Positions 1-64,000 of a DNA stretch of 64,000 bases are shown piece by piece. Under the pieces are notes generated by a model. That model saw nothing but the letters and a program-made list of their open reading frames with translations. It did not search any database and was not told where the DNA came from. The stretch lies in NCBI RefSeq assembly GCF_000722635.1, contig NZ_JOKH01000001.1, forward strand, positions 937,162-1,001,161, read 5' to 3'. The stretch is from Endozoicomonas numazuensis. GTDB taxonomy: Bacteria; Pseudomonadota; Gammaproteobacteria; Pseudomonadales; Endozoicomonadaceae. The position numbers and the translations under genes were made by a program. Within the stretch, counting starts at the first letter, position 1; the number at the start of each line of letters is the position of its first letter.

Positions 1-1392
1 CTGAAAATAGATGCCTACTTCATTCAGCTGCTGCAGCCAGAGTTTACCCACCAGAATCATTAAGGCCCCGGAGACCATTGCAGCTAAAGCTCCTGCAGAC
101 GAAAAACCACGCCAAAACAAAGCCAGAAGCATCATGGGAGAAAAGGTTGCTGTGATGCCAGACATACCAAAAACAGCAAACCAGAAGATTGTATGCTCCG
201 GCAAGAATCGAGTGACAGTCACGGCTAACAGCAGCGCAACCAGAGCCAGCGCCCAGGTGATATTCCTGGAATGCTGTTTGGCTTCAGTGCCTGATAACTG
301 ATGCCTTTGATGAAAATACAGCCAGTCACAGGTAACACTGCTTGTAGCCTGCAAAAGGAGCGATGAAAAAGTAGACATAATTGCTGCCAGAATGGCAGCA
401 ATATAAAAGCCAACGATAAACATGGGGAAAAATGACTCCGTCATCATTGGCAGTACATTTTGACCACCGTTCCCCAGCACCTGCTGCGGATTTTGCTCTG
501 CTGAGGTATACAGAACCCTGCCTAGCAACCCGGCCAGCACAGCTGCAGAGTCAGCCAAAAGAGTATATAAAATAGCCACCCATCGACCATGACGAATGTC
601 TTTATGACTTTTGACGGCCAGAAACCGGGTAAAGATATGAGGTGTTCCTATAAACCCCAGACCTATGGCAATCATCCCAATCACTTCCAGTCCTTTTATA
701 ACCGGATCACCGGGACCAAGAGCCGTAAGCAGTGCAGGGTCAATACTTTCCACTGCCACCCACAACCCTTCTGGTAAGTTCATACTCCACCAGGCCGCCA
801 GCGGTAACAATAGAAGCGCCAGCATCATCATGACTCCCTGAACACTATCGGTCCAGGCCACAGCAAGAAATCCTCCAAAGGCACAGTAAAGAGTCACGAT
901 CAGAAAACCGGTTAACACGCCTGCGTAATAATTCCATCCAAGCGCATGCTCCAGCACAGCTCCTGTTGCATCAATTTCAGCAGCGGCATAAATAGTACAG
1001 AACACCACTAAAGCGGTAACAGAAACACACCGGATAATATCGGTGAATTTTGAAAACCTATGGAGTAAATAGTCTGTGGTCGTCAAAGCCTGACAACGTT
1101 CAGTGGCTTTATGAAAGGGCGATGCCATCAGAAACCAGGCAGTACCAACGCCTGCCAGCTCCCCCAACACCACCCAGAACGCACTGACACCGACAAGAGC
1201 CCCTAACCCGGTCAGCCCCAATAATAACCAGGCTGACTCACCGGTAGCCTGAGTTGAAAGGGCTGTTACCCAACACCCCAGACGTTTGCCACCCGTAAAA
1301 AAGTCATCCAGTCCATGTAAACGCTTTGATGCCAGATAGCCCAGTAGCCCTAAGCCCAGAAAGTACAAGACAATGACAATGTATTGACTCAT
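1..1392 (-). CDS. sodium:solute symporter (SSS family, PutP-like), 3' end cut off by the window
   Basis: The frame is open from an ATG at 1392 to the window edge, giving 464 codons of a polytopic membrane protein. The N-terminus reads MSQYIVIVLYFLGLGLLGYL and is followed by FFTGGKRLG and TGESAWLLLGLTG, typical of the first helices of the sodium/proline symporter family. The last visible part (FGPMMLLALFWRG, then GALAAMVSGA) matches the late helices of PutP-type carriers, so only a short C-terminus is missing. Family role: Na+-coupled uptake of a small solute across the inner membrane. It lies 20 bp downstream of a semialdehyde dehydrogenase gene in the same direction, so a beta-alanine- or amino-acid-type substrate is likely. 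The exact substrate cannot be read from the sequence. Confidence 0.85.
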   Translation of the reverse strand, partial: MSQYIVIVLYFLGLGLLGYLASKRLHGLDDFFTGGKRLGCWVTALSTQATGESAWLLLGLTGLGALVGVSAFWVVLGELAGVGTAWFLMASPFHKATERCQALTTTDYLLHRFSKFTDIIRCVSVTALVVFCTIYAAAEIDATGAVLEHALGWNYYAGVLTGFLIVTLYCAFGGFLAVAWTDSVQGVMMMLALLLLPLAAWWSMNLPEGLWVAVESIDPALLTALGPGDPVIKGLEVIGMIAIGLGFIGTPHIFTRFLAVKSHKDIRHGRWVAILYTLLADSAAVLAGLLGRVLYTSAEQNPQQVLGNGGQNVLPMMTESFFPMFIVGFYIAAILAAIMSTFSSLLLQATSSVTCDWLYFHQRHQLSGTEAKQHSRNITWALALVALLLAVTVTRFLPEHTIFWFAVFGMSGITATFSPMMLLALFWRGFSSAGALAAMVSGALMILVGKLWLQQLNEVGIYFQ

Positions 1393-1411
1393 GATCGAAG
1401 GCCCCTGCTGA

Positions 1412-2905
1412 CTACTTAACCTCAGGAATATTCAAATTCGCCTCTCGCTGCCCGGTCAGCTTCTCTGGCCAGCGGGCACTGACGGTTCTCATCCGGGTAA
1501 AGAAACGTACACCATCCGGGCCATGCATATGCAATGGCCCAAACAGGGATTGCTTGATACCACCAAAACAGTGCCAGGCCACAGGCACCGGAATCGGAAC
1601 ATTCACGCCTACCATACCGGTGTCTGCGTGCTCACAAAAATGTTGAGCCAACTTGCCAGAGCCGGTGAATATTGCGCTACCATTGCCGTATGGGTTTGCA
1701 GCTATGAGATCTAATGCATCCTGGTAAGAAGACACTCTGACAATACAGAGAACCGGCCCAAAGATTTCCTGCTGATATATTGCCATATCAGGCTCAACGG
1801 CATCGAACAGGCAGGGCGCAAGAAAATAACCTTTATCAAAAAAAGCTTCCCGTCCATCGACCAATAATTGGGCGCCTTCCTTAACGCCTGAATCCACCAG
1901 ACCCAACACTTTTTCCCGATGCTCCATAGTGATAAGAGGCCCCAGGTCAGGCTGTGTATCAAAAGCCCCTACTTTCAAGCTGCGAGCATGCTCGCTTAAT
2001 CTGTCAGCCAACTGATCTCCTACATCGTCGCCTACCGCGACAACCACAGAGATAGCCATACAGCGCTCTCCTGCACTTCCATAAGCAGCTCCAGCGATCT
2101 GCTCAGCCACCATATCCATATCAGCATCTGGCAGCACTACCGCGTGATTCTTGGCTCCCCCAAGAGCCTGAACCCTTTTACCGGCAGCAGAACCTCTTTC
2201 ATAAACATGCCTGGCCACCGGAGTCGACCCCACAAAACTGACAGCACCAATCCCCGGATGATCCAGAATCGCATTGACGCTGTCGGCTGAACCATGGACA
2301 AGATTGAAAACACCATCAGGCAGCCCTGCCTCCTGCAGTAACTTAGAAATTAACGCCGGGGCAGAGGGATCTTTCTCGGAAGGTTTCAGAATAAATGTAT
2401 TGCCACAGGCCAGGGCTATGGAAACCATCCATAGTGGAACCATCGCCGGAAAGTTGAAGGGGGTAATCCCTGCACAGACACCTACAGGTAACATCATCGA
2501 CCAGCAATCGATACTGCTGGAAGCATGATGGGAATGTTCACCTTTCAGTAACTGAGGAATACCACAGGCAAACTCCAGTACATCAATAGCTCTGCTCAGT
2601 TCGGCACTGGCATCTTCTCTGGTTTTACCATGCTCCTCTGATATCAACCCAGAGATCTCATTGCGATTTTTTTCCAGCAGTTCTCGAAACCTCATAAGAA
2701 CCCTGCTACGACTGACCGGTGGCGTTGCAGACCAGCCTGGCAGAGCGCTCTGTGCTGCCTTAACCGCCAGATCAATATCCTCCCTGGATGAGTCTGGTAT
2801 ACGACAACTTTCATCTTCAGTCGCCGGATTAAAGACTTTTATAACCCTTCCACTGACACTATCTCTACCCACTCCACCAATATAATTCTGACGACTGACT
2901 GACAT
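1412..2905 (-). CDS. mmsA: CoA-acylating methylmalonate/malonate-semialdehyde dehydrogenase
   Basis: Aldehyde dehydrogenase superfamily member of about 497 residues. It has the family-specific GGAKNHAVVLPDADMD stretch, the SFVGSTPVA nucleotide-binding segment and the catalytic-cysteine motif GERCMAIS. The family oxidises (methyl)malonate semialdehyde with NAD+ and CoA to propionyl- or acetyl-CoA. It sits between an omega-amino-acid transaminase and a sodium symporter on the same strand. That supports a beta-alanine (BauC-like) or valine catabolic role, and beta-alanine seems the better fit because no other valine genes are present. The chosen start is the ATG at 2905. An in-frame TTG at 2917 would add four residues and has an AGGAAG about 13 nt upstream, so the start is not settled. 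Confidence 0.9.
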   Translation of the reverse strand: MSVSRQNYIGGVGRDSVSGRVIKVFNPATEDESCRIPDSSREDIDLAVKAAQSALPGWSATPPVSRSRVLMRFRELLEKNRNEISGLISEEHGKTREDASAELSRAIDVLEFACGIPQLLKGEHSHHASSSIDCWSMMLPVGVCAGITPFNFPAMVPLWMVSIALACGNTFILKPSEKDPSAPALISKLLQEAGLPDGVFNLVHGSADSVNAILDHPGIGAVSFVGSTPVARHVYERGSAAGKRVQALGGAKNHAVVLPDADMDMVAEQIAGAAYGSAGERCMAISVVVAVGDDVGDQLADRLSEHARSLKVGAFDTQPDLGPLITMEHREKVLGLVDSGVKEGAQLLVDGREAFFDKGYFLAPCLFDAVEPDMAIYQQEIFGPVLCIVRVSSYQDALDLIAANPYGNGSAIFTGSGKLAQHFCEHADTGMVGVNVPIPVPVAWHCFGGIKQSLFGPLHMHGPDGVRFFTRMRTVSARWPEKLTGQREANLNIPEVK

Positions 2906-2960
2906 ACCGGAAACCAAGCTGGAAAATAAGCTTCCTAGTATAGACAGTGATTTCAGCTGG

Positions 2961-4292
2961 CTATTTCAACTTGCCCAGCTCATCCGATAAGACATTGATA
3001 ATGTAATCAATATCAGATGTTTCAATAATTAAAGGGGGGCAGAGTGCCAGTACTTCACCGTTGGCTCGGACTAAGACACCTTTTTCAAAACAGTTTCGAA
3101 ACAACTGCCAGGTTCTATACCCTGGCAGCTCGCCAGGCGCTGGCACTAATTCAATGCCTGCCAGCAGACCAAGGTTGCGAATATCCTTAACATGGGGTGA
3201 GCCTCTGAGGCTATGCACAGCCTGCTCCCAGTACGACTCAAGCTCTGAGGCCCGATAATAGAGTCCTTCTCTTTCAGCGATATCCATACAGGCCATTGCT
3301 GCGGCACAGGCTGCAGGATTCGCTGTAAAAGTATATCCGTGAAAGAAGTCCACCAGCGTGTCACTCTTTGACAAAAACACGTCATAAATTCCAGAGCGAA
3401 CAAAAACAGCGCCTAATGGAATCACACCATTCGCCAGAGACTTGGCCGTTGTAATGAAATCCGGAATCACACCAAATCGTTCAACACTGGAAAAGGGATG
3501 ACCCAGTCGCCCCAGCGCACAGATCACTTCGTCAACGATCAGAAGAATGTCATGCTCAGTACAAATTTCTCTCAATCTTTTCAGATACCCTTCAGGAGGC
3601 ACCAGCACTCCACCCGAGCAGCTTACCGGCTCAACAATAACCGCCGCGATGGTCTCTGCCGAGTATTTTTCAATCAGTTCCAGTAATTTTTCAGCCTGGG
3701 TATCATCCCGTTCCGGTTCTCCTTTAATAAAAGGGTTATCTCCTCTGGCAACGGGTAATCGATCGGTAAACTGCAGCTGATTGGGAAATAAACGACTATT
3801 ATTGGGTATACCACCCACCGAGATCGCTCCAAAGCCTGCTCCGTGATAACCCAACTCACGACCAATCAGTCTCACTTTTTCTGTTTTTCCGGATAACTGA
3901 TGATAAGCCAGCGCCATTTTCAGCGCGGTTTCTGCTGCTTCCGAACCCGAGTTAACATAAAAGACCTGACTGAAATCATCTGGCAGATAATTCAAAAGAC
4001 GACGTGACAACTTAAAGGGAAGTTCATGAGAAAGCTGATAGCTGGGCGCATAATCCAGCGTACACAACTGCTCATAAACAGCCTGGGCAATTTCCTTCCG
4101 ACCATGTCCCAGGCTGCAACACCACAACCCACTGACAGCATCCATAACGCGCTGGCCTTTATCTGACTTGAAGTAAAGTCCACTGGCTTCTCTGAGGAAA
4201 TGAGGAGCAGCCTTATAAAGACGATTGGTACTGAAGGGCATCCAGAAAGATTTTAACTCTTCTTCAGTCAGTCCACCGTTCGCTTTGCTCAT
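2961..4292 (-). CDS. class III omega-amino acid:pyruvate aminotransferase (BauA-like)
   Basis: PLP-dependent transaminase of 443 residues. The mid-protein GYHGAGFGAISVGGI, the aspartate-containing DEVICALGRLG and the Schiff-base lysine motif TTAKSLANGVIPLGA are all in place. The sequence RLIGRELGYHGAGFG resembles beta-alanine:pyruvate transaminases. The family moves the amino group of beta-alanine (or a similar omega-amino acid) to pyruvate, giving a semialdehyde that the downstream dehydrogenase would oxidise. The 55-bp gap to that gene suggests one transcript: transaminase, dehydrogenase, symporter. Substrate choice among beta-alanine, taurine, putrescine or other amines remains an inference from context. 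Confidence 0.88.
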   Translation of the reverse strand: MSKANGGLTEEELKSFWMPFSTNRLYKAAPHFLREASGLYFKSDKGQRVMDAVSGLWCCSLGHGRKEIAQAVYEQLCTLDYAPSYQLSHELPFKLSRRLLNYLPDDFSQVFYVNSGSEAAETALKMALAYHQLSGKTEKVRLIGRELGYHGAGFGAISVGGIPNNSRLFPNQLQFTDRLPVARGDNPFIKGEPERDDTQAEKLLELIEKYSAETIAAVIVEPVSCSGGVLVPPEGYLKRLREICTEHDILLIVDEVICALGRLGHPFSSVERFGVIPDFITTAKSLANGVIPLGAVFVRSGIYDVFLSKSDTLVDFFHGYTFTANPAACAAAMACMDIAEREGLYYRASELESYWEQAVHSLRGSPHVKDIRNLGLLAGIELVPAPGELPGYRTWQLFRNCFEKGVLVRANGEVLALCPPLIIETSDIDYIINVLSDELGKLK

Positions 4293-4525
4293 GGAGTCAC
4301 CACACAGGCTGTTCGTGAAGCCGTGAAGTATAGGCAGAAAAAACGCTACCCTCTCACTTCATGGCATGGTCAGCCGCCATGATCCAATTTCTCTCAAATA
4401 CCGTATACGATATAAAGGTTCAGAATAAAACTCAGGGCTCTCTTCACTATGAAAACCAAGCGCCATCAGGCACCGCATCCATTTCGCTATTTCGGGGGTG
4501 AGCTCGATGTCCAGCTCATGGCTTT

Positions 4526-5944
4526 ATGAGTCGAACACTGGTCTGGTTCAGAAGCGATCTCAGAGTAAGAGACAACCCGGCCCTTTTTCACTCGGCAGCA
4601 AAAAATGAGGTGGTTGCCGTCTATTGTCTGTGCCCGGATCAGTGGCTTGAGCACAATGACAGTCCTAACAAGCTCTGGTTCTGGATGCAGAACCTGAATC
4701 AATTAGAGCAGTCACTGAATAAGCTGGGCATTCCATTGGTCATTATTCAACCCGACCGCTTTGAAAACTGTGCAAAACAGCTTTTAGAGTTGGCTCAAAA
4801 TCTCAAGTGCGATGGAATAAGCTACAACAACGAACACGGTCTTAATGAGGAACACAGAGATCTTTGTGTTGAACAACTATTTAGAAAAAAAAATCTCGAA
4901 TGCCAGCGTTTCACTGATCAGACTCTGATTACTCCGGGTCAATTGCTGAATGGGAAGGGTGAATACTTCAAGGTTTTCACACCGTTCAGGAAGGCTTTAT
5001 ATCGAACCATTGAGCCCCATCAGATACAACCACTGCCGGTACCTGAGAAACAGAAATCTGTACTCCTCCCTGAGGTAGAAAAAGTAGATTATAAGGATCT
5101 GTTTTCACCTGCAGAGGCGATTTCGCAACGATGGCCGGCAGGCGAAGAAGAAGCAGGAGATCGCCTTAAAGCATTCATTGAACTCCACGCCATAGACTAT
5201 AAAAAGTTACGGGATTATCCGGCAATTGATGCGACCAGCACACTGTCCCCCTACCTCGTTTCAGGAGTAATATCCCTGCGGCAGTGCTTTTATGCTGCAC
5301 TCCAGGCTAATAACGGCGAGCTGGACTCAGGCAATGACGGTCTTCAATGCTGGATGAGCGAGTTAATCTGGCGAGAATTCTACAAACATATACTGCACGG
5401 TTTTCCCAGGCTCTCCAAAGGTCAGGCATTTATCACAGAGACCGAGCGGTTACCCTGGAGTCAAAATAACAAAACGTTCAATGCCTGGTGCAACGGTGAG
5501 ACGGGGTTTCCCCTGGTAGATGCAGCCATGAAACAACTGGTTAACACCGGCTGGATGCACAACCGCTTAAGAATGGTCACAGCCATGTTTCTGACCAAAA
5601 ATCTGATGATCGACTGGCGCCTTGGAGAAGCATTCTTCATGCAACATCTGATCGATGGTGATTTATCTGCTAATAACGGTGGCTGGCAATGGTCTGCCAG
5701 TACCGGAACCGACGCAGCCCCCTATTTCAGAATGTTTAACCCTGTCAGTCAATCTGAGAAATTCGACGCCAGCGGACAGTTTATCCGTCAATGGCTCCCT
5801 CAATTGAAAGAACAGGGAAACAAAGAGATTCATGCCCCCTGGCAATACGATATTCATGATATCGATTATCCAACACCGATTATCGATCACAAACTATCCA
5901 GAGAAAAAGTACTCTCTGCTTTCAAAGCTCTGAAGCAGCCCTGA
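4526..5944 (+). CDS. phrB: class I deoxyribodipyrimidine photolyase
   Basis: A 472-residue flavoprotein that repairs cyclobutane pyrimidine dimers with blue light. The N-terminal antenna domain starts MSRTLVWFRSDLRVRDNPAL. The C-terminal FAD-binding domain has LIWREFYKHIL, TGFPLVDAAMKQL, the MHNRLRMVTAMFLTKNL block and the family hallmark GGWQWSASTGTDAAPYFR followed by MFNP. Length is as expected. It is divergent from the transaminase gene, with a 233-bp gap between them that must hold both promoters. I see no strong Shine-Dalgarno at this ATG, but the family N-terminus aligns here. Confidence 0.96.
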   Translation: MSRTLVWFRSDLRVRDNPALFHSAAKNEVVAVYCLCPDQWLEHNDSPNKLWFWMQNLNQLEQSLNKLGIPLVIIQPDRFENCAKQLLELAQNLKCDGISYNNEHGLNEEHRDLCVEQLFRKKNLECQRFTDQTLITPGQLLNGKGEYFKVFTPFRKALYRTIEPHQIQPLPVPEKQKSVLLPEVEKVDYKDLFSPAEAISQRWPAGEEEAGDRLKAFIELHAIDYKKLRDYPAIDATSTLSPYLVSGVISLRQCFYAALQANNGELDSGNDGLQCWMSELIWREFYKHILHGFPRLSKGQAFITETERLPWSQNNKTFNAWCNGETGFPLVDAAMKQLVNTGWMHNRLRMVTAMFLTKNLMIDWRLGEAFFMQHLIDGDLSANNGGWQWSASTGTDAAPYFRMFNPVSQSEKFDASGQFIRQWLPQLKEQGNKEIHAPWQYDIHDIDYPTPIIDHKLSREKVLSAFKALKQP

Positions 5945-6011
5945 GCAAAGTTATACGGCTACGCTTAAAGCAGTTACATTGAAAATAGAGAAATAAAAAA
6001 GGAAGTGCCCA

Positions 6012-6986
6012 ATGGCTATTGTTTCTATTCCAGAACCTGAAAAAGACATCAAACTGGGTATCAGTGCCTGTCTTATGGGCCAGAAAGTTCGCTACGATGG
6101 TGGACATAAACGATCTTCATTCTGTATGAACACATTGAATCAGTACTTCCATTTTGAACCTGTTTGCCCGGAAGTCGCCATTGGGCTGGGGACTCCCCGA
6201 GAACCCATTCGTCTCGTGGGCGATATTAATCAAGTACGGGTTGTCGGTACGGACCATCCGGATAGAGACGTTACCGATCAATTAACAGATTATGGCAACC
6301 AGAAAGCCAATGAATTGACAGATATCAGCGGCTATATCCTGATGCAGAAATCGCCCAGCTGCGGTATGGAAAGGGTTAAGGTCTACCATAAAAATGGCAC
6401 ACCGTCAGGTGTCAGCTCGGCCGGTGCTTATGCCAAAGCACTCATGAAATCACAACCCCTACTGCCAGTAGAAGAAGAAGGTCGCCTTCATGATCCGGTT
6501 TTAAGAGAAAACTTCTTTACCCGGGTTTGTGCCTATCACCGGTGGCATAACGAAGTACTCAAAAACCCCAGCCATGCGACAGTGGTTAATTTCCACTCTA
6601 TTCACAAGTACATGATCATGGCCCATAACCCCAGTGACTATACCGCTCTGGGCAGGCTGGTTGCCGAAGGCGGCAAAATGGAGCTGGAATCTTTTCTGGA
6701 ACAATACTTCGAAGGGTTCATGAATACCCTGAAGAAACGAGCTAACCGCAAATCGCACACCAATACCATGCTACACATTCTTGGGTATGTTAAAAAGACG
6801 GTGGATACCCAGGAACGAAACCAGTTTCTCAAGTTGGTAGAAGAGTATCGCCAAGGCACCATACCGCTAGTAGTCCCCATGGCCATGTTACGGCACTTTA
6901 TTGAAAACCATGGTAATGAATACATTCAGGAACAGACTTATCTATATCCACATCCTGATCAGCTGGGGCTGAGGAATCAAATTTAA
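6012..6986 (+). CDS. DUF523 and DUF1722 domain protein (YbgA family)
   Basis: A 324-residue protein with an N-terminal DUF523 domain (residues about 10-155; KLGISACLMGQKVRYDGGHK, and CPEVAIGLGTPREPIRLV) and a C-terminal DUF1722/YbgA domain (from about 190; NFHSIHKYMIMAHNP). The cysteines in ISACLMG, CPEVA and SPSCG are conserved in the family and could bind metal. The biochemical role is not established. The gene often neighbours photolyase in gammaproteobacteria, as here (67 bp downstream of phrB, same strand), so co-transcription is likely. The start has an AAGGAAG six bases upstream of the ATG. Confidence 0.9.
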   Translation: MAIVSIPEPEKDIKLGISACLMGQKVRYDGGHKRSSFCMNTLNQYFHFEPVCPEVAIGLGTPREPIRLVGDINQVRVVGTDHPDRDVTDQLTDYGNQKANELTDISGYILMQKSPSCGMERVKVYHKNGTPSGVSSAGAYAKALMKSQPLLPVEEEGRLHDPVLRENFFTRVCAYHRWHNEVLKNPSHATVVNFHSIHKYMIMAHNPSDYTALGRLVAEGGKMELESFLEQYFEGFMNTLKKRANRKSHTNTMLHILGYVKKTVDTQERNQFLKLVEEYRQGTIPLVVPMAMLRHFIENHGNEYIQEQTYLYPHPDQLGLRNQI

Positions 6987-7059
6987 TACCTCAAACCTGA
7001 TGCAGTGGATAGAGCGTTTCTATTATAGATTTTCAGACAATCCGAACTGGCCAGGAGTT

Positions 7060-7215
7060 ATACCAATCAAACTTTCAAACCCCGTTATGAGCAAGCCATT
7101 TGAGTCCAATAGGCAATACCCACAGGGCATAAAGGCGGGGTGAGGAGTCATAGCCGTACAGAATATTGGACTCAAATGGCTGCACAGTAGGGGATTTTGA
7201 AAGTGCGATTGGTAT
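7060..7215. repeat. 156-bp foldback (palindromic) repeat, MITE-like
   Basis: The element starts ATACCAATC and ends GATTGGTAT. The outer arms 7060-7083 and 7190-7215 are inverted copies with a few mismatches. The inner arms 7095-7111 (GCCATTTGAGTCCAATA) and 7164-7180 are perfect 17-bp inverted copies. It carries no open reading frame. It lies between the YbgA-family gene and the terminator shared with lipA. Its nature as a transposon derivative is inferred from structure only. Confidence 0.7.
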
Positions 7216-7251
7216 TACATTCCAAAGCTACAGCTTCTGCCGCTTAAAAAT

Positions 7252-7290
7252 AAAACAGGCCACTGATTAGTTGTGGCCTGTTTTGTTTTT
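7252..7290. terminator. probable bidirectional rho-independent terminator
   Basis: A perfect 12-bp stem (AAAACAGGCCAC at 7252-7263 pairing with GTGGCCTGTTTT) closes on a 9-nt loop. It is followed by TTTTGTTTTT on the plus strand and has an A-rich flank that becomes a U-run on the minus strand. It separates the plus-strand YbgA-family gene from the minus-strand lipA. Confidence 0.85.
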
Positions 7291-7351
7291 GGATCAGGAT
7301 AATATTCTATATATGGCAATCATAAAGCACTTCTGCCATTAATAGTATGAC

Positions 7352-8434
7352 TTAACCCAAACCAACATTGTTCTTTTGCAGTACCTGCTCAGCACGGTAA
7401 CTGGAACGAACCAGAGCACCGGCCACGACTTCTACAAAGCCTCTTTCCAGGCCCCATTGACGATACTTCTCAAACTCTTCAGGTGTCACATACCGATCAA
7501 TAGGTAAATGGTTTTTAGTGGGCTGCAGGTACTGACCCAGTGTCAGAATATCGCAATTAATAGCCCTGAGATCATCCATAGTTTCGATAATCTCTTCTTC
7601 TGTTTCACCCAGGCCCAGCATCAAGCTGGTTTTGGTCAAAACATCAGGACGGTACTTTTTGGAGTGAGCCAGAACATCCAGAGTCTGCTCATAACTGGCG
7701 CGAGGGTCACGTACAGGATGTGTCAGTCGTCTAACGGTTTCTACATTCTGGGCAAAAACGGCAATACCACTGTCTACCACTGTTTCCACATCAGCCAGTA
7801 CACCGAGAAAGTCTGGCGTCAGTGCTTCAACATCGGTCTCCGGATTCACTTCTTTCACACGCTGAACCACTGCAGCATAATGACCGGCACCACCATCTTC
7901 CAGGTCATCCCGGTTAACAGAAGTCAGAACCAGGTATTTCAGGTTCATCAGTTTTACACTGTTAGCGGTATGGTCTGGCTCATCTTTGTCGAGCCAACCT
8001 TTAGGGTTGCCTGTATTTACTGCACAGAAGCGACAGGCTCGGGTGCAAACATCGCCCATCAACATTATGGTGGCCGTACCAGAGCTCCAGCATTCATTAA
8101 TGTTCGGACACATGGCTTCTTCACAAACGGTACTCAGTTTGTGTTCATGAACTGTGCCTTTAACCTCTTTGAACTTGCTGCCGTACTTGGGTTTGATTCT
8201 TAACCATTCAGGCTTACGCATAAATGGCTGAACGGTTTCATCAGAGCGGTTGCTGGCCTTAATGCCATTCTTGATGGCAGTAATGCCTTTTTCATTGACG
8301 AATTTTTCGCCGCTTTGAATATTAACAGCCGGAATCTGAACCGTGGGTATCAGGTCGCTATCGTTCATAGAGTCAGAGCCATGTTGGTCAGTATTACCGG
8401 CGTGTGCCGTTTGTGAATCAGGACTAATGGTCAT
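7352..8434 (-). CDS. lipA: lipoyl synthase
   Basis: Radical SAM enzyme that inserts two sulfurs into protein-bound octanoyl groups to form lipoyl cofactors. Both iron-sulfur clusters are visible: the auxiliary-cluster cysteines C104, C109 and C115 in [12 protein letters not shown], and the radical SAM cysteines C130, C134 and C137 in CTRACRFC. The C-terminal RSSYRAE carries the conserved serine. At 360 residues it is about 40 longer than E. coli LipA, because of a low-similarity N-terminal extension (residues 1-75). An internal start at M23 is possible. It is the last gene of the ybeD-lipB-lipA run, 38 bp after lipB. Confidence 0.97.
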
Positions 8435-8472
8435 TCACCACCCTGTACTTGATCTGAAGACAAGCTTCCTAA

Positions 8473-9135
8473 TCAGGTTGCATGAACCTGATTAAAAAAT
8501 ACTTCGTCCTTTACCGTTTGAGCCTCATTATACCCAAGTTCCCCCATAAGGCACTCAAGTAAGCAATCACTCACTTCATCCCATTGCACAGGTTCATGAA
8601 AGTCCCTGAGCTGGGTTACCTGCAAGCCTTCATAGCCACAGGGATTGATACGGGCAAACGGTTCCAGATCCATATCAAGATTGAAACTCAGCCCATGATA
8701 ACTTTTCATCTGCCTGAACCTAAGCCCAAGAGCCGCAATTTTCGCACCTTCAATATAAACACCGGGCGCATCGGGTCTGGCACAAGCATTTATCCCATAA
8801 CCAGAGAGCACTTTGATGATGGCATTCTCAATGGCGGATACCACTTTTCTGGGCCCACTGCCTGAACGGCGCACATCCAGCAAAAGATACACCACAAGCT
8901 GTCCGGGTCCGTGGTAGGTTACCTGCCCTCCACGATCCACCTTTACTACCGGAATGTCACCGGGAGCCAGAACATGTTCCGGTTTACCTGCCTGACCCAG
9001 AGTAAAAACAGGATCGTGCTCGACAAACCAGAGCTCATCAACCGTCTGCTCATCCCTTTGTCCAGAGAATGCTTTCATGGCCTCAAAGACTGGTTCGTAG
9101 GGCTGCCTGCCCAGATAGCGAATATTCAGTTTCAT
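8473..9135 (-). CDS. lipB: octanoyl-[acyl carrier protein]:protein octanoyltransferase
   Basis: A 220-residue enzyme that transfers octanoyl from acyl carrier protein to lipoyl-domain lysines, the step before LipA. The motif [16 protein letters not shown] (residues 68-83), the lysine K132 in EGAKIAALG and the acyl-thioester cysteine C166 in NPCGYEG are all present. The gene is 16 bp downstream of ybeD, so the three genes are probably co-transcribed. Length is normal. Confidence 0.97.
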
Positions 9136-9151
9136 CGGAGCCTGTACCTCA

Positions 9152-9418
9152 TCAAAGTACCATCTGTACCCGACCGGTCGCTTTCAAGGCTTCGAAGATA
9201 GCTTTCAGCTGAGGCTCTCCGGTTGCAATAATAGTCACCATGACAGACGTGTATTTGCCAGTACGGCTCTCTTTCAGGCGGAAATTGCCATCATATTCCG
9301 GAGCATGCTGTTTGACGATAGCGCAAACAACTTCCTGAAAGTCCGGAGCGGCATTACCTACGATACGAATCTCATAGTCGCAGGGAAATTCAATTTTTGG
9401 CGCTTCTTGATCGGTCAT
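9152..9418 (-). CDS. ybeD: YbeD family protein (DUF493)
   Basis: Small 88-residue protein with the family pattern [13 protein letters not shown] near the N-terminus and [13 protein letters not shown] in the middle, and an alpha/beta ferredoxin-like (ACT-type) fold. The family is conserved between dacA and lipB in gammaproteobacteria, exactly its position here. Its function is uncertain. It may be a regulatory partner for lipoate synthesis. Confidence 0.93.
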
Positions 9419-9456
9419 TTATTTAAGCTCAAGGCTCTATACACTGACAATAAATG

Positions 9457-9492
9457 AAATACCTTCAGGCTCATTGAACCTGAAGGTATTTT
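9457..9492 (-). terminator. rho-independent terminator after the D,D-carboxypeptidase gene
   Basis: A perfect stem of AATACCTTCAGG with CCTGAAGGTATT and a 9-nt loop lies 30 bp downstream of the carboxypeptidase stop codon. On the minus strand it runs into ATTTCATTTATT. It would separate dacA from ybeD-lipB-lipA. Confidence 0.7.
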
Positions 9493-9521
9493 GTTTCACT
9501 CACAGGGTACTTTCTGACGTA

Positions 9522-10739
9522 TCAGAACAACCCTTTAAAGAACAGCCTGACACTATCCCACAGACGTTTGAAGAAACCACCGCGCTCTACAGCAGACTGA
9601 GCTCTCAGAGGCACTTCTTTAATCACCTCGTCATTAATGGTCACTTTCAGTGTGCCCAGCTGCTGTCCTGCTTCTATAGGCGCATTAATCATTGGATTAA
9701 TATCCAGAGTCGCCTTCAGATCTTTACTGGTACCTCTGGGTACAGTGACGATCAGATCTTTATCGATCGCTACGCTCACTTTATCCTGCTTGCCTTTCCA
9801 AACGGGAACAGTCTCAAGCGTTACACCACCTTTTTTGACATCCACGTTTTCAAAAAAGCGGAAGCCATAGGTCAGTAGTTTCTGAGCTTCTTCAGCGCGC
9901 TGTTTTTCACTCTTGGCACCCAGAATTACTGTAACCAAACGTCGACCGTCACGTTTTGCCGTAGCAGCCAGCCCATAACCCGTCGCTGCAATATGGCCAG
10001 TCTTCAGGCCGTCAACATAAGGGTTGGTCCACAGCAGACGGTTTCGGTTAGGTTGACGACGCAGAGGCTTGCCACTCTTTTTGTCGACACCGTACTGATA
10101 GTATTTCTGGGCGTAAAGATCGTAGTATTCAGGGTAATCCTGAACAATATGGCGAGACAGTATCGCAAGATCCCTTGCGGTGGAATAGTGATCATCCGCT
10201 GGCCAGCCTGAAGCATTCACAAAATGGGAGTTGATCATCCCCAGCTTACGGGCTGTGTTATTCATCAGCTGAGCAAAGGCATCTTCACTCCCTGCAACAT
10301 GTTCAGCCAGAGCCACACTGGCATCATTACCAGAAACGATAATAATACCCTTCAGAAGTTCCTGAACCGGCACCTTGTCCCCGACTTCCAGGAACATAGT
10401 TGAGCCACTCATCTTCCAGGATTTTTCACTGACCAGAACCTGGTCATCCCGACTGATATTACCTGCAGCCAACTCAATCTCACCAATGTAGGCTGTCATC
10501 ATTTTAGTCAGACTAGCTGGATGCTGGGTTTGATCCGGATTCTCTGAAGCCAGAATCTCTCCGCTGCCTGCATCCATCAGAATAAAACTACTGGCAGCAA
10601 TCTTGGGTGGAGCAGGAATCAGGGCACCTGTCTTCGCCTGAACTGTTCCGGTCGCCAGAATAAACAGCATGGACGCCCACCCAGCAACCCTTTTCAATCG
10701 CTCACGGCTGGCGTGGACTGGACTCAATCGTTTGGTCAT
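9522..10739 (-). CDS. dacA: D-alanyl-D-alanine carboxypeptidase (PBP5/6 type)
   Basis: A 405-residue penicillin-binding protein of the low-molecular-mass class, which trims the terminal D-Ala from peptidoglycan pentapeptides in the periplasm. An N-terminal hydrophobic segment (residues 20-35, ending TVQAKTG) acts as the signal. The active-site motifs are SLTK (S76-K79), SGN (136-138) and KTG (K246). After the peptidase domain there is a beta-rich C-terminal domain and a terminal amphipathic helix (FFKRLWDSVRLFFKGLF) of the kind that anchors PBP5 to the membrane. It lies in the conserved rlpA-dacA-ybeD order. Confidence 0.95.
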   Translation of the reverse strand: MTKRLSPVHASRERLKRVAGWASMLFILATGTVQAKTGALIPAPPKIAASSFILMDAGSGEILASENPDQTQHPASLTKMMTAYIGEIELAAGNISRDDQVLVSEKSWKMSGSTMFLEVGDKVPVQELLKGIIIVSGNDASVALAEHVAGSEDAFAQLMNNTARKLGMINSHFVNASGWPADDHYSTARDLAILSRHIVQDYPEYYDLYAQKYYQYGVDKKSGKPLRRQPNRNRLLWTNPYVDGLKTGHIAATGYGLAATAKRDGRRLVTVILGAKSEKQRAEEAQKLLTYGFRFFENVDVKKGGVTLETVPVWKGKQDKVSVAIDKDLIVTVPRGTSKDLKATLDINPMINAPIEAGQQLGTLKVTINDEVIKEVPLRAQSAVERGGFFKRLWDSVRLFFKGLF

Positions 10740-10851
10740 TTAGAAATCAGCTCTGAAATTCTCTATTGCCGGTCATTATAATGTTCCCGGCCGATGAGTT
10801 TAAGGGACGCAGTGAAAATAGAATGTAATATATTCACTGGCTGCTCATCTA

Positions 10852-10894
10852 AAGTCAGTCAAAATCAGTGTAGCGACCTGAGCCTGACTGACTT
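10852..10894 (-). terminator. possible terminator hairpin after rlpA
   Basis: The 9-bp inverted repeat AAGTCAGTC (10852-10860) and GACTGACTT (10886-10894) has a 25-nt loop and only a short T-tract on the minus strand. It sits 16 bp downstream of the rlpA stop. It is a weak candidate. Confidence 0.35.
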
Positions 10895-10909
10895 GGAAAC
10901 AGAATCAGA

Positions 10910-11734
10910 CTACTCTGTGATAGCATCTTCATAAACCAGATAGGGCACATCAAAGTCGCCTTCATCCAGCTTATCCAGCAGTTTTTCCAGGTGCTCAGGC
11001 GTCTGAACCGGTCCAATTCGGACACGGTAATAGGGGTCTGGCTGTTCTTCCCCTTTTACCACTTTGATCGTACTGCCTATCGTTTCCGCTACCTGTCGAC
11101 GCAGCATTTGAGCACTGTGGTAATTTTTCAGCGCAGCAAGCTGAACAAACAGTTGCTGACCATCGTCTTCTTCAGAACCAGACTCAACGTTCCCGGTTTT
11201 TTGTGATGCGGCAAAAGACTTAACATCAATCCCTTCAACCAGTACATCCGCCACGCCAATATTGGCATAACCCAGTTTGACAGCCGCTGCATAAGAAAGA
11301 TCAATGACCCTGTCGCCATGGAAAGGACCTCGATCATTGACTCTTAATACGACAGATTTACCATTTCTTTGATTGGTAACTTTGACATAAGATGGCAATG
11401 GCAGCGTTTTGTGTGCAGCGGTCATACCGTAAAGATCATACACTTCACCATTTGCCGTCTGCTTACCGTGAAACTTGGTGCCATACCATGAAGCCACACC
11501 TTCTTCCTGATAGCCTTTGGCGCTTTTCATAGGGGTATAGGTCACCCCATTCAGTTCGTAGGGAGAGTCCTTGAACTTGCCATCATGAGTGACTGGAATA
11601 GCATCGGGGATCTGACTGACATCTTTCTTGTTTTCGGGAGGGCCATCCTGAACGGTAACACAACCACTTAACAGAAGAATGGCCAACCCCAGAATGCTTC
11701 CTGCTATGGATTTTGTTTTGATTATCAATTTCAT
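10910..11734 (-). CDS. rlpA: septal ring lytic transglycosylase RlpA (lipoprotein)
   Basis: A 274-residue outer-membrane lipoprotein that cleaves peptidoglycan strands lacking stem peptides. The signal peptide ends in the lipobox LLSGC. The double-psi beta-barrel domain carries GVASWYGTKFHGKQTANGE and the acid-containing RVNDRGPFHGDRVIDLS. A C-terminal SPOR domain (QLFVQLAALKNYHSA, then YRVRIGPVQT) binds denuded glycan at the septum. I chose the ATG at 11734, which puts the lipobox in the right place. A TTG 42 bp upstream would add an unneeded prefix. It lies after mltB in the elongation cluster. Confidence 0.93.
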   Translation of the reverse strand: MKLIIKTKSIAGSILGLAILLLSGCVTVQDGPPENKKDVSQIPDAIPVTHDGKFKDSPYELNGVTYTPMKSAKGYQEEGVASWYGTKFHGKQTANGEVYDLYGMTAAHKTLPLPSYVKVTNQRNGKSVVLRVNDRGPFHGDRVIDLSYAAAVKLGYANIGVADVLVEGIDVKSFAASQKTGNVESGSEEDDGQQLFVQLAALKNYHSAQMLRRQVAETIGSTIKVVKGEEQPDPYYRVRIGPVQTPEHLEKLLDKLDEGDFDVPYLVYEDAITE

Positions 11735-11794
11735 ACAATATGACGCTTTAAAAATGTTCCTGAGAATCCCGCCCAAACCATTATCTGAAACATA

Positions 11795-11836
11795 TAAAAA
11801 AGAAAACCGTTTTTACGCCTGACGCATAAAAACGGT
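11795..11836 (-). terminator. rho-independent terminator after mltB
   Basis: The 10-bp stem ACCGTTTTTA (11806-11815) pairs with TAAAAACGGT (11827-11836). On the minus strand it is followed by TTTCTTTTTTATA, a clear U-run. It lies 75 bp downstream of the mltB stop and upstream of rlpA, so rlpA probably also has its own promoter. Confidence 0.85.
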
Positions 11837-11910
11837 ACCTTAGTTCATCTTACTAGAACCTTTAAGCTCACAGTGATCTATGACCAGATCATCATAAGAC
11901 TCAACTCAGA

Positions 11911-12975
11911 TTATAGAGACTTCTTTTCAGCAACTGTCTTTCCAGACTTTGGCACTGATGTTTTATAGCTGGATTTCACGTCTCTTGCCAGCTGATACAC
12001 GGCCATTGCATAAAGCTTGCTGCGGTTATAAGTGGTAATGACGTAAAAGTTATGCATTCCCAACCAATATTCAGGCCCCTTATCCCCTTCGAGCTTGATA
12101 GCTGCAGCCTTGGATGCCTCTGGCAATACTGCAACCGGCCGCCAACCGGAACCTTCCAGCTGTTTCAGGGTTTTCTTGGGCCTGACTGAGTCAGACACTG
12201 CCTTCTCATACTTGGTTCCTGTGACCTTGGCCTTACTGACAATTGGTTTGCCGGCTTTCCAGCCATTTTCACGCAGATAGTTAGCTACGCTGGCGATCGC
12301 GTCTTCTTCTTGCTTCCAGATATTGGATTGTCCGTCACCGGTATAATCCACAGCATAAGCTCTGTAACTCGACGGCATGAACTGTGGAATCCCCATTGCC
12401 CCGGCATAGGAGCCGGTGAGCTCGGAAACATCCAGTTTTTGCTCTCGCGCCAAAATCAGAAACTCTTTCAGCTGTTTAGTAAAAAACTTACTGCGGGGTG
12501 GGTAATCGAAGCTCAGGGTTGAAAGAGCATCTAAAACCTTAAACCCACCGGTCTGTCGACCATAGTAAGTTTCTACACCAATGATGGCCACGATCACATG
12601 AGCAGGAACCCCATAATCTTTTTCAACGCTCGTCAGAGTTTTTTTATGAGCGTCCCAGAAGGTGACTCCTCGATCCACTCGCTCCTGAGTCATGAAAATC
12701 TTGCGATAATCTTTCCACTCCAACCGCTTCTCAGCAGGCCGACTGATTAACTCCAGAACCCGGTCAGACTTATTTGCCTTCTCAAGAACGCTCTGCAGTT
12801 CTTTACGAGTGAATTTTTCATTTTTCACCAGATCATCAATAAACGCCTTCACTTCAGGTTGAAGGGCATAGTCTGGTTTTTTACTCACAGTGTTTTCAAT
12901 ATCAGCAGCCATGACTGGCCCTGCCAGAAGACAGCTACTGAATAATGCCGATAATAGTTTTGCTCTTAAGGCCAT
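11911..12975 (-). CDS. mltB: membrane-bound lytic murein transglycosylase B
   Basis: Peptidoglycan lytic transglycosylase of the SLT3 family. The catalytic region reads HVIVAIIGVETYYGRQTGGF, and the sugar-binding loop GAMGIPQFMPSSYRAYAVDY is typical of MltB. The C-terminal GSGWRPV and LGMHNFYVITTYNRS motifs also fit. The N-terminus is a cleavable signal (MALRAKLLSALFSSCLLAG, then PVMAAD) with no lipobox, so the protein may be soluble in the periplasm rather than a lipoprotein. The ATG at 12975 is chosen because GGGGG sits about 6 nt upstream; ATGs at 12981 and 13023 are in frame. The protein has 354 residues. Confidence 0.93.
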   Translation of the reverse strand: MALRAKLLSALFSSCLLAGPVMAADIENTVSKKPDYALQPEVKAFIDDLVKNEKFTRKELQSVLEKANKSDRVLELISRPAEKRLEWKDYRKIFMTQERVDRGVTFWDAHKKTLTSVEKDYGVPAHVIVAIIGVETYYGRQTGGFKVLDALSTLSFDYPPRSKFFTKQLKEFLILAREQKLDVSELTGSYAGAMGIPQFMPSSYRAYAVDYTGDGQSNIWKQEEDAIASVANYLRENGWKAGKPIVSKAKVTGTKYEKAVSDSVRPKKTLKQLEGSGWRPVAVLPEASKAAAIKLEGDKGPEYWLGMHNFYVITTYNRSKLYAMAVYQLARDVKSSYKTSVPKSGKTVAEKKSL

Positions 12976-13168
12976 ATTCATCCCCCTGTTACTACTCTGG
13001 ATATCCGTTTTCCTGAAAATCATACGGGATAATGCTTACTCTACAGCAGTCAGGAAGCGACAACTAGCATGCCTGTGTAATAAGTTTGTCAGGAGTGAAC
13101 CCCACCACACTCATTACTGTTTCGCAGATCACAGACATACTTCAAAACCCGATAAGAAAGCTGTCAGC

Positions 13169-13198
13169 CGATGGAATGCAGAACAATACATTCCATCG
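13169..13198. other. perfect 10-bp hairpin in the rodA-mltB gap
   Basis: CGATGGAATG (13169-13178) and CATTCCATCG (13189-13198) are perfect inverted copies around a 10-nt loop. It lies about 190 bp upstream of mltB and 27 bp before the tandem repeat. It has no T-tract on either strand, so it is a palindrome of unknown role. Confidence 0.5.
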
Positions 13199-13224
13199 AA
13201 TTAATCTTGAAAATAGCGCAAGAA

Positions 13225-13324
13225 ATTCAGAGTCGCACATTCAGAGTCGCACATTCAGAGTCGCACATTCAGAGTCGCACATTCAGAGTCGCACATTCAG
13301 AGTCGCACATTCATAATGTGCGAC
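13225..13324. repeat. 14-bp tandem repeat ending in a perfect hairpin
   Basis: Six exact head-to-tail copies of ATTCAGAGTCGCAC start at 13225, 13239, 13253, 13267, 13281 and 13295. A partial seventh then merges into the hairpin GTCGCACATT-CAT-AATGTGCGAC (13302-13324), a perfect 10-bp stem. It lies in the 412-bp gap between rodA and mltB, both on the minus strand. No spacers are present, so it is not a CRISPR array. Confidence 0.9.
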
Positions 13325-13387
13325 ATGATGACTGCTACCGTTTGAAAAGCTTTCTTTATTGACTTGAAAAGAAAGACTTATCAGTGC

Positions 13388-14536
13388 TTATCGGCTTTGT
13401 CCCAGAAATGTTTTATGGGTATGAATCGACATTAATATACCAAAACCCGCCATCAGGGTAGCCAGTGATGTTCCTCCCCGACTGACCAGAGGCAGAGGCA
13501 CTCCCACCACCGGCAGAAGGCCGCTGACCATACCGATATTGACAAAGATGTAGACAAAAAACGTCAGAGTTATACTACCTGCCAGCAGTCTGCCAAACAG
13601 AGTCTGGGCTTTCAGGGTAATAAATAAGCCTCGACCGATGATCAGTGCATACAGAACCAGAAGAACCAGACAGCCCATCAAACCAAACTCTTCTGCCAGA
13701 ACTGCAATAATAAAGTCAGTATGACTTTCCGGCAGAAAGTCCAGGTGCGACTGAGTCCCCAAAAGCCAGCCCTTTCCGTAAATTCCACCCGAGCCTATGG
13801 CAATTTTTGACTGGATGATATTCCAACCCGATCCCCAGGGATCACTCTCAGGGTTTAGAAAAGTTAACACCCTCTGCTTCTGATAATTCAGCATAATAAA
13901 ATGCCAGAACCCCCAGACCGAAGGGACAGCCAGCATGATGGCAGAGAAAATCAGTCGTTTTCTCAAGCCGGCCAGTAACAACACAAACATGCCTGAAGCA
14001 CCGATCAAAAGCGAAGTTCCGAGATCAGGCTGCTTAGCAATCAGCACTACGGGAATACCAATCATGGCCAGCACGACAACAATATCCTTCAGAGAAGGCG
14101 GCAACTGACGTTTGGAGAGATACGTTGCCACGACAATGGGCATGATCAGCTTAATGATTTCTGAAGGCTGGAAACGGATAAAGGGCAACTGAATCCAGCG
14201 CTGAGCCCCTTTGGAATGCGTTCCCATCACTAACACCGTTATAAGGAGAACGACACCACCGACATATATCCAGGGTGACAATCGCATTAACAGACGGGGA
14301 GAGAACTGGGCAATGATGATCATTCCGACAAAACCAATAAGCATATAAATAGCTTGTCGAATGACAATGCTCATATCCTGCCCACTGGCACTGTATAAAA
14401 CGAACAGACCCGCGCCGCAGACTATGGCCAGAAAACCTATCAACATAAAGTCAATATGCAAACGTTCTGACCAGTCCGGAGCCCTGTGAAAGCCCTGCCC
14501 TTCATCAAGTTGGCGAACAAAATCCTGACCGGTCAT
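13388..14536 (-). CDS. rodA: rod-shape determining peptidoglycan glycosyltransferase RodA
   Basis: SEDS-family polytopic membrane protein of 382 residues that polymerises glycan strands in the elongasome together with PBP2. Ten or so hydrophobic segments are visible. Family signatures include RFQPSEIIKL, KQPDLGTSLLIG, LPESHTDFIIAVLAEEFG and, near the end, VPLPLVSRGGTSLATLM. The start codon overlaps the mrdA stop by 4 bp, so the pair is translationally coupled. Confidence 0.97.
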   Translation of the reverse strand: MTGQDFVRQLDEGQGFHRAPDWSERLHIDFMLIGFLAIVCGAGLFVLYSASGQDMSIVIRQAIYMLIGFVGMIIIAQFSPRLLMRLSPWIYVGGVVLLITVLVMGTHSKGAQRWIQLPFIRFQPSEIIKLIMPIVVATYLSKRQLPPSLKDIVVVLAMIGIPVVLIAKQPDLGTSLLIGASGMFVLLLAGLRKRLIFSAIMLAVPSVWGFWHFIMLNYQKQRVLTFLNPESDPWGSGWNIIQSKIAIGSGGIYGKGWLLGTQSHLDFLPESHTDFIIAVLAEEFGLMGCLVLLVLYALIIGRGLFITLKAQTLFGRLLAGSITLTFFVYIFVNIGMVSGLLPVVGVPLPLVSRGGTSLATLMAGFGILMSIHTHKTFLGQSR

Positions 14537-16401
14537 TGGGCTGCCCCCTTGTTTTTAGCACTGGCTTTTTTCTCCTGCTCAGCTTTTTCCAGCCTGGGCA
14601 GAAGGTAAAAGTCCATCAAATCGCGGGCAACATTGGCCGCACCGTTATTGTTTTCCAATACTACAGCCACGGCTATCTGAGGGTCCTCAATAGGCGCGAA
14701 AGCAACAAAAAGACTGTGATCTCTCTGAAACTCTTTTAACTTCTCAGCATCATACTCTTCCCCTTGGGGAATACTGACTACCTGCGCGGTACCGGTCTTG
14801 CCAGCCATTCGATATTTCAGCCCCCGACCAATTCGCCAGTAAGCCGTTCCTCGATTGAAGCTGACAACCTTTTCCATGCCATCAATAACAAAATCCCAAT
14901 CCCGGTCATCCAGTTCTATATCATGCCCCCATGAAGGACTCTGGTATTCCGGAATATCCTCCTTCACCAAACGAGGCTGGACATGTTTCCCCCGGTTGGC
15001 AATGAGAGTGACTGATTCTGCCAACTGTATAGGCGTTGTCAGCATGTAACCCTGACCAATAATGGCAATAACCGTTTCGCCGGGATACCAGGGCTGGCCA
15101 TAGGCACCACGCTTCCACTCTCTTGAAGGTAACAGGCCTACCCGTTCTTCATGAATATCAATACCGGTCTTGCGCCCCATTCCGAATTGACTGAGGAAGT
15201 CATGAAGACGATCAATGCCTATCTTTCCGGCCATGTTATAGAAGAAAGTATCATTGGAGCGCATGATAGCCTGCTTCATATCTATCCAGCCTTCACCCCG
15301 GCGGTTCCAGTTCCGGAAACGGTGGTCACTGCCCGGCAACTGAAACCAGCCTTTGTCATAGATTTTATCATCCCTTTCTACCACATCATTTGAAAGCAAA
15401 CCCAATGCTACCAAAGGTTTAATCGTAGAAGCCGGTGGATACTCACCCAATGTCGCACGATTATAGAGAGGTCTTTCAATATCGGTATTGAGATCATTAA
15501 AGGTGGCGTAATCAATGCCTGTTACAAACAGGTTGGGGTCAAATGCAGGATTACTGACCATGGCCATCACACCGCCAGTCTTTGGATCCAAAGCCACAAC
15601 GGAGCCTCTTCTCCCCTTCATGGCCTTGATGGCCGCATTTTGCAGATCAGTATCGATATAGAGCTGCAGGTCTTTGCCAGGTTTCGGGTTCACCCGATTC
15701 AATACCCTGGTTACCCGTCCACGAGCGTTAACTTCAACTTCCTGATAGCCGGGTTTGCCTATAAGCACCGGCTCATAAAAACGCTCCAGACCGATTTTCC
15801 CTATGGTATAGGTTCCAGTATAAAGCGCCGGATCAAGATTCTTCAATTCCCGATCATTGATACGGCCAACATAACCAATACTATGGGCGAATGAACTGCC
15901 CTCGGGGTATTCCCGAACCAGCTCAGCATTAATCTCCACACCGGGAAGACGAAACTGGTTTACGGCTATCAGAGCAATTTGCTCATCATTCAGGCGGAAT
16001 TTAAGGGGAACGGACTCAAAAGGTCGGCGTCGTTTTATTTGCTGGAGAAAGCGATTTCGCTCGTTCTCGGAAATAGGAATGATCTGGGCAATATCATCGA
16101 GCAGTTGATCAAGGTCTTCTACACGCTCTCGGACAATAGCCAGAGTCTGACTGGAACGATTGGTGGCTAACAAGTTGCCATTACGATCATAGATCAGCCC
16201 TCGAACAGGAGGAACTGTCCGCAAAAGCACTCGATTCTCTTCAGACTGGGTGGCCAACTCATCGTACTTAACCACCTGAAGATAAAAAAGCCTGGAAACC
16301 AGTACCATGACCAGAAGGATCATGAAGACCAGTGCCAGCCAGACCCTAATACTGACAATCCGTTGCTCTGCTCTGTGGTCTTTTAAGGTATTCACCGGCA
16401 T
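14533..16401 (-). CDS. mrdA: penicillin-binding protein 2 (peptidoglycan transpeptidase)
   Basis: Class B penicillin-binding protein of 622 residues that cross-links peptidoglycan during elongation as the partner of RodA. A single N-terminal membrane helix (residues about 18-40) precedes the pedestal domain (PPVRGLIYDRNGNLLA). The transpeptidase motifs are STIK (S325-K328), SND (about 384) and KTGTAQ (about 543). Length matches E. coli PBP2. It lies between rlmH and rodA, as in other gammaproteobacteria. A gap of about 270 bp with no gene separates it from rlmH and could carry a promoter. Confidence 0.97.
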   Translation of the reverse strand: MPVNTLKDHRAEQRIVSIRVWLALVFMILLVMVLVSRLFYLQVVKYDELATQSEENRVLLRTVPPVRGLIYDRNGNLLATNRSSQTLAIVRERVEDLDQLLDDIAQIIPISENERNRFLQQIKRRRPFESVPLKFRLNDEQIALIAVNQFRLPGVEINAELVREYPEGSSFAHSIGYVGRINDRELKNLDPALYTGTYTIGKIGLERFYEPVLIGKPGYQEVEVNARGRVTRVLNRVNPKPGKDLQLYIDTDLQNAAIKAMKGRRGSVVALDPKTGGVMAMVSNPAFDPNLFVTGIDYATFNDLNTDIERPLYNRATLGEYPPASTIKPLVALGLLSNDVVERDDKIYDKGWFQLPGSDHRFRNWNRRGEGWIDMKQAIMRSNDTFFYNMAGKIGIDRLHDFLSQFGMGRKTGIDIHEERVGLLPSREWKRGAYGQPWYPGETVIAIIGQGYMLTTPIQLAESVTLIANRGKHVQPRLVKEDIPEYQSPSWGHDIELDDRDWDFVIDGMEKVVSFNRGTAYWRIGRGLKYRMAGKTGTAQVVSIPQGEEYDAEKLKEFQRDHSLFVAFAPIEDPQIAVAVVLENNNGAANVARDLMDFYLLPRLEKAEQEKKASAKNKGAAQ

Positions 16402-16671
16402 CTGTTTTACCGTGAAAGCATTGCTTTCTTTACTTATTCAATTCTTTACCCTGAAAAACCTTTTACCCTCTGAGATAAAGAAATCATTTCAAGGGCTTGC
16501 GGCTGTTATTGTAAAAATGCAGCCATCTCAGGGTTATTGCTATTCTTCAAGGGTAGAAGCAAGGCCTTTTCAGGTCCTCTTCTGCACTCCAAAGACATTT
16601 TTACCACTGCCATAAACTGCCCGCTTCAGGGTGTTGCAAAACAGACATCATATGTCGTTCATGGCGATGAT

Positions 16672-17139
16672 CTATTTATGGTAAGGATGATTCTTGAGAA
16701 TGCTCCAGGCACGATACACCTGTTCAGCAACAACCACCCTGACCAGAGGGTGCGGCAACGTCAAGGGTGACAATGACCAGCGAAGATCCGCCTGAGCCAT
16801 TACACTGGAATGAAGACCTTCAGGGCCTCCAACCATCAGGCTGACATTACGGCCAGAGTGCATCCACCCTCCCATATTGTCTGCCAGCTTTTCAGTAGAC
16901 CAGGGTTTCCCCTTGATCTCCATAGTTACCACCCAGTCGCCCTGCCCTGCGGCAGCCAGCATTTGTCCCGCTTCTTTCTCTTGCAGGCGGTTGACATCCG
17001 CGCCCTTGCTGCGCCGATTCAACGGAATCTCAATCAGATCCAGTTTGAGGTCGGCACCCAAGCGACGGCTGTACTCCTTATAGCCTTCGTCTACCCAGCC
17101 TGGCATTTTTGAGCCCACAGAGATCAGACGAACACGCAT
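16672..17139 (-). CDS. rlmH: 23S rRNA (pseudouridine-1915 N3)-methyltransferase
   Basis: SPOUT-class methyltransferase of 155 residues that modifies helix 69 of 23S rRNA in assembled ribosomes. Diagnostic features are the N-terminal [20 protein letters not shown], the SAM-binding trefoil-knot loop MVGGPEGL and the C-terminal LTLPHPLVRVVVAEQVYRA. Its GTG/ATG-type start overlaps the rsfS stop codon, so translation is coupled to rsfS. Confidence 0.97.
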   Translation of the reverse strand: MRVRLISVGSKMPGWVDEGYKEYSRRLGADLKLDLIEIPLNRRSKGADVNRLQEKEAGQMLAAAGQGDWVVTMEIKGKPWSTEKLADNMGGWMHSGRNVSLMVGGPEGLHSSVMAQADLRWSLSPLTLPHPLVRVVVAEQVYRAWSILKNHPYHK

Positions 17140-17489
17140 CAGGATTGCTCAGTTGCCTGCTGTTCCTCACTCGGCTCCCATAGACGCTCCAGGTCATAGA
17201 ACGCACGGGTAGCTGGCAGCATGACGTGTAGAACCACATCACCGATGTCAACCAGAACCCATTCGGACTTCTCCTGGCCTTCCATCCCGAGCGGACGAGC
17301 TCCACTCTGTTTGCACTTTTCAATGACATTGTCAGCTACGGACTTCACATGACGGTTGGAAGTACCACTAGCGATAATCATGTAGTCAGTCACGCTGGTC
17401 AGTTCTGAAACATCCAGACAAGTAATATCGTTGCCTTTCATTTCTTCAATCGCGTCAATGACCAATTGTTTCAGTTGTTCAGATTGCAT
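17139..17489 (-). CDS. rsfS: ribosomal silencing factor RsfS
   Basis: A 116-residue protein of the Iojap/YbeB family, which binds ribosomal protein L14 and blocks subunit joining in poor growth conditions. The core [40 protein letters not shown] and [15 protein letters not shown] patterns are all present. A C-terminal tail rich in Glu and Gln follows. It is transcribed with rlmH. Confidence 0.96.
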
Positions 17490-17515
17490 ATATCTCTTTA
17501 GAACTCATAAAAACC

Positions 17516-17546
17516 AAAAGCCTGAACATGAATTGTACAGGCTTTT
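17516..17546 (-). terminator. rho-independent terminator between proA and rsfS
   Basis: The stem AAAAGCCTG (17516-17524) pairs with CAGGCTTTT (17538-17546). On the minus strand it continues into GGTTTTTATG. It lies between proA and rsfS, so rsfS must have its own promoter within the short remaining gap or rely on readthrough. Confidence 0.75.
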
Positions 17547-17637
17547 GTCATAATTGCTTGCTGATTGAGTACTTATGTACAGAACCAGTGGTTATAGGGT
17601 GCGATCATTAATCATCACCAAGGGTGTTGGCAATCCG

Positions 17638-18900
17638 TTATTTCCGGATATGACCGTCGCCCAATACTACATATTTCTGGGACGTTAGCCCCTCTAACCC
17701 AACAGGGCCACGAGCATGGATCTTATCCGTGGAAATACCAATCTCTGCCCCCAGTCCATACTCAAAGCCATCGGCAAAACGGGTGGATGCATTGATCATG
17801 ACGGAACTGGAATCAACTTCTCTCAGAAAATCCCGACCACGGGTATAGCTCTCGGTAATAATCGAATCAGTATGGTGAGAACCGTAGCGATTAATATGCC
17901 GGATGGCTTCACCCATATCCCCAACGACCTTAATGGACAACACCGGAGCCAGATACTCTGTCTGCCAGTCATCTTCTGTGGCCGCCAAAGCATCCGGGAT
18001 AAGATCACAGACCTCAGAACAGCCCCTGAGTTCCACACCTATTTCCTGATATCGCTGAGCCAGCTCTGGTAACCAGTCCGCAGCAACGGCTCTGTTTACC
18101 AGCAAGGTTTCCATAGCATTACAGACACCATAACGGTGCGTTTTGGCGTTGACGGCAATAGCTACTGCTTTTTCACGGTCAGCCAGGTCATCAATATAAA
18201 CATGGCAGATACCGTCAAGATGTTTGATCACAGGGACTCTGGCATCACGGCTGATGCGCTCAATCAGGCCTTTCCCTCCTCTGGGAACAATCACATCAAC
18301 ATACTCTGGTATACTGATCAGGGTTCCCACAGCTTGACGATCTGTTGTCTCCACTACCTGTACAGCCGCTTCCGGCAGCCCAATAGCTGCCAACCCCTTC
18401 TGGATGCATTGAGCTATAGCCTGATTAGAGGCAATAGACTCACTGCCCCCTCGGAGAATCACCGCATTACCTGATTTCAGACAGAGACTGGCAGCTTCGA
18501 TCGTCACGTTAGGACGAGATTCATAAATAATGCCAATAACCCCCAGAGGTACTCGCATCTTACCTACTTGAATACCACTGGGAACATATTTGAGATCGTC
18601 AATAGTACCCACTGGATCAGGCAGAGAAGCCACCTGATTCAAATTCTCTATCATGGTATCAATACGTGCGTCAGTCAGTTCAAGTCGATCAAGTAGAGCT
18701 GCATCCAACCCACGACTCCGACCGTTTTCCAGGTCTACGGCGTTAGCTTGACGCAGTGCCGGTCGAGCTGTTTCCAGTTCAGCAGCAATGGCCAACAGTG
18801 CCTTGTTTTTCAGCCCTGTATCTGCTTTTGCTACCCATGCGCTGGCTTCCCGGGCCTTTCTGCCCAGTTCATGCATGTACTCTGTTACCTGTTCAGTCAC
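17638..18900 (-). CDS. proA: gamma-glutamyl phosphate reductase
   Basis: The second enzyme of proline synthesis: it reduces gamma-glutamyl phosphate to glutamate semialdehyde with NADPH. The 420-residue protein shows [35 protein letters not shown], the catalytic-cysteine region [25 protein letters not shown] and the C-terminal [14 protein letters not shown] place the start at the GTG at 18900, because a perfect AAGGAG (18907-18912) lies 6 nt upstream. A second GTG at 18918 would add six residues but contains that ribosome site within the coding sequence. No proB is in the window. Confidence 0.95.
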
Positions 18901-18918
18901 TGCGTGCTCCTTGTTCAC

Positions 18919-19316
18919 CAGCCAGAAAACCAGGAGGTTTTCTCCCCCTGCTCGACCAGACTTTCTGAATGCTCATAACGGGAAAACATCCCGATCAATG
19001 ACCTCAGCTTATTCAGCTCCAGCTCATTTCCCCGAGCCGGGCATTATAACCTGCAGACTGGCTGACAGGAATGATGGTATGCCTGCATTGAGCATTCAGA
19101 CAGCAAACTTTCTGAACTTTACCCAACAGTGAGAAATAACAGACAGATCACGACCATTGGTCGACAGACTTCTCTGAAAAAACAATACCAACAGGTGTGA
19201 TTGAAATGAGGGAAGCAGACTTATTCCTGAACAAGTCTGCCCGTGAATTTACTAGCGCCCCAAGCGTTATACCCCATACCGGTCACACAGAGCCTGTAGG
19301 GTAATTAACACTGGCC
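18919..19316. other. 398-bp gap without a gene; weak hairpin at 19215-19240
   Basis: No credible coding frame is present. The only structure seen is GCAGACTT (19215-19222) with AAGTCTGC (19233-19240). It could end transcription of the minus-strand kinase gene, which stops at 19317, but its T-tract is poor. The rest should contain the proA promoter. Confidence 0.4.
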
Positions 19317-20930
19317 TTAGGCAATAGGCATAGTAAATTCAAAGATCGTGCCGCCATCAGAATGACGATGGAACGTTAAGCGACCACCATGGGATTGAAT
19401 AATGGAATGGCAAACCGTCAAACCAATCCCCATTCCATCTGACTTGGTGGTATAAAAAGGCGTAAATAACTTTTCTTCGGCATCATCAGCCAGTCCGTAG
19501 CCCCTGTCGATTACAGAAACTCTAACGAACTGATCGTCGGCCTGCTCCGCTTTAACCCAGACACCAATATCCCGGGTGGCCTGATCTCTCATGGCTTCCA
19601 TACCATTTCGAATCAGGTTCAAAGCGACCTGCTGAATCTGCACCGGATCCACTTTCACCTCGGGCAGATCTTCCGGTACCTCAGTATGAATCTCCATACT
19701 GTTGTTTCGAGCATCCACTTCAGCCAGTTTGACGGTATCGCTGATCAGCTTGATTGGGTCCACGCAACCCAGAACATGATCAGGCTTCTTAACAAATGAG
19801 CGTATCCGGGCAATGATCTCCCCGGCACGTCGCGCCTGAATATTAATTTTATCCATGGCCTCATAAAGTGAGTCATAGATTTCGTCGTCTTTATGCTCCA
19901 GCCTGGCCATCATGCGCTTAGCCACCTGAGCATAATTGGAGATAGCGGTGAGCGGTTGATTCACCTCATGGGCAAAGCCTGCAGCCATCTCACCCATAAT
20001 GCTCAAACGAGACACATGAGTGAGTTTCTCCTTCTGGGTTTCCAACTCGTCCAACGCCTTCTGTAAAGCGGCCTGTCCGCGTTTTTTACTGGTAATGTCA
20101 GTAAAAACGACCACCGCCCCATTAGGCTGCCCCTCTTCCATAATGGGTGTACACGAATAACTGACCGGGAATGAGGATCCTTCTTTGTGCCAGAAGAGTG
20201 CATCGTCCACTCTTTTACTGACACCTTTATTCAAAGCCACCTGAATAGGCGCCAGATGCTGACTGCGAGCTTCATCTCCCGCTTCATCGAACATCAACTC
20301 AATCAGACTGCGATTGATCAAACTGTCCATAGGCCAGCCTGTCATAATAGAAGCCGCCGCATTGGCAAAGGTAATGTGCCCCCGGCTATCGAGACCGAAG
20401 ATACCTTCGTTCATACTTTCGAGAATACGGGCTTTGTCGGCTTCAAGCTGACGATTTCTGGCTGAAAGCGCCTGCTCCAATCGATGTATCTTGAGCTGGG
20501 TTTCTACCCTGGCAATGACTTCTTCTGCCTGAAACGGCTTGGAGATAAAGTCAACGGCACCGGTTTCCAGGCCACGAACCTTGTCTTTGGTATCATCCAG
20601 AGCTGACAGAAAGATCACGGTAATATTGCTGGTATCCGGATCTTCTTTCAGCTGACGGCATACTTCGTAGCCATCCATACCAGGCATCATAATATCCAGC
20701 AAAACCAGCGCAGGCTTTGCCTTGTGGGCAATCCTCAGAGCGCTTTCGCCGTTTTTAGCAATAAGGAGCTTGTAGCCCCGCCCACTAAGGGTCTGCAGCA
20801 GCACCTGCAAGTTGGTGGGATTATCATCCACCAGAAGAATGCGTTCTACATCATCAACCGTTTCCGGAGGAGTGTCTGCCACGTACATATTGTTCGCCAA
20901 TTCGTTAGTCACAACAGCTGGAAAAAGCAT
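19317..20930 (-). CDS. response regulator-PAS-histidine kinase hybrid
   Basis: A cytoplasmic 537-residue signalling protein with no membrane segment. Domains in order: a receiver (about 28-148; phospho-acceptor D79 in LLDIMMPGMDG, lysine in ISKPF), a PAS sensor (about 170-290), a HisKA dimerisation domain (phospho-histidine H321 in GFAHEVNQPL) and an HATPase domain (about 405-535; N box ALNLIRNGMEAM, then GMGIGLTVCHSI). The receiver-first order suggests it is the output or relay of another kinase. No cognate partner gene adjoins it, so the pathway is unknown. It is monocistronic as far as can be seen. Confidence 0.9.
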   Translation of the reverse strand: MLFPAVVTNELANNMYVADTPPETVDDVERILLVDDNPTNLQVLLQTLSGRGYKLLIAKNGESALRIAHKAKPALVLLDIMMPGMDGYEVCRQLKEDPDTSNITVIFLSALDDTKDKVRGLETGAVDFISKPFQAEEVIARVETQLKIHRLEQALSARNRQLEADKARILESMNEGIFGLDSRGHITFANAAASIMTGWPMDSLINRSLIELMFDEAGDEARSQHLAPIQVALNKGVSKRVDDALFWHKEGSSFPVSYSCTPIMEEGQPNGAVVVFTDITSKKRGQAALQKALDELETQKEKLTHVSRLSIMGEMAAGFAHEVNQPLTAISNYAQVAKRMMARLEHKDDEIYDSLYEAMDKINIQARRAGEIIARIRSFVKKPDHVLGCVDPIKLISDTVKLAEVDARNNSMEIHTEVPEDLPEVKVDPVQIQQVALNLIRNGMEAMRDQATRDIGVWVKAEQADDQFVRVSVIDRGYGLADDAEEKLFTPFYTTKSDGMGIGLTVCHSIIQSHGGRLTFHRHSDGGTIFEFTMPIA

Positions 20931-21157
20931 AGTCGAATAAGTGAGTCATTCTGCCAGAATTTCCCCTGCAGGGCATGGGGTCTTGATATTTTTCGCTACT
21001 TGCTATTCCTTGTTTTTGCTGCTCTCTCTTCAAAGCTAGGAGCCAGACCCTATTCATGCTTCAATAGCCCCAGGAGCCTATCGAACTTAAGGCACTTTCA
21101 ACCTGAATTCCTTCAGGCTTCCGGATAATTAACTACCCGTGATATTGGAACCCAAGT

Positions 21158-22048
21158 ATGAAAGTACTGGTCATCGGTCAAACCGGTCAGGTCGGACATG
21201 AAGTCTGTAGAATCCTGGGAGAGAAAGGTATTTCCTGGTACTCCCCGGACAGAACTGAGCTGGACCTCTCTGAACCCGAGCAGATCCAGAGTTGCCTCAG
21301 CCGCCACCAACCAGATCTGGTCATCAACGCCGCCGCCTATAACAATCCGGTCCAGGCTGAGAATGAACCTTCCCGCTGTTTCAGTATCAACCGGGACGCT
21401 GTCGCTGAACTGGCGGATTGCTGCCAACGCCAGGGAATTATTCTGTTTCAGCTGTCGAGTTATAGAGTTTTTGATGGCACCAAGCAGGAACCATACAATG
21501 AAAAAGATCCCACAAATCCTATTGGTGTTCTCGGCAACAGTCGACTTCAGGCTGAACAACAAATCCGGGAACGCTGTGAGCGCCATATTATCCTGAGATT
21601 GTCCTGGATTATCAGCGAACGTCGCCCCAACATTCTCAGAAGACTGGCAGAACAGATGCTGGTCAACAAAGAAGTGTACGTTACCCCTGATCAACTGGGA
21701 TGCCCCACACCTGCGGTTGACGCAGCCCGGGTCATTGTCGCCATGGTTCAACAGCTCAATTGTGGTGCTGAAACCTGGGGCACTTATCACTACTCCACAA
21801 CAGAATCTGTTTCTGAAAGTAACTTTGCCGAAATTCTTATAGCGGAAGCCTCCCAGCACCGGGACTTGAAAGTCCGCAAACTGATTATGGCGAACATTGA
21901 ATCCAGAGAAGGGATTAAACCACCCGCCAATGGCACCTTGTCGTCTAACAAAGTACTGAATACTTTCGGGGTTCATGCCCGCCCCTGGAGAAGCGCCGTA
22001 GCCCGGATAGTCCGTGAAGTTTACGACGACAGTAAGTCTTCCCAATAA
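21158..22048 (+). CDS. RmlD-like sugar-nucleotide-binding protein, catalytic residues replaced
   Basis: A 296-residue protein of the extended SDR superfamily, closest to dTDP-4-dehydrorhamnose reductase. The dinucleotide-binding MKVLVIGQTGQVGHEVCR, the DLVINAAAYNNPVQAE block and a C-terminal substrate-domain-like region are clear. The position of the YxxxK catalytic pair reads VLGNSRLQAEQ, with Leu for Tyr and Arg for Lys. It may therefore bind a nucleotide or sugar without reducing it. It is 18 bp upstream of hrpB, with no dTDP-sugar genes nearby. RmlD activity should not be assumed. Confidence 0.8.
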   Translation: MKVLVIGQTGQVGHEVCRILGEKGISWYSPDRTELDLSEPEQIQSCLSRHQPDLVINAAAYNNPVQAENEPSRCFSINRDAVAELADCCQRQGIILFQLSSYRVFDGTKQEPYNEKDPTNPIGVLGNSRLQAEQQIRERCERHIILRLSWIISERRPNILRRLAEQMLVNKEVYVTPDQLGCPTPAVDAARVIVAMVQQLNCGAETWGTYHYSTTESVSESNFAEILIAEASQHRDLKVRKLIMANIESREGIKPPANGTLSSNKVLNTFGVHARPWRSAVARIVREVYDDSKSSQ

Positions 22049-22066
22049 GCGAACCCATTTCATTTC

Positions 22067-24601
22067 ATGATGTCGTTAGAACTTCCTGACCTGCCTGTGT
22101 GCGAGATTCTGCCAGAGCTGGCAGATACATTTACCCGACACGATCGGGTTGTCCTGCAAGCTCCGACAGGGGCAGGTAAAACAACCCTGGTCCCACTCTA
22201 TCTGCTTAACCACTTGAACGTTTCCGGCAAGATTCTAATGCTGGAGCCAAGACGACTGGCGACGTCCGCCGCAGCCATGCGAATGGCTGAGCTGCTTGGC
22301 GAACCGGTAGGAAAAACGGTTGGTTACCGAATGCAGCTGGAAAACAAAGTCAGCAAGGACACCCGGATCGAAGTGGTAACAGAGGGTATTCTGACTCGTA
22401 TGTTGCAGGATGACCCTGAGCTTTCAGATATTTCCATGGTGATCTTTGATGAATTCCATGAACGCTCGCTACAGGCAGACCTTGGCTTATCTCTATCTCT
22501 TCAGTGTCAGGAATACTTTCGTGATCAACCTCTGAAATTATTGATCATGTCAGCCACTCTTCAGACTGAGAGACTGACAAGTGCCCTGAAAGCCCCTCTG
22601 GTTGTCAGTCAGGGTTTCAGCCACCCTGTAGAGATCTTTTACCGGGATCAGCCTCTCAAAGATCGAAGCTACTTTCCCCTCTGTCAGGCAATTTGTCAGA
22701 GTGTGGTGCAAGCAATCAATGAACAAGAAGGCTCTGTTCTGGTATTTCTTCCCGGAGCCGGTGAGATCAGACAGGTTCACTCATTGCTCAGCGAAAAAGT
22801 TCTGCCAGAGAATATTGAGCTGCTTCCTCTGTACGGAGATATGAGCCTGACGGATCAGCGCAAGGTGATTCAACCGCCTAAAGCCGGGCAAAGAAAAATC
22901 GTAATGGCGACCAATATTGCCGAAACCAGTTTGACGATTGAAGGCATTCGCATAGTGATTGACGCGGGTCAGGTCAGGAAAGCCGTGTTCGATCCTTCCT
23001 CCGGCATGACTCGACTGGAGACTCGCCGAACCAGCCAGAGCAGTTCAGATCAGAGAAAAGGACGTGCAGGGCGACTTGAGCCCGGTGTCTGCTATCGTCT
23101 CTGGACGGCTTCTGAACAAAGCAGACTGGCATCTGCAGATGCGCCTGAAATAGAAGAAGCGGATCTTGCACAACTGGCTCTTGAGCTGGCCACCTGGGGT
23201 GCTTCGCCTGATGAACTCTTTTGGTTGAACGCACCACCTGATCGTCGCTACCGGGAAGCCACCTCTTTACTGGAAAGTCTCGGCGCTCTTTCATCCACCA
23301 CTGCAGGCAGCCTCACAATAACAGACCATGGCCGTGAGATGACCCGGCTTGGAGCACATCCTCGCATTGCTCATATGTTGATTGCATCAGCAGACAAAGG
23401 CTTGCTGAAAGAAGGCAGTCAACTGGCCGCAGTACTCTCTGAAAGAGATTTACTGAGAGGACAGAAGGGTCGTTCAGTCGATATCTCGGATAGAATTCAA
23501 TTACTGACAGGCGAGTCCTCAGGCAAAAGCTCTCACTCTGTGCACAAAGCCCGACAATTATCACGTCAATGGTTTCAAAAGCTCAGGCAAAGAACCGAAA
23601 GCTCAAACTCAAACCTCAATGAGCCATACTCACGATTACTTATTGCTGCTTACCCTGATCGAATAGCCCAACGCAGAGGCCTGTCCAATCAATACCTTCT
23701 GGCCAGTGGTCAGGGCGTTGAACTGGACCCTACGGATCCACTGATAGCCAATGAATATCTGGTCATTCCTAACATCGGCAATGTTGCCAGTCACCGAAAC
23801 GCAAAAGCCTTTCTGGCCAGCCCGGTCAGCTTACATATCCTTTATGACGAGCTTTCAGATTTAATTCTGGAGCAGCAAAAAGTGGTATGGAGTGCGGACA
23901 AAGAACGCGTCGTTGCTGTGCAACAGGAAACCCTGGGAGCACTGGTGCTGGATGAAAAACGCCTATCGTCGCCTGACCCTGAACTGATCCAGACAGCCTT
24001 AATTCAGGGAATTATCAACAAAGGCTTAAACAGTTTACCGTGGAGTAAAGAGGCACAACAGCTCAGGGAAAGAATGCAGTTTATGGAACGTTTCCAGCAG
24101 GCCAGACAATCCGGCTGGCCTGAGATGAACGACCAGGCCCTGCTGGCTGAGCTAGAACAATGGCTGGGACCTTATCTAACCAACATGACGAAACTCGAGC
24201 AGCTAAAAAAACTTTCCCTGACCAGCATATTGCAGAGCAGACTGGACTGGTCACAACAGCAGCTCATGGAAACCGAAGCCCCGGAACGCTGGCAGGCTCC
24301 CAGCGGCTCCAGAATTCGTATTGACTACTCCAACCCGGAAGAACCAAAAATATCACTCCGGCTCCAGGAACTGTTTGGCACACTGGAAACACCGGTCATC
24401 GGGTTTGGACAGCAACCCCTGACCATAGAAATGCTTTCGCCTGCCCAGAGACCGGTACAAATCACCCGGGATCTGCACAGTTTCTGGGAGAACACTTATC
24501 AGGAGGTCAAGAAAGATCTCAAAGGCCGATACCCCAAACATTACTGGCCGGATAATCCACTGGAAGCTGAAGCCACACGCTTTGTAAGACCCAGGAAGTA
24601 A
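22067..24601 (+). CDS. hrpB: ATP-dependent helicase HrpB
   Basis: DEAH-box RNA helicase of 844 residues. Motif I is APTGAGKTTLVPL, motif II DEFHERSLQADL, motif III SATLQ, motif V ATNIAETSLTIEG and motif VI QRKGRAGR. The winged-helix and C-terminal HrpB domains follow, ending in the family motif RYPKHYWPDNP. The family is widespread in proteobacteria and has a poorly defined role in RNA metabolism. Length is normal. An ATG three bases downstream is an equally possible start. Confidence 0.96.
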   Translation: MMSLELPDLPVCEILPELADTFTRHDRVVLQAPTGAGKTTLVPLYLLNHLNVSGKILMLEPRRLATSAAAMRMAELLGEPVGKTVGYRMQLENKVSKDTRIEVVTEGILTRMLQDDPELSDISMVIFDEFHERSLQADLGLSLSLQCQEYFRDQPLKLLIMSATLQTERLTSALKAPLVVSQGFSHPVEIFYRDQPLKDRSYFPLCQAICQSVVQAINEQEGSVLVFLPGAGEIRQVHSLLSEKVLPENIELLPLYGDMSLTDQRKVIQPPKAGQRKIVMATNIAETSLTIEGIRIVIDAGQVRKAVFDPSSGMTRLETRRTSQSSSDQRKGRAGRLEPGVCYRLWTASEQSRLASADAPEIEEADLAQLALELATWGASPDELFWLNAPPDRRYREATSLLESLGALSSTTAGSLTITDHGREMTRLGAHPRIAHMLIASADKGLLKEGSQLAAVLSERDLLRGQKGRSVDISDRIQLLTGESSGKSSHSVHKARQLSRQWFQKLRQRTESSNSNLNEPYSRLLIAAYPDRIAQRRGLSNQYLLASGQGVELDPTDPLIANEYLVIPNIGNVASHRNAKAFLASPVSLHILYDELSDLILEQQKVVWSADKERVVAVQQETLGALVLDEKRLSSPDPELIQTALIQGIINKGLNSLPWSKEAQQLRERMQFMERFQQARQSGWPEMNDQALLAELEQWLGPYLTNMTKLEQLKKLSLTSILQSRLDWSQQQLMETEAPERWQAPSGSRIRIDYSNPEEPKISLRLQELFGTLETPVIGFGQQPLTIEMLSPAQRPVQITRDLHSFWENTYQEVKKDLKGRYPKHYWPDNPLEAEATRFVRPRK

Positions 24602-24618
24602 ACTCAGTATCCGGCGAC

Positions 24619-24746
24619 TATACCCATTAGATTTCAAGATGCTACCAGGCGACAAGTGAGCGAAGCCCTGTGAGCCTACAAGTAGTAGGTGACCAGGGTG
24701 AGCGAACGCTGGCAACAACGTAGCATCTTGAAAGGCGATGAGTATA
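24619..24746. repeat. 128-bp foldback (palindromic) repeat, MITE-like
   Basis: Terminal inverted repeats TATACCCATTAGATTTC and AAGATGCTA (24619-24644) match 24721-24746 in inverse with few mismatches. Inside are related GTGAGCGAA blocks. It lies immediately before the flavin reductase gene. Its end sequence recalls that of the 7060-7215 element (TATACC at both left ends), but the interiors differ. Confidence 0.65.
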
Positions 24747-24778
24747 AACTGCTGAAAACCGATTTGAAGGAGTTTGCC

Positions 24779-25513
24779 ATGCCTCGTCCACTCTATCCTG
24801 CAACTCTGGCTGCCAAGCGTCAGCTCAGCCAGAACACCGTGCAGCTGGACTTCAGAGTAGAGGGCGGGTTTGACTATCAGCCTGGGCAATTTGTGCAGTT
24901 GCACTTCTCCTTTAAAGGGCAGGATTATAAAAGAAGTTACAGTATTGCCAACGCGCCTGAGTCGTTCAAAAACACCCGGGAGATTGAAATAGCCATCAGC
25001 TTTGTTGAAGGGGGAGTTGCGTCCTCACTGTTCAGTGAAGCAGAGCCAGGTCTGAAGCTGTCTGTCGGTGGGCCTTTCGGAATTCTCACGGCGCCAGATC
25101 AATACGATGGACGAATCATACTGGCCGGTACCGGAACAGGTCTGGCCCCCTACCGGGCTATGATTCCGTCATTGAAAAAGCTAGCCAGTGCGGGCACCCA
25201 GATTCTTGTCATGATGGGTGTAAGACACAGGGCTGATATGATTTACGAGCAAGACTTTCGTGAGCTCGCAGCCTCATCCGAAACCATTGAATACCGGGCT
25301 TGCTACAGCAGAGAAAAATCCTTGAATAGTGCTTTGCAGGAATATCCGGGCTACCTTCAGAACCAGTTTCCTGAACTGGGTCTTTCCCCAGAAAAAGACC
25401 TTATATACCTGTGTGGTAATCCAGCCATGATTGACGATGCTGCAGCGGCACTCAAAATACTGGGCTTTAGTCCAAGGCAGGTCAAACGAGAGAAGTATGT
25501 TTTTTCCAGCTGA
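24779..25513 (+). CDS. FAD-dependent NAD(P)H oxidoreductase (ferredoxin reductase-like)
   Basis: A 244-residue flavoprotein of the ferredoxin-NADP reductase fold. The FAD-binding motif KRSYSIANAP, the glycine-rich GGPFGILTAP, the nicotinamide-binding GTGTGLAPYRAMIP and the late LCGNPAMIDDA are all present. It likely passes electrons between NAD(P)H and a small redox protein, but the partner is not in the window. The start at 24779 has AAGGAG six bases upstream. Longer frames run back into the foldback repeat and are not credible. Confidence 0.88.
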   Translation: MPRPLYPATLAAKRQLSQNTVQLDFRVEGGFDYQPGQFVQLHFSFKGQDYKRSYSIANAPESFKNTREIEIAISFVEGGVASSLFSEAEPGLKLSVGGPFGILTAPDQYDGRIILAGTGTGLAPYRAMIPSLKKLASAGTQILVMMGVRHRADMIYEQDFRELAASSETIEYRACYSREKSLNSALQEYPGYLQNQFPELGLSPEKDLIYLCGNPAMIDDAAAALKILGFSPRQVKREKYVFSS

Positions 25514-25601
25514 ACCAGAATAGTAGCAGGTAAGGGTAGCCGCAGGAGACAGGACATTTATCGACACTTATATCCAATGGGTATAGAAAAAGACCGACAC
25601 A

Positions 25602-25826
25602 GTGAAGGGAATTGACCATATTCTTTGTGATCACACCATTGTCAATGAACTTCTGCCTATGGGTAACTGCCACTTTATCGATACGGGTGCCTTTACAACG
25701 GACAAACTCACGGTGATGGCTTTTGACAGTCTGAAACCCAACGATCTTCAATCAAGCCCATTCCCCCATGTATTGCCCCCGGACGATACCCAAAAATTCA
25801 ATAAAAAAACGAATGACGCTTATTAA
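25602..25826 (+). pseudogene. C-terminal remnant of a PP2A-type metallophosphatase
   Basis: About 74 residues. The stretch LPMGNCHFIDTGAFTTDKLT, followed by VMAFD, resembles the final strands of serine/threonine protein phosphatases and ApaH-like enzymes, where GN..FIDTGA lies near the C-terminus. The metal-binding N-terminal two thirds are absent. The frame begins just after a repeat-like end (TATCCAATGGGTATA at 25571-25585). I infer a gene truncated by insertion or deletion. An unrelated short gene cannot be excluded. Confidence 0.5.
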
Positions 25827-25901
25827 TTATTCATACTGTTTTTTACTTAGTCACCGCAAGAATTAAATTCGATTCCATATATGGCAGGATGAGAATATCT
25901 C

Positions 25902-25912
25902 TGCTATATAAT
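25902..25912 (+). promoter_or_regulatory. candidate extended -10 promoter element upstream of the peptide cassette
   Basis: TGCTATATAAT contains an extended -10 (TGn plus TATATA or TATAAT) with no good -35. It lies 108 bp upstream of the small peptide start at 26020 in an AT-rich leader. Confidence 0.35.
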
Positions 25913-26019
25913 TTACGGCGTTGATTGTCAGACCCCCTTCACTCATAAATTCACCTGCCTTTAAAGATGTTCGGTCAACGCCCTATCCACGACTCAGTAT
26001 CCGTCAAAGGATCTTCATC

Positions 26020-26172
26020 ATGAAAACTGTTTACATTCAGACTGAAACCACGGCTTCAAAAATCAGCACTCAGAAGCAAGCAGCCAAAAAAACGATCAGG
26101 CACTCTTCACCCTCAACGGTTCGCAGTATCAAAAATAGAAACTCAGAATGCACTTGGGATGGAACGCCTTGA
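26020..26172 (+). CDS. 50-residue basic peptide, candidate precursor of an exported peptide
   Basis: The frame starts at ATG 26020 with AAAGGA eight bases upstream. It encodes a peptide rich in Lys, Arg, Thr, Ser and Gln that ends in NSECTWDGTP. It has no signal peptide and no membrane segment, so it could be a leader-core type substrate. Its stop codon lies within the 5' part of the ABC ATPase gene, and a TTG start for that gene would overlap the stop as TTGA. I do not recognise a family. The argument for it is position, ribosome site and overlap with a peptide-exporter-like operon. Confidence 0.5.
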   Translation: MKTVYIQTETTASKISTQKQAAKKTIRHSSPSTVRSIKNRNSECTWDGTP

Positions 26173-26906
26173 GCCTTTTCAAGGTATCAGGATTAACCAA
26201 GCAAATCTCAGGCAAAACGATTGTTAATGACATTCACCTGAATATTAATTCAGGTGAATGTCTTGGCATTCTAGGCCCTAACGGTTCCGGTAAATCAACG
26301 CTGGTAGGGTTGATGTCAGGCATCATTAAGCCTACCCATGGCACTGTTCGTTTTGGCCACCTCTGTTTACAACAGAATCGCAAACAGTTTTTAGGTCGCA
26401 TAGGTCGCCTGCCTCAAGATTCCAACCTTATGAACAACATGACGGTATACGACGGTCTTATTAACCAGGCCGGATATCATGGTATGAGTCGAAAACAAGC
26501 CAGACCCATTATTGATGATTACTGCGATCAATTCAGACTCAACGAGTGGGTCCATGTTGAAAGCCAATATCTTTCAGGCGGTACCAAAAAAAGAGTGATG
26601 TTGGCCAGAGCACTAATGCACTCTCCGGATCTGTTATTTCTGGATGAACCCACTTCTGGTGTAGACATACAAAGCCGGATGATGATCTGGGATTACCTTT
26701 CACAACAGGTTGAGAAAGGCCTGTATATCATCCTGACCTCCCATGACTTTCAGGAAGTATTCAAGCTTTGCTCAACCGTCATTAACCTGGACAAAGGTTC
26801 GTTAAGACGCGAAAAACAAAGCCTTGCCGATTACTGTCAGGGACAGACTGCATCGTCGCCTTCACTTGAAAGGCAATACCTGAGCCAGATGAACAATGAA
26901 CCATAA
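26148..26906 (+). CDS. ABC transporter ATP-binding protein (ABC-2 exporter type)
   Basis: A 252-residue ATPase with Walker A GPNGSGKST (residues 43-51), a Q-loop in RLPQDSN, the signature LSGGTKKR (142-149), Walker B LLFLDEPTSG and the H-loop TSHDFQEV. It is of the NodI/YadG/CcmA type, which energises export of lipids, polysaccharides, drugs or peptides. It overlaps the small peptide frame upstream and the permease start downstream by 11 bp, so the three are one translational unit. The start may be the ATG at 26148 or a TTG at 26169. Confidence 0.9.
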   Translation: MHLGWNALSLFKVSGLTKQISGKTIVNDIHLNINSGECLGILGPNGSGKSTLVGLMSGIIKPTHGTVRFGHLCLQQNRKQFLGRIGRLPQDSNLMNNMTVYDGLINQAGYHGMSRKQARPIIDDYCDQFRLNEWVHVESQYLSGGTKKRVMLARALMHSPDLLFLDEPTSGVDIQSRMMIWDYLSQQVEKGLYIILTSHDFQEVFKLCSTVINLDKGSLRREKQSLADYCQGQTASSPSLERQYLSQMNNEP

Positions 26907-27672
26907 CTCACTGACAGGTTTTTTGACCATCATTGCTTACGAGGTCAAATCCTGCAGTAGAGAATCTTATTATGCTTTTTTTGCCCCTCTGATTACCGTC
27001 ATTCTGTCTCTGATCGTTATTGGTGGAATACTGGGTCAACAGATTGGAAAAATTCACGGCGTTGAGTACCTGCGCTACTTTTCCACGGGTTTGTTGCTCA
27101 GTTGCATCTCCGGAAGTTGCTACAACCATATTGCCAGCACCCTTTTCAGTATGAGGTATGTAGCCCACTTTTCAGAATTAACGGCCAGCCCAATGCCAAA
27201 CCGGGTTATCGTGCTGGCCTATGCCACTTGTGGAGCAATCACCGGTTTTGTCGTATGCCTGCCTGTTAACATCATTATTTTGTTCTTGCTGCATGGCAAA
27301 CTGTATAGCTGGCTCCTGCTGCTAGCACTGATGCTATTTACCGGGCTGATGTTTTCACTGTTGGCTTATATCAATGCCATGTTGTCGAAAAAATTCAAGG
27401 ACATCTCTATTTTTGAGAATCTGACCTTGAAGCCATTACTTTTTTTCAGTGGTATTTACTACGACGTATCCAGTCTCCCTGACAGCCTGCAAACCCTGAG
27501 CTACTTTAATCCACTTTTTTATCTGGCCAATGCCTACCATGTGGCTGTTTTAGGCTTCGACTGGTCTGTAAAGCCTGTCTACAGCTCAGCCGTTTTCCTC
27601 TTCTCAGCGCTTGCCTTTCTGGTCATTGCTATCAAACTGACCGATCGACAGGAGCTGTCATTTAACCCATAA
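26896..27672 (+). CDS. ABC-2 type transporter permease
   Basis: A 258-residue integral membrane protein with six hydrophobic segments, for example ITVILSLIVIGGILG near the N-terminus and VIVLAYATCGAITGFVV mid-protein. The ABC-2 signature region FFSGIYYDVSSLPDSLQTLS, followed by YFNPLFYLANAYH, is close to that of NodJ/YadH permeases. It should form the membrane channel of the exporter with the preceding ATPase. The substrate is unknown. The neighbouring peptide and peptidase-like genes make a peptide plausible. Confidence 0.88.
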   Translation: MNHNSLTGFLTIIAYEVKSCSRESYYAFFAPLITVILSLIVIGGILGQQIGKIHGVEYLRYFSTGLLLSCISGSCYNHIASTLFSMRYVAHFSELTASPMPNRVIVLAYATCGAITGFVVCLPVNIIILFLLHGKLYSWLLLLALMLFTGLMFSLLAYINAMLSKKFKDISIFENLTLKPLLFFSGIYYDVSSLPDSLQTLSYFNPLFYLANAYHVAVLGFDWSVKPVYSSAVFLFSALAFLVIAIKLTDRQELSFNP

Positions 27673-27696
27673 ACGCAGGTCTGGACATCGATTATC

Positions 27697-28611
27697 ATGA
27701 ATCAGATAGAAGCTTTTTTTTCAAGTCAGGACATAGGCTTTATTTGCAGCAACAAAGCAGCCCAAAAAGAGCTGACACAAAAAGGGATCCCTGCCTACGA
27801 TCCGATATCTGAACGGGACCATAATCACTTTGCCTATATAGGTCTGATCAAAAACAGTGAAGAGAGAGCCGCATTTTTTGAGAACCGTCCCGACGATGCC
27901 CGGCTACTCAGCTTGCCACTGCATTTCTTCGACAACTCAACAGAAGCTGTGCTGTATAACCTTAAACAATTGTTCGCAATCGACTTTAATCAGTGCCTGT
28001 CGGACCGTGATGAATGGTACAAGCGCTTGACCGAAAACGAGAAGCTGATTTTCGGCAAGGACAACTTCACCCTTGAATGCATCCCTCATAATCCGGTCTG
28101 CCTGGATGTGATTGATGACTCCCCTCTCTTTCCCTGTACCGCATCTAGATTATTGGAAGTCGGGCTGGAGTATCAGACAACCGATGAAAACAGAACCTTC
28201 ACCATTAATGGCACCTTGCCTATTGAGGGAGCTGTCGTCAGCTGCCTTCCTTGTATCACCCATGAGCAGCACGAAAAAGGATTGAAAATTGCCCGCCGCA
28301 TTGCTGCCAGCCAATTAACTACCTGTGAAATTGTCAATAATGAGCTGGTTTCACTCAACATAGACGGTGATGAATGTTGCCAGCAGGTGGTGGCTCTGGC
28401 GGGCCCTTCTGATGGTGAGTTGGGTCCTAAACCGACAGAAGCCAAAGAGTTTTCTATTGGACTGAACAAGTGGGTGCTGGATAATATCGACTACACCATA
28501 AACAGTCCGCTCAATGAGGGAGTTGAAGGCATTCATGTCGGCTTTGGTGATGGTCACAACGGCCTGCATATGGATTTTTTGATCCCTCAGGCCCAGCTCA
28601 TCAGCCCCTGA
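27697..28611 (+). CDS. M29 aminopeptidase-like protein
   Basis: A 304-residue soluble protein lying 24 bp after the permease. The C-terminal half resembles M29 metallo-aminopeptidases (aminopeptidase T) and related NicX-like enzymes: TLPIEGAVV, then EFSIGLNKWV, PLNEGVEGIHVGFGDGHN and GLHMDF. Candidate metal ligands E251, E274, H280, H291 and D293 fall at the family positions. The N-terminal 150 residues match nothing I recognise. In this cassette it could trim or mature the exported peptide. Function is inferred from pattern and context only. Confidence 0.6.
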   Translation: MNQIEAFFSSQDIGFICSNKAAQKELTQKGIPAYDPISERDHNHFAYIGLIKNSEERAAFFENRPDDARLLSLPLHFFDNSTEAVLYNLKQLFAIDFNQCLSDRDEWYKRLTENEKLIFGKDNFTLECIPHNPVCLDVIDDSPLFPCTASRLLEVGLEYQTTDENRTFTINGTLPIEGAVVSCLPCITHEQHEKGLKIARRIAASQLTTCEIVNNELVSLNIDGDECCQQVVALAGPSDGELGPKPTEAKEFSIGLNKWVLDNIDYTINSPLNEGVEGIHVGFGDGHNGLHMDFLIPQAQLISP

Positions 28612-28614
28612 CTC

Positions 28615-28911
28615 AGGAAATTAACTCCTTTGAGAATGGCCGCATTCTCCTTGCCAGTGAGTGTTTCTACCCGGACGCAGAATCGCTGTAATCAATTTAC
28701 CGCTGAGTCCCTCGAAAACCATCAGGGGCAAATAGCAGTAATCCTGATATTTGGCATTGAACAGATTCAGCTGCTGCCCACCGTGAGTAATAGCGGATGT
28801 ATGGTCAAGATCGATAATGACCGCCATAGGTGGCAGCTCATAGCTGCAGATAAAGTGATGAACAAACACCTCGGCAATTCTGTGGAAGTTTGTCAAAGCA
28901 GACTGTGCCCA
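28615..28911 (-). pseudogene. IS1380-family transposase remnant
   Basis: On the minus strand the frame reads VIIDLDHTSAITHGGQQLN, then QDYCYLPLMVFEG and ITAILRPG, a typical IS1380 DDE transposase segment. It then shifts frame: the continuation TGKENAAILKG is in another frame and runs to the end of the M29-like gene. Both ends of the transposase are missing. It is a decayed insertion sequence. Confidence 0.8.
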
Positions 28912-28916
28912 TAATA

Positions 28917-29290
28917 CAGAGGCCGATGTGTTTATCTGTCCAGCTGGAGAAACACTGATCACTAACCCTGACAGCAAAGTCAGGGGAAAGAGCTACCGGG
29001 CAAAAAAAGATGCATGCAAAGTTTGTCTCTCTCGTTCAAAGTGCAATGGTTCTAAGAAAGAGGCTGGCAGGGTTATCCGTGTCGATCAGTTTGAGAAGGC
29101 CTGTCAGGCCATGAATAAGAAAATGGAGACAACTGGCTCAAAAGCAATTTACAAACGTCGCAAGGTCATTACAGAGCCACCATTGGGTCATATAAAAGAG
29201 TCGGAGGTTCAATCTTCGTGGTTAAAACGACTTGATGAACTTTCCGGGTTAAGAGCGTTGAAACAGAGGCAATTTACCGTTGGCATAAAT
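28917..29290 (+). pseudogene. IS1182-family transposase C-terminal remnant
   Basis: The plus-strand frame shows the cysteine-bearing zone FICPAGETLI, KDACKVCLSRSKCNGSK and the late GSKAIYKRRKVITEPPLGHI, followed by K. This is the DDE_Tnp_1_6 region of IS1182-type transposases. The N-terminal part is absent. The end is scrambled after HIKESE and runs into the 3' end of the DedA-PAP2 gene on the other strand. No inverted repeats of an intact element are visible. Confidence 0.8.
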
Positions 29291-30502
29291 TCTTTCTGCC
29301 ATCACCGCCGCACTGAACCAGACGCCTCCTAACAATGCACCTGCCAGAACATCTCCAAACCAGTGGGCTTCAAGAACCAGCCGTGACAGAGCCACCATCA
29401 AAGCAATCAGCAGGGTAAAGCTGTAAGCACAGAACTTCACAACCCTTCTCTGTCCTGCAACCAGATACAAACTCACTATCAACCAGACGAAAGTTGCCTG
29501 GGTAGTATGTCCGGAAGGAAAAGAAAACTGCTCCAGGCCATCGAAATTGGAAGGTCTTGGTTTTTCGATCCCCCACTTCATTAGCCAGAGCGTCACTTCC
29601 ATACCTACCAGACAGGCGCATAAAATCAGTAATTTCCTATAACGCTTAGTCCACAGAAAATAGACACAGAATAACAATAAGGGAAACCAAAGACCCGCGG
29701 CACTTCCAAGCCAGGTCACCAGCCCAAGAACATGTTCAACGACAGGAACAGAAATATTGACGACAAACGTCTGTATCATTGCATTGTGATCATCCATCTG
29801 CCCACTGATATCCATCACTGTCAGGATCAGCAAGCTGATATGTCCAATTATAACGAAGCCAATGGGCAACATCAGAGTCATCTTATTCCTGCAAAGAGCA
29901 CGATCCATCATCAACCCAAGATAAGGAATCAACAGAGCTGCAATGGTTATACCGGCCAACAGGAAATAAAAAGTCTGCGGAACTTCTACCTTCAATGCAG
30001 CCCCTGTCAAATACCCTGGCATCATATACGCAATAGCCCAGGGAACTGATGAGAGCAGGTTGATGGTATAAAAGCGCAGGGGAGACATATCCATCATGCC
30101 GGCAACAGCAGGAATAACCGGACGAATAGGCCCAATAAACCGGCCCAGAGCAACGCTGAAGCCACCGTGTTTTTCGAAAAAATACTCACCTTTCTTCAAC
30201 CACCCCGGGTGTGTCGAAAAAGGCCAGCAATCACGGATTCGTGCATGCAGATGATGGCCTACCTGAAAACTGATTCCATCACCCAGAACAGCACCAAAAA
30301 AAGCCCAGGTCAGCATAGGTAAAGGCTCCATCAAGCCACTACCCGCCAAGGCACCAAGAGCAAACAGTAGAGCAACGCCAGGAATAATAAACCCGATGGC
30401 CACCAGTGACTCAACAAAAGCAGCCAGTGCTATAAAGGGACCCAGCCAGTGTCCATGATGTTGAAGCCATGCATGCACTGCTACAAAGCTATCCGATTCC
30501 AC
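29249..30502 (-). CDS. DedA/VTT-domain and PAP2 phosphatase fusion membrane protein
   Basis: A 417-residue inner-membrane protein in two parts. Residues about 1-200 are a DedA (SNARE-associated/VTT) domain with FVESLVAIGFIIPGVALLF and ALGRFIGPIRPVIPAVAGM. Residues about 215-405 are a PAP2 phosphatase with the three motifs KWGIEKPRP, PSGHTT and SRLVLEAHWFGDV. Such fusions would combine lipid-carrier flipping (DedA) with phosphatase action on undecaprenyl-type or phospholipid phosphates. The substrate is inferred. Its 3' end lies against the IS1182 remnant, so the last few residues may have been altered. Confidence 0.9.
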   Translation of the reverse strand: MESDSFVAVHAWLQHHGHWLGPFIALAAFVESLVAIGFIIPGVALLFALGALAGSGLMEPLPMLTWAFFGAVLGDGISFQVGHHLHARIRDCWPFSTHPGWLKKGEYFFEKHGGFSVALGRFIGPIRPVIPAVAGMMDMSPLRFYTINLLSSVPWAIAYMMPGYLTGAALKVEVPQTFYFLLAGITIAALLIPYLGLMMDRALCRNKMTLMLPIGFVIIGHISLLILTVMDISGQMDDHNAMIQTFVVNISVPVVEHVLGLVTWLGSAAGLWFPLLLFCVYFLWTKRYRKLLILCACLVGMEVTLWLMKWGIEKPRPSNFDGLEQFSFPSGHTTQATFVWLIVSLYLVAGQRRVVKFCAYSFTLLIALMVALSRLVLEAHWFGDVLAGALLGGVWFSAAVMAERIYANGKLPLFQRS

Positions 30503-30673
30503 AAAAGACCTCTTTCAAAGTCATCATTATTTTCTACATTCATAGATAATGTTCATTGGCCCGGTATTCTCTTGTAAAAAAAGAGACATAGAACCCCAAG
30601 ACACTCATCGGTGTAAAATAATCCCGATAAACACAAAAGAAACTCCACACTATGCTGTATTCAGAGAAAAACC

Positions 30674-31360
30674 ATGACACCGGAACGTTACCAAAAATTT
30701 AAAGATCTACTGGATCGACGCCAGCCAGACCTTACGGTACTCACTGATCAGGTTCACAAGCCTCACAACCTGTCAGCCATTATTCGTACCTGCGATGCTG
30801 TGGGCATTCCCGACATTCATCTTAGCCAGCCAAAAATGGGCTATAGAAATTTTCGGGGCAGAACAGTCGGTAGCCATAAATATGTGAATGTTCATCATCA
30901 CAGCAGTGTAGAAGAAGGTATATCACAACTGAAAGCCAAGGGCTTTAAAGTTTATGCCGCGCATTTTTCCAGCACTGCAATACCTTATTCAGAGGTTGAT
31001 TACACTGCGCCTGTAGCCGTGATGATGGGTGCGGAGAAGAAAGGAATCAGCCCGGAAGCTGCAGAACTCGCAGATCAGCACATTATTATTCCCATGCAGG
31101 GTATCGTTGCGTCTTTCAATGTTTCCGTCGCAGCAGCAGTGATTCTGGTCGAAGCTCAGCGACAGCGCCTGCTGAAGGGTATGTATGAAGAACCGAGTCT
31201 CCCACCAGAAATCTATATCCCCACACTCTTTCGATGGGGCTACCCGGAACTGGCCCGATATTGCGACGAACGAGGGCTGATATATCCGGAAATGGATGAG
31301 TGCGGACAGCTGGTCGACCCTTCCTCCTGGTACGCCAAAGTGAGGAAAAACAAGGTCTGA
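30674..31360 (+). CDS. trmH: tRNA (guanosine-18 2'-O)-methyltransferase
   Basis: SpoU-family SPOUT methyltransferase of 228 residues that methylates G18 of the tRNA D-loop. Motif 1 is KPHNLSAIIRTCDAVGIPDI, motif 2 MMGAEKKGISPEA and motif 3 IPMQGIVASFNVSVAAAVIL, each as expected for TrmH. The C-terminal extension after residue 175 (QRQRLLKGMYE onward) is typical. It is divergent from the DedA-PAP2 gene, with a 171-bp gap between them. Confidence 0.95.
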   Translation: MTPERYQKFKDLLDRRQPDLTVLTDQVHKPHNLSAIIRTCDAVGIPDIHLSQPKMGYRNFRGRTVGSHKYVNVHHHSSVEEGISQLKAKGFKVYAAHFSSTAIPYSEVDYTAPVAVMMGAEKKGISPEAAELADQHIIIPMQGIVASFNVSVAAAVILVEAQRQRLLKGMYEEPSLPPEIYIPTLFRWGYPELARYCDERGLIYPEMDECGQLVDPSSWYAKVRKNKV

Positions 31361-31498
31361 AGGCTCCCTTATACCTAAGTCGTAAGGCAGATTCTGCCAA
31401 CCGAATATACTCTTTTGAATGTTGGTCATTGAAAGTCGTCACCCAAAGGTCCTACCCATCCTGAAGGTTGACGCCCTCCCTTATGGATCTATTGATCT

Positions 31499-31523
31499 GG
31501 CGCCTCCAAGGCGCCGTTTTTTT
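31499..31523 (+). terminator. rho-independent terminator after trmH
   Basis: GGCGCC (31499-31504) pairs with GGCGCC (31510-31515) around a 5-nt loop and is followed by GTTTTTTTG. It lies 139 bp downstream of trmH. Confidence 0.9.
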
Positions 31524-31643
31524 GTGTTCTGTTTAAGACCTTGCAAAACATACTGTAAATGTCTTAGTTTCGAAGTCTGAAACTAATCATAAGTGGACCT
31601 CAGTCTGCATCTCTTAAATAACCCTAATTAAAACAGAGGCTTC

Positions 31644-32753
31644 ATGACCCGTCGCATAGCTTCGTACACAAGAAAACTCAGCCACCTTGCTTCCCGCTCT
31701 TTGAAAGGATTGTTCATACTACCTTTATTAGTACCAGCCATTGTCATGGCCGCTGACAGTGCAGTATTCCTGCAATACCACCATGTCAGTGACAAAACCC
31801 CGGCCGTGACCAGTATTTCACCAGCAATGTTTAAGCAACATCTGGATTACCTGGATAAGAATGACTTTAACGTTGCCCCCATAGAGAGCATCACCAGAGC
31901 CATACAAAACGGCCAGCCAGTACCGGATAAAACGGTGGTCATCACTTTTGATGATGCCTATAAGAATATTTATGAAAATGCCTTCCCCATACTGAAAGAA
32001 AAAGGTTGGCCCTTTACTATTTTTGTCAGCACTCAACCTGTAGACCGGGGCTTTGGCAAATTCCTGACCTGGAAACAGATTCAGGAAATGAGCCGCGCAG
32101 GGGCCACCATCGCCAACCATACAATCAGTCACCCACACATGCCTGAAAAAAAATCCGGAGAATCGGATCAAGCCTGGCTGCAGCGTTCCAAAAAGGACAT
32201 TACTGACACTGAAGAACGCATCAAGGAAAAAACCGGACAAAGTATCAAAATGCTGGCCTGGCCTTTCGGTGAAACCGACCCTGCCCTGCGAAAAATGATT
32301 AAAGAGATGGGTTATATAGGATTTGGCCAGCAATCCGGGGCCATAGGCCCGCTGTCAGACTTCACCCGACTGCCCCGCTACCCCATGTCTGGTAATTATA
32401 CCGATATGGGCGGCTTCAGAACCAAAGTAAACAGCAGGCCTCTGCCAGTGACCAGACAGGAGCCAGATACAGCCATCATCGACCCTAAAGAACTGATGCC
32501 TCCTTTAATTCTGACTCTGGCGAATGGCCAGTATCAGAAAAAACAGCTGAACTGTTATGTTTCGGGCCAGGGGAAAGTAGAACTGGAGTGGTTGGATAAA
32601 GAGAAAACCCGATTCCGTACTCAGGCCAAATCACCACTGCCTGTCGGTCGCAGTCGCTATAATTGCACAGCACCTTCTATGGATGGACGGCATTATTATT
32701 GGTTTTCTCACCAATGGCTTCGCTTCACGAAAGATGGAAAAGCTATTGATTAA
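31644..32753 (+). CDS. secreted polysaccharide deacetylase family protein
   Basis: A 369-residue exported protein with a Sec signal (SLKGLFILPLLVPAIVMAAD). The NodB-type catalytic domain spans about 40-260. The FLQYHHVSD start, the first catalytic Asp and metal Asp in ITFDDAYKN, the zinc histidines in NHTISHPHM and the late WPFGETDPAL are all there. It resembles the N-terminal deacetylase domain of PgaB-like proteins. A C-terminal region of about 90 residues does not match a domain I know. The target glycan is unknown. Confidence 0.88.
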   Translation: MTRRIASYTRKLSHLASRSLKGLFILPLLVPAIVMAADSAVFLQYHHVSDKTPAVTSISPAMFKQHLDYLDKNDFNVAPIESITRAIQNGQPVPDKTVVITFDDAYKNIYENAFPILKEKGWPFTIFVSTQPVDRGFGKFLTWKQIQEMSRAGATIANHTISHPHMPEKKSGESDQAWLQRSKKDITDTEERIKEKTGQSIKMLAWPFGETDPALRKMIKEMGYIGFGQQSGAIGPLSDFTRLPRYPMSGNYTDMGGFRTKVNSRPLPVTRQEPDTAIIDPKELMPPLILTLANGQYQKKQLNCYVSGQGKVELEWLDKEKTRFRTQAKSPLPVGRSRYNCTAPSMDGRHYYWFSHQWLRFTKDGKAID

Positions 32754-32825
32754 AGCCCCTTTAGCGATACTCTCTCTTATCAACTCTGGGTGATAAGAGA
32801 TTTATCTTGGGAAGCAGCACATATC

Positions 32826-33197
32826 ATGAAAAAAAAAGTTTGGCTGTTGAGCAGCTTGTTTACAGCTGCCCTGTTGACTGGATGTGATCTATCCGGGGAT
32901 AAAAGCCCTGAGTTTCGCGCGATTGAAATGACTCCGAGGCTGGAAGCTGCCAAAAATAAGGCTCTGGCTCTTTGTTCCGGATGTCACGGCCCCTATGGCG
33001 TTGGCACTGCTGACTTCAATCCAAACCTGGCTTGTCAGAAGAAAATGTATATGGTGAAACAGTTGAACGACTATCGTAATGGTCAGCGCAACAACCATAT
33101 CCCCATGGTCAATATCGCCAAGATGCTGACCGAAGAAGAAGTAGACGCCATCAGCACATGGTACTCACTGCAAAGATGCTCCATCGATACTTTGTAA
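32826..33197 (+). CDS. c-type cytochrome lipoprotein
   Basis: A 123-residue lipoprotein (lipobox LLTGC, Cys20) with one haem-binding CSGCH (C50, C53, H54) and a methionine-containing IPMVNIAKMLTEEE that can supply the second ligand. It should sit in the periplasm, anchored to a membrane, and carry electrons. No oxidase or dehydrogenase partner is adjacent. The ATG at 32826, just before MKKKVWLL, is the sensible start; a GTG 36 bp upstream is in frame. Confidence 0.85.
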   Translation: MKKKVWLLSSLFTAALLTGCDLSGDKSPEFRAIEMTPRLEAAKNKALALCSGCHGPYGVGTADFNPNLACQKKMYMVKQLNDYRNGQRNNHIPMVNIAKMLTEEEVDAISTWYSLQRCSIDTL

Positions 33198-33221
33198 GAG
33201 CCCTATAAGGCTCTTCTTCTA
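33196..33221 (+). terminator. rho-independent terminator after the cytochrome gene
   Basis: AAGAGCC (33196-33202) pairs with GGCTCTT around a short loop, followed by CTTCTAC. It begins inside the stop codon of the cytochrome gene. The T-tract is moderate. Confidence 0.6.
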
Positions 33222-33338
33222 CCTTGCCGAAGGAAGTTAGTCATTCTGACTAAGTTGTCAGTGATCCCTCTTTCAACCCCATGTAATACTGCTTTCAACG
33301 GAAAACCAACAGTTCATGGATTAACAAGGAGGTATGCC

Positions 33339-33863
33339 ATGGCTTACGGAGCAGATACAACGAACATACCGCCACCAAGCGTCCCAGGTCATGTGATCAT
33401 AGAGGGCCTGGCAGACCAGATAGCTGAAAAAACAGGAAAAGCTGTGGTCAAGGCGGGCGAAAAGGCTCTTCAGCACGCCGGAGAGAGAGCCAAAAGATCC
33501 TTTATAGGGCTGTCTGTGGACAGTTTCAGAGTCCCGACTTTTATAAAGGACAAGATTAAATCCATAGGGAATTCCAAAACCTGGAAAAGTCTCAAGCAGT
33601 ATTGTGTGCGCACCAATGAATCCTGGGGAACCATCGCCCGCTGGGGAATGGGTGGTGCACTGACTGGAGGCTATCTCTTCGGATCCACAGTAGGCGCTGC
33701 ATTCGGTATGGGGGTAGGTAGTGCTATTGGCCTTTACTTCGCCACTAGCACCTGGTCAAACGTTGGCAAACAATTGGACCAGGCCGAGCAGGATGCTGAA
33801 AAACTGAAAAGATATCAGGTCCTACATGGTGATATTAATCTCAACGAGCCAGATAACGTCTGA
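33339..33863 (+). CDS. unknown protein with a glycine-zipper membrane segment
   Basis: A 174-residue protein of no family known to me. A strong AAGGAGG (33326-33332) six bases before the ATG at 33339 fixes the start and argues that the gene is real. Residues about 25-60 are a charged helix (EKTGKAVVKAGEKALQHAGE). Residues about 105-140 are a glycine-zipper hydrophobic stretch with repeated GxxxG (GGALTGGYLFGSTVGAAFG). The tail is acidic and helical. It has no signal peptide. It may insert in a membrane or oligomerise. A strong terminator follows directly, so it is monocistronic. Confidence 0.7.
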   Translation: MAYGADTTNIPPPSVPGHVIIEGLADQIAEKTGKAVVKAGEKALQHAGERAKRSFIGLSVDSFRVPTFIKDKIKSIGNSKTWKSLKQYCVRTNESWGTIARWGMGGALTGGYLFGSTVGAAFGMGVGSAIGLYFATSTWSNVGKQLDQAEQDAEKLKRYQVLHGDINLNEPDNV

Positions 33864-33866
33864 CGC

Positions 33867-33896
33867 AAGGGGTCTCTTCGACCCCTTTCTTTTTTA
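33867..33896 (+). terminator. rho-independent terminator
   Basis: GGGGTC (33869-33874) pairs with GACCCC (33880-33885) around TCTTC, followed by TTTCTTTTTT. It starts a few bases after the stop of the glycine-zipper protein gene. Confidence 0.92.
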
Positions 33897-34001
33897 CTCA
33901 TCTTACAGACTCCGCCCTACCTCAAAGATCTCGCTTTATTTTCACGAAATCCAACCGATCTACACTGAAGATAAGAAGACAACACGAGCTGAGAAAGTCC
34001 C

Positions 34002-34307
34002 ATGAATGATGATACCGTCAAGAAACTGGCCCTGATGATTGCAGCGAACTGCACCCGTAATTCTGTCCTGGATGACGCTGTAAAGACCAAAGCCGTTTCA
34101 GAAGAACAAATGAATCAATTCAACCACCAAATGTCCAACCGCATCTATACATTCCTGACATACCTTCTGAATAAACCAGCAGAAGAGTATTCGGTGATGA
34201 TTGAAGAACTCTCGAAAAACTATCCCGAAGCCTGGGCTTTGCCTAACCTGGATCAAAGCCTGATGAATGCGGTAGCGAAATCGTCCCCGCCTTCTTTACC
34301 CCATTAA
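34002..34307 (+). CDS. small unknown protein
   Basis: A 101-residue soluble, helix-predicted protein (MNDDTVKKLALMIAANCTRN at the start) with a Pro/Ser-rich end. It has no motif or signal I recognise. The leader TGAGAAAGTCCC gives only a modest ribosome site. It lies between a terminator and the secreted YdcF-like gene, 50 bp upstream of the latter. Codon use looks like that of its neighbours. It is a plausible gene of unknown role. Confidence 0.5.
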   Translation: MNDDTVKKLALMIAANCTRNSVLDDAVKTKAVSEEQMNQFNHQMSNRIYTFLTYLLNKPAEEYSVMIEELSKNYPEAWALPNLDQSLMNAVAKSSPPSLPH

Positions 34308-34357
34308 ATCAAAAGCTGATCTATTCTGTGGTGTTTAAAATAGATCCATAAACCGAC

Positions 34358-35290
34358 ATGAACTGCAGCTCGTATCAACGATATAAGCCCTTGCTACAGG
34401 GGCTTCTCCTGACTTTCTTCCTGATGAGTCACGCTCACGCCGGGGCTCCAGCTTTAAGCCAGCAACAGCTCGACACCTTGTCAGCCCTTCTTTCTGTAAC
34501 AGACACTCCACATGAGAAAACGTTTGATTCCATGGTTAATGCCACCCAAAAGTGGCGAAGACGAGCCGATCAGGAGCGCTGGGAAGTTGCAGACCTGAAG
34601 CTTACGGATGAGCAGAAAAATAAAGTAATGGAACATCTGGAAGCTTTGGGCTTAATCAAAGAAATGAAACCCGATAAGAAGCATTTTGATTATGCACTGG
34701 TACTGGGTGGCACTGCACCACGGATGAAAAGCCGCTTTCAGCACCTGGTCAAACTATGGAATGAAGGCGTCCGATTCGATCAGATTATTTTTTTATCGGG
34801 TCAGCGCCCTACTCAAGACGACATAGATCAGACAGACACACTGGTTTCTGAAGTAATTGGCAAAGATGCGCCCGACGATAAAAAACGAAAGGCGCGCCCT
34901 GCTACTGAAAAAGAGGCGGCTGAAATGGTCTATATGTCGACTAAAATGCCTGACGCAATGAAGCACATCAAGATCGACTTCTTCTCAACTGACCGTTTTT
35001 GGCTGGTCGATCGATGGCAACGTGGTAATACCCGAGACAGCATAAAAAACTGGGTTGCCAGCCATCCCAAACCCGGTTCTGCTGTGATCGTATCCAATCA
35101 GCCCCACCTTCTTTATCAGCAGGAAGTCATCAGGCAGGAATTACCGAAAGGCTTCACTACGCAAGCGACCGCCCGGCAATCGGACTTTGATGGTCAACTG
35201 ATCATGTATCTGGATGCTTTAGCGCTCTGGCTCCATAACCTGCAGGTCAGGGTAGCCCAAACAACAAACCAGGAGGCTGACCGAGAATAG
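34358..35290 (+). CDS. secreted YdcF/DUF218-like protein, paralog 1
   Basis: A 310-residue protein with a signal peptide (LLQGLLLTFFLMSHAHAG). The core reads FDYALVLGGTAPRMKSRF, then FDQIIFLSGQRP, RGNTRDSIKNW and AVIVSNQPHLLYQQEVI. This is the order of the nucleotide-binding-like fold of DUF218 (YdcF/SanA/ElyC) proteins, at low similarity. It shares most of its length with the gene at 35573. The C-terminus (QTTNQEADRE) extends past the paralog's end and is encoded by the left arm of a foldback repeat. Function is unknown. Confidence 0.65.
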   Translation: MNCSSYQRYKPLLQGLLLTFFLMSHAHAGAPALSQQQLDTLSALLSVTDTPHEKTFDSMVNATQKWRRRADQERWEVADLKLTDEQKNKVMEHLEALGLIKEMKPDKKHFDYALVLGGTAPRMKSRFQHLVKLWNEGVRFDQIIFLSGQRPTQDDIDQTDTLVSEVIGKDAPDDKKRKARPATEKEAAEMVYMSTKMPDAMKHIKIDFFSTDRFWLVDRWQRGNTRDSIKNWVASHPKPGSAVIVSNQPHLLYQQEVIRQELPKGFTTQATARQSDFDGQLIMYLDALALWLHNLQVRVAQTTNQEADRE

Positions 35291-35434
35291 CGTCCGAGCA
35301 TAAAATTCAGTAGAACGAGTCAGTTTTTTCACTGAATTTGTGCGAATAGTTGACCTATTTAAGCAAATTTAGTGGAAAAGATGGCCGTTCTTTCTGGATT
35401 TTAGGTCGGGCTGTCTATTCTCGGTCAGCCTCCT
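35271..35434. repeat. 164-bp foldback repeat supplying the 3' end of the preceding gene
   Basis: The arms AGGAGGCTGACCGAGAATAG (35271-35290) and its exact inverse (35415-35434) are perfect for 20 bp. They continue imperfectly inwards to about 35340 and 35366, with shared TAAAAT, GAACG and ACT(G/A)AATTT blocks. The element is noncoding apart from the last codons of the upstream gene. No clear target duplication is visible. Confidence 0.8.
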
Positions 35435-35572
35435 AGTCTGCAAGCACCTTGCTAAATCAGTTTACTGCGCTGCCGAAACAGCCTTGAGCAGGGGAAAGAA
35501 TGTATTAATACCTGCTCTTTTCTCCACTCATGACGGCTTATCTGATTCTGATTGATTCCATGGAAGGACTCT

Positions 35573-36433
35573 ATGCCCCCACATAATCACTTCTCTGACA
35601 GCATACTTCTGGATCATGGCTCAGCCGCCGACAATCTCGAACTGCTGGCATTATCTACGTTAATGGAAGAAGTCGGTATATCCCACTCTGACTCTCTGAA
35701 ATCCCTGATTTCTGCCTCTCAGCAGTGGCGCAGGCGACCTGGTCAGGAACGTTGGGAAATGCAAGACCTGTCTTTAACACCGGATAAGCATGAAGCGGTG
35801 ATGGAGCACCTCAAAACCCTGAACCTGGTGGATGAGCTACTGCCCTCTTCGACCCATTATGAATACACCTTACTATTGGGCGCTACTGTTCCCAGAATGG
35901 AACGCCGTCTCAACCACCTGGCCCGACTCTGGCAGGAAGGTGTGCGCTTTAACAACATTGTCTTTCTGGTAGGGCAGCGCCCCCTGAATGACGGCATCGA
36001 CAAAACAGACTGCCTGATTGCCAACAGTATTGGAAAACAGGCGCAGGGACAAAGAGCTGAAGCCGCTCGCCCCCTCACAGAAACAGAAGGAGCGATGCAA
36101 CTGTTTGCATCTATGAAGCTGCCTGAAGCAATGAAGAAACTGCCGGTAGCATTTATCGACTCACCCAGGGTCTGGAAACGGGATCACTGGCAGAGAGCCA
36201 ACACCAGAGACACCTTGATTCGATGGATGAAAGAGTCGCCTGCTCCGGGCAAAACACTGGTTATTTCAGATCAGCCTCATGCCCACTATCAGCTGGAAGT
36301 AGTAAAGCAGGAACTCCCCGAAACCTTTAAACCGGAAGTAGCTGCCCAGTCTGCAGATGAAAACACACAGGTAATACTTTATCTGGATGCACTGGCGCTC
36401 TGGCTTCATAACCTGCAGTTACGGCTTAACTGA
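35573..36433 (+). CDS. cytosolic YdcF/DUF218-like protein, paralog 2
   Basis: A 286-residue homologue of the preceding secreted protein. Shared blocks include QWRRRPGQERWEMQDL, YTLLLGATVPRMERR, NIVFLVGQRP, ANTRDTLIRWM and LALWLHNLQ at the end. It has no signal peptide, so the two copies would work in different compartments. The start at 35573 has GGAAGGA just upstream; an earlier TTG at 35552 is less likely. The similarity to DUF218 is an inference from fold-level patterns, and no catalytic role is known. A terminator follows. Confidence 0.65.
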   Translation: MPPHNHFSDSILLDHGSAADNLELLALSTLMEEVGISHSDSLKSLISASQQWRRRPGQERWEMQDLSLTPDKHEAVMEHLKTLNLVDELLPSSTHYEYTLLLGATVPRMERRLNHLARLWQEGVRFNNIVFLVGQRPLNDGIDKTDCLIANSIGKQAQGQRAEAARPLTETEGAMQLFASMKLPEAMKKLPVAFIDSPRVWKRDHWQRANTRDTLIRWMKESPAPGKTLVISDQPHAHYQLEVVKQELPETFKPEVAAQSADENTQVILYLDALALWLHNLQLRLN

Positions 36434-36446
36434 GAGAAGCCTGACA

Positions 36447-36502
36447 GCATCACGTGTTAATCGCTGGACCCGGCTTGCTGAAGTCAGTGTGATGCGAGTT
36501 TT
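36447..36502 (+). terminator. probable terminator after paralog 2
   Basis: GCATCAC (36447-36453) pairs with GTGATGC (36489-36495) across a long loop and is followed by GAGTTTTTTCC. It is 14 bp after the stop codon. Confidence 0.55.
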
Positions 36503-36598
36503 TTCCTCACTGGCGAAGGTTTTCACACACACGTACAATGATCCCCAATAATCTTTCACCTTGCTGGCCCTCGCCCATCACACAGGTTTATGCTCCTC

Positions 36599-36994
36599 AT
36601 GGATCACTCTGTTCACAACAAAATCGTAAGTTTTATCTGGTCAATAGCCGACGACTGACTACGGGATGTGTATGTCAGGGGTAAGTACCGTGATGTCATT
36701 CTGCCAATGTTTGTCCTACGTCGTCTGGACTGCCTGCTGGAAGAGACTAAAGAACAGGTGAAAGAAGAGGTCGCCTTCCAGATGGAAGAGTTCGGGCTGC
36801 CGGATCAGGATACTGACGCCCTGCGTGAAGCCTCTGGTTATGTGTTTTATAACATTGCGGATGTCAGCCTGAAAGATTTAACAGGCAACCCTTCGCAACT
36901 GGAAAATAATTTCAAACATTACCTGGACAGCTTCTCCGATAACGTCAAAGAGATCATCGAAAAGTTTGACCTTTACTCAGGTTTAGAGTTTTAA
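36599..36994 (+). pseudogene. hsdM: 5' fragment of a type I restriction-modification methyltransferase gene
   Basis: Reading from ATG 36599 gives KIVSFIWSIADD and then an in-frame TGA at 36656. After it comes LRDVYVRGKYRDVILPMFVL and RRLDCLLE, the classic N-terminus of HsdM. The frame ends after KFDLYSGLEF, where functional HsdM continues into its SAM-binding domain. The gene therefore has both a nonsense codon and a truncation, and no hsdS or hsdR is nearby. It marks a former defence island next to the toxin-antitoxin operon. Confidence 0.85.
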
Positions 36995-37227
36995 AAACAT
37001 GAACGTTCGGTAAAATATTTAGGATGTAGACAACCAACACCGCCAGGCGTAGGACCCAAACCTGCCTGAGCTCATTAAATAGTTGCAATCAGAACGGTTG
37101 CTTAACTTTATTCGAGTTCGAAAAATATAAAACGTTGGTGCTTATGATTCTCTAAACCCGAGAACCCTGTTTTGATGTCGCTGAAAAAAGAGTAGCCGAA
37201 GTCAGGGCAGTTTATGGAAAGCCTGTT

Positions 37228-37743
37228 GTGATGATGGGCGATAAACCTTTCTTCTTCTACGAAGACATTCAGAAGCATGACAATTTCAAACCTTTGGCTA
37301 TGCTGAAGCTTCGCTTGGACAAGCCTTACGAAGAGAATTTCGCCAGTCTCAGTTTTGTGAATCAGTCTCAACGACTGAGAAGCATTGGTGTGGTCAGTGC
37401 GGATATTCTGACAGAGTATTTTTCGGTGATTTCCACATTGCAAAAAAATTTCGAAGCTTTGGAAATACCCGAGTATTCACCGGAGTCTGAAACAGAAGGC
37501 GTGGTATGGGCACTTAAATCAGCAGCGCCTGGTAGCCTTGTTCTGGAAATTGCTGCCAGTTGTTTTCTTGCTGGTATGACCGTCATGAAGTTTTTGGAAA
37601 AATATCCCAAAATATCGGACGGTGTTTTACGCATCCGGAGTGACATTGAAAAGGTTTCTCAAGCGATGGGAAATGACGAAGAGCCTGTGATCATACTCAG
37701 CCCTGCTTTGGAAGAAGAGCTACGCAAAAAGGGTAAGTCATAG
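37228..37743 (+). CDS. unknown protein, possibly truncated at the 5' end
   Basis: A 171-residue protein with no family I recognise. A hydrophobic stretch (VLEIAASCFLAGMTVMKFL) may be a membrane or buried helix. The start is a GTG at 37228 (ATGs at 37231 and 37234), with GGAAAG about six bases upstream. The same frame stays open for about 60 bp further upstream with protein-like sequence (VAEKRVAEVRAVYGKP) but has no start codon. The original gene may have been longer. It lies between a broken hsdM and a toxin-antitoxin operon, so a defence or mobile-element role is possible. Confidence 0.5.
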   Translation: MMMGDKPFFFYEDIQKHDNFKPLAMLKLRLDKPYEENFASLSFVNQSQRLRSIGVVSADILTEYFSVISTLQKNFEALEIPEYSPESETEGVVWALKSAAPGSLVLEIAASCFLAGMTVMKFLEKYPKISDGVLRIRSDIEKVSQAMGNDEEPVIILSPALEEELRKKGKS

Positions 37744-37773
37744 GGTGGTCTGGATATCTTCAGGAAAACCAAC

Positions 37774-37788
37774 TTACCATAATGGTAA
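37774..37788. promoter_or_regulatory. operator palindrome 1 of the toxin-antitoxin-chaperone operon
   Basis: TTACCATAATGGTAA is a perfect 7-1-7 palindrome 61 bp upstream of the toxin ATG. It is repeated exactly at 37841. Binding by the MqsA-like antitoxin is inferred from how that family autoregulates. Confidence 0.65.
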
Positions 37789-37840
37789 TAAAGATTTGGC
37801 AGGGTATTTCAAAAAGGTAGGCTATGCTTGCTTGAGGAAC

Positions 37841-37855
37841 TTACCATAATGGTAA
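37841..37855. promoter_or_regulatory. operator palindrome 2, overlapping the toxin start codon
   Basis: An identical copy of TTACCATAATGGTAA, 67 bp after the first. The toxin ATG (37849) lies inside it. Between the copies are promoter-like hexamers TTGGCA (37796-37801) and TAGGCT (37818-37823), 16 bp apart. Confidence 0.65.
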
Positions 37856-38283
37856 ATACTGTAAATGTAAGTGCATATGAGGGTAGTCCCCCTGCTGGTG
37901 ACGAAGGCCGTAGAATTTTGACAGGAAGTCCACTTTACCCCTCTGGTTTGATCAACAAACTATTGGAAAAGGGCTGCGTGGGCTTTGAAATCTGGACGAA
38001 AAAAGGATTACAGAACCTGAAAAAATGGCGGCTTGATCATGATGATGTACTTGAACTACTTAAAATTGCCATAACTAATGGTCGGTACCTTGGTTCACTC
38101 TGGTGTGTACAAAAGCCTACCGGCCCTTGGGCTGCTTGTGACCACTATAGTGTTATGCGCAAGGAGTGGTGCGAAGCTGCCTTTAAGGATATGGTCTTTG
38201 AGTATTATGTGAAGTTTGCAGTTAATAAGAGCGGTAAACTGTTGCTCGTGGTGTCCTGCCCCCCATCTGAAGACAGGAGTTGA
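37849..38283 (+). CDS. MqsR-like toxin of a toxin-antitoxin-chaperone system
   Basis: A 144-residue protein, longer than E. coli MqsR (98). The C-terminal part WCEAAFKDMVFEYYVKFAVN, then KSGKLLLVVSCPP, follows the MqsR pattern of a DvY..-YVKF-v-..LLVvSF strand pair. The preceding DDVLELLKIAITNGRYL is the matching helix region. MqsR enzymes are ribosome-independent mRNA interferases. It is followed after 3 bp by an MqsA-like antitoxin, the known mqsR-mqsA order. The ATG lies within an operator palindrome. Assignment rests on pattern and context; activity is unproven. Confidence 0.7.
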   Translation: MVNTVNVSAYEGSPPAGDEGRRILTGSPLYPSGLINKLLEKGCVGFEIWTKKGLQNLKKWRLDHDDVLELLKIAITNGRYLGSLWCVQKPTGPWAACDHYSVMRKEWCEAAFKDMVFEYYVKFAVNKSGKLLLVVSCPPSEDRS

Positions 38284-38286
38284 AAA

Positions 38287-38871
38287 ATGCAAAATAACAT
38301 GAATGTTTGTCCTATCTGTGAGTCAGGTCAGCTACATGAAAAAAACGAGTTGGAAGAGACTACCTATAAGGGTGTAACCGGACAAACCCCTCTCTACTAC
38401 TCTATTTGCGATGCTTGTGGCAGTGAGCAGGGTAATGCTGCACAGAGCCGAAAAAACAAACAAGCGATGTTGGCGTTTAAAAAACAAGTTGATGGTTTCC
38501 TGTCTGGCGAAGAAGTCAGAGAACAACGTAAACGTTGGGATATTACCCAAGCTCAAGCTGCCAGAATCTTTGGCGGTGGCCCTGTTGCGTTCTCCAAATA
38601 CGAAGCTGATGACGTGGTTCAATCTGAGCCTATGGATAAACTGTTGCGCGTTGCTCAAGCCGTTCCAGAAGCCTTTATTTGGCTGGCACAACAGGCAGGA
38701 GAGATGGATGTTTGTCAGAAAGCACGAAAAGCTTCTTTTGATTTGATTGAGAACTCTCTGACTCGGAAGGATGATAGTGTGGTCTTGTTCAAAGCCAGAT
38801 CCAAACCCGTAGTGACAAATCTCGAGCAGATCAGTGTATCTTCAACGGATTCTCTTCAGATAGCAGGTTAA
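38287..38871 (+). CDS. MqsA-like antitoxin with a C-terminal extension
   Basis: A 194-residue zinc-binding and helix-turn-helix antitoxin. The N-terminal zinc ribbon has CPICESG (with C9 and C12 region) and a second pair in ICDACGSEQ, with YKGVTGQ between them. The DNA-binding half has RKRWDITQAQAARIFGGGPV and AFSKYEADDV. E. coli MqsA ends at about 131 residues. Here about 50 further residues follow (from QQAGEMDVCQ), as expected for a chaperone-addiction tail bound by a SecB-like partner. The next gene, 5 bp downstream, encodes such a partner. Confidence 0.88.
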   Translation: MQNNMNVCPICESGQLHEKNELEETTYKGVTGQTPLYYSICDACGSEQGNAAQSRKNKQAMLAFKKQVDGFLSGEEVREQRKRWDITQAQAARIFGGGPVAFSKYEADDVVQSEPMDKLLRVAQAVPEAFIWLAQQAGEMDVCQKARKASFDLIENSLTRKDDSVVLFKARSKPVVTNLEQISVSSTDSLQIAG

Positions 38872-38876
38872 TTCTT

Positions 38877-39326
38877 ATGAGCACCGATGTAAGCCTGTCA
38901 CCGCTCCAAACCCGACAGCTCTTGTTTAGCAAAGTGCTTGTTGAGCCCTGTGACTTTCCTGCGGATGAAAAGATATGGGCTCCTGGTTTTGATTTTAAGG
39001 ATGTTAAAATCGAGACAACCCTTGAAGTCGGCTGTAAAGAAGGGGAAGAAGAAGATCCACGAAACTATCTTGTGACAGTAAGAATTTTAATTGCGAATGA
39101 GCAGGGTAAAAAAGCTCCATATACTGTCGATATAGAAGCTCAAGCCTGGATCGAGCTTCAACCCGTATTTGATATTGATAAGCGTGAAGCGATTATGTGC
39201 GTCAATGGACCCACTGTAGTGGCAGGCGCTATCCGTGAGGTCGTTACTCAGCTGACCGCAAGGTCGTTTTACGGAGCCCTTGTATTACCTACACTCAGGT
39301 TTCAGAGTGGGGATCATGAGGGCTAA
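38877..39326 (+). CDS. SecB-like chaperone of the toxin-antitoxin system
   Basis: A 149-residue homologue of the export chaperone SecB. The beta-rich core (FKDVKIETTLEVG, NYLVTVRILIANEQGKKAPY) and the late helix-turn VNGPTVVAGAIREVVTQLTA, then RSFYGALVLPTLRF, match the SecB arrangement in which the C-terminal helix carries the RE pair before a conserved GxFP-like turn. In tripartite systems such chaperones protect the antitoxin from proteolysis. It is the third gene of the operon. It is unlikely to be the housekeeping SecB, since no grxC or gpsA neighbours are present. Confidence 0.8.
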   Translation: MSTDVSLSPLQTRQLLFSKVLVEPCDFPADEKIWAPGFDFKDVKIETTLEVGCKEGEEEDPRNYLVTVRILIANEQGKKAPYTVDIEAQAWIELQPVFDIDKREAIMCVNGPTVVAGAIREVVTQLTARSFYGALVLPTLRFQSGDHEG

Positions 39327-39387
39327 TAGCTTTTCTTGAGAACCCTAATCAGCTCCTCAAAAAAAGATGCATTCTGCATAGTCTTCA

Positions 39388-39412
39388 CCGCCTGAAAGCA
39401 GGCGGTTCTTCC
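39388..39412 (+). terminator. probable terminator after the toxin-antitoxin-chaperone operon
   Basis: CCGCCTG (39388-39394) pairs with CAGGCGG (39399-39405) around AAAG, followed by TTCTTCC. It is 62 bp after the chaperone stop. Confidence 0.55.
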
Positions 39413-39537
39413 ATCATCTCAGTTCCTTTCTGCCTGAAAATACCCACACCTTCGGTCTCTTCCATATTTCCTCTCCAGACTTCGGAAATTTGAGCATTAG
39501 AAAAGCTTCACTATGTCACCCCACCTGACTATGCGTT

Positions 39538-40161
39538 CTATTCTCTGTCAGGCTCCCAGGATTCTCCCCACCTGGGCATCAGGGTCTGCTCGATGTCCAG
39601 CTGGCTCAATATTCTCGCCACCACAAAGTCCACCAGATCTTCCATCGTTTCGGGCTTGTTATAAAACCCGGGCGATGCTGGAAGAATCACAGCTCCCATC
39701 CGGGTTAGCTTGAGCATGTTTTCCAGATGAATTTCTGAATAAGGGGCTTCCCGGGGTACCAGAACCAGCTTTCGCCGTTCTTTCAGGGCAACATCTGCTG
39801 CTCTCTCAATCAGATTGTTGCTGGCACCGTATGCTATAGACGACAAGGTACCAGAACTACAGGGGCAAACAATCATTTTACTGGGGGCTCCACTGCCTGA
39901 CGCCACAGGTGACATCCAGTCCTCATGCCCCAACAATCGGATCTGCCCTGCGCTGGCATTGCAGTAATCTATCAGCACCCCCTCAGCCTCCCGATCACCA
40001 GCAGGCAGGTGGAGGGATGTTTCTGTTTCAATCACCACTTTTGCGGCTCTTGAAATCATGCAAAAAATCTCCGCTCCCGAAGCGACGAGACACTGCATCA
40101 GCCTGAGTCCGTACTGAGCCCCAGAAGCCCCGGTAATAGCAAGAGTTATACGCTCAACCAA
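39538..40161 (-). CDS. ubiX: flavin prenyltransferase
   Basis: A 207-residue flavoprotein that attaches a dimethylallyl group to FMN, making the prenyl-FMN cofactor of UbiD decarboxylase in ubiquinone synthesis. The family markers are LAITGASGAQYGLRL, the FMN-phosphate-binding SGSGAPSKMIVCPCSSGTLS, LVPREAPYSEIHL and ILPASPGFYNKPETM. It lies 4 bp downstream of mpl, a common gammaproteobacterial pairing, so the two are one operon. Confidence 0.96.
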   Translation of the reverse strand: MVERITLAITGASGAQYGLRLMQCLVASGAEIFCMISRAAKVVIETETSLHLPAGDREAEGVLIDYCNASAGQIRLLGHEDWMSPVASGSGAPSKMIVCPCSSGTLSSIAYGASNNLIERAADVALKERRKLVLVPREAPYSEIHLENMLKLTRMGAVILPASPGFYNKPETMEDLVDFVVARILSQLDIEQTLMPRWGESWEPDRE

Positions 40162-40165
40162 TTTT

Positions 40166-41533
40166 TTAACCTTTTTCCAATGCCGCAGATTTATTCAACT
40201 CCACCAGCAAACGCTGATGAATCCCTTCAAAGCCACCATTACTCATGATGACCAGATGATCGCCGCTTTCTGAAGTTTGAAGAAGGTAGTCAATAATTTC
40301 TTCAGTAGACGACATCACACGGGTAGGTACAGGGCTTTTATCAATATATTCATCCAGAGACCACTTTATATCCCCGGACTGAAACCAGATCACTTCTGAC
40401 GCATTTTGAACACAGTCAGACAGAGCATTACCATGGATGCCCATTTTCATGGTATTGGAACGTGGTTCTATAATGGCCCGAATACGATCATTCTGGTATC
40501 TGGCACGCAAACCCTTCAACGTGGTTTCAATAGCCGTCGGATGATGGGCAAAATCATCATAGACTTTGATGCCTTCGATATCCGCCAGCAACTCCATTCT
40601 GCGCTTCACTCCCTTAAACTGCCCAAGCGCTTCACAGGCCTGGCCTGGCAGGACACCTACATGCCTGGCCGCTGCGATGGCAGCCAGACCATTGGCAACA
40701 TTATGCTCTCCTGTCAGAGACCAGTTGATGTGGCCAACCACTTTTTCCTGATACATCACATCAAAAGCACTACCGTCTGTATTGATCAAACGAGTGGTCC
40801 ACTCGCCGCCCAGCTGCTCCAGCTCCGACCAGCACCCCATCTCCAGAACATGATTCAAAGCTTCGGAGTTTGCCGGCGATATGATTCTGCCATCCCCCGG
40901 TATCGTTCTGACCAGATGATGGAACTGCTTCTGGATGGCGGCAAGATTCTCAAATATGTCAGCATGGTCAAATTCAAGGTTATTCAAAATGGCGGTGCGG
41001 GGATGATAGTGCACAAACTTGGAGCGTTTATCGAAGAAGGCTGTATCGTACTCATCGGCCTCGACCACAAAAAACGGGGTCTCTCCCATTCTTGCCGAGA
41101 TTCCGAAATTAGCCGGAATCCCTCCAATCAAAAACCCCGGAGACATGCCTGCATGCTCCAGAACCCAGGCCAGCATACTGCTGGTAGAGGTTTTTCCATG
41201 AGTCCCGGCCACCGCCATGACCCACTTGTCTTTGAGGATATGTTCAGCAAAGAACTGAGGCCCTGAAGTGTAGGCCAGCCCCTTGTTAAGCACATATTCC
41301 ACGACCGGATTCCCCCGGCTCATGGCATTGCCTATCACCACCAGATCAGGCTCATCGTCCAGATGCTCTACCTGATAGCCCTGCATTAACTGAATACCCT
41401 GTGCTTTCAGCTGTGTACTCATGGGGGGATAGACATGTTCATCGGAACCGCTGACCCTGATGCCGATATCCCTGGCCAGAAGTGCAAGACTTCCCATAAA
41501 TGTGCCGCAGATTCCCAGAATATGTATGTGCAT
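40166..41533 (-). CDS. mpl: UDP-N-acetylmuramate:L-alanyl-gamma-D-glutamyl-meso-diaminopimelate ligase
   Basis: Mur-ligase family enzyme of 455 residues for peptidoglycan recycling: it joins recovered tripeptide to UDP-MurNAc. The N-terminus MHIHILGICGTFMGSLALLA is diagnostic. The ATP-binding P-loop is AGTHGKTSTSSML, and EADEYDTAFFDKRSKF and DDFAHHPTAI follow. I start it at the ATG at 41533, which aligns with other Mpl proteins and has AAGGGTG just upstream. An ATG at 41548 is an alternative; a TTG at 41608 is unlikely. Confidence 0.96.
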   Translation of the reverse strand: MHIHILGICGTFMGSLALLARDIGIRVSGSDEHVYPPMSTQLKAQGIQLMQGYQVEHLDDEPDLVVIGNAMSRGNPVVEYVLNKGLAYTSGPQFFAEHILKDKWVMAVAGTHGKTSTSSMLAWVLEHAGMSPGFLIGGIPANFGISARMGETPFFVVEADEYDTAFFDKRSKFVHYHPRTAILNNLEFDHADIFENLAAIQKQFHHLVRTIPGDGRIISPANSEALNHVLEMGCWSELEQLGGEWTTRLINTDGSAFDVMYQEKVVGHINWSLTGEHNVANGLAAIAAARHVGVLPGQACEALGQFKGVKRRMELLADIEGIKVYDDFAHHPTAIETTLKGLRARYQNDRIRAIIEPRSNTMKMGIHGNALSDCVQNASEVIWFQSGDIKWSLDEYIDKSPVPTRVMSSTEEIIDYLLQTSESGDHLVIMSNGGFEGIHQRLLVELNKSAALEKG

Positions 41534-41791
41534 ATCACCCTTACTCATAATCAGCCTCTGAAGGCTCTTCAATAACCACTGATGTCTCTTAACATTTTGT
41601 ACCCACAAAGCGATGTATGATGTACTTTTGACACTTTCATCCCTTCCGGTTCGTACTCACAATGGCATTGATTTTGCTGACACTCATCATAACAGACTGT
41701 CTAATCTCAATGACTAAAAAGGTTTTGACTACAAAACCACCGGCAGTTTACTCCGAGCGGATGATTTTTTGGTAGATATTGCCTGATAAAT

Positions 41792-41832
41792 TGACTCAAT
41801 AGTCAGGGACAGAAAAATGACTCTTTAGTCAT
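41792..41832. promoter_or_regulatory. pair of TGACT-N4-AGTCA palindromes upstream of the phosphofructokinase gene
   Basis: TGACTCAATAGTCA (41792-41805) and ATGACTCTTTAGTCAT (41817-41832) share the same arms and spacing, with centres 26 bp apart. They lie about 140 bp before the pfp start in a 439-bp gap between mpl and pfp that has no gene. The arrangement suggests binding of a dimeric regulator to two sites. The regulator is unknown. Confidence 0.45.
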
Positions 41833-41972
41833 TCGTCTCAATAAAAAAATTCACGCTAAATAAACGGACAAACTCCCCTGTTTTAAGTATCATTCAGCGC
41901 GAAACTTGTTCTACCATAAAACAACATAAGTTCACAAAATTTAGATTACTCATTCAGCGAGAGCTACTCAGG

Positions 41973-43238
41973 ATGTCAATCAAGCATGCATTTTATGCGC
42001 AGTCAGGAGGCGTAACAGCGGTTATCAACGCCAGTGCCTGCGCCGTTATCGAAACCGCACGTCGTTATCCGGACCAAATCGGTAAGGTCTATGCGGGTCA
42101 TAACGGTATTCTGGGCGCTTTAAGAGAAGAGCTGATCGACACCAGTCAGGAATCTCATGAGGCCATTGGTGCGCTTCACCGGACCCCTGGAGGTGCATTT
42201 GGATCATGTCGTTACAAACTTAAATCGTTTGAAGAGAGTGAAGCAGAATACCGCCGTCTGATTGAAGTGTTCCAGGCACATAATATTGGTTACTTCTTCT
42301 ATAACGGTGGTAACGACTCCATGGATACTGCGCTGAAAGTGTCTCAGCTCAGTGAAAAAATGGGTTACCCCATTACCTGTATTGGTATTCCCAAAACCAT
42401 CGATAACGATCTGGCCGTCACTGACAACTGCCCCGGATTTGGTTCAGCAGCAAAATACCTGGCGGTTTCCACTAAAGAGGCCAGCCATGACATCGCCTCC
42501 ATGTGTGATAACTCTACCAAGGTTTTCGTTATGGAAGTGATGGGGCGCCACGCAGGCTGGCTCGCAGCAGCTGCTGGTCTGGCAGCTCGCCAGAACGGTG
42601 ACCCGCCTCATATTATTGTGTTTCCTGAAACACCGCTGAATAAAGAAAAGTTTCTGGCCAAGGTCAAGAAGACAGTCGATGAAGAAGGCTATTGTGTGAT
42701 TGTCGCTTCTGAAGGTGCCAAATATGCTGACGGCAGCTTTGTATCGGCTTCAACCACAGTTATCGACTCATTTGGTCATCACCAGCTGGGTGGGGTGGCT
42801 CCCGCATTGTGCACCATGATCAAGCGGGAACATGGATTCAAATATCACTATGCCGTGGCTGACTACCTTCAGCGTTCAGCCAGACATATCGCTTCCAGAG
42901 TCGATGTCGAACAGGCATACGCTGTAGGTAAAGCAGCGGTAGAGCTGGCAGTTACTGGCAAGAATGCCGTCATGTCCAGCATCATCCGTGAATCCAATGC
43001 GCCTTACCGCTGGTCTATTGGTGAAGTGCAGCTGGAAGAAGTAGCAAACTACGAAAAGAAAATGCCCATGGAATTCATTGACGATGATGGTTTTGGAATC
43101 ACGTCTGTTTGCCGGGAATATCTTGAACCGCTGATTGAAGGAGAGGAATACCCTCCTTACCTCAACGGCCTGCCAAGGTTTGCCAAACTCAAGAAAGTAC
43201 TGGTTGAGAAAAAACTCAACGACTCATTTGATGTATAA
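41973..43238 (+). CDS. pfp: pyrophosphate-dependent 6-phosphofructokinase
   Basis: A 421-residue phosphofructokinase, longer than the bacterial ATP enzyme (320). The phosphoryl-donor loop reads YNGGNDSMDT, and the substrate loop reads GIPKTIDNDL. Asp after GGN and Lys in PKTIDND are the substitutions that mark PPi-dependent enzymes (ATP enzymes have Gly at both). FVMEVMGRHAGWLAAAAGLA and IVASEGAKYADG also fit. It would catalyse a reversible step of glycolysis using pyrophosphate. It is monocistronic. Confidence 0.9.
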   Translation: MSIKHAFYAQSGGVTAVINASACAVIETARRYPDQIGKVYAGHNGILGALREELIDTSQESHEAIGALHRTPGGAFGSCRYKLKSFEESEAEYRRLIEVFQAHNIGYFFYNGGNDSMDTALKVSQLSEKMGYPITCIGIPKTIDNDLAVTDNCPGFGSAAKYLAVSTKEASHDIASMCDNSTKVFVMEVMGRHAGWLAAAAGLAARQNGDPPHIIVFPETPLNKEKFLAKVKKTVDEEGYCVIVASEGAKYADGSFVSASTTVIDSFGHHQLGGVAPALCTMIKREHGFKYHYAVADYLQRSARHIASRVDVEQAYAVGKAAVELAVTGKNAVMSSIIRESNAPYRWSIGEVQLEEVANYEKKMPMEFIDDDGFGITSVCREYLEPLIEGEEYPPYLNGLPRFAKLKKVLVEKKLNDSFDV

Positions 43239-43269
43239 ATAATCATTTCAGGGCAGCAGCGACTTATGG

Positions 43270-44634
43270 TTAGCTGCCCTGCTCTGCCTGAGCTTTTTCT
43301 TCGCTGTTCAATTCAGACGCCAAACGGTAATCATTACGTCCATTCTTCTTGGCTACATACATTGCCTGGTCAGCCGCTTTGAGCAGTGACTCCGCATCAT
43401 CACTGGTATCTTCAGAGGTCGCAATGCCAATACTGGTACCTACGTGTCTGGCCTCACCATCCAGGTCATGGGGTTCACGAATTTTGGTAAGGATCTTTTC
43501 AGCAATCAGTTTGGCATCGGAAGCTTCAGCGACATCATCCAGAATAATGGCAAATTCATCTCCACCCAGCCTGGCAACCAGATCCCCTTCACGAACACAC
43601 TCCTGCAACCTGTCTGAAACACTTTTCAACAGCAAGTCACCGGCATCATGACCAAGCGTATCGTTAATTTCCTTGAAATGGTCCAGATCAAGATACATAA
43701 CAGCGGTGCTCTTATCCCGCCTTTGGCTTCTGGCCAGAGAGGCTCCCAGAAACTCCCTGAACAATGTTCTGTTGGCCAGCCCCGTTAAACTGTCGTATTT
43801 CGCCATTTGTACCAGCTGATCTTCCAGCTTTTTACGCTCGGTAATATCCTGAAAGAGCAGAACGCCACCCTGTACTTCCTGTCTATCGTTTACAATGGCC
43901 GCCATGTTGTACTCAGCAGCAAACGAATCTCTCGACAGAGTCCAGAGTACTCGCTCCGAGCTACGGAACACACCGCCACTGATCATAGTATTCTCGCGAA
44001 TCTGAGACTCCTCCCACTTACCCAGAGCCTCTTCTCCTTCAGCATTGAATACAAACTGGCTGATATGCTCTCCCAGCAGGCTTTCTTCTGTCCCCCCCAG
44101 CATCGCGCATGCGGTTGGGTTAATGAAAGAGATCTTGCCATCAGAATCAAGGCCCGCAATGCCTTCACCAGCGTTATCTAATAACAGCTTATTCTTACGA
44201 CTAATCCAGCGTAATTGCTTGGAAACTTCCTCAAGCTCAATTCGCTGCTCTTCCAATTGCAAAAAGACCTTAACCTTACCCAACAGAATATCCGGGTTGA
44301 TGGGCTTGGGCAGATAATCCACTGCACCGGCCTTATAACCCTTGCTGATATAAGCCTGGTCCTTGTTAATAGCGGTCACAAAAATGATAGGAATATTCGC
44401 GGTCTGCTTATTACTGTGCAGCAAGGTTGCTGTCTCAAAGCCGTCCATACCGGGCATCTGTACATCCAGAAGAATCACCGCAAAATGATGGTGAAGAACC
44501 TCTGACAAAGCGGCTTCCCCAGAGTCCACTTTGTGGACTTCTGCTCCCAGAGGCTTGAGCAGTTTACTCATAGCCAGCAGGTTTTCATGACGGTCATCTA
44601 CGACCAGAATTTTGACTTTCGGCTTGTCATCCAT
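43270..44634 (-). CDS. REC-PAS-GGDEF diguanylate cyclase response regulator
   Basis: A 454-residue soluble regulator. The receiver (5-125) has phospho-acceptor D57 in VILLDVQMPGMDG and lysine in LPKPINPD. A PAS domain with a PAC-like end spans about 155-275. The GGDEF domain (280-440) has YDSLTGLANR at its start, the active motif RLGGDEF and the inhibitory-site RxxD (REGD) five residues earlier. An active, product-inhibited cyclic-di-GMP synthase is expected. It is the last gene of the hybrid kinase-cheR-cheB run and is probably controlled by that kinase. Confidence 0.93.
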   Translation of the reverse strand: MDDKPKVKILVVDDRHENLLAMSKLLKPLGAEVHKVDSGEAALSEVLHHHFAVILLDVQMPGMDGFETATLLHSNKQTANIPIIFVTAINKDQAYISKGYKAGAVDYLPKPINPDILLGKVKVFLQLEEQRIELEEVSKQLRWISRKNKLLLDNAGEGIAGLDSDGKISFINPTACAMLGGTEESLLGEHISQFVFNAEGEEALGKWEESQIRENTMISGGVFRSSERVLWTLSRDSFAAEYNMAAIVNDRQEVQGGVLLFQDITERKKLEDQLVQMAKYDSLTGLANRTLFREFLGASLARSQRRDKSTAVMYLDLDHFKEINDTLGHDAGDLLLKSVSDRLQECVREGDLVARLGGDEFAIILDDVAEASDAKLIAEKILTKIREPHDLDGEARHVGTSIGIATSEDTSDDAESLLKAADQAMYVAKKNGRNDYRLASELNSEEKAQAEQGS

Positions 44635-44649
44635 GACAGCTCCCCTGAT

Positions 44650-45228
44650 TCATTTAGGCCCGAGATTAAAACTCATCGCTTTTAAACAGATGGCAATGTC
44701 ACTCAAATCCAGTACATGATCTACACAACCAGTTGCAATGGCCGACTTTGGCATAATCGGCACTTCGGCAGTTTCAGGGTTTTGGACAATCGTCGCTCCA
44801 CCTGCCTCTTTAACCGCTTTGATACCTTCAGCACCATCTTTGTTGGCTCCTGTTAATAAAATCCCCACCATCTGAGTTCCAAAAACATCCGCTGCAGACT
44901 GAAAAAGGACATCCACAGAAGGTCTGGAATGACACACCTGCTCATCAATACTCAAACTCAGGGTTTCTTTATCTTCAATCTGCAAGTGGTATCCACCCGG
45001 AGCCAGATAGACATGATTACCAGTGACTTTTTGTTTATCACAGGCAATATTGACTGTCAGTGGCGATGACTTGCTCAACACCTTACACAAGCCTTCTTCA
45101 TCACCTGAAGCCAGATGTTTTGTCACAATAACAGGGGCAGGAAAATTAGCACCCAACTCTGTCAGCAGGATTTCAAGTGCTGACAGCCCTCCAGCAGAAG
45201 CCCCTACCACTACGACCCCACCATTCAT
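44650..45228 (-). CDS. CheB-type protein-glutamate methylesterase (no receiver domain)
   Basis: A 192-residue stand-alone methylesterase domain. The catalytic triad is visible as the serine in GASAGG (S11), the histidine in VTKHLAS (H39) and the aspartate in LLTGANKDGAEG. SRPSVDVLFQSAA is also typical. It lacks the receiver domain of chemotaxis CheB, so control must come from elsewhere. Its start overlaps the cheR stop. Together with CheR it would reversibly methylate a receptor-like protein, perhaps the adjacent hybrid kinase, but no MCP gene is nearby. Confidence 0.93.
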   Translation of the reverse strand: MNGGVVVVGASAGGLSALEILLTELGANFPAPVIVTKHLASGDEEGLCKVLSKSSPLTVNIACDKQKVTGNHVYLAPGGYHLQIEDKETLSLSIDEQVCHSRPSVDVLFQSAADVFGTQMVGILLTGANKDGAEGIKAVKEAGGATIVQNPETAEVPIMPKSAIATGCVDHVLDLSDIAICLKAMSFNLGPK

Positions 45229-46058
45229 TAAGAGGTTTTCCTGTATATGCGCTGGTTTCTATCGGTCACTTCTAAATGATCATCGATCGCACTGAACAGA
45301 ATATTTTCCCTCTTACCAATACACAGGACTCCTCTGGAGCAAAGACTGTCAAACAGTAGTTGCAACACCCGGTCCTGAAGATCCTGATTAAAATAAATAA
45401 GCACATTTCGACAAAGGATCAGATTCATTTCCCCAAACACACCGTCGGTCACCAGGTTATGATTGGCAAAAGTTATATGCTCTGCCAGCCGGCCATTGAA
45501 CTTAACTGAGTCATAACCTCGATGGCAGTATTTAGACAGCTCTGTTTTACCACCTGCCAGACGATAGTTCTCTTCATAAAGCGCCATATCCTCTTCCGGA
45601 TAAATACCCGTTCTGGCATGACGCAATGCCTGATCATTAAAGTCGGTTGCATAGATCTGACAGCGATCCAGTAATCCCTCTTCATCCAGAAGAATCGCCA
45701 TAGAATAAGCTTCTTGTCCACTGGCACACCCGGCATGCCAAACCTTGATAAATGGATAGGTCTTTAAAAGAGGAATGATGTTTTCACGGAGAGATTTAAA
45801 GAACTCCGGATCCCGAAACATCTCTGTCACAACCACTGACATATCTTTAACAAAAGCGGCAAAAGCAGGCTCATCGTGAAGAAACAGCGGAATCAGATCA
45901 CTGATATGCTGCACTCCAGATATCTGCATATGTCTTCTTACACGACGCATTAAAGAGGCTCTGGCATAATTGCCAAACTGATAGCCATACTTTTCCTGAA
46001 CAGCCAACAACAGTAGCTTTAGTTCAAAGTCCTGATCCGTATCCCTGGATTCTGTCAT
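45228..46058 (-). CDS. CheR-type protein-glutamate O-methyltransferase
   Basis: A 276-residue SAM-dependent methyltransferase. The N-terminal helical domain (YGYQFGNYARASLMRRVRR) is followed by the Rossmann core with WHAGCASGQEAYSMAILL, YATDFNDQALRHARTGIY and the late LILCRNVLIYFNQDLQ. Length equals E. coli CheR. The start overlaps the preceding hybrid kinase stop by 4 bp. The module CheR-CheB-hybrid kinase-GGDEF resembles non-flagellar chemosensory-like signalling seen in other gammaproteobacteria. Confidence 0.95.
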   Translation of the reverse strand: MTESRDTDQDFELKLLLLAVQEKYGYQFGNYARASLMRRVRRHMQISGVQHISDLIPLFLHDEPAFAAFVKDMSVVVTEMFRDPEFFKSLRENIIPLLKTYPFIKVWHAGCASGQEAYSMAILLDEEGLLDRCQIYATDFNDQALRHARTGIYPEEDMALYEENYRLAGGKTELSKYCHRGYDSVKFNGRLAEHITFANHNLVTDGVFGEMNLILCRNVLIYFNQDLQDRVLQLLFDSLCSRGVLCIGKRENILFSAIDDHLEVTDRNQRIYRKTS

Positions 46059-49000
46059 TTGAATAACCAGACCTTCATCATGGCCACCAGCTTGTCGATA
46101 TCCACAGGCTTAGTCATATAATCGTTGGCTCCTGCTTCGATACACTTAGCCTTATCATCAGACATCGCCTTGGCAGTCAGCGCAATCACAGGCATTTCTT
46201 TCAGTCGGTCTATTTCACGCATTTTGATCATGGCTTCATAGCCGTCCATTACTGGCATCATAATGTCCATCAATACCAGTTCAACGCCTTCTTCTTCATC
46301 CAGCTTGTCGAGAGCATTCTGTCCGTTATCTGCGATAACAACTTCCAACCCAAGTGCCTGTAACCCTTTAGACAGTGCAAAAGTATTACGAAGATCATCA
46401 TCCACCAGCAGGATTTTATGTCCTTCCAGAGATTTATTACTGACGGTCTCTACTGCAGGCTTCGCTTCATCAGGAGACGATTTCTCAATAGAGTGAATAA
46501 ATAAACTGACCTCATCCATAACCCGCTCTGAGGCATAATCCCCTTTCATCACCAGAGCCCGGGTATACTTTTGCAGTTCCTTCTGATCTTCACCCGTTAA
46601 CTTTTTATCGGTATGAATCACAATCGATGGCATTTTATCGCCCATCTTTTCCTGCAGTTTCTGTAAAAACTCCAAGCCAGTACTGTCTGGTAATTCAACG
46701 TCCATCACCAGGCATTGCCAATGGTTCTCTGCCATTGATTTTTCAGCATCTGCTGCGGATGAAACCTCGGCAATGTTCATCCCTTTCTTTCTCAGTATTT
46801 TGGCCAGATGAGCGCGATTCTTTTCATCACTGTCCAACAACAACGCATGTTGAATATCTTCCGACAGGGCTTCTTCAAGTGTGCTGAAAACACTTTCGAG
46901 GTCTTCTACCGATACCGGCTTAACGAGGTAGCCAACAGCTCCTTTTCGTTCCAACTCATCCGGATCACGTCCTGAAACGATATGGACAGGTATATCTTTA
47001 GTGTCAGTGTTCTGCTGTAACTGTTTGAGTACTTCTTCACCATCCATGTCTGGTAACCCCAGATCAAGAATAATGGCCATAGGCTGTTCTTCAATGGCTG
47101 TTTTGATCCCTTCCTTACCATTCCCTGCAACCAGACATTGATAACCATGGCTCCCTGAAAGCTGCTTGACAATATCGGAGAAGTGCTGATCATCTTCAAT
47201 GATCAGGATATTGTTAGCCCCATTGGATTTTTTCTTTTTGGTTGGGACGTTGTTTGTTATAGGTGAGGACTCAGCCTTTGTTTTATTTGCCATAGGAGTC
47301 GCTGCAGCAGAGACTGTATTTTGAGTTCCCTCACTGGTGCCTGACAAATAACTGTCAGCCATGACTTTATCACCTACGATTGAGCAGACTGCATTATCCG
47401 GTAGATAAACGGTAAATGTCGTCCCTTCGCCTTCGGTACTTTCTATTCCAATATACCCCCCCAGCATGGAAGACATCTCTCGTGAAATAGCCAGTCCCAA
47501 ACCTGTGCCGCCATACTTCCTGCTGGTTGAACCATCTGCCTGCTGAAATGCTTCAAAAATAGCTTCTTGCTTGTCTTCTGGAATACCTATTCCGGTATCC
47601 CTGACTGCAAAGGCGACATAAGTTTCATTACCATGATCAGTCTCGCGAGTTGAGCTGAATACCCTGATGTAAACGCCCCCCTGCTCAGTAAACTTGAAAG
47701 CGTTTGAGAGGAAATTTTTGAGAATCTGCATCACTCTCTGACTGTCAGAAAGAATAACCTGAGTCGTTCCGGGATCAATCTCTACAGCGAAGTCCAATCC
47801 TTTATTATTGGCCAGAGGCTTAAACAAAGTCCGCATACTGGAGCACAGCTCTTCAATATCCATGTCATCCAGATTAATGCTCATCTTGCCCGCTTCAACC
47901 TTGGACAGATCAAGAATGTCATTGATCAAGTCCAGCAGTTCCTTACCTCCGCTGTAGATCACCTGGGCAGATTCAATTTGATCTTCACTCAGATTACCTT
48001 CATCGTTATCTGCCAACATTTGTGCCAAAAGAAGCAGTGAGTTCAAAGGTGTCCGCAACTCATGGGACATATTGGCCAGAAATTCTGACTTATATTTACT
48101 GGCCTGCTCCAGCTCTTTAGCTTTTTCTTCCAGAGTTTTTCTTGAGAGCTCAATATCCAGATTTTTTCGTTCAATTTCAGTTTTCTGCTGCTGAAGAAGC
48201 TCAGTTTTTTCCTCCAACTCGGCGTTGGACTTTTGCATTTCTTCACTCTGGGCTTTCAGTTCTTCCTGAGATTCTTCCAGAACTCTGGCTCGACTTTCTA
48301 ACTCATCATTGACAGACCTCAGCTCTTCCTGCTGCTCCTTCATCGCTTCCGACTGTCGAGTGGTTTTATCCAGCAGCTGGTTAACTCGGGTACGGTATTG
48401 GGCAGAATTAATTCCGATAGCCACACTTTCCAGAGCGTCTTCCAGAAAACTTCTCTGTTCATCGTTAAGTTCTCTCAAAAGAGCAAACTCAAGAACGCCT
48501 TTAACTTCCCCTTCATACACAAGAGGGACTGTGATAATCACTCTGGGAGGAGTGCTTCCCAAACCCGATTCGATTTTGATGTAATCTTCCGGGATGCTGG
48601 TTAGTTCAATGGTCTGCTTTTCCATCGCAGCCTGTCCCACCAAACCTTCTCCAACCTCAAAGCTGTTTTTACTCTGTTTACGCCTTTTCCAGGCATAAGA
48701 CGCCATCAATTGCAGCCGCTGCTCGTCATCCATGACATACATGGCGCCGGTCTGCATATCCAGATATCGCGCTAAATATGAAACAATATTTTTGCAGACT
48801 TCTGACAGTTCCTGCTCACCCCGCATACAATTATTCAAGCCCGCCTGGCCTTCCTGCTGCCAGCTTTTACGATCATTGTCGCTGATCACATTTCGCAGCT
48901 TTTCGGTCATTTCAGAGAAGCTGCGACTCAGGTCACTGATTTCATTATGACCACTGAGTACCGCACCCTGAACATAATCCCCAGAAGCAACTCGATTAAC

Positions 49001-50236
49001 CCAGGCAGTAATAGTTCTTATAGGTCTGACCAGCCTGCGAGTAATGACCAGGGCAATCAGAATAACAATCAATGCAGTAATGGCTGAGATATAGATCAGG
49101 CGATTTCTGAACTCAATAACAGAGGAAAAGGCATCTTCCTGACCCACTTCAGAAATCAAAGCCATCGGGGTATCGGCTACCTCTATTGCATGATAGGTAC
49201 CCAGCACCTTTTCCCCATAGACATTGATGTAACTCTTGATATGAAGCTTTTGCTCTATTTTTTGACGGTTAGACGCTTCTTTTTCCAAGCCAGCGTCTTG
49301 GCCAAAGAGTTCATTTAATTCTGCGTCGCTATCAAGGTTAAGACTTTCATCCTCCATGTCATGATCATGGTCATCCTCATGGATTTCATGGAAATCACCT
49401 TCAGTATCCAGGTGAGAGACCCAGTCTTTGATCAAGGCATTATCTGCTACTAATGTCATGGACTGGGTAGAATCCAGATCTGTCCCATAGCGGATATAAC
49501 CATCATCGCCGACCAGATAAGACTTCAGGCCACCACCAAACTGGTTTTCACTCTCAAAAATGTTCTGAACGTTGTAGGCCAGAATTTGGACTGCCAAAAA
49601 GCCAGTCGTGTTCTCCCGCTCGTCTACCAGCGGCAGGATAAAGAAACTGACTTTTTGATCCCCGATCGGTGGATACATCGCCACATCAGCATATTTGGGA
49701 ACCACTTCTTCGAGGCTTTCTCGTGCGGCTTTCGCAAAAGAGGTATTTGCAAGGGCTCCCTTGAACAGGTTTTTGCCCAGATCACCGTATGCATTCACTG
49801 TGTATAAAATATTGCCTTCAGCGTCAGCCAGAATGAGATCGGAATAATCGTAATACCTTAAAAAGTCCACAAACTCACTGGAATACTGATCCAGCACCAG
49901 GTTGTAACTGAAGGAGTTGATGAACTCTTCCGGGGACTTTTTTAAAGCCTTGTGACTCTGAATCAGATGGGACAGGAACTCCTGAGCCACTCCAGCCTTG
50001 ATAAAAAGGTTAGTGATCACAGAGTCAAAATAATTATTAATCTGCTGACTGAGTAGCTGATTAATCGTATTCAACTGTTCATAACGACTTTGAACAATTG
50101 TATTTTTCCCTTCACGGTATTCATTAACGCCGATCACCGTGATAGGCCCCAGTGACAGAACCATGAACCAGACAAAAAGTGTGACTGATAGTCCATGCCT
50201 GAATTTTCTATCAGTTGATTGTTGTGCTTCCTGCAT
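46055..50236 (-). CDS. giant membrane hybrid histidine kinase with three receiver domains
   Basis: A 1393-residue protein (numbers from the ATG at 50236). There is one membrane helix at about 17-38, a large periplasmic dCache-like sensor to about 375 and a second helix at about 380-400, then HAMP and a GAF domain (about 480-590). A long coiled coil (620-715) links to HisKA (SHELRTPLNSL, about 725), HATPase (GTGLGLAISREMSSMLGG) and three receivers with aspartates near D1058 (ILDLGLPD), D1179 (VMDVELPD) and D1324 (LMDIMMPVMDG). An acidic, His-rich insert occurs in the sensor. It is the first gene of the operon. The in-frame TTG at 50266 is a weaker start. Confidence 0.93.
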   Translation of the reverse strand: MQEAQQSTDRKFRHGLSVTLFVWFMVLSLGPITVIGVNEYREGKNTIVQSRYEQLNTINQLLSQQINNYFDSVITNLFIKAGVAQEFLSHLIQSHKALKKSPEEFINSFSYNLVLDQYSSEFVDFLRYYDYSDLILADAEGNILYTVNAYGDLGKNLFKGALANTSFAKAARESLEEVVPKYADVAMYPPIGDQKVSFFILPLVDERENTTGFLAVQILAYNVQNIFESENQFGGGLKSYLVGDDGYIRYGTDLDSTQSMTLVADNALIKDWVSHLDTEGDFHEIHEDDHDHDMEDESLNLDSDAELNELFGQDAGLEKEASNRQKIEQKLHIKSYINVYGEKVLGTYHAIEVADTPMALISEVGQEDAFSSVIEFRNRLIYISAITALIVILIALVITRRLVRPIRTITAWVNRVASGDYVQGAVLSGHNEISDLSRSFSEMTEKLRNVISDNDRKSWQQEGQAGLNNCMRGEQELSEVCKNIVSYLARYLDMQTGAMYVMDDEQRLQLMASYAWKRRKQSKNSFEVGEGLVGQAAMEKQTIELTSIPEDYIKIESGLGSTPPRVIITVPLVYEGEVKGVLEFALLRELNDEQRSFLEDALESVAIGINSAQYRTRVNQLLDKTTRQSEAMKEQQEELRSVNDELESRARVLEESQEELKAQSEEMQKSNAELEEKTELLQQQKTEIERKNLDIELSRKTLEEKAKELEQASKYKSEFLANMSHELRTPLNSLLLLAQMLADNDEGNLSEDQIESAQVIYSGGKELLDLINDILDLSKVEAGKMSINLDDMDIEELCSSMRTLFKPLANNKGLDFAVEIDPGTTQVILSDSQRVMQILKNFLSNAFKFTEQGGVYIRVFSSTRETDHGNETYVAFAVRDTGIGIPEDKQEAIFEAFQQADGSTSRKYGGTGLGLAISREMSSMLGGYIGIESTEGEGTTFTVYLPDNAVCSIVGDKVMADSYLSGTSEGTQNTVSAAATPMANKTKAESSPITNNVPTKKKKSNGANNILIIEDDQHFSDIVKQLSGSHGYQCLVAGNGKEGIKTAIEEQPMAIILDLGLPDMDGEEVLKQLQQNTDTKDIPVHIVSGRDPDELERKGAVGYLVKPVSVEDLESVFSTLEEALSEDIQHALLLDSDEKNRAHLAKILRKKGMNIAEVSSAADAEKSMAENHWQCLVMDVELPDSTGLEFLQKLQEKMGDKMPSIVIHTDKKLTGEDQKELQKYTRALVMKGDYASERVMDEVSLFIHSIEKSSPDEAKPAVETVSNKSLEGHKILLVDDDLRNTFALSKGLQALGLEVVIADNGQNALDKLDEEEGVELVLMDIMMPVMDGYEAMIKMREIDRLKEMPVIALTAKAMSDDKAKCIEAGANDYMTKPVDIDKLVAMMKVWLFK

Positions 50237-50446
50237 TATCTGGCCATCCCTGCCACTAAATCCCAAGTGCGTACGGTGTAATGTGCCTACAGCCTAAATT
50301 ACGAGCGTCGAGTAGTTTATCCCTTATAGCATCGCCTCTTTAATGGAAAATTTTAGATCCGATGAGCAGGGAAATATCACCGGTTATCCAATTGGTCTGA
50401 CAGAGTTTTGTCAGTCACTATGACCTGATGAAATGGGAAACAGAAT

Positions 50447-51085
50447 ATGCCAGAAAATAGAAGGTTATCCCCTATTTCCATCATGAGTTTGCCTCCACAG
50501 GAAAGACGTTCAAGATCTGACAGTGGTTACGGCTCAAGCCCCGAAGACAAAAACCTTCAAATACGAGATATAACCCCTGAAGAAGTAAAGCTGCAGCCGA
50601 AAAGAGAGGTTGAAAACCATTATCTGACAGATAAAAGACACTTTGATCAATGGTTGGAGGCAATGAGTGAAACCTTAATACATTGCTACGCCAAGCGCTC
50701 TCGCAGCCAATTACCTTTCTGGATTCAATCAAATCGATACCCTTTACGGCAATTCCGGGCCTATCACCTTCTGGCGCTGGATAACCAGTATCCTGCCAGG
50801 CACAAAAAGCTTCTTTCTGAAATGAATGACCTTGAGCAAAAGTTTATGGAATATAGAGACGATCTTCTCAATAGAACATTGTCGCAACGATATGTCATTG
50901 CCTCAGATCTGTTTAACACTCTGGCCGCCATCCAGACTTTTCTGGGAAAAACTTCTGAAGCAGAGAGAACGATTCATCAAGGTTTTGACTTTGAACCCCA
51001 CAGTATTATTTTCAGCCTTCAAGATGCCCTATACGATTTAAAAATCTCTCCTGAAAGGGTGCTTGAAGGGTTTCCACAACGATAA
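50447..51085 (+). CDS. unknown protein with a disordered N-terminus
   Basis: A 212-residue protein of no family known to me. Residues 1-55 are low-complexity and charged (RRSRSDSGYGSSPEDK). Residues 55-205 look helical, with NTLAAIQTFLGKTSEAERTI resembling a tetratricopeptide-like helix pair. It has no signal peptide or membrane segment. The N-terminal DSGYGS matches the eukaryotic DSGxxS degron pattern, which may be chance. It is divergent from the hybrid kinase and 80 bp before the binding-protein gene. Confidence 0.6.
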   Translation: MPENRRLSPISIMSLPPQERRSRSDSGYGSSPEDKNLQIRDITPEEVKLQPKREVENHYLTDKRHFDQWLEAMSETLIHCYAKRSRSQLPFWIQSNRYPLRQFRAYHLLALDNQYPARHKKLLSEMNDLEQKFMEYRDDLLNRTLSQRYVIASDLFNTLAAIQTFLGKTSEAERTIHQGFDFEPHSIIFSLQDALYDLKISPERVLEGFPQR

Positions 51086-51165
51086 ATAGTGTTCCGGCCC
51101 TACCACTTCAATAGAACGCATCGAAGCCGATAATCTGGAAACAGTTATCCTTAAAAGCCGCCATC

Positions 51166-52182
51166 ATGAAGCAATTTAACGCCTGTTTTACGAGCCTGAT
51201 ATTATCGGCTCTCCTGCTACCCCCTCCGTGCATGGCTCATCACGATCTGGTAATTTACAGTACTCGTAATATCGAACTGGTCACTCCTCTTACTGAAAAG
51301 TACCATCAAACTTATGGTGTCAAAATCAAGCTCGTTGAAGTAGAGGAGGCACGCCTGCTTGAGTCATTCAATAGCCCCGATCAACTCCGAAAGGCAGACC
51401 TGTTTCTGGCTAAAAGCATTCATTCCCTCTTTAAAGCCCAGAGTGCGGGCCTTCTGAAAACCGTCCACTCGGCCACATTGAGTGCCAACATACCTGAGCA
51501 TTTAAGATCCAGAGAGAATAGCTGGTTTGGTATCAGCCTGAGAGCCAGAGCCATTGTGTATGGAACCCGCCAGGTGATGAAATCTGAATTATTCAGTTAT
51601 GCTGCACTGGCTGGCCCCAACTGGACAGACAGGCTTTGTATAGCTTCAGGACAAACGCCTTATAACCAGCTGTTGATAGCCAGTTTGATCCACCGCTATG
51701 GTGAAAAGGATGCAGAACAAATTATCGAGGGCTGGGTTAAAAATTTAGCTCTGCCACCTATGAAGAATGATTCAGAGGCTATCAAAGCCATTGAGCAGGG
51801 AATTTGTGATGCTGCCATAGTAAATCATTACTACTTTTCCAGAGCCAGGCTGGCCAAACCAGATCTGAAATTAGATATTTTCTGGCCTAATCAGCGGGGA
51901 CAAGGCGTTCACATTGGTATTTCAGCCATTGCCATGACGACGAGTACCCATGCAGAAAAAGAAGCTATTGCTTTTATGGAGTGGATGTCAGGAGAAGAAG
52001 CTCAAGCCTTATTGACTGAGCTGAACAACGAATTTCCGGTCAACCCAAGAGTCCCCCCCAGTGACAACCTGTCTATGCTGGGTGGTTTCAAGCAGGATAG
52101 CCTTTCTCTCGATGACCTGGTGGGTCTTATGGACAAGGCCCAGGCCATCATCAGGAAGACCGGTTTCTTATCCGATCAGTGA
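51166..52182 (+). CDS. periplasmic substrate-binding protein, Fe(III) ABC-transporter (FbpA-like) type
   Basis: A 338-residue exported protein (signal FTSLILSALLLPPPCMA, then HH). The mature start LVIYSTRNIELVTPLTEKYH is typical of the iron-binding class. The mid-protein SGQTPYNQLLIASLIHRYGE and the tyrosine pair in IVNHYYFSRARL, which binds ferric iron in FbpA, fit too. HIGISAIAMTTS and FMEWMSGEEAQALL end the match. No permease or ATPase gene is adjacent, so it is an orphan receptor that must work with components encoded elsewhere. Confidence 0.88.
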   Translation: MKQFNACFTSLILSALLLPPPCMAHHDLVIYSTRNIELVTPLTEKYHQTYGVKIKLVEVEEARLLESFNSPDQLRKADLFLAKSIHSLFKAQSAGLLKTVHSATLSANIPEHLRSRENSWFGISLRARAIVYGTRQVMKSELFSYAALAGPNWTDRLCIASGQTPYNQLLIASLIHRYGEKDAEQIIEGWVKNLALPPMKNDSEAIKAIEQGICDAAIVNHYYFSRARLAKPDLKLDIFWPNQRGQGVHIGISAIAMTTSTHAEKEAIAFMEWMSGEEAQALLTELNNEFPVNPRVPPSDNLSMLGGFKQDSLSLDDLVGLMDKAQAIIRKTGFLSDQ

Positions 52183-52283
52183 ATCGTCTTTAACAACCAG
52201 ACCATTGTACCGGCCAGACTGTATAAAGAGCAGGTTAACAGGGCAACTTCCCGGCGGGACAGTCGATCATTCGAAGCTTTCAT
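52176..52283 (-). CDS. candidate 35-residue membrane protein
   Basis: ATG at 52283 with GAGGT seven bases upstream. The peptide has a charged start (MKASNDRLSRREV), then one hydrophobic helix (ALLTCSLYSLAGTMVWLL) and a basic end. The stop overlaps the end of the binding-protein gene on the other strand by 7 bp. It is too short for homology by eye. The ribosome site and the helix are the evidence. Confidence 0.4.
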   Translation of the reverse strand: MKASNDRLSRREVALLTCSLYSLAGTMVWLLKTIH

Positions 52284-52498
52284 AATGCTCACCTCGTACT
52301 TCATAATCGCTATTAAGGCATTACTGTTCCCAGTGTAGCGATCAGAATCTGCGTCCAAATTGCTAGCTGAACATCAAAGGTACCGTAGTCTCTGGCGTCC
52401 AGCCTGATTCCTCTACCGAGCATGAGAATGGTATCAATGGATGAACGGTCTTTTGGTAGTCCAGACTATCCAATGAGCCTTTATACGCCAGAAAAGCG

Positions 52499-53218
52499 TC
52501 AAGCTCCCAGATAAGCTTTCTGGACCGCATCGTCCGCCAACAACTCATCACCGCCACCCTGCAGCACGATACGCCCATTTTCCAGTACATAACCCCGGTC
52601 TGCAAGCTTCAGAGCCTGATTAGCATTCTGTTCTACTAAAAAGACTGTAACGCCTTCTTCACGAAGCCGTTCAATTATTTCGAAGATCTGTTGAATAACG
52701 ATAGGAGCCAAGCCCAGACTGGGCTCATCCAGCAGCAGTAACTCCGGGCTGCTCATCAGCGCTCTGGCAATGGCCAGCATCTGCTGCTCACCACCGGACA
52801 TAGTGCCGCCTCTCTGACTCAACCTTTCCTTCAAGCGAGGAAAGAGTTCCAGTACATGCTCATAGTTTTTTTGGAAAGCTTCACCATCAACAAAAAAACC
52901 ACCCATGGTAAGGTTTTCTTCCACGGTCAGTCTGGAAAAAATCCTACGCCCTTCAGGAACAACAGCAATACCTGAGCGCATAATCTCTGAAGTAGGTCTT
53001 CCCGTTAACTCCTGACCTTTGTATTGAATGGAACCTGATTCGGCCTGGGGATCCCCACAAATAGTCATAAGGAGAGAAGACTTACCAGCACCGTTGGCAC
53101 CGATCAGAGTAACAATTTCTCCAGCACCAATGTCCATACTCACTGAATCAAGTGCCTGAATTTTACCGTAATAGGTCGATACATTTTGAATACTGAGAAG
53201 AAGCTCCGGCGCCAACAT
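52499..53218 (-). CDS. livF: branched-chain amino acid ABC transporter ATP-binding protein LivF
   Basis: A 239-residue ATPase. Walker A is GANGAGKSS, the LivF-typical VPEGRRIFSRLTVEENL follows, the signature is MSGGEQQML, Walker B LLLLDEPSLGL and the H-loop is VEQNANQAL. It is one of the two ATPases of the high-affinity Leu/Ile/Val importer. Unusually it is not next to livG: a secreted-protein gene on the opposite strand lies between them. It must therefore have its own promoter in the 207-bp gap upstream. Confidence 0.95.
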   Translation of the reverse strand: MLAPELLLSIQNVSTYYGKIQALDSVSMDIGAGEIVTLIGANGAGKSSLLMTICGDPQAESGSIQYKGQELTGRPTSEIMRSGIAVVPEGRRIFSRLTVEENLTMGGFFVDGEAFQKNYEHVLELFPRLKERLSQRGGTMSGGEQQMLAIARALMSSPELLLLDEPSLGLAPIVIQQIFEIIERLREEGVTVFLVEQNANQALKLADRGYVLENGRIVLQGGGDELLADDAVQKAYLGA

Positions 53219-53425
53219 ACTACTACTGCCCTTTAATTATTCTGATAGTTATATGAGTAAAAGAAGATACCAGAAATGATCTTCTTAGGCAGCTCCATGC
53301 CCCTCAATCCGAAACCCTCCAGTAATTTAACCCTGTGGTGGGTAGCCAGAAGGGATAATTTCCAACACAACCTGAAAAACCTTCTATATTTGATCGGTCG
53401 CTAAAGAACAATTAAGGCTCAGGCT

Positions 53426-54769
53426 ATGCAAATAATGCCTTGCGAGAAATATTGCTTATCCAGATTTATGGTGGGCTTCCTGTTGATCACTCTATGTATT
53501 GAATGCAGCGCAGATGCAAATGATTTTGCAAAGGACTATATATTTTGTCACCACTGCTACTCCGATACGAAAGGGCTAGCCACCTCCCCTGATACTGAAG
53601 ACATGAGCCTTGTTGAAAAACTTCAGGCGTTCGAATCTGGCATTGATGTAGATAAACCAGAGCAAAGTCGGATTCCCTACCGAATTATTGGCGCAGGCTC
53701 CACCAGCCTGGGTATGACCATAGCTGCTATTCCAGACAAGTTAATCCGGCGTCTTCCCGGTTTTTACTCTTTCACTCATGCCAGTGATCATATCCATCAA
53801 GTCCATACCTATCGAGAAAAGTTACACGCACTGGGCATTCAAACTACAGACACGCAACTGGTTGCACTGGAAGAAAAGCGCCATACATGGGGAGAAAGGC
53901 TCGCTGGTGGTCAGGGCGTCGTGTATGTTATTCAGCCTTTATTAAATGGCCAGAAGCTGGCAAAAAAGTATCTGCAAAAAGCATCAGAAAAAGAAACCAA
54001 AGACTTTTTTCATAAACAATTTCAGATTACTCAAAGAATATTTGAGTACAACAAGGATCACCCCGGAAATGAAGTCACTCTGGATATCGTGCTGAATAAT
54101 TGGGAAGTTCACTTTACAGGAAAGGGGGAATACGTCCTGAGGCTAAACGACCTTGCCCAACCTTTATACAGCGTTGATGGCAAACAACCTTATGAATGGT
54201 ACGACCAGGCAACCTCTCTTATTTTTCCTTTGAATCGGGATGCCCAAAAAGAGCTAGTTAAGCATTTTGAAAAGTTACTCGAGCCCCGAAAATATATGAT
54301 CGAACTGCTGTGGGGTTATGACCTTGTTACCGATCATCCTGAACGCTCCAGTATAGCGGCCATGTTCGAAAACAGTAGCGTCCAGAACCATAACTGTACA
54401 CCGGATGAACTGAATCAGCCTGGCTGTAAAAACCACTACTACCCTGACTGGGCTCTGAATACAGTGAACCTGGAGTTGGAAAGGCTCAAAGATGATCAGC
54501 CGGATGCGACTGAAAGATACAAGAAATTAACAGGCGAAGAAGTATACCTGTCTTTCTTGAATAACAATTATGCTCTTTCTTGCCTGAGGCTATACCGAGG
54601 GCTGTCACACAGCATCCGGCATTACCTCAGTTATCTTCGCTTTTCCAATAGCATTCATATTCAAAAACCGGAAGGCACACCCGTTGATATGTATCAAACC
54701 AGTACACTTCCCGGTTATTGGGAGTGCTTCAGGGATCCAGATATCAAATATCACCCTTCTCCCAGATAA
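53426..54769 (+). CDS. secreted DUF6206-like protein (kinase-fold-like)
   Basis: A 447-residue protein with an N-terminal export signal (FMVGFLLITLCIECSA). The body follows a DUF6206 pattern that I know from kinase-like families: SRIPYRIIGAGSTSLGMTIA (glycine loop), a regular run of LIRRLPGF and TYREKLHALGI, VVYVIQPLLNG, then LDIVLNNWEVH and a later L(R)LNDLAQPLY. A phosphotransfer role is speculative, and the fold call is moderate in confidence. The Cys-rich start of the mature part (FCHHCYS) and several further cysteines fit an exported location. Its 3' end overlaps livG by 19 bp, tail to tail. It interrupts the liv operon. Confidence 0.6.
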   Translation: MQIMPCEKYCLSRFMVGFLLITLCIECSADANDFAKDYIFCHHCYSDTKGLATSPDTEDMSLVEKLQAFESGIDVDKPEQSRIPYRIIGAGSTSLGMTIAAIPDKLIRRLPGFYSFTHASDHIHQVHTYREKLHALGIQTTDTQLVALEEKRHTWGERLAGGQGVVYVIQPLLNGQKLAKKYLQKASEKETKDFFHKQFQITQRIFEYNKDHPGNEVTLDIVLNNWEVHFTGKGEYVLRLNDLAQPLYSVDGKQPYEWYDQATSLIFPLNRDAQKELVKHFEKLLEPRKYMIELLWGYDLVTDHPERSSIAAMFENSSVQNHNCTPDELNQPGCKNHYYPDWALNTVNLELERLKDDQPDATERYKKLTGEEVYLSFLNNNYALSCLRLYRGLSHSIRHYLSYLRFSNSIHIQKPEGTPVDMYQTSTLPGYWECFRDPDIKYHPSPR

Positions 54770-55518
54770 GCCTTGATCACTTCTGGATTATTGCGGATAT
54801 CCTCTGGTATGCCTGAAGCCAGAGGTCGCCCCTGATTGATGACATAAATTCGGTCAGAAATATCCATCACCAGCTTCATGTCATGCTCAATCAACAGTAC
54901 AGTGACACCATGATCCCGTCGCAAATCTGAAATCAATTGATCCAGCTCTGCGGTCTCATTTGGATTCAAACCTGCGGCAGGCTCATCCAACATCAACAGT
55001 TCAGGCTGTGTCACCATACAGCGAGCAATTTCCAACCGGCGCTGCTGACCATAGGCCAGATTCCCAGCTTCACGATTAGCAAACTGGGTGAGACCTACCT
55101 TCTCCAACCAGAACTCTGCCCTTTCCATCGCTTTTTCTTCACTTCGCCGATAACCTGGCGTTTTGAACAAGCCTGCCAATAGTCCGGTGCTCAGATGCCT
55201 GTGCTGGGCAACCAGAAGGTTTTCCAGCACTGTCATCCCCTTGAACAACCGCACATTCTGAAAGGTTCTCACTACTCCCAGTCGAGCAATTTTGTAACCT
55301 TGCATTTTCTCGATGGCTTGCTCTTTAAATTGCACTGAACCGCCAGTTGCGCGATAAAAACCTGTCAGACAATTAAATACCGTTGTTTTACCCGCACCAT
55401 TGGGCCCAATCATGGAAACAATCTCACCGGGACGGATTTTCAGAGCCATCTGATCCACCGCCAACAGTCCGCCAAAGCGCATACTCAGGTCAGAAACTTC
55501 CAGTAAACTTTCACTCAT
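54751..55518 (-). CDS. livG: branched-chain amino acid ABC transporter ATP-binding protein LivG
   Basis: A 255-residue ATPase. Walker A is GPNGAGKTT, followed by VVRTFQNVRLFKGMTVLENL (LivG marker), NLAYGQQRRLEIAR as signature, LLMLDEPAAGLNP as Walker B and IEHDMKLVMD at the H-loop. The ATG at 55518 with GAGGG eight bases upstream is chosen. A GTG at 55554 that overlaps the livM stop would add a poor N-terminus. It is the last gene of livHMG. Confidence 0.95.
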   Translation of the reverse strand: MSESLLEVSDLSMRFGGLLAVDQMALKIRPGEIVSMIGPNGAGKTTVFNCLTGFYRATGGSVQFKEQAIEKMQGYKIARLGVVRTFQNVRLFKGMTVLENLLVAQHRHLSTGLLAGLFKTPGYRRSEEKAMERAEFWLEKVGLTQFANREAGNLAYGQQRRLEIARCMVTQPELLMLDEPAAGLNPNETAELDQLISDLRRDHGVTVLLIEHDMKLVMDISDRIYVINQGRPLASGIPEDIRNNPEVIKAYLGEG

Positions 55519-55553
55519 TCTGATTCCCTCACCCTCTCTATAAGCTGAATGCA

Positions 55554-56876
55554 CTAAAGGCTTTCAGCGACTGGTGCAGTCTTAACGGAACTTTCGTTCT
55601 CAGACTTGCCGGATTTTATTTTGATATGAGGTCGTTTCATGGGCATCAGTCCCTCTGGACGCCATACCATCATGCAGACCATCATCAATCCAAACATCAG
55701 CATCCGGTATTCCTGAAATTCACGAGCAAACTCAGGCAACACTGTCATGATCACAGCCGCAAGGATAACGCCTACCTGAGATCCCATACCGCCAAGAACC
55801 ACGATGGCCAGAATGATGGCGGACTCAATAAAGGTGAACGACTCCGGGCTGATAAAACCCTGGCGAGCAGCAAAGAAGGTACCCGCAAAGCCAGCAAATG
55901 CGGCACCAATAGTGAATGCAGAAAGTTTAATGGCGGTGGGATTCAACCCCAAAGAACGGCAGGCGATATCGTCTTCACGTAAAGCTTCCCAAGCTCTGCC
56001 AATAGGCATGCGCAATAAACGGTTAATGACAAAGAGAGTCGCTATAACCAAAAGTACAGCGAGTATATACAGGAAAATCACCTTATACGTACTGCTGTAA
56101 TCAATGCCAAAGTATTCATGAAAGGGAACATTCCCCTCTTCTTTCGCCCTTCGCCCAAACTCAAGACCAAACAGAGTAGGCTTGGGAATCTGGCTGATTC
56201 CGTTGGGGCCACCGGTCAATGATGTCCAGTTGTTAAGCAGGATTCGAATGATTTCGCCAAAGCCCAAAGTCACAATAGCGAGATAGTCTCCCCGAAGCCT
56301 GAGCACTGGAAACCCCAGTACAAACCCAAAAAAAGCTGCCAGAATGCCGCCCAGTACCAGACTGCTCCAGAAGTCGAGCCCCAGATACTGATTTAATAAT
56401 GCATAGCTGTAAGCACCGACTGCGTAAAAGCCGACATATCCAAGATCAAGAAGGCCTGCAAGACCCACGACAATGTTAAGCCCTAAACCCAGCATGACGT
56501 AGATCAGGGCCAATGTTGCGAGATCCACAGCCCCCCTCGAAACAAAGAAGGGCCAAATCATCAACCCGGCAACTGCAAAACAAACCAGTGTTGTTTTAAC
56601 GCTTTTTTTATCTGCGAGCTGTTTCAATGGATCTGTTTTAACAGAAGGCAGTCGTTGTTTGACACCCGATAATCCCTGATCAATCGGCGCGCGAAATAGC
56701 TGGAAAAAGAAAACAGCAACGGCGCCTGCCGCAATCCAATACAGTGAAGAGGCATCAGCCACTGTCACTTTCAGCCCAATGCCCGAAGGTTCCAGACGAA
56801 TACCCAGCATTAAACTGGTTAATACCAGTAATACCACCGTTGAAAGAATGGCTGGAGTAAAGCGTAAGGACTTCAT
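55554..56876 (-). CDS. livM: branched-chain amino acid ABC transporter permease LivM
   Basis: A 440-residue permease with about ten membrane helices. The family core [40 protein letters not shown] and [18 protein letters not shown] are all seen. The N-terminal about 110 residues, including a soluble segment ([19 protein letters not shown]), are the usual LivM extension. The start overlaps the livH stop by 4 bp, so the two permeases are coupled. Confidence 0.95.
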
Positions 56877-57799
56877 ACTTTCTCAACCTCCGGCTTGCCC
56901 AGAATCCCTGTTGGCCTGAACAGAAGAATCAGAACCAGAAGGCTAAAAGCCACAACATCTTTATATTCAGAGCTAAAATAACCTGCCGTAAACGCTTCTG
57001 TAATGCCTAAGATCAAGCCACCCAGAACTGCACCCGGGATACTTCCGATTCCTCCCAAAACCGCTGCTGTAAACGCTTTAAGACCGGCCATAAAACCTAT
57101 ATAGGGATTGATTACTCCGTAATACATTCCCAGTAAGACGCCTGCTACTGCAGCCAGAGCCGCACCAATAACAAAAGTCATAGAAATAATCTGATGAGTA
57201 TTGATACCCAGCAGCCCAGTCATCCCCAGATCTTCAGCACAGGCTCTGCAGGCTCGTCCCATTTTTGATTTGGATATAAACAGAGTCAGAGCTGTCATAG
57301 AGATAAAAGTCACTACAAAAATGATTAACTGCATATACGACACAGTTGCATGAAAACCATCTTCGGGACCAAAGGTCCAGCCACCACTGATCATACTGGG
57401 CATGGCAATGTCCCTTGACCCCTGGGCCAACCGAACATAGTTCTGCAGGAAAATGGACATACCGATAGCAGAGATAAGTGCTATCAGACGATTACTGTTT
57501 CTCAAGGGTCTATATGCAACCCGTTCAACAGCAAACCCATAAGTACTTGTGATGATGATACTGATGACAAAAGCAGAGATAAGCATCAGCGAAACACTGT
57601 CAATACCCATCATCGCCAGTGCTGCTAATACCGCAAAGGCGATGTAGCTACCAATCATATAGATTTCACCATGGGCAAAATTGATCATGCCAATGATGCC
57701 GTAAACCATGGTGTAGCCGATGGCTATCAGGGCATAGGTACTGCCCACTGTCAGGCCATTCAACAGCTGTTGAATAAAATAAAAAAAAGACTCAGGCAT
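56873..57799 (-). CDS. livH: branched-chain amino acid ABC transporter permease LivH
   Basis: A 308-residue permease with eight or so helices. [20 protein letters not shown], followed by [19 protein letters not shown], is the classic LivH start. [14 protein letters not shown] and [20 protein letters not shown] are also characteristic. It pairs with LivM to form the channel. A 398-bp gap with palindromes separates it from livK upstream. Confidence 0.96.
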
Positions 57800-57951
57800 A
57801 TTTATAATTCTCCGTCGCCTGGAACTGTTTTCATGAAAATTCAGCTATGACATGTTCTAACGCTATTTTAATAGTTCAGAGCAAGCTGAGTTTTCTAGCT
57901 CAGGGCTGTTCCATATCAGGCTAGGTACTGCATTTTGTTATTTTGACTGAG

Positions 57952-57986
57952 AATAATTTTTATCCATTAAGGTGATAAAAATTATT
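57952..57986. promoter_or_regulatory. AT-rich 13-bp palindrome in the livK-livH gap
   Basis: AATAATTTTTATC (57952-57964) and GATAAAAATTATT (57974-57986) are exact inverse copies around a 9-nt loop. It lies 153 bp upstream of livH on the minus strand. It has no T-tract. It could be an operator or a transcript hairpin. Confidence 0.5.
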
Positions 57987-58091
57987 TCCATCGTTCATGG
58001 CTGTTTAAGAAGGAATGTTGCAACACGGTGAGTCTTCAAAAAGGGCGCCTGCCTGCTCTGTCTCAACCATTTAACCAGACAGAAGCAGTAA

Positions 58092-58121
58092 GGCCGACTA
58101 CTGAACAGTTCAGTGTCGGCC
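58092..58121 (-). terminator. strong hairpin downstream of livK (terminator or attenuator)
   Basis: GGCCGAC-T-ACTGAAC-A-GTTCAGT-GTCGGCC forms a 14-bp stem with a one-base bulge and a minimal loop. It lies 76 bp after the livK stop. On the minus strand it runs into TTACTGCTTCTGT, a weak U-tract. It would lower livHMG expression relative to livK. Confidence 0.6.
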
Positions 58122-58197
58122 CAGAGAGCAACCATTCCCTTTCGAATGGAAATACCATCACGATTAAGCCTGCGGTATTTCACACTCCGGCAACTAC

Positions 58198-59322
58198 TTA
58201 CTTGGCGACCGATTTGGTGCCATCAGCATGCCATTCATAAACAACAAAACTGAAGTCTTTCAGGTCACCTTTGTTATCAAAAGCCAGGTTGCCTGTTGGT
58301 GTAGCGAAAGTATTTGAACGCAGAGCGCCAGCTACTTTGTCTGGATTTTCACTCTTGGTCAGCTTCATGCCTTCTGCCATCACCTGAACAGCAGAGTAGG
58401 AAGGGAATACGAAAGGCCCCGTGGAGTCTTCGCCCTTAGCTTTGAACGCAGCAACCAGCTTCGCATTGGCTGGGTCCTGGTCGAAACTCTTGGGCAGTGT
58501 GACCAGAAGTCCTTCTGAAGCTGGTCCGGCAATCGCAGAGATGTCCTTGTTACCAACACCCTCTGGCCCCATGAACTTGGCTTTAAGACCTTTTTCGGCA
58601 CCTTGACGCAGAATCAAGCCCAGCTCCGGGTGGTACCCGCCATAGTAAATAAAATCCACATTTTCTTTTTTCAGCTTGGCAATCAACGCTGAAAAATCTT
58701 TATCACCCGGCGTAACACCTTCAAAGACAGCGACATCAACACCCGCTTTTTCAACGGTATTTTTAACCGCTGTAGCTATGCCTTCACCGTATTGCTGCTT
58801 GTCGTGGATGACCGCCATACGCTTGGGCTTAACGCTTTCTACGATGTAGTTTCCTGCAGTAGGCCCTTGCAGGCTATCAAGACCGATTGTGCGAAATACC
58901 AGCTCATAGCCTCGGCTGGTGATACCGGGGTTAGTAGAAGCGGCAGTGATCATAAGAACGCCTTCATCTTCATAGATGTCGGACGCTGGCTGAGTAGAAG
59001 AGGAACACAGGTGTCCTACTACAAACCGGATATCGTCATTTACGATCTTATTGGCAACGGCAACGGCTTGCTTGGGATCACAGGCATCGTCATAAACCAC
59101 TGCTTCCAGTTGTTTACCGTTAACGCCTCCCTGTTGGTTGATCTGCTCAACAGCCATCTTGGCGCCAGTGAACTGCATATCGCCATACTGAGCGACAGGA
59201 CCAGTAACCGGGCCAGCCAGGGCAATTTTGATAGTGTCAGCTGCCTGTGCGAGGCCTGATACCCCTGCTACGGCTGCAGATACAGCCAGAGCGGCCAGTG
59301 TTTTATTCATTTTTTTTATCAT
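58198..59322 (-). CDS. livK: branched-chain amino acid ABC transporter substrate-binding protein
   Basis: A 374-residue periplasmic binding protein with signal peptide (ALAVSAAVAGVSGLAQA). The mature region begins ADTIKIALAGPVTGPVAQYG. VVYDDACDPKQAVAVANKIV, VVGHLCSSSTQPASDIYEDE (with the LivJ/K disulfide Cys pair) and VFPSYSAVQVMAEGMK are typical. Length matches E. coli LivK/LivJ. It is the first gene of the liv cluster and has a separate strong hairpin after it. The downstream ATG (M5) is an alternative start. Confidence 0.95.
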   Translation of the reverse strand: MIKKMNKTLAALAVSAAVAGVSGLAQAADTIKIALAGPVTGPVAQYGDMQFTGAKMAVEQINQQGGVNGKQLEAVVYDDACDPKQAVAVANKIVNDDIRFVVGHLCSSSTQPASDIYEDEGVLMITAASTNPGITSRGYELVFRTIGLDSLQGPTAGNYIVESVKPKRMAVIHDKQQYGEGIATAVKNTVEKAGVDVAVFEGVTPGDKDFSALIAKLKKENVDFIYYGGYHPELGLILRQGAEKGLKAKFMGPEGVGNKDISAIAGPASEGLLVTLPKSFDQDPANAKLVAAFKAKGEDSTGPFVFPSYSAVQVMAEGMKLTKSENPDKVAGALRSNTFATPTGNLAFDNKGDLKDFSFVVYEWHADGTKSVAK

Positions 59323-59555
59323 GTGCTGTTCTCTTGGAAAGGACCTAATTCCATTTAATTATTATTTAAATCCTTCTTGCTCTCAAAAAGCTATATTAAG
59401 GATTTTTTTCAGTCATAACAGCTCTTTTTCTACACTTTTTTCTTCGACTTCAGTCTAAAGACCGACCAACGCAGTAAGGCTATAGGACCGATCAATACCT
59501 AGAGTGAAAACATCCAGCAAGGGAATACTCAAAATAAGATGTAGGGAGAAGCAGT

Positions 59556-59678
59556 ATGGATATGAAACAGCACAATACTCAGAACCACGAATTGGAAACC
59601 GGCGAACTGATTTTACTGTCACTTTCTTTAGGCAGTGTTCTGGCTTCACTTCACTTCTTTTTGAATGCCATTTTCTAA
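59556..59678 (+). CDS. candidate 40-residue single-pass membrane protein
   Basis: ATG at 59556 preceded by AGGGAGA seven bases upstream, a good ribosome site. The peptide begins with a polar stretch (MDMKQHNTQNHELETGEL), then one hydrophobic helix (ILLSLSLGSVLASLHFFL) and ends NAIF. It lies in the gap between livK and rpiA, on the opposite strand from both. I do not recognise a family. The strong site and clean helix argue for a real small protein. Confidence 0.5.
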   Translation: MDMKQHNTQNHELETGELILLSLSLGSVLASLHFFLNAIF

Positions 59679-59782
59679 CAGCCATGAGCGAAAGAAATAA
59701 TTATTCATCCGCATCTATGGTCAATAATTTTTCATGGTAGATGTCAGGAAAATGGCCGGGGTTACACCCGGCTCATCATCAT

Positions 59783-60454
59783 TCAGGGCTTGATTGTCTC
59801 TACCCCTTCAGCAGTACCCAACAACAGCACATCAGCAGGTCTGGCAGCAAACAAACCATTGGTTACGACACCCACTATCTGGTTTATTTTCTGTTCTAAC
59901 GCAACAGCATCAGTAATCTTCAGATTCCATACATCCAGAATGATATTACCGTTGTCTGTCATAACCCCTTCGCGATAGGCAGGGTCACCGCCCAGTTTGA
60001 CCAGCTCGCGGGCTACATGACTGCGAGCCATGGGAATCACCTCAACAGGCAGAGGAAACTCACCCAAAACCCCTACCTTTTTACTGCCATCTGCAATGCA
60101 GATAAATTCTTTGGACACAGCCGCTACGATCTTTTCACGGGTTAGAGCTGCGCCCCCACCCTTGATCAGATGCAGATGTTCATTCGTTTCATCAGCCCCA
60201 TCAATATAAAAGCGCAGTTCACTGACGCTGTTCAGATCATAAACAGGGATTCCATGTTGCTTCAGACGATCTGCAGAAGCCTCCGAACTGGCCACGCAAC
60301 CGTCAAAACTGTTTCTATGCTCAGCCAGTGCATCAATAAAGAAATTAGCAGTGGATCCGGTACCAATTCCGATGATCATATCATCTTCAAGATGAGGGAG
60401 AATTCGCTGTAATGCAGCCTCGGCAGTCGCCTTCTTCAGCTCGTCCTGGGTCAT
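59783..60454 (-). CDS. rpiA: ribose-5-phosphate isomerase A
   Basis: A 223-residue enzyme that interconverts ribose-5-phosphate and ribulose-5-phosphate in the pentose phosphate pathway. Motifs are [16 protein letters not shown] (phosphate loop), [20 protein letters not shown] (the catalytic Asp and Glu) and [19 protein letters not shown]. Length is normal. It is divergent from ilvA, a common neighbourhood in gammaproteobacteria. Confidence 0.97.
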
Positions 60455-60482
60455 GTCTCTACCTTGCGGTCATATACAATGA

Positions 60483-60518
60483 AGCGAGGGATTATACTCT
60501 CAGAAACAATCCCTCGCT
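60483..60518. other. perfect 11-bp palindrome in the rpiA-ilvA intergenic region
   Basis: AGCGAGGGATT (60483-60493) and AATCCCTCGCT (60508-60518) are exact inverses around a 14-nt loop. The stem spans a TATAAT read on the minus strand, so it may be an operator or a 5' leader hairpin for rpiA, whose start is 29 nt away. Confidence 0.5.
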
Positions 60519-60640
60519 GAACTAAATGCTCTATTCCCACAAACCTTTTATCATATGAATACGATAAAAGATTGTTTCTTGCGCACAGGGCTGTTTAGAA
60601 TCGGTCGAACCAAGAACAGTCAATACGAAAGTGAAGTCCC

Positions 60641-62155
60641 ATGCCTCATCAGTACATAAGAAAGATACTCGAAGCCAAAGTTTATGATGTGGCGATTGAG
60701 ACTCCAATTCACGAGGCACCTTCTCTCAGCCAACGCCTGAATAATCAGGTTTTGTTGAAACGTGAAGATCTTCAGCCGGTATTTTCTTTCAAAATACGGG
60801 GCGCCTACAACAAGATGGCCCAACTAACTGCTGAAGAAAAGGCACGGGGCGTCACTTGCGCCTCGGCCGGCAATCACGCCCAGGGGGTGGCTTTGGCAGC
60901 CAAAACCATGGGTATTGAAGCGGTAATCGTGATGCCCAGTACTACTCCTGAGATCAAATACAAGGCCTGCGAAGCAAGGGGGGCCAAAGTCATCCTTCAT
61001 GGTGACACCTTTGACCAAGCGCTGGACTTCTCTTTAAAACTCGTTGAAGAAAAAGGCTACACCTTTCTCCACCCATACGACGATCCATACACCATAGCTG
61101 GTCAGGGTACGATCGGCATGGAGATTCTACGTCAGCATACCGGCCAGCTCGACGCCATTTTTGTTCCTGTTGGCGGAGGCGGCCTTGCAGCAGGTATCGC
61201 AACTTATATCAAATACCTGCGCCCGGACATCAAAGTCATTGGCGTTGAGTATGAAGAATCAGCCTGTCTGAAAGCGGCACTGGAAGCAGATGAGCGGGTG
61301 AAACTCTCTCATGTGGGGATATTTGCTGACGGTATTGCAGTAGCCCAAATTGGTGAAGAGACCTTCAAGCTTTGTCGAGAATACATTGATGATGTGATCA
61401 CTGTCAGCTCAGATGAAATTTGCGCATCCATCAAAGACATTTTTGATGACACTCGCTCAGTTTGCGAGCCTGCCGGAGCGGTTGGGCTGGCGGGCTTAAA
61501 AAAATACGTCAGCAAAACAGGTGCCAGTGATCAGAAACTGATGGCTATAGCCAGTGGTGCCAATATCAACTTTGACCGACTACGTTACGTTTCAGAACGT
61601 GCTGAACTCGGTGAAAAGCGAGAAGCAATTATTGCAGTCACTATCCCTGAGCAACCAGGCAGCTTCAAAAAGTTCTGCGAGACTCTGGGTAAAAGGAATA
61701 TCACTGAGTTCAACTACCGCTTCCACGACCCAAAAAATGCAAAAATCTTTGTAGGGGTTCAGGTTCACCCTGATCAGATGCCCATCGATAATTTAATCAA
61801 TGAGTTGAAAAATAAAGGTTACCCAGTAGACAACCTCACCGAAAATGAAATGGCTAAACTGCATATTCGCCATATGGTTGGTGGACACAGCAAAGCTGTT
61901 CAGAATGAAGTGGTTTACCGTTTTGAGTTCCCGGAACGCCCCGGCGCCCTGCTCAACTTTCTGAACAAACTGGGTGCCCGCTGGAATATAAGCATGTTCC
62001 ATTACCGGAATCACGGTGCCGCCTATGGTCGTGTTGCGGTGGGTCTGGATATTCCCCAGAATGACCGTCAGCATGTGACCAGCTTTTTGGAAGAGCTGGG
62101 CTATCACTATTGTGAAGAGACAGATAATCAGGCTTATCAGGCGTTTTTGGGCTAA
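60641..62155 (+). CDS. ilvA: biosynthetic threonine ammonia-lyase (threonine dehydratase)
   Basis: A 504-residue PLP enzyme, first step of isoleucine synthesis. The PLP lysine lies in VFSFKIRGAYNKM, the phosphate loop in CASAGNHAQGVALAAK and VGGGGLAAGIATYI. Residues 325-504 are two ACT-like regulatory domains that give isoleucine feedback inhibition (EQPGSFKKFCETLGKRNITE in the first, RPGALLNFLNKLG in the second). Two regulatory copies mark the biosynthetic, not the catabolic, enzyme. The 186-bp divergent region with rpiA holds its promoter. Confidence 0.97.
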   Translation: MPHQYIRKILEAKVYDVAIETPIHEAPSLSQRLNNQVLLKREDLQPVFSFKIRGAYNKMAQLTAEEKARGVTCASAGNHAQGVALAAKTMGIEAVIVMPSTTPEIKYKACEARGAKVILHGDTFDQALDFSLKLVEEKGYTFLHPYDDPYTIAGQGTIGMEILRQHTGQLDAIFVPVGGGGLAAGIATYIKYLRPDIKVIGVEYEESACLKAALEADERVKLSHVGIFADGIAVAQIGEETFKLCREYIDDVITVSSDEICASIKDIFDDTRSVCEPAGAVGLAGLKKYVSKTGASDQKLMAIASGANINFDRLRYVSERAELGEKREAIIAVTIPEQPGSFKKFCETLGKRNITEFNYRFHDPKNAKIFVGVQVHPDQMPIDNLINELKNKGYPVDNLTENEMAKLHIRHMVGGHSKAVQNEVVYRFEFPERPGALLNFLNKLGARWNISMFHYRNHGAAYGRVAVGLDIPQNDRQHVTSFLEELGYHYCEETDNQAYQAFLG

Positions 62156-62457
62156 TCAGTCCAGCTCATAGTGGACTCTGAGGAGTGATAATAGCTCCCC
62201 AGAAGAGCAATTAGAGCCGCACTCCCCACCTCCTGATGTTTGCCTTCGTGGAAACCTATACCACTTTGCAGAATGACGGGTATTCATTCCCGCGAGGGAT
62301 CGTAGGAACAAGAAGAGCCTTGCCCACATCCTTCGACAAGCTCAGGATGACCGGAGCATTGAAGATGGTTGCACAAGTGGTCCCTAAACCTCGTTCCTAC
62401 GCTCCAGCGTGGGAATGCATACGCTACAAAAATCAGACTTTGCAGCATGATAGATGG
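62156..62457. repeat. intergenic region with dispersed-repeat-like sequence next to the intron
   Basis: No gene is seen. It contains CCTTCGACAAGCTCAGGATG and GTTCCTACGCTCCAGCGTGG, both of which I recall as dispersed extragenic repeats in other gammaproteobacteria, plus CGTAGGAAC and GTTCCTACG as inverse copies about 80 bp apart. It forms the 3' exon side of the group II intron insertion. Confidence 0.45.
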
Positions 62458-64000
62458 ATCGGGATAGGGCGTAGCCTCACGGCTACGCTCCTCCCACAAC
62501 ACCACAGCATACGGGTCCGTACTGGGCGTTTCGGCCAGTTAAGCGGCCAACAATCTGATTAAACCTAACTTATCAAACCAACTATTGGGTAGCGCCATGT
62601 GTAACGCAGGACTCCGGCTCACTCGCCAATGTCCTTTTCCTGAAGCTACCGTTTGCCTTGTCAGTTTGTCACTGATTCCCTGCTTTCGCAGTTCCTTGTA
62701 CCGCTTTGGGCTTCTCTTCCATTGATACCAGAGCAGACTTCGCAACCGCCTTCTTATCCAACAGTCAAAGTGTTCAAACTCTGTGCGGGTTTCTACTTCT
62801 CGGAAGTAGTTCTTCCATCCCTGCAAGTACCTGTTGAGTCCTTCCAGCCTCTGCTCAAGGGATCGACCTCCCTTTCGGGTTAGCTGTCTGATTTTATCCT
62901 TGAAGCGCTTGCCACTCTTTGTCGCAAGGGTTTTCCTGCCGTCTCGGGTAAAACTGTACCCCAGAAAGGGGCGCTTCCATGCCCGATCAACCGCGCTCTT
63001 TGTGTGATTGACTTTCAGTTTCATTTTACCCTCGATCAGCTTGACCAGACTGGCCATCACCCTTTCCCCTGCCTTCTTACTTTTAACAAACACACGACAG
63101 TCGTCAGCGTACCGAACAAATCGCAGACCTCGATTTTCGAGCGTTCTGTCAAGTTCGTCCAATACTATGTTTGAAAGTACAGGAGACAGGGGACCTCCCT
63201 GTGGCACACCCTCCGCTTGCGGTTTTACCAGCCCGTTTTCCATCACTCCGGACTTCAGGAATCGACGAATCAAACGCAATACATCCTTGTCCTCTATATG
63301 CTCTGCCAACTTTGCCATCAGTCGATCATGGTTGACCCGGTCGAAAAACTTCGACAAATCAATATCCACCACCCAGTTGTAACCATCCTTCATATACAAC
63401 TGAGCCTGACTGATAGCCTGATGTGCAGACCTATAGGGCCTAAATCCGTAGCTGTAAGCCGAGAACCTTGGCTCCCACTCTGCCTGCAATACTTGTTGTA
63501 TTGCCTGCTGCACCATTCGATCAAGAGCTGTTGGTATACCCAACTTTCGCTCTCCTCCGTCCGGCTTGGGAATCAGAACTCTTCTTACTGGAGTGGGTTT
63601 CCACAACCCTCTGCTCAAACACTGCCTCAGTTGACGACCATGCCCTTGTAAATACGTGAACAGGTCTTCCACTGTCATGCGGTCAATGCCTGCCGCTCCT
63701 TTGTTGCGTTTTACTCGCTGAAAGGCTTTCTTCAGATTATTGGGGTGGGCGATACGTGCCATCAAGCCTGTATCGCTTGCCGGGCTTTCGTAATCCTGTG
63801 ATGCCGACACAACCTCAGCCCTCATAACGTCGCAGCCTCCGGTTCCGCCGTGACCACTTGGCATGAGTTCCAGTGTTTGCTGGATTTGTCTGCGTCCGGT
63901 GTATCGAATAACAGAAACTATTCACCACTCTGTACCGTTCAGGCCTTCACTGACATTCGCCAGCTACTATGCCGTCTGCTGACTTCTGTATGGCGATCAG
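62458..64000 (-). mobile_element. group II intron (3' part with its maturase gene); 5' end beyond the window
   Basis: The minus strand downstream of the maturase stop folds as a group II 3' end. A perfect stem-loop GCGTAGCC-GTGA-GGCTACGC (62469-62488) stands for domain VI. It is preceded by a domain V-like GTACGGACCCGTATGC region and followed by CCTATCCCGAT, a usual intron terminus, so the 3' junction is near 62458. The ribozyme 5' domains lie beyond 63864 and past the window edge. Confidence 0.75.
62539..63864 (-). CDS. ltrA: group II intron reverse transcriptase/maturase
   Basis: A 441-residue intron-encoded protein that helps splicing and copies the intron into new sites. The reverse-transcriptase fingers-palm region has GAAGIDRMTVEDL, WKPTPVRRVLIPKPDGG, SYGFRPYRSAHQA and the catalytic YADD (252-255). 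The maturase/X domain carries FLGYSFTRDG and GWKNYFREVETRTEF. There is no HNH endonuclease domain, so mobility would rely on nicks or replication forks. It appears intact. An in-frame ATG at 63825, with GGAGG upstream, is an alternative start. Confidence 0.95.
   Translation of the reverse strand: MPSGHGGTGGCDVMRAEVVSASQDYESPASDTGLMARIAHPNNLKKAFQRVKRNKGAAGIDRMTVEDLFTYLQGHGRQLRQCLSRGLWKPTPVRRVLIPKPDGGERKLGIPTALDRMVQQAIQQVLQAEWEPRFSAYSYGFRPYRSAHQAISQAQLYMKDGYNWVVDIDLSKFFDRVNHDRLMAKLAEHIEDKDVLRLIRRFLKSGVMENGLVKPQAEGVPQGGPLSPVLSNIVLDELDRTLENRGLRFVRYADDCRVFVKSKKAGERVMASLVKLIEGKMKLKVNHTKSAVDRAWKRPFLGYSFTRDGRKTLATKSGKRFKDKIRQLTRKGGRSLEQRLEGLNRYLQGWKNYFREVETRTEFEHFDCWIRRRLRSLLWYQWKRSPKRYKELRKQGISDKLTRQTVASGKGHWRVSRSPALHMALPNSWFDKLGLIRLLAA

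Follow-up and report, generated by a model that had tools for sequence, protein, structure and literature searches.

Gene layout and transporter genes

The window, a 64,000-nucleotide stretch of DNA from Endozoicomonas numazuensis, contains a compact group of four open frames on the forward strand, flanked on the right by two transposase remnants:

26006–26011, forward strand: Shine-Dalgarno-like AAAGGA, read directly, 8 nt 5′ of the ATG of the peptide frame
26020–26172, forward strand: putative precursor peptide, 50 aa (ATG frame of 50 codons, predicted only)
26148–26906, forward strand: ABC transporter ATPase, 252 aa (Pfam ABC_tran, PF00005, 1.4e-32)
26896–27672, forward strand: ABC-2 permease of the YadH/NodJ kind, 258 aa (Pfam ABC2_membrane, PF01061, 1.1e-24)
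27697–28611, forward strand: CgnB-family protein (gene 4), 304 aa (phmmer against the PDB)
28156–28575, forward strand: codons of the six aligned di-zinc ligand residues of gene 4 (alignments against the ligand list of PMC10070186)
28621–28977, reverse strand: transposase remnant DDE_Tnp_1_4, right flank (Pfam, 4.1e-24)
28928–29332, forward strand: second transposase remnant, DDE_Tnp_1_6, right flank (Pfam, 1.8e-10)

When checked on the sequence, the four open frames have the coordinates given in the preliminary description, and the 11-bp overlap of the ATPase and permease frames (26896–26906) and the 24-bp gap between the permease frame and gene 4 were read as it had reported them. The peptide and ATPase frames overlap by 25 bp, or by a 4-nt TTGA if the ATPase starts instead at the alternative TTG at 26169. 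The layout is operon-like. By eye, the ATPase start inside the peptide frame lacks a strong Shine-Dalgarno sequence; this and the overlap suggest translational coupling with the peptide frame. In a pattern scan for an operon promoter or terminator, the sites were no more numerous than in shuffles, and the RNA fold 3′ of gene 4 was at shuffle level.

The pairing of an ABC ATPase with an ABC-2 permease holds, both Pfam families being matched above cut-off. The best NCBIfam model for the ATPase is drrA (8e-49, below cut-off), and the permease matches PRK15066, the model of the YadG/YadH ABC-2 exporter, also below cut-off (3.6e-49; 167.6 bits versus 225). Permeases similar to this one occur in 35 of the family's 38 genomes, a count that includes the genome of the window; the best matches in the other genomes share 27–32% identity with the window permease, and the other YadH-type copy of its own genome (contig C3) shares 28%. 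Unlike YadG/YadH, the window permease gene adjoins a CgnB-like gene.

PADLOC matched only the ATPase (11 models), which we read as generic ATP-binding similarity, and a defence-system reading was rejected. A phage reading was also rejected: neither the peptide nor gene 4 matched PHROGs, none of the phage records encodes gene 4, and a pattern-based scan of viral contigs for gene 4 gave no match.

The two different DDE transposase remnants agree with the insertion-sequence remnants that had been noted on one side only; in the left flank, two frames tested in 25274–25826 had no Pfam match. Across the window, Rfam gave a single match, to the end of a group II intron that lies far from the cassette.

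Relationship of gene 4 to CgnB and CgnE

In a phmmer search of the PDB, gene 4 matched 6zsv (CgnB) with an E-value of 3.9e-15 over residues 72–301 of 304, and 6zsu with an E-value of 3.5e-6; apart from CgnB and CgnE, nothing in the PDB matched by sequence at E ≤10. Pfam and NCBIfam gave no match at E up to 1. Both of these proteins bind peptide in the pathway to crocagin, a RiPP (a ribosomally made and modified peptide), and the di-zinc ligands of CgnB are E161, E252, E274, H280, H291 and D293 (PMC10070186). All six aligned positions are identical in gene 4, as E154, E251, E274, H280, H291 and D293. By alignment, the six ligands are also intact in the Thermus, Deinococcus and G1025 proteins described below; a second Polyangia copy is changed at the E274 and H280 positions, the same two that are altered in CgnE (PMC10070186). 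Judged by sequence, gene 4 is a member of the CgnB/CgnE family with the full set of metal ligands. In a tree it falls outside the crocagin clade, on a long branch whose placement is unsure. Independent evidence comes from the phmmer search of the PDB; a further profile search, which contained fragments of CgnB and CgnE, does not count as such.

Gene 4 had been described as M29-aminopeptidase-like and cast as the maturation protease of the cassette. M29 peptidase was rejected as the main label because Pfam gave no M29 match and CgnB and CgnE, not M29 peptidases, were the sole PDB matches. It may still be argued that gene 4 is an M29-derived metallopeptidase which cuts the leader before export, given that its family is distantly related to the M29 aminopeptidases, that the metal-ligand positions are common to both, and that longer proteins, too, are picked up by the profile of the CgnB family, one of the two examined lying above the Peptidase_M29 cut-off and the other below it. 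Matches in four genomes (G782, G812, G864 and G888; E 2.4e-5 to 5.5e-6) cover the C-terminal part only, in frames of 373–402 aa; all four were taken as M29-type, two of them (G812 and G782) having been examined. However, gene 4 lacks a direct Pfam M29 match, its 304 aa compare with 377–397 aa in the two examined M29-related proteins, and its H280–H291 segment is shorter than theirs. Moreover, the CgnB/CgnE study saw no aminopeptidase activity in CgnB, which carries the same ligands (PMC10070186). We regard a leader-cutting role as improbable. Leader removal in the crocagin pathway is done by a separate protein, CgnD. The acidity of gene 4 (net charge −23) says little, because two M29-type controls have −12 and −24. 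The earlier argument, which took the lack of any known modifying enzyme as the sign of a new class, does not hold, since gene 4 is itself a member of a family already known for RiPP processing.

The 50-codon frame and other CgnB-like loci

The 50-codon frame is the weakest element of the cassette. The peptide gene proposed in the preliminary description stands as a frame with its AAAGGA and its ATPase overlap, but chance and codon tests leave its coding without proof. In 45% of 5,000 Markov-shuffled copies of the 659-nt stretch, ATG frames of 50 codons or more arose; 44% of 82 wrong-frame ORFs reach its codon-usage score, whereas just 0.6% of 1,191 segments of real genes fall that low. On a synonymous-only score, 34% of the 82 wrong-frame ORFs are as high, and 16% of 877 segments of real genes fall to the same level. 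No relatives of the peptide were found in the 10 other genomes of the genus. It matched no known precursor family: NCBIfam gave no match, and the Pfam match to LAS2 (E 0.092) is below its cut-off.

These tests, together with a YadH-like permease of a kind widespread in the family, agree with a reading in which the frame is no gene, the transporter exports another compound in the manner of YadGH, and the substrate of the CgnB-like protein is a different peptide or a small molecule. The translational coupling suggested by the ATPase start and the convincing small frames beside other CgnB-like genes both argue against such a reading, which we consider quite unlikely.

The window peptide has 9 K/R versus 3 D/E and a C-terminal end of ...KNRNSECTWDGTP, with the core C-T-W-D-G-T-P, in which Thr-Trp is followed by DGTP. 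Counted from the Trp, position −8 is Lys and position −6 is Arg; Arg13 and Lys15 of CgnA, two residues important for processing, sit at these offsets. Unlike in CgnA, the Trp is not C-terminal, and the crocagin-type C-terminal Tyr-Trp (core I-Y-W) is absent.

Five CgnB-like loci were compared, namely those of the window, a Thermus thermophilus plasmid (pAA2-2c, L003), Deinococcus, a Polyangia MAG and G1025, a genome of the window's order. In three of the five (window, Thermus and G1025), the CgnB-like gene has an ABC ATPase gene and a gene for a membrane protein as neighbours, and short peptide frames adjoin it in four (window, Thermus, Deinococcus and Polyangia). The relative in the window is rare. 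Gene 4 had one match across its own genome (E ≤0.001), leaving no second CgnB/CgnE copy close by in the crocagin style, and no relatives in the 37 other searched genomes of its family. Single searches matched 1/38, 1/369, 2/398, 1/369, 5/391, 4/175 and 1/170 genomes, counts which each include the window's own genome as one match and which come from overlapping, non-independent draws. A search with the G1025 protein matched one of 22 genomes, G1025 itself. Scans of genome contigs, which work with short patterns and may overlook some relatives, gave no locus with the single gene 4 protein and one locus with an alignment. Among plasmids, 2 of 72,556 records matched the window protein and none matched the Polyangia CgnB-like protein.

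The Thermus plasmid resembles the window in having a peptide frame, a CgnB-like gene, an ABC ATPase gene and an ABC permease gene in a row, but there the CgnB-like gene lies ahead of the ABC pair. The two CgnB-like proteins are 26% identical, and the permeases are not alignable by BLASTP; the window permease had no match at E up to 1 to the membrane proteins of either Thermus or G1025. The Thermus precursor ends in CPCGVGI and contains FSYSYSVSYSW, and the window peptide resembles neither it nor the Deinococcus peptide.

In Thermus and Deinococcus, the peptide frames lie directly upstream of the CgnB-like gene and have good Shine-Dalgarno sequences. The Deinococcus precursor, which is not basic (10 K/R, 13 D/E), has three near-identical EVKF[ST]YAPE units. 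Added up over the three pairwise comparisons, their codons show 13 synonymous differences and 2 non-synonymous ones, the latter both being Thr/Ser. No ABC pair lies within the 10 kb shown for this locus. The Polyangia precursor has two tandem crocagin-like RYW cores. Between its two units there are 3 synonymous and 6 non-synonymous codon differences, so conservation is limited to the RYW ends and some neighbours. An ABC gene lies ~4 kb from this precursor. A PhyH dioxygenase gene lies ~9 kb from it and is only a putative member of that locus.

Possible chemistry and export

We lean slightly towards reading the four-gene unit as a minimal RiPP cassette of the CgnB kind, whose peptide would be made, modified by the CgnB-like protein and exported; it is probably a new, minimal version of such a cassette. 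A short basic precursor would be made from 26020–26172 and bound by the CgnB-like protein (27697–28611), whose intact di-metal site may act on the Trp-containing core, the Thr-Trp pair being the likeliest target. The ABC ATPase and ABC-2 permease would then export the product or confer self-immunity. The earlier idea of one compact, probably acquired cassette that makes, processes and exports a peptide fits in general, apart from its peptidase step: the ABC pair recurs in three of the five loci, and gene 4 has no relatives in the 37 other searched genomes of the family.

The closest known system is the crocagin pathway of Chondromyces crocatus (CgnA–E, CgnI and CgnL; PMC10070186), which shares with the window a CgnB-family protein carrying all the di-zinc ligands, a short precursor whose leader is basic and whose end contains a Trp, and the presence of transport genes. 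In contrast to crocagin, with its CgnB and CgnE, the window has a single CgnB-like copy, and its operon is without a CgnC-like dioxygenase, CgnD-like hydrolase, methyltransferase or carbamoyltransferase.

An operon without another modifying enzyme would also suit a mere escort, in which the CgnB-like protein binds the precursor and passes it unmodified to the ABC-2 exporter. The homologue CgnE binds peptide and is seemingly non-catalytic (PMC10070186), and the recurrence of the ABC pair beside CgnB-like genes points the same way. Yet the published binding-only copy has lost two of the six metal ligands, while the proteins of the window, Thermus, Deinococcus and G1025 retain the whole set, and we find an escort without chemistry rather unlikely.

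Within the preferred reading of a modifying cassette, the peptides themselves suggest what the chemistry might be. In crocagin, the dioxygenase is proposed to hydroxylate the β-carbon of Tyr20 first, whereupon CgnB would eliminate the hydroxyl group and the neighbouring Trp cyclise (PMC10070186). Pfam identified no CgnC-like dioxygenase or CgnD-like hydrolase among 14 of the flanking frames of the window (24.7–38.9 kb), and none of the gene names in the incomplete annotation tables for Thermus and Deinococcus indicates a dioxygenase near the CgnB-like genes. The side chains of Ser and Thr already bear that hydroxyl group. In the window, Thermus and Deinococcus peptides, eight of the ten Tyr/Trp residues are preceded by Ser or Thr: Thr-Trp in the window core, [Ser/Thr]-Tyr three times in Deinococcus, and Ser-Tyr three times and Ser-Trp once in Thermus. 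None of 20,000 shuffles reached this [ST][YW] enrichment, which is not a fair p-value because the motif was picked after viewing the peptides and copies within a peptide are non-independent. These pairs, with no dioxygenase seen in the parts covered, suggest a hydroxylase-free branch of crocagin chemistry, in which the single-copy CgnB proteins would be stand-alone, metal-dependent Ser/Thr dehydratases or dehydratase-cyclases; we put this forward very tentatively, as a long shot. Such an enzyme would need no tRNA, phosphorylation or hydroxylase, and in the window it would come packed with an exporter.

In the literature we found one characterised pathway with CgnB, where its catalytic role is inferred and a dioxygenase is present. 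A single CgnB-like gene in an operon without a dioxygenase would be a simple system for the function of the CgnB metal site, and if Ser/Thr-aromatic pairs are indeed modified unaided, a new and compact peptide-modifying tool. In Thermus and in two genomes from the order of the window, CgnB-type genes are now seen to neighbour genes for ABC exporters.

Cassette layout and the identity of the fourth gene

The cassette (26020–28611) consists of four frames, which are located as the preliminary description had placed them, including the 11-bp overlap between the ATPase and permease genes and the 24-bp gap between the permease gene and gene 4:

26020–26172, peptide frame of 50 aa, with AAAGGA 8 nt upstream
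26148–26906, ABC ATPase, start ATG at 26148 inside the peptide frame (an alternative TTG at 26169 would leave a 4-nt overlap)
26896–27672, ABC-2 permease
27697–28611, gene 4, CgnB-like

Both ABC assignments are backed by Pfam. An earlier common start of the ATPase is impossible because a stop codon lies four codons 5′ of ATG 26148.

Gene 4 had been taken for an M29-like peptidase, a label that its matches do not favor. It has no match in Pfam or NCBIfam, and among all PDB sequences it matches only two proteins of the crocagin pathway of Chondromyces crocatus: 6zsv (E 3.9e-15), which is CgnB according to the data statement of PMC10070186, and 6zsu, which is CgnE (E 3.5e-6). As described in PMC10070186, two metal ions in CgnB are held by E161, E252, E274, H280, H291 and D293, CgnE lacks two of the six ligands, and the site is kept in genomes with a single copy of the family. 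Gene 4 presents E154, E251, E274, H280, H291 and D293 in alignment with the CgnB ligands, the PDB chain numbering in this match being offset by 8 from that of the paper. The window genome likewise has one CgnB-like match, as in the single-copy genomes with a metal site of PMC10070186. Charge cannot discriminate CgnB-like proteins (net −11 to −25), since two M29-type controls, longer and distantly related proteins, are acidic too (−12 and −24).

On balance, we slightly favor reading the four genes as a RiPP cassette of the CgnB type that has a single CgnB-like copy and brings its own ABC-2 exporter. That gene 4 only escorts the peptide, with no chemistry, would agree with the ABC linkage but does not account for an intact metal site, and we regard it as unlikely. 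A leader peptidase, which we consider very unlikely, would agree with M29 ancestry but not with the negative activity result for CgnB in PMC10070186. The leader protease of crocagin is named as CgnD in PMC10885120.

The weak point of the RiPP cassette reading is the small peptide frame. Shuffled copies of the stretch are expected to hold an ATG frame of its size in 45% of cases. In codon usage it resembles ORFs in wrong frames: 44% of 82 such ORFs reach or exceed its score, against 0.6% of 1,191 real segments at or below it. Its synonymous-only score falls between the two classes. A spurious frame beside an unrelated exporter is nevertheless, in our estimate, quite unlikely.

Relatives of the CgnB-like gene and their putative precursors

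CgnB-like genes were found in four loci besides the window:

Thermus thermophilus plasmid pAA2-2c (L003), CgnB-like gene followed directly by ABC ATPase and ABC permease genes
Deinococcus sp. QL22 plasmid (L004), CgnB-like gene, a methyltransferase being encoded two genes further along
Genome G1025 (L042), in the window's order, N-terminally shorter CgnB-like frame, then an ABC ATPase, then a 260-aa membrane-type frame with no Pfam match
Polyangia MAG (L005), two CgnB-like copies with starts 2.3 kb apart

The ABC pair adjoins the CgnB-like gene in three of the five loci, window counted; none is present within 10 kb to either side of the Deinococcus gene. Relative to the window protein, the G1025 frame (L042 9672–10690) is missing ~90 N-terminal residues, and a contig end is close by; this version of the cassette may be damaged, and no precursor was recognized beside it. 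One Polyangia copy has the CgnB ligand set, and the other shows the CgnE-like changes at E274 and H280. In a tree of ten sequences, CgnB and CgnE form a crocagin clade with the two Polyangia copies (support 100/99), and the Thermus and Deinococcus proteins form a pair (94/98). The window protein falls outside both groups, but its branch is long and this placement is unsure.

Putative precursors lie at three of these loci:

L005 5198–5323, Polyangia, 41 aa, GGAGG upstream, with its end 74 nt from the earliest start available to the first copy, which follows it
L004 9431–9727, Deinococcus, 98 aa, GGAGG just upstream, EVKF[ST]YAPE three times
L003 9449–9706, Thermus, 85 aa, AGGAGGTGA upstream, FSYSYSVSYSW inside

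The Polyangia peptide, MTKKTPKTVTPTDRKQNGNRYWKNPKSVSSTDRKTNANRYW, is built of two tandem 19-aa units, each with RYW at its end; 3 synonymous and 6 non-synonymous codon differences separate them. In CgnA, according to PMC10070186, a basic leader is joined to Ile-Tyr-Trp, and the peptide contains Arg13, Gly17 and Asn18; both units match it in Arg at position −8 and Asn at position −3 relative to Trp, and one has the Gly. L005 5198–5323 reads as a two-core crocagin-like precursor 5′ of CgnE-like and CgnB-like genes, and may give two crocagin-type products from one peptide. Transporter genes lie between and after these two genes (6379–7710 matches the POT family), a gene for a MACPF and hemopexin-repeat protein lies directly upstream of the crocagin-like genes (L005 3330–4889), and a PhyH-type dioxygenase and a methyltransferase are encoded ~9 kb upstream.

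The Deinococcus units differ, in three pairwise comparisons summed, by 13 synonymous and 2 non-synonymous codons, both Thr/Ser, as expected under selection on the peptide. The Thermus and Deinococcus peptides, each beside a single CgnB-like gene, share Ser/Thr-Tyr motifs and CPCG plus a few residues at the C-terminus, an ending that the window peptide lacks. By K/R against D/E, the window (9/3), Thermus (13/7) and Polyangia (11/2) peptides are basic, whereas that of Deinococcus (10/13) is not. Counted from its sole Trp, the window peptide carries Lys at position −8 and Arg at position −6, the offsets of Arg13 and Lys15 in CgnA; these belong to a set of three CgnA residues that, when changed together, left processing severely impaired (PMC10070186).

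A possible hydroxylase-free chemistry

In the mechanism proposed in PMC10070186, the dioxygenase CgnC hydroxylates the β-carbon of Tyr20, CgnB eliminates water via its metals, and the indole nitrogen of Trp adds to the new double bond. There is no dioxygenase gene in the window operon, and the residue directly before Trp in the window core is Thr rather than Tyr. Given that a β-hydroxyl is already present in Thr, this core would need no prior hydroxylation. Ser/Thr precedes 8 of the 10 Tyr/Trp residues in the window, Thermus and Deinococcus peptides (shuffle mean 1.8), a pattern noticed post hoc in three peptides. In contrast, the Polyangia peptide has Tyr-Trp cores and no Tyr/Trp after Ser/Thr. 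Such a contrast, with a PhyH-type dioxygenase encoded on the Polyangia contig, is the pattern expected of a hydroxylase-free branch of CgnB chemistry. We nevertheless hold this branch to be doubtful, a long shot, because the pattern is post hoc, comes from three peptides, and has Tyr as the second residue, incapable of forming the crocagin ring, in the Deinococcus and most Thermus motifs.

Possible acquisition, earlier reports and neighboring features

The 37 other genomes searched in the window's family yielded no relative of gene 4. Permeases resembling that of the cassette are encoded in 35 of 38 family genomes, the best match in each being 27–32% identical, the window's own excepted. The IS remnants reported on one side were recovered as transposase remnants on the right flank. 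Taken together, these three observations fit acquisition of the cassette. The codon scores of the ATPase (0.017), permease (0.069) and gene 4 (0.122) are below the mean of 0.195 for the window's other genes, as acquired genes may show.

By titles and abstract beginnings, PMC10070186 is the only one among the CgnB matches listed that treats this protein. In the literature searched, no paper brings M29 together with RiPPs, precursor peptides and ABC transporters, and none links M29 aminopeptidases to both biosynthetic gene clusters and precursor peptides. PMC10070186 mentions homologues in about 100 genomes, with putative precursors beside single copies, and its supplementary tables may already contain the window's arrangement. 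For Endozoicomonadaceae, the probable family of the window's organism, limited gene-cluster profiles, RiPPs included, are described in PMC12491435.

Left of the cassette, a short frame (25602–25826) resembles by eye the C-terminal end of a metallophosphatase, with no Pfam match. Elsewhere in the window, the adjacent genes at 34358–35290 (a weak DUF218 match) and 35552–36433 look alike by eye and are possibly a tandem duplication. A gene with an MqsA antitoxin domain lies at 38287–38871, and 62539–64000 encodes a group II intron reverse transcriptase with a maturase domain, where an intron RNA match begins and runs off the window edge.
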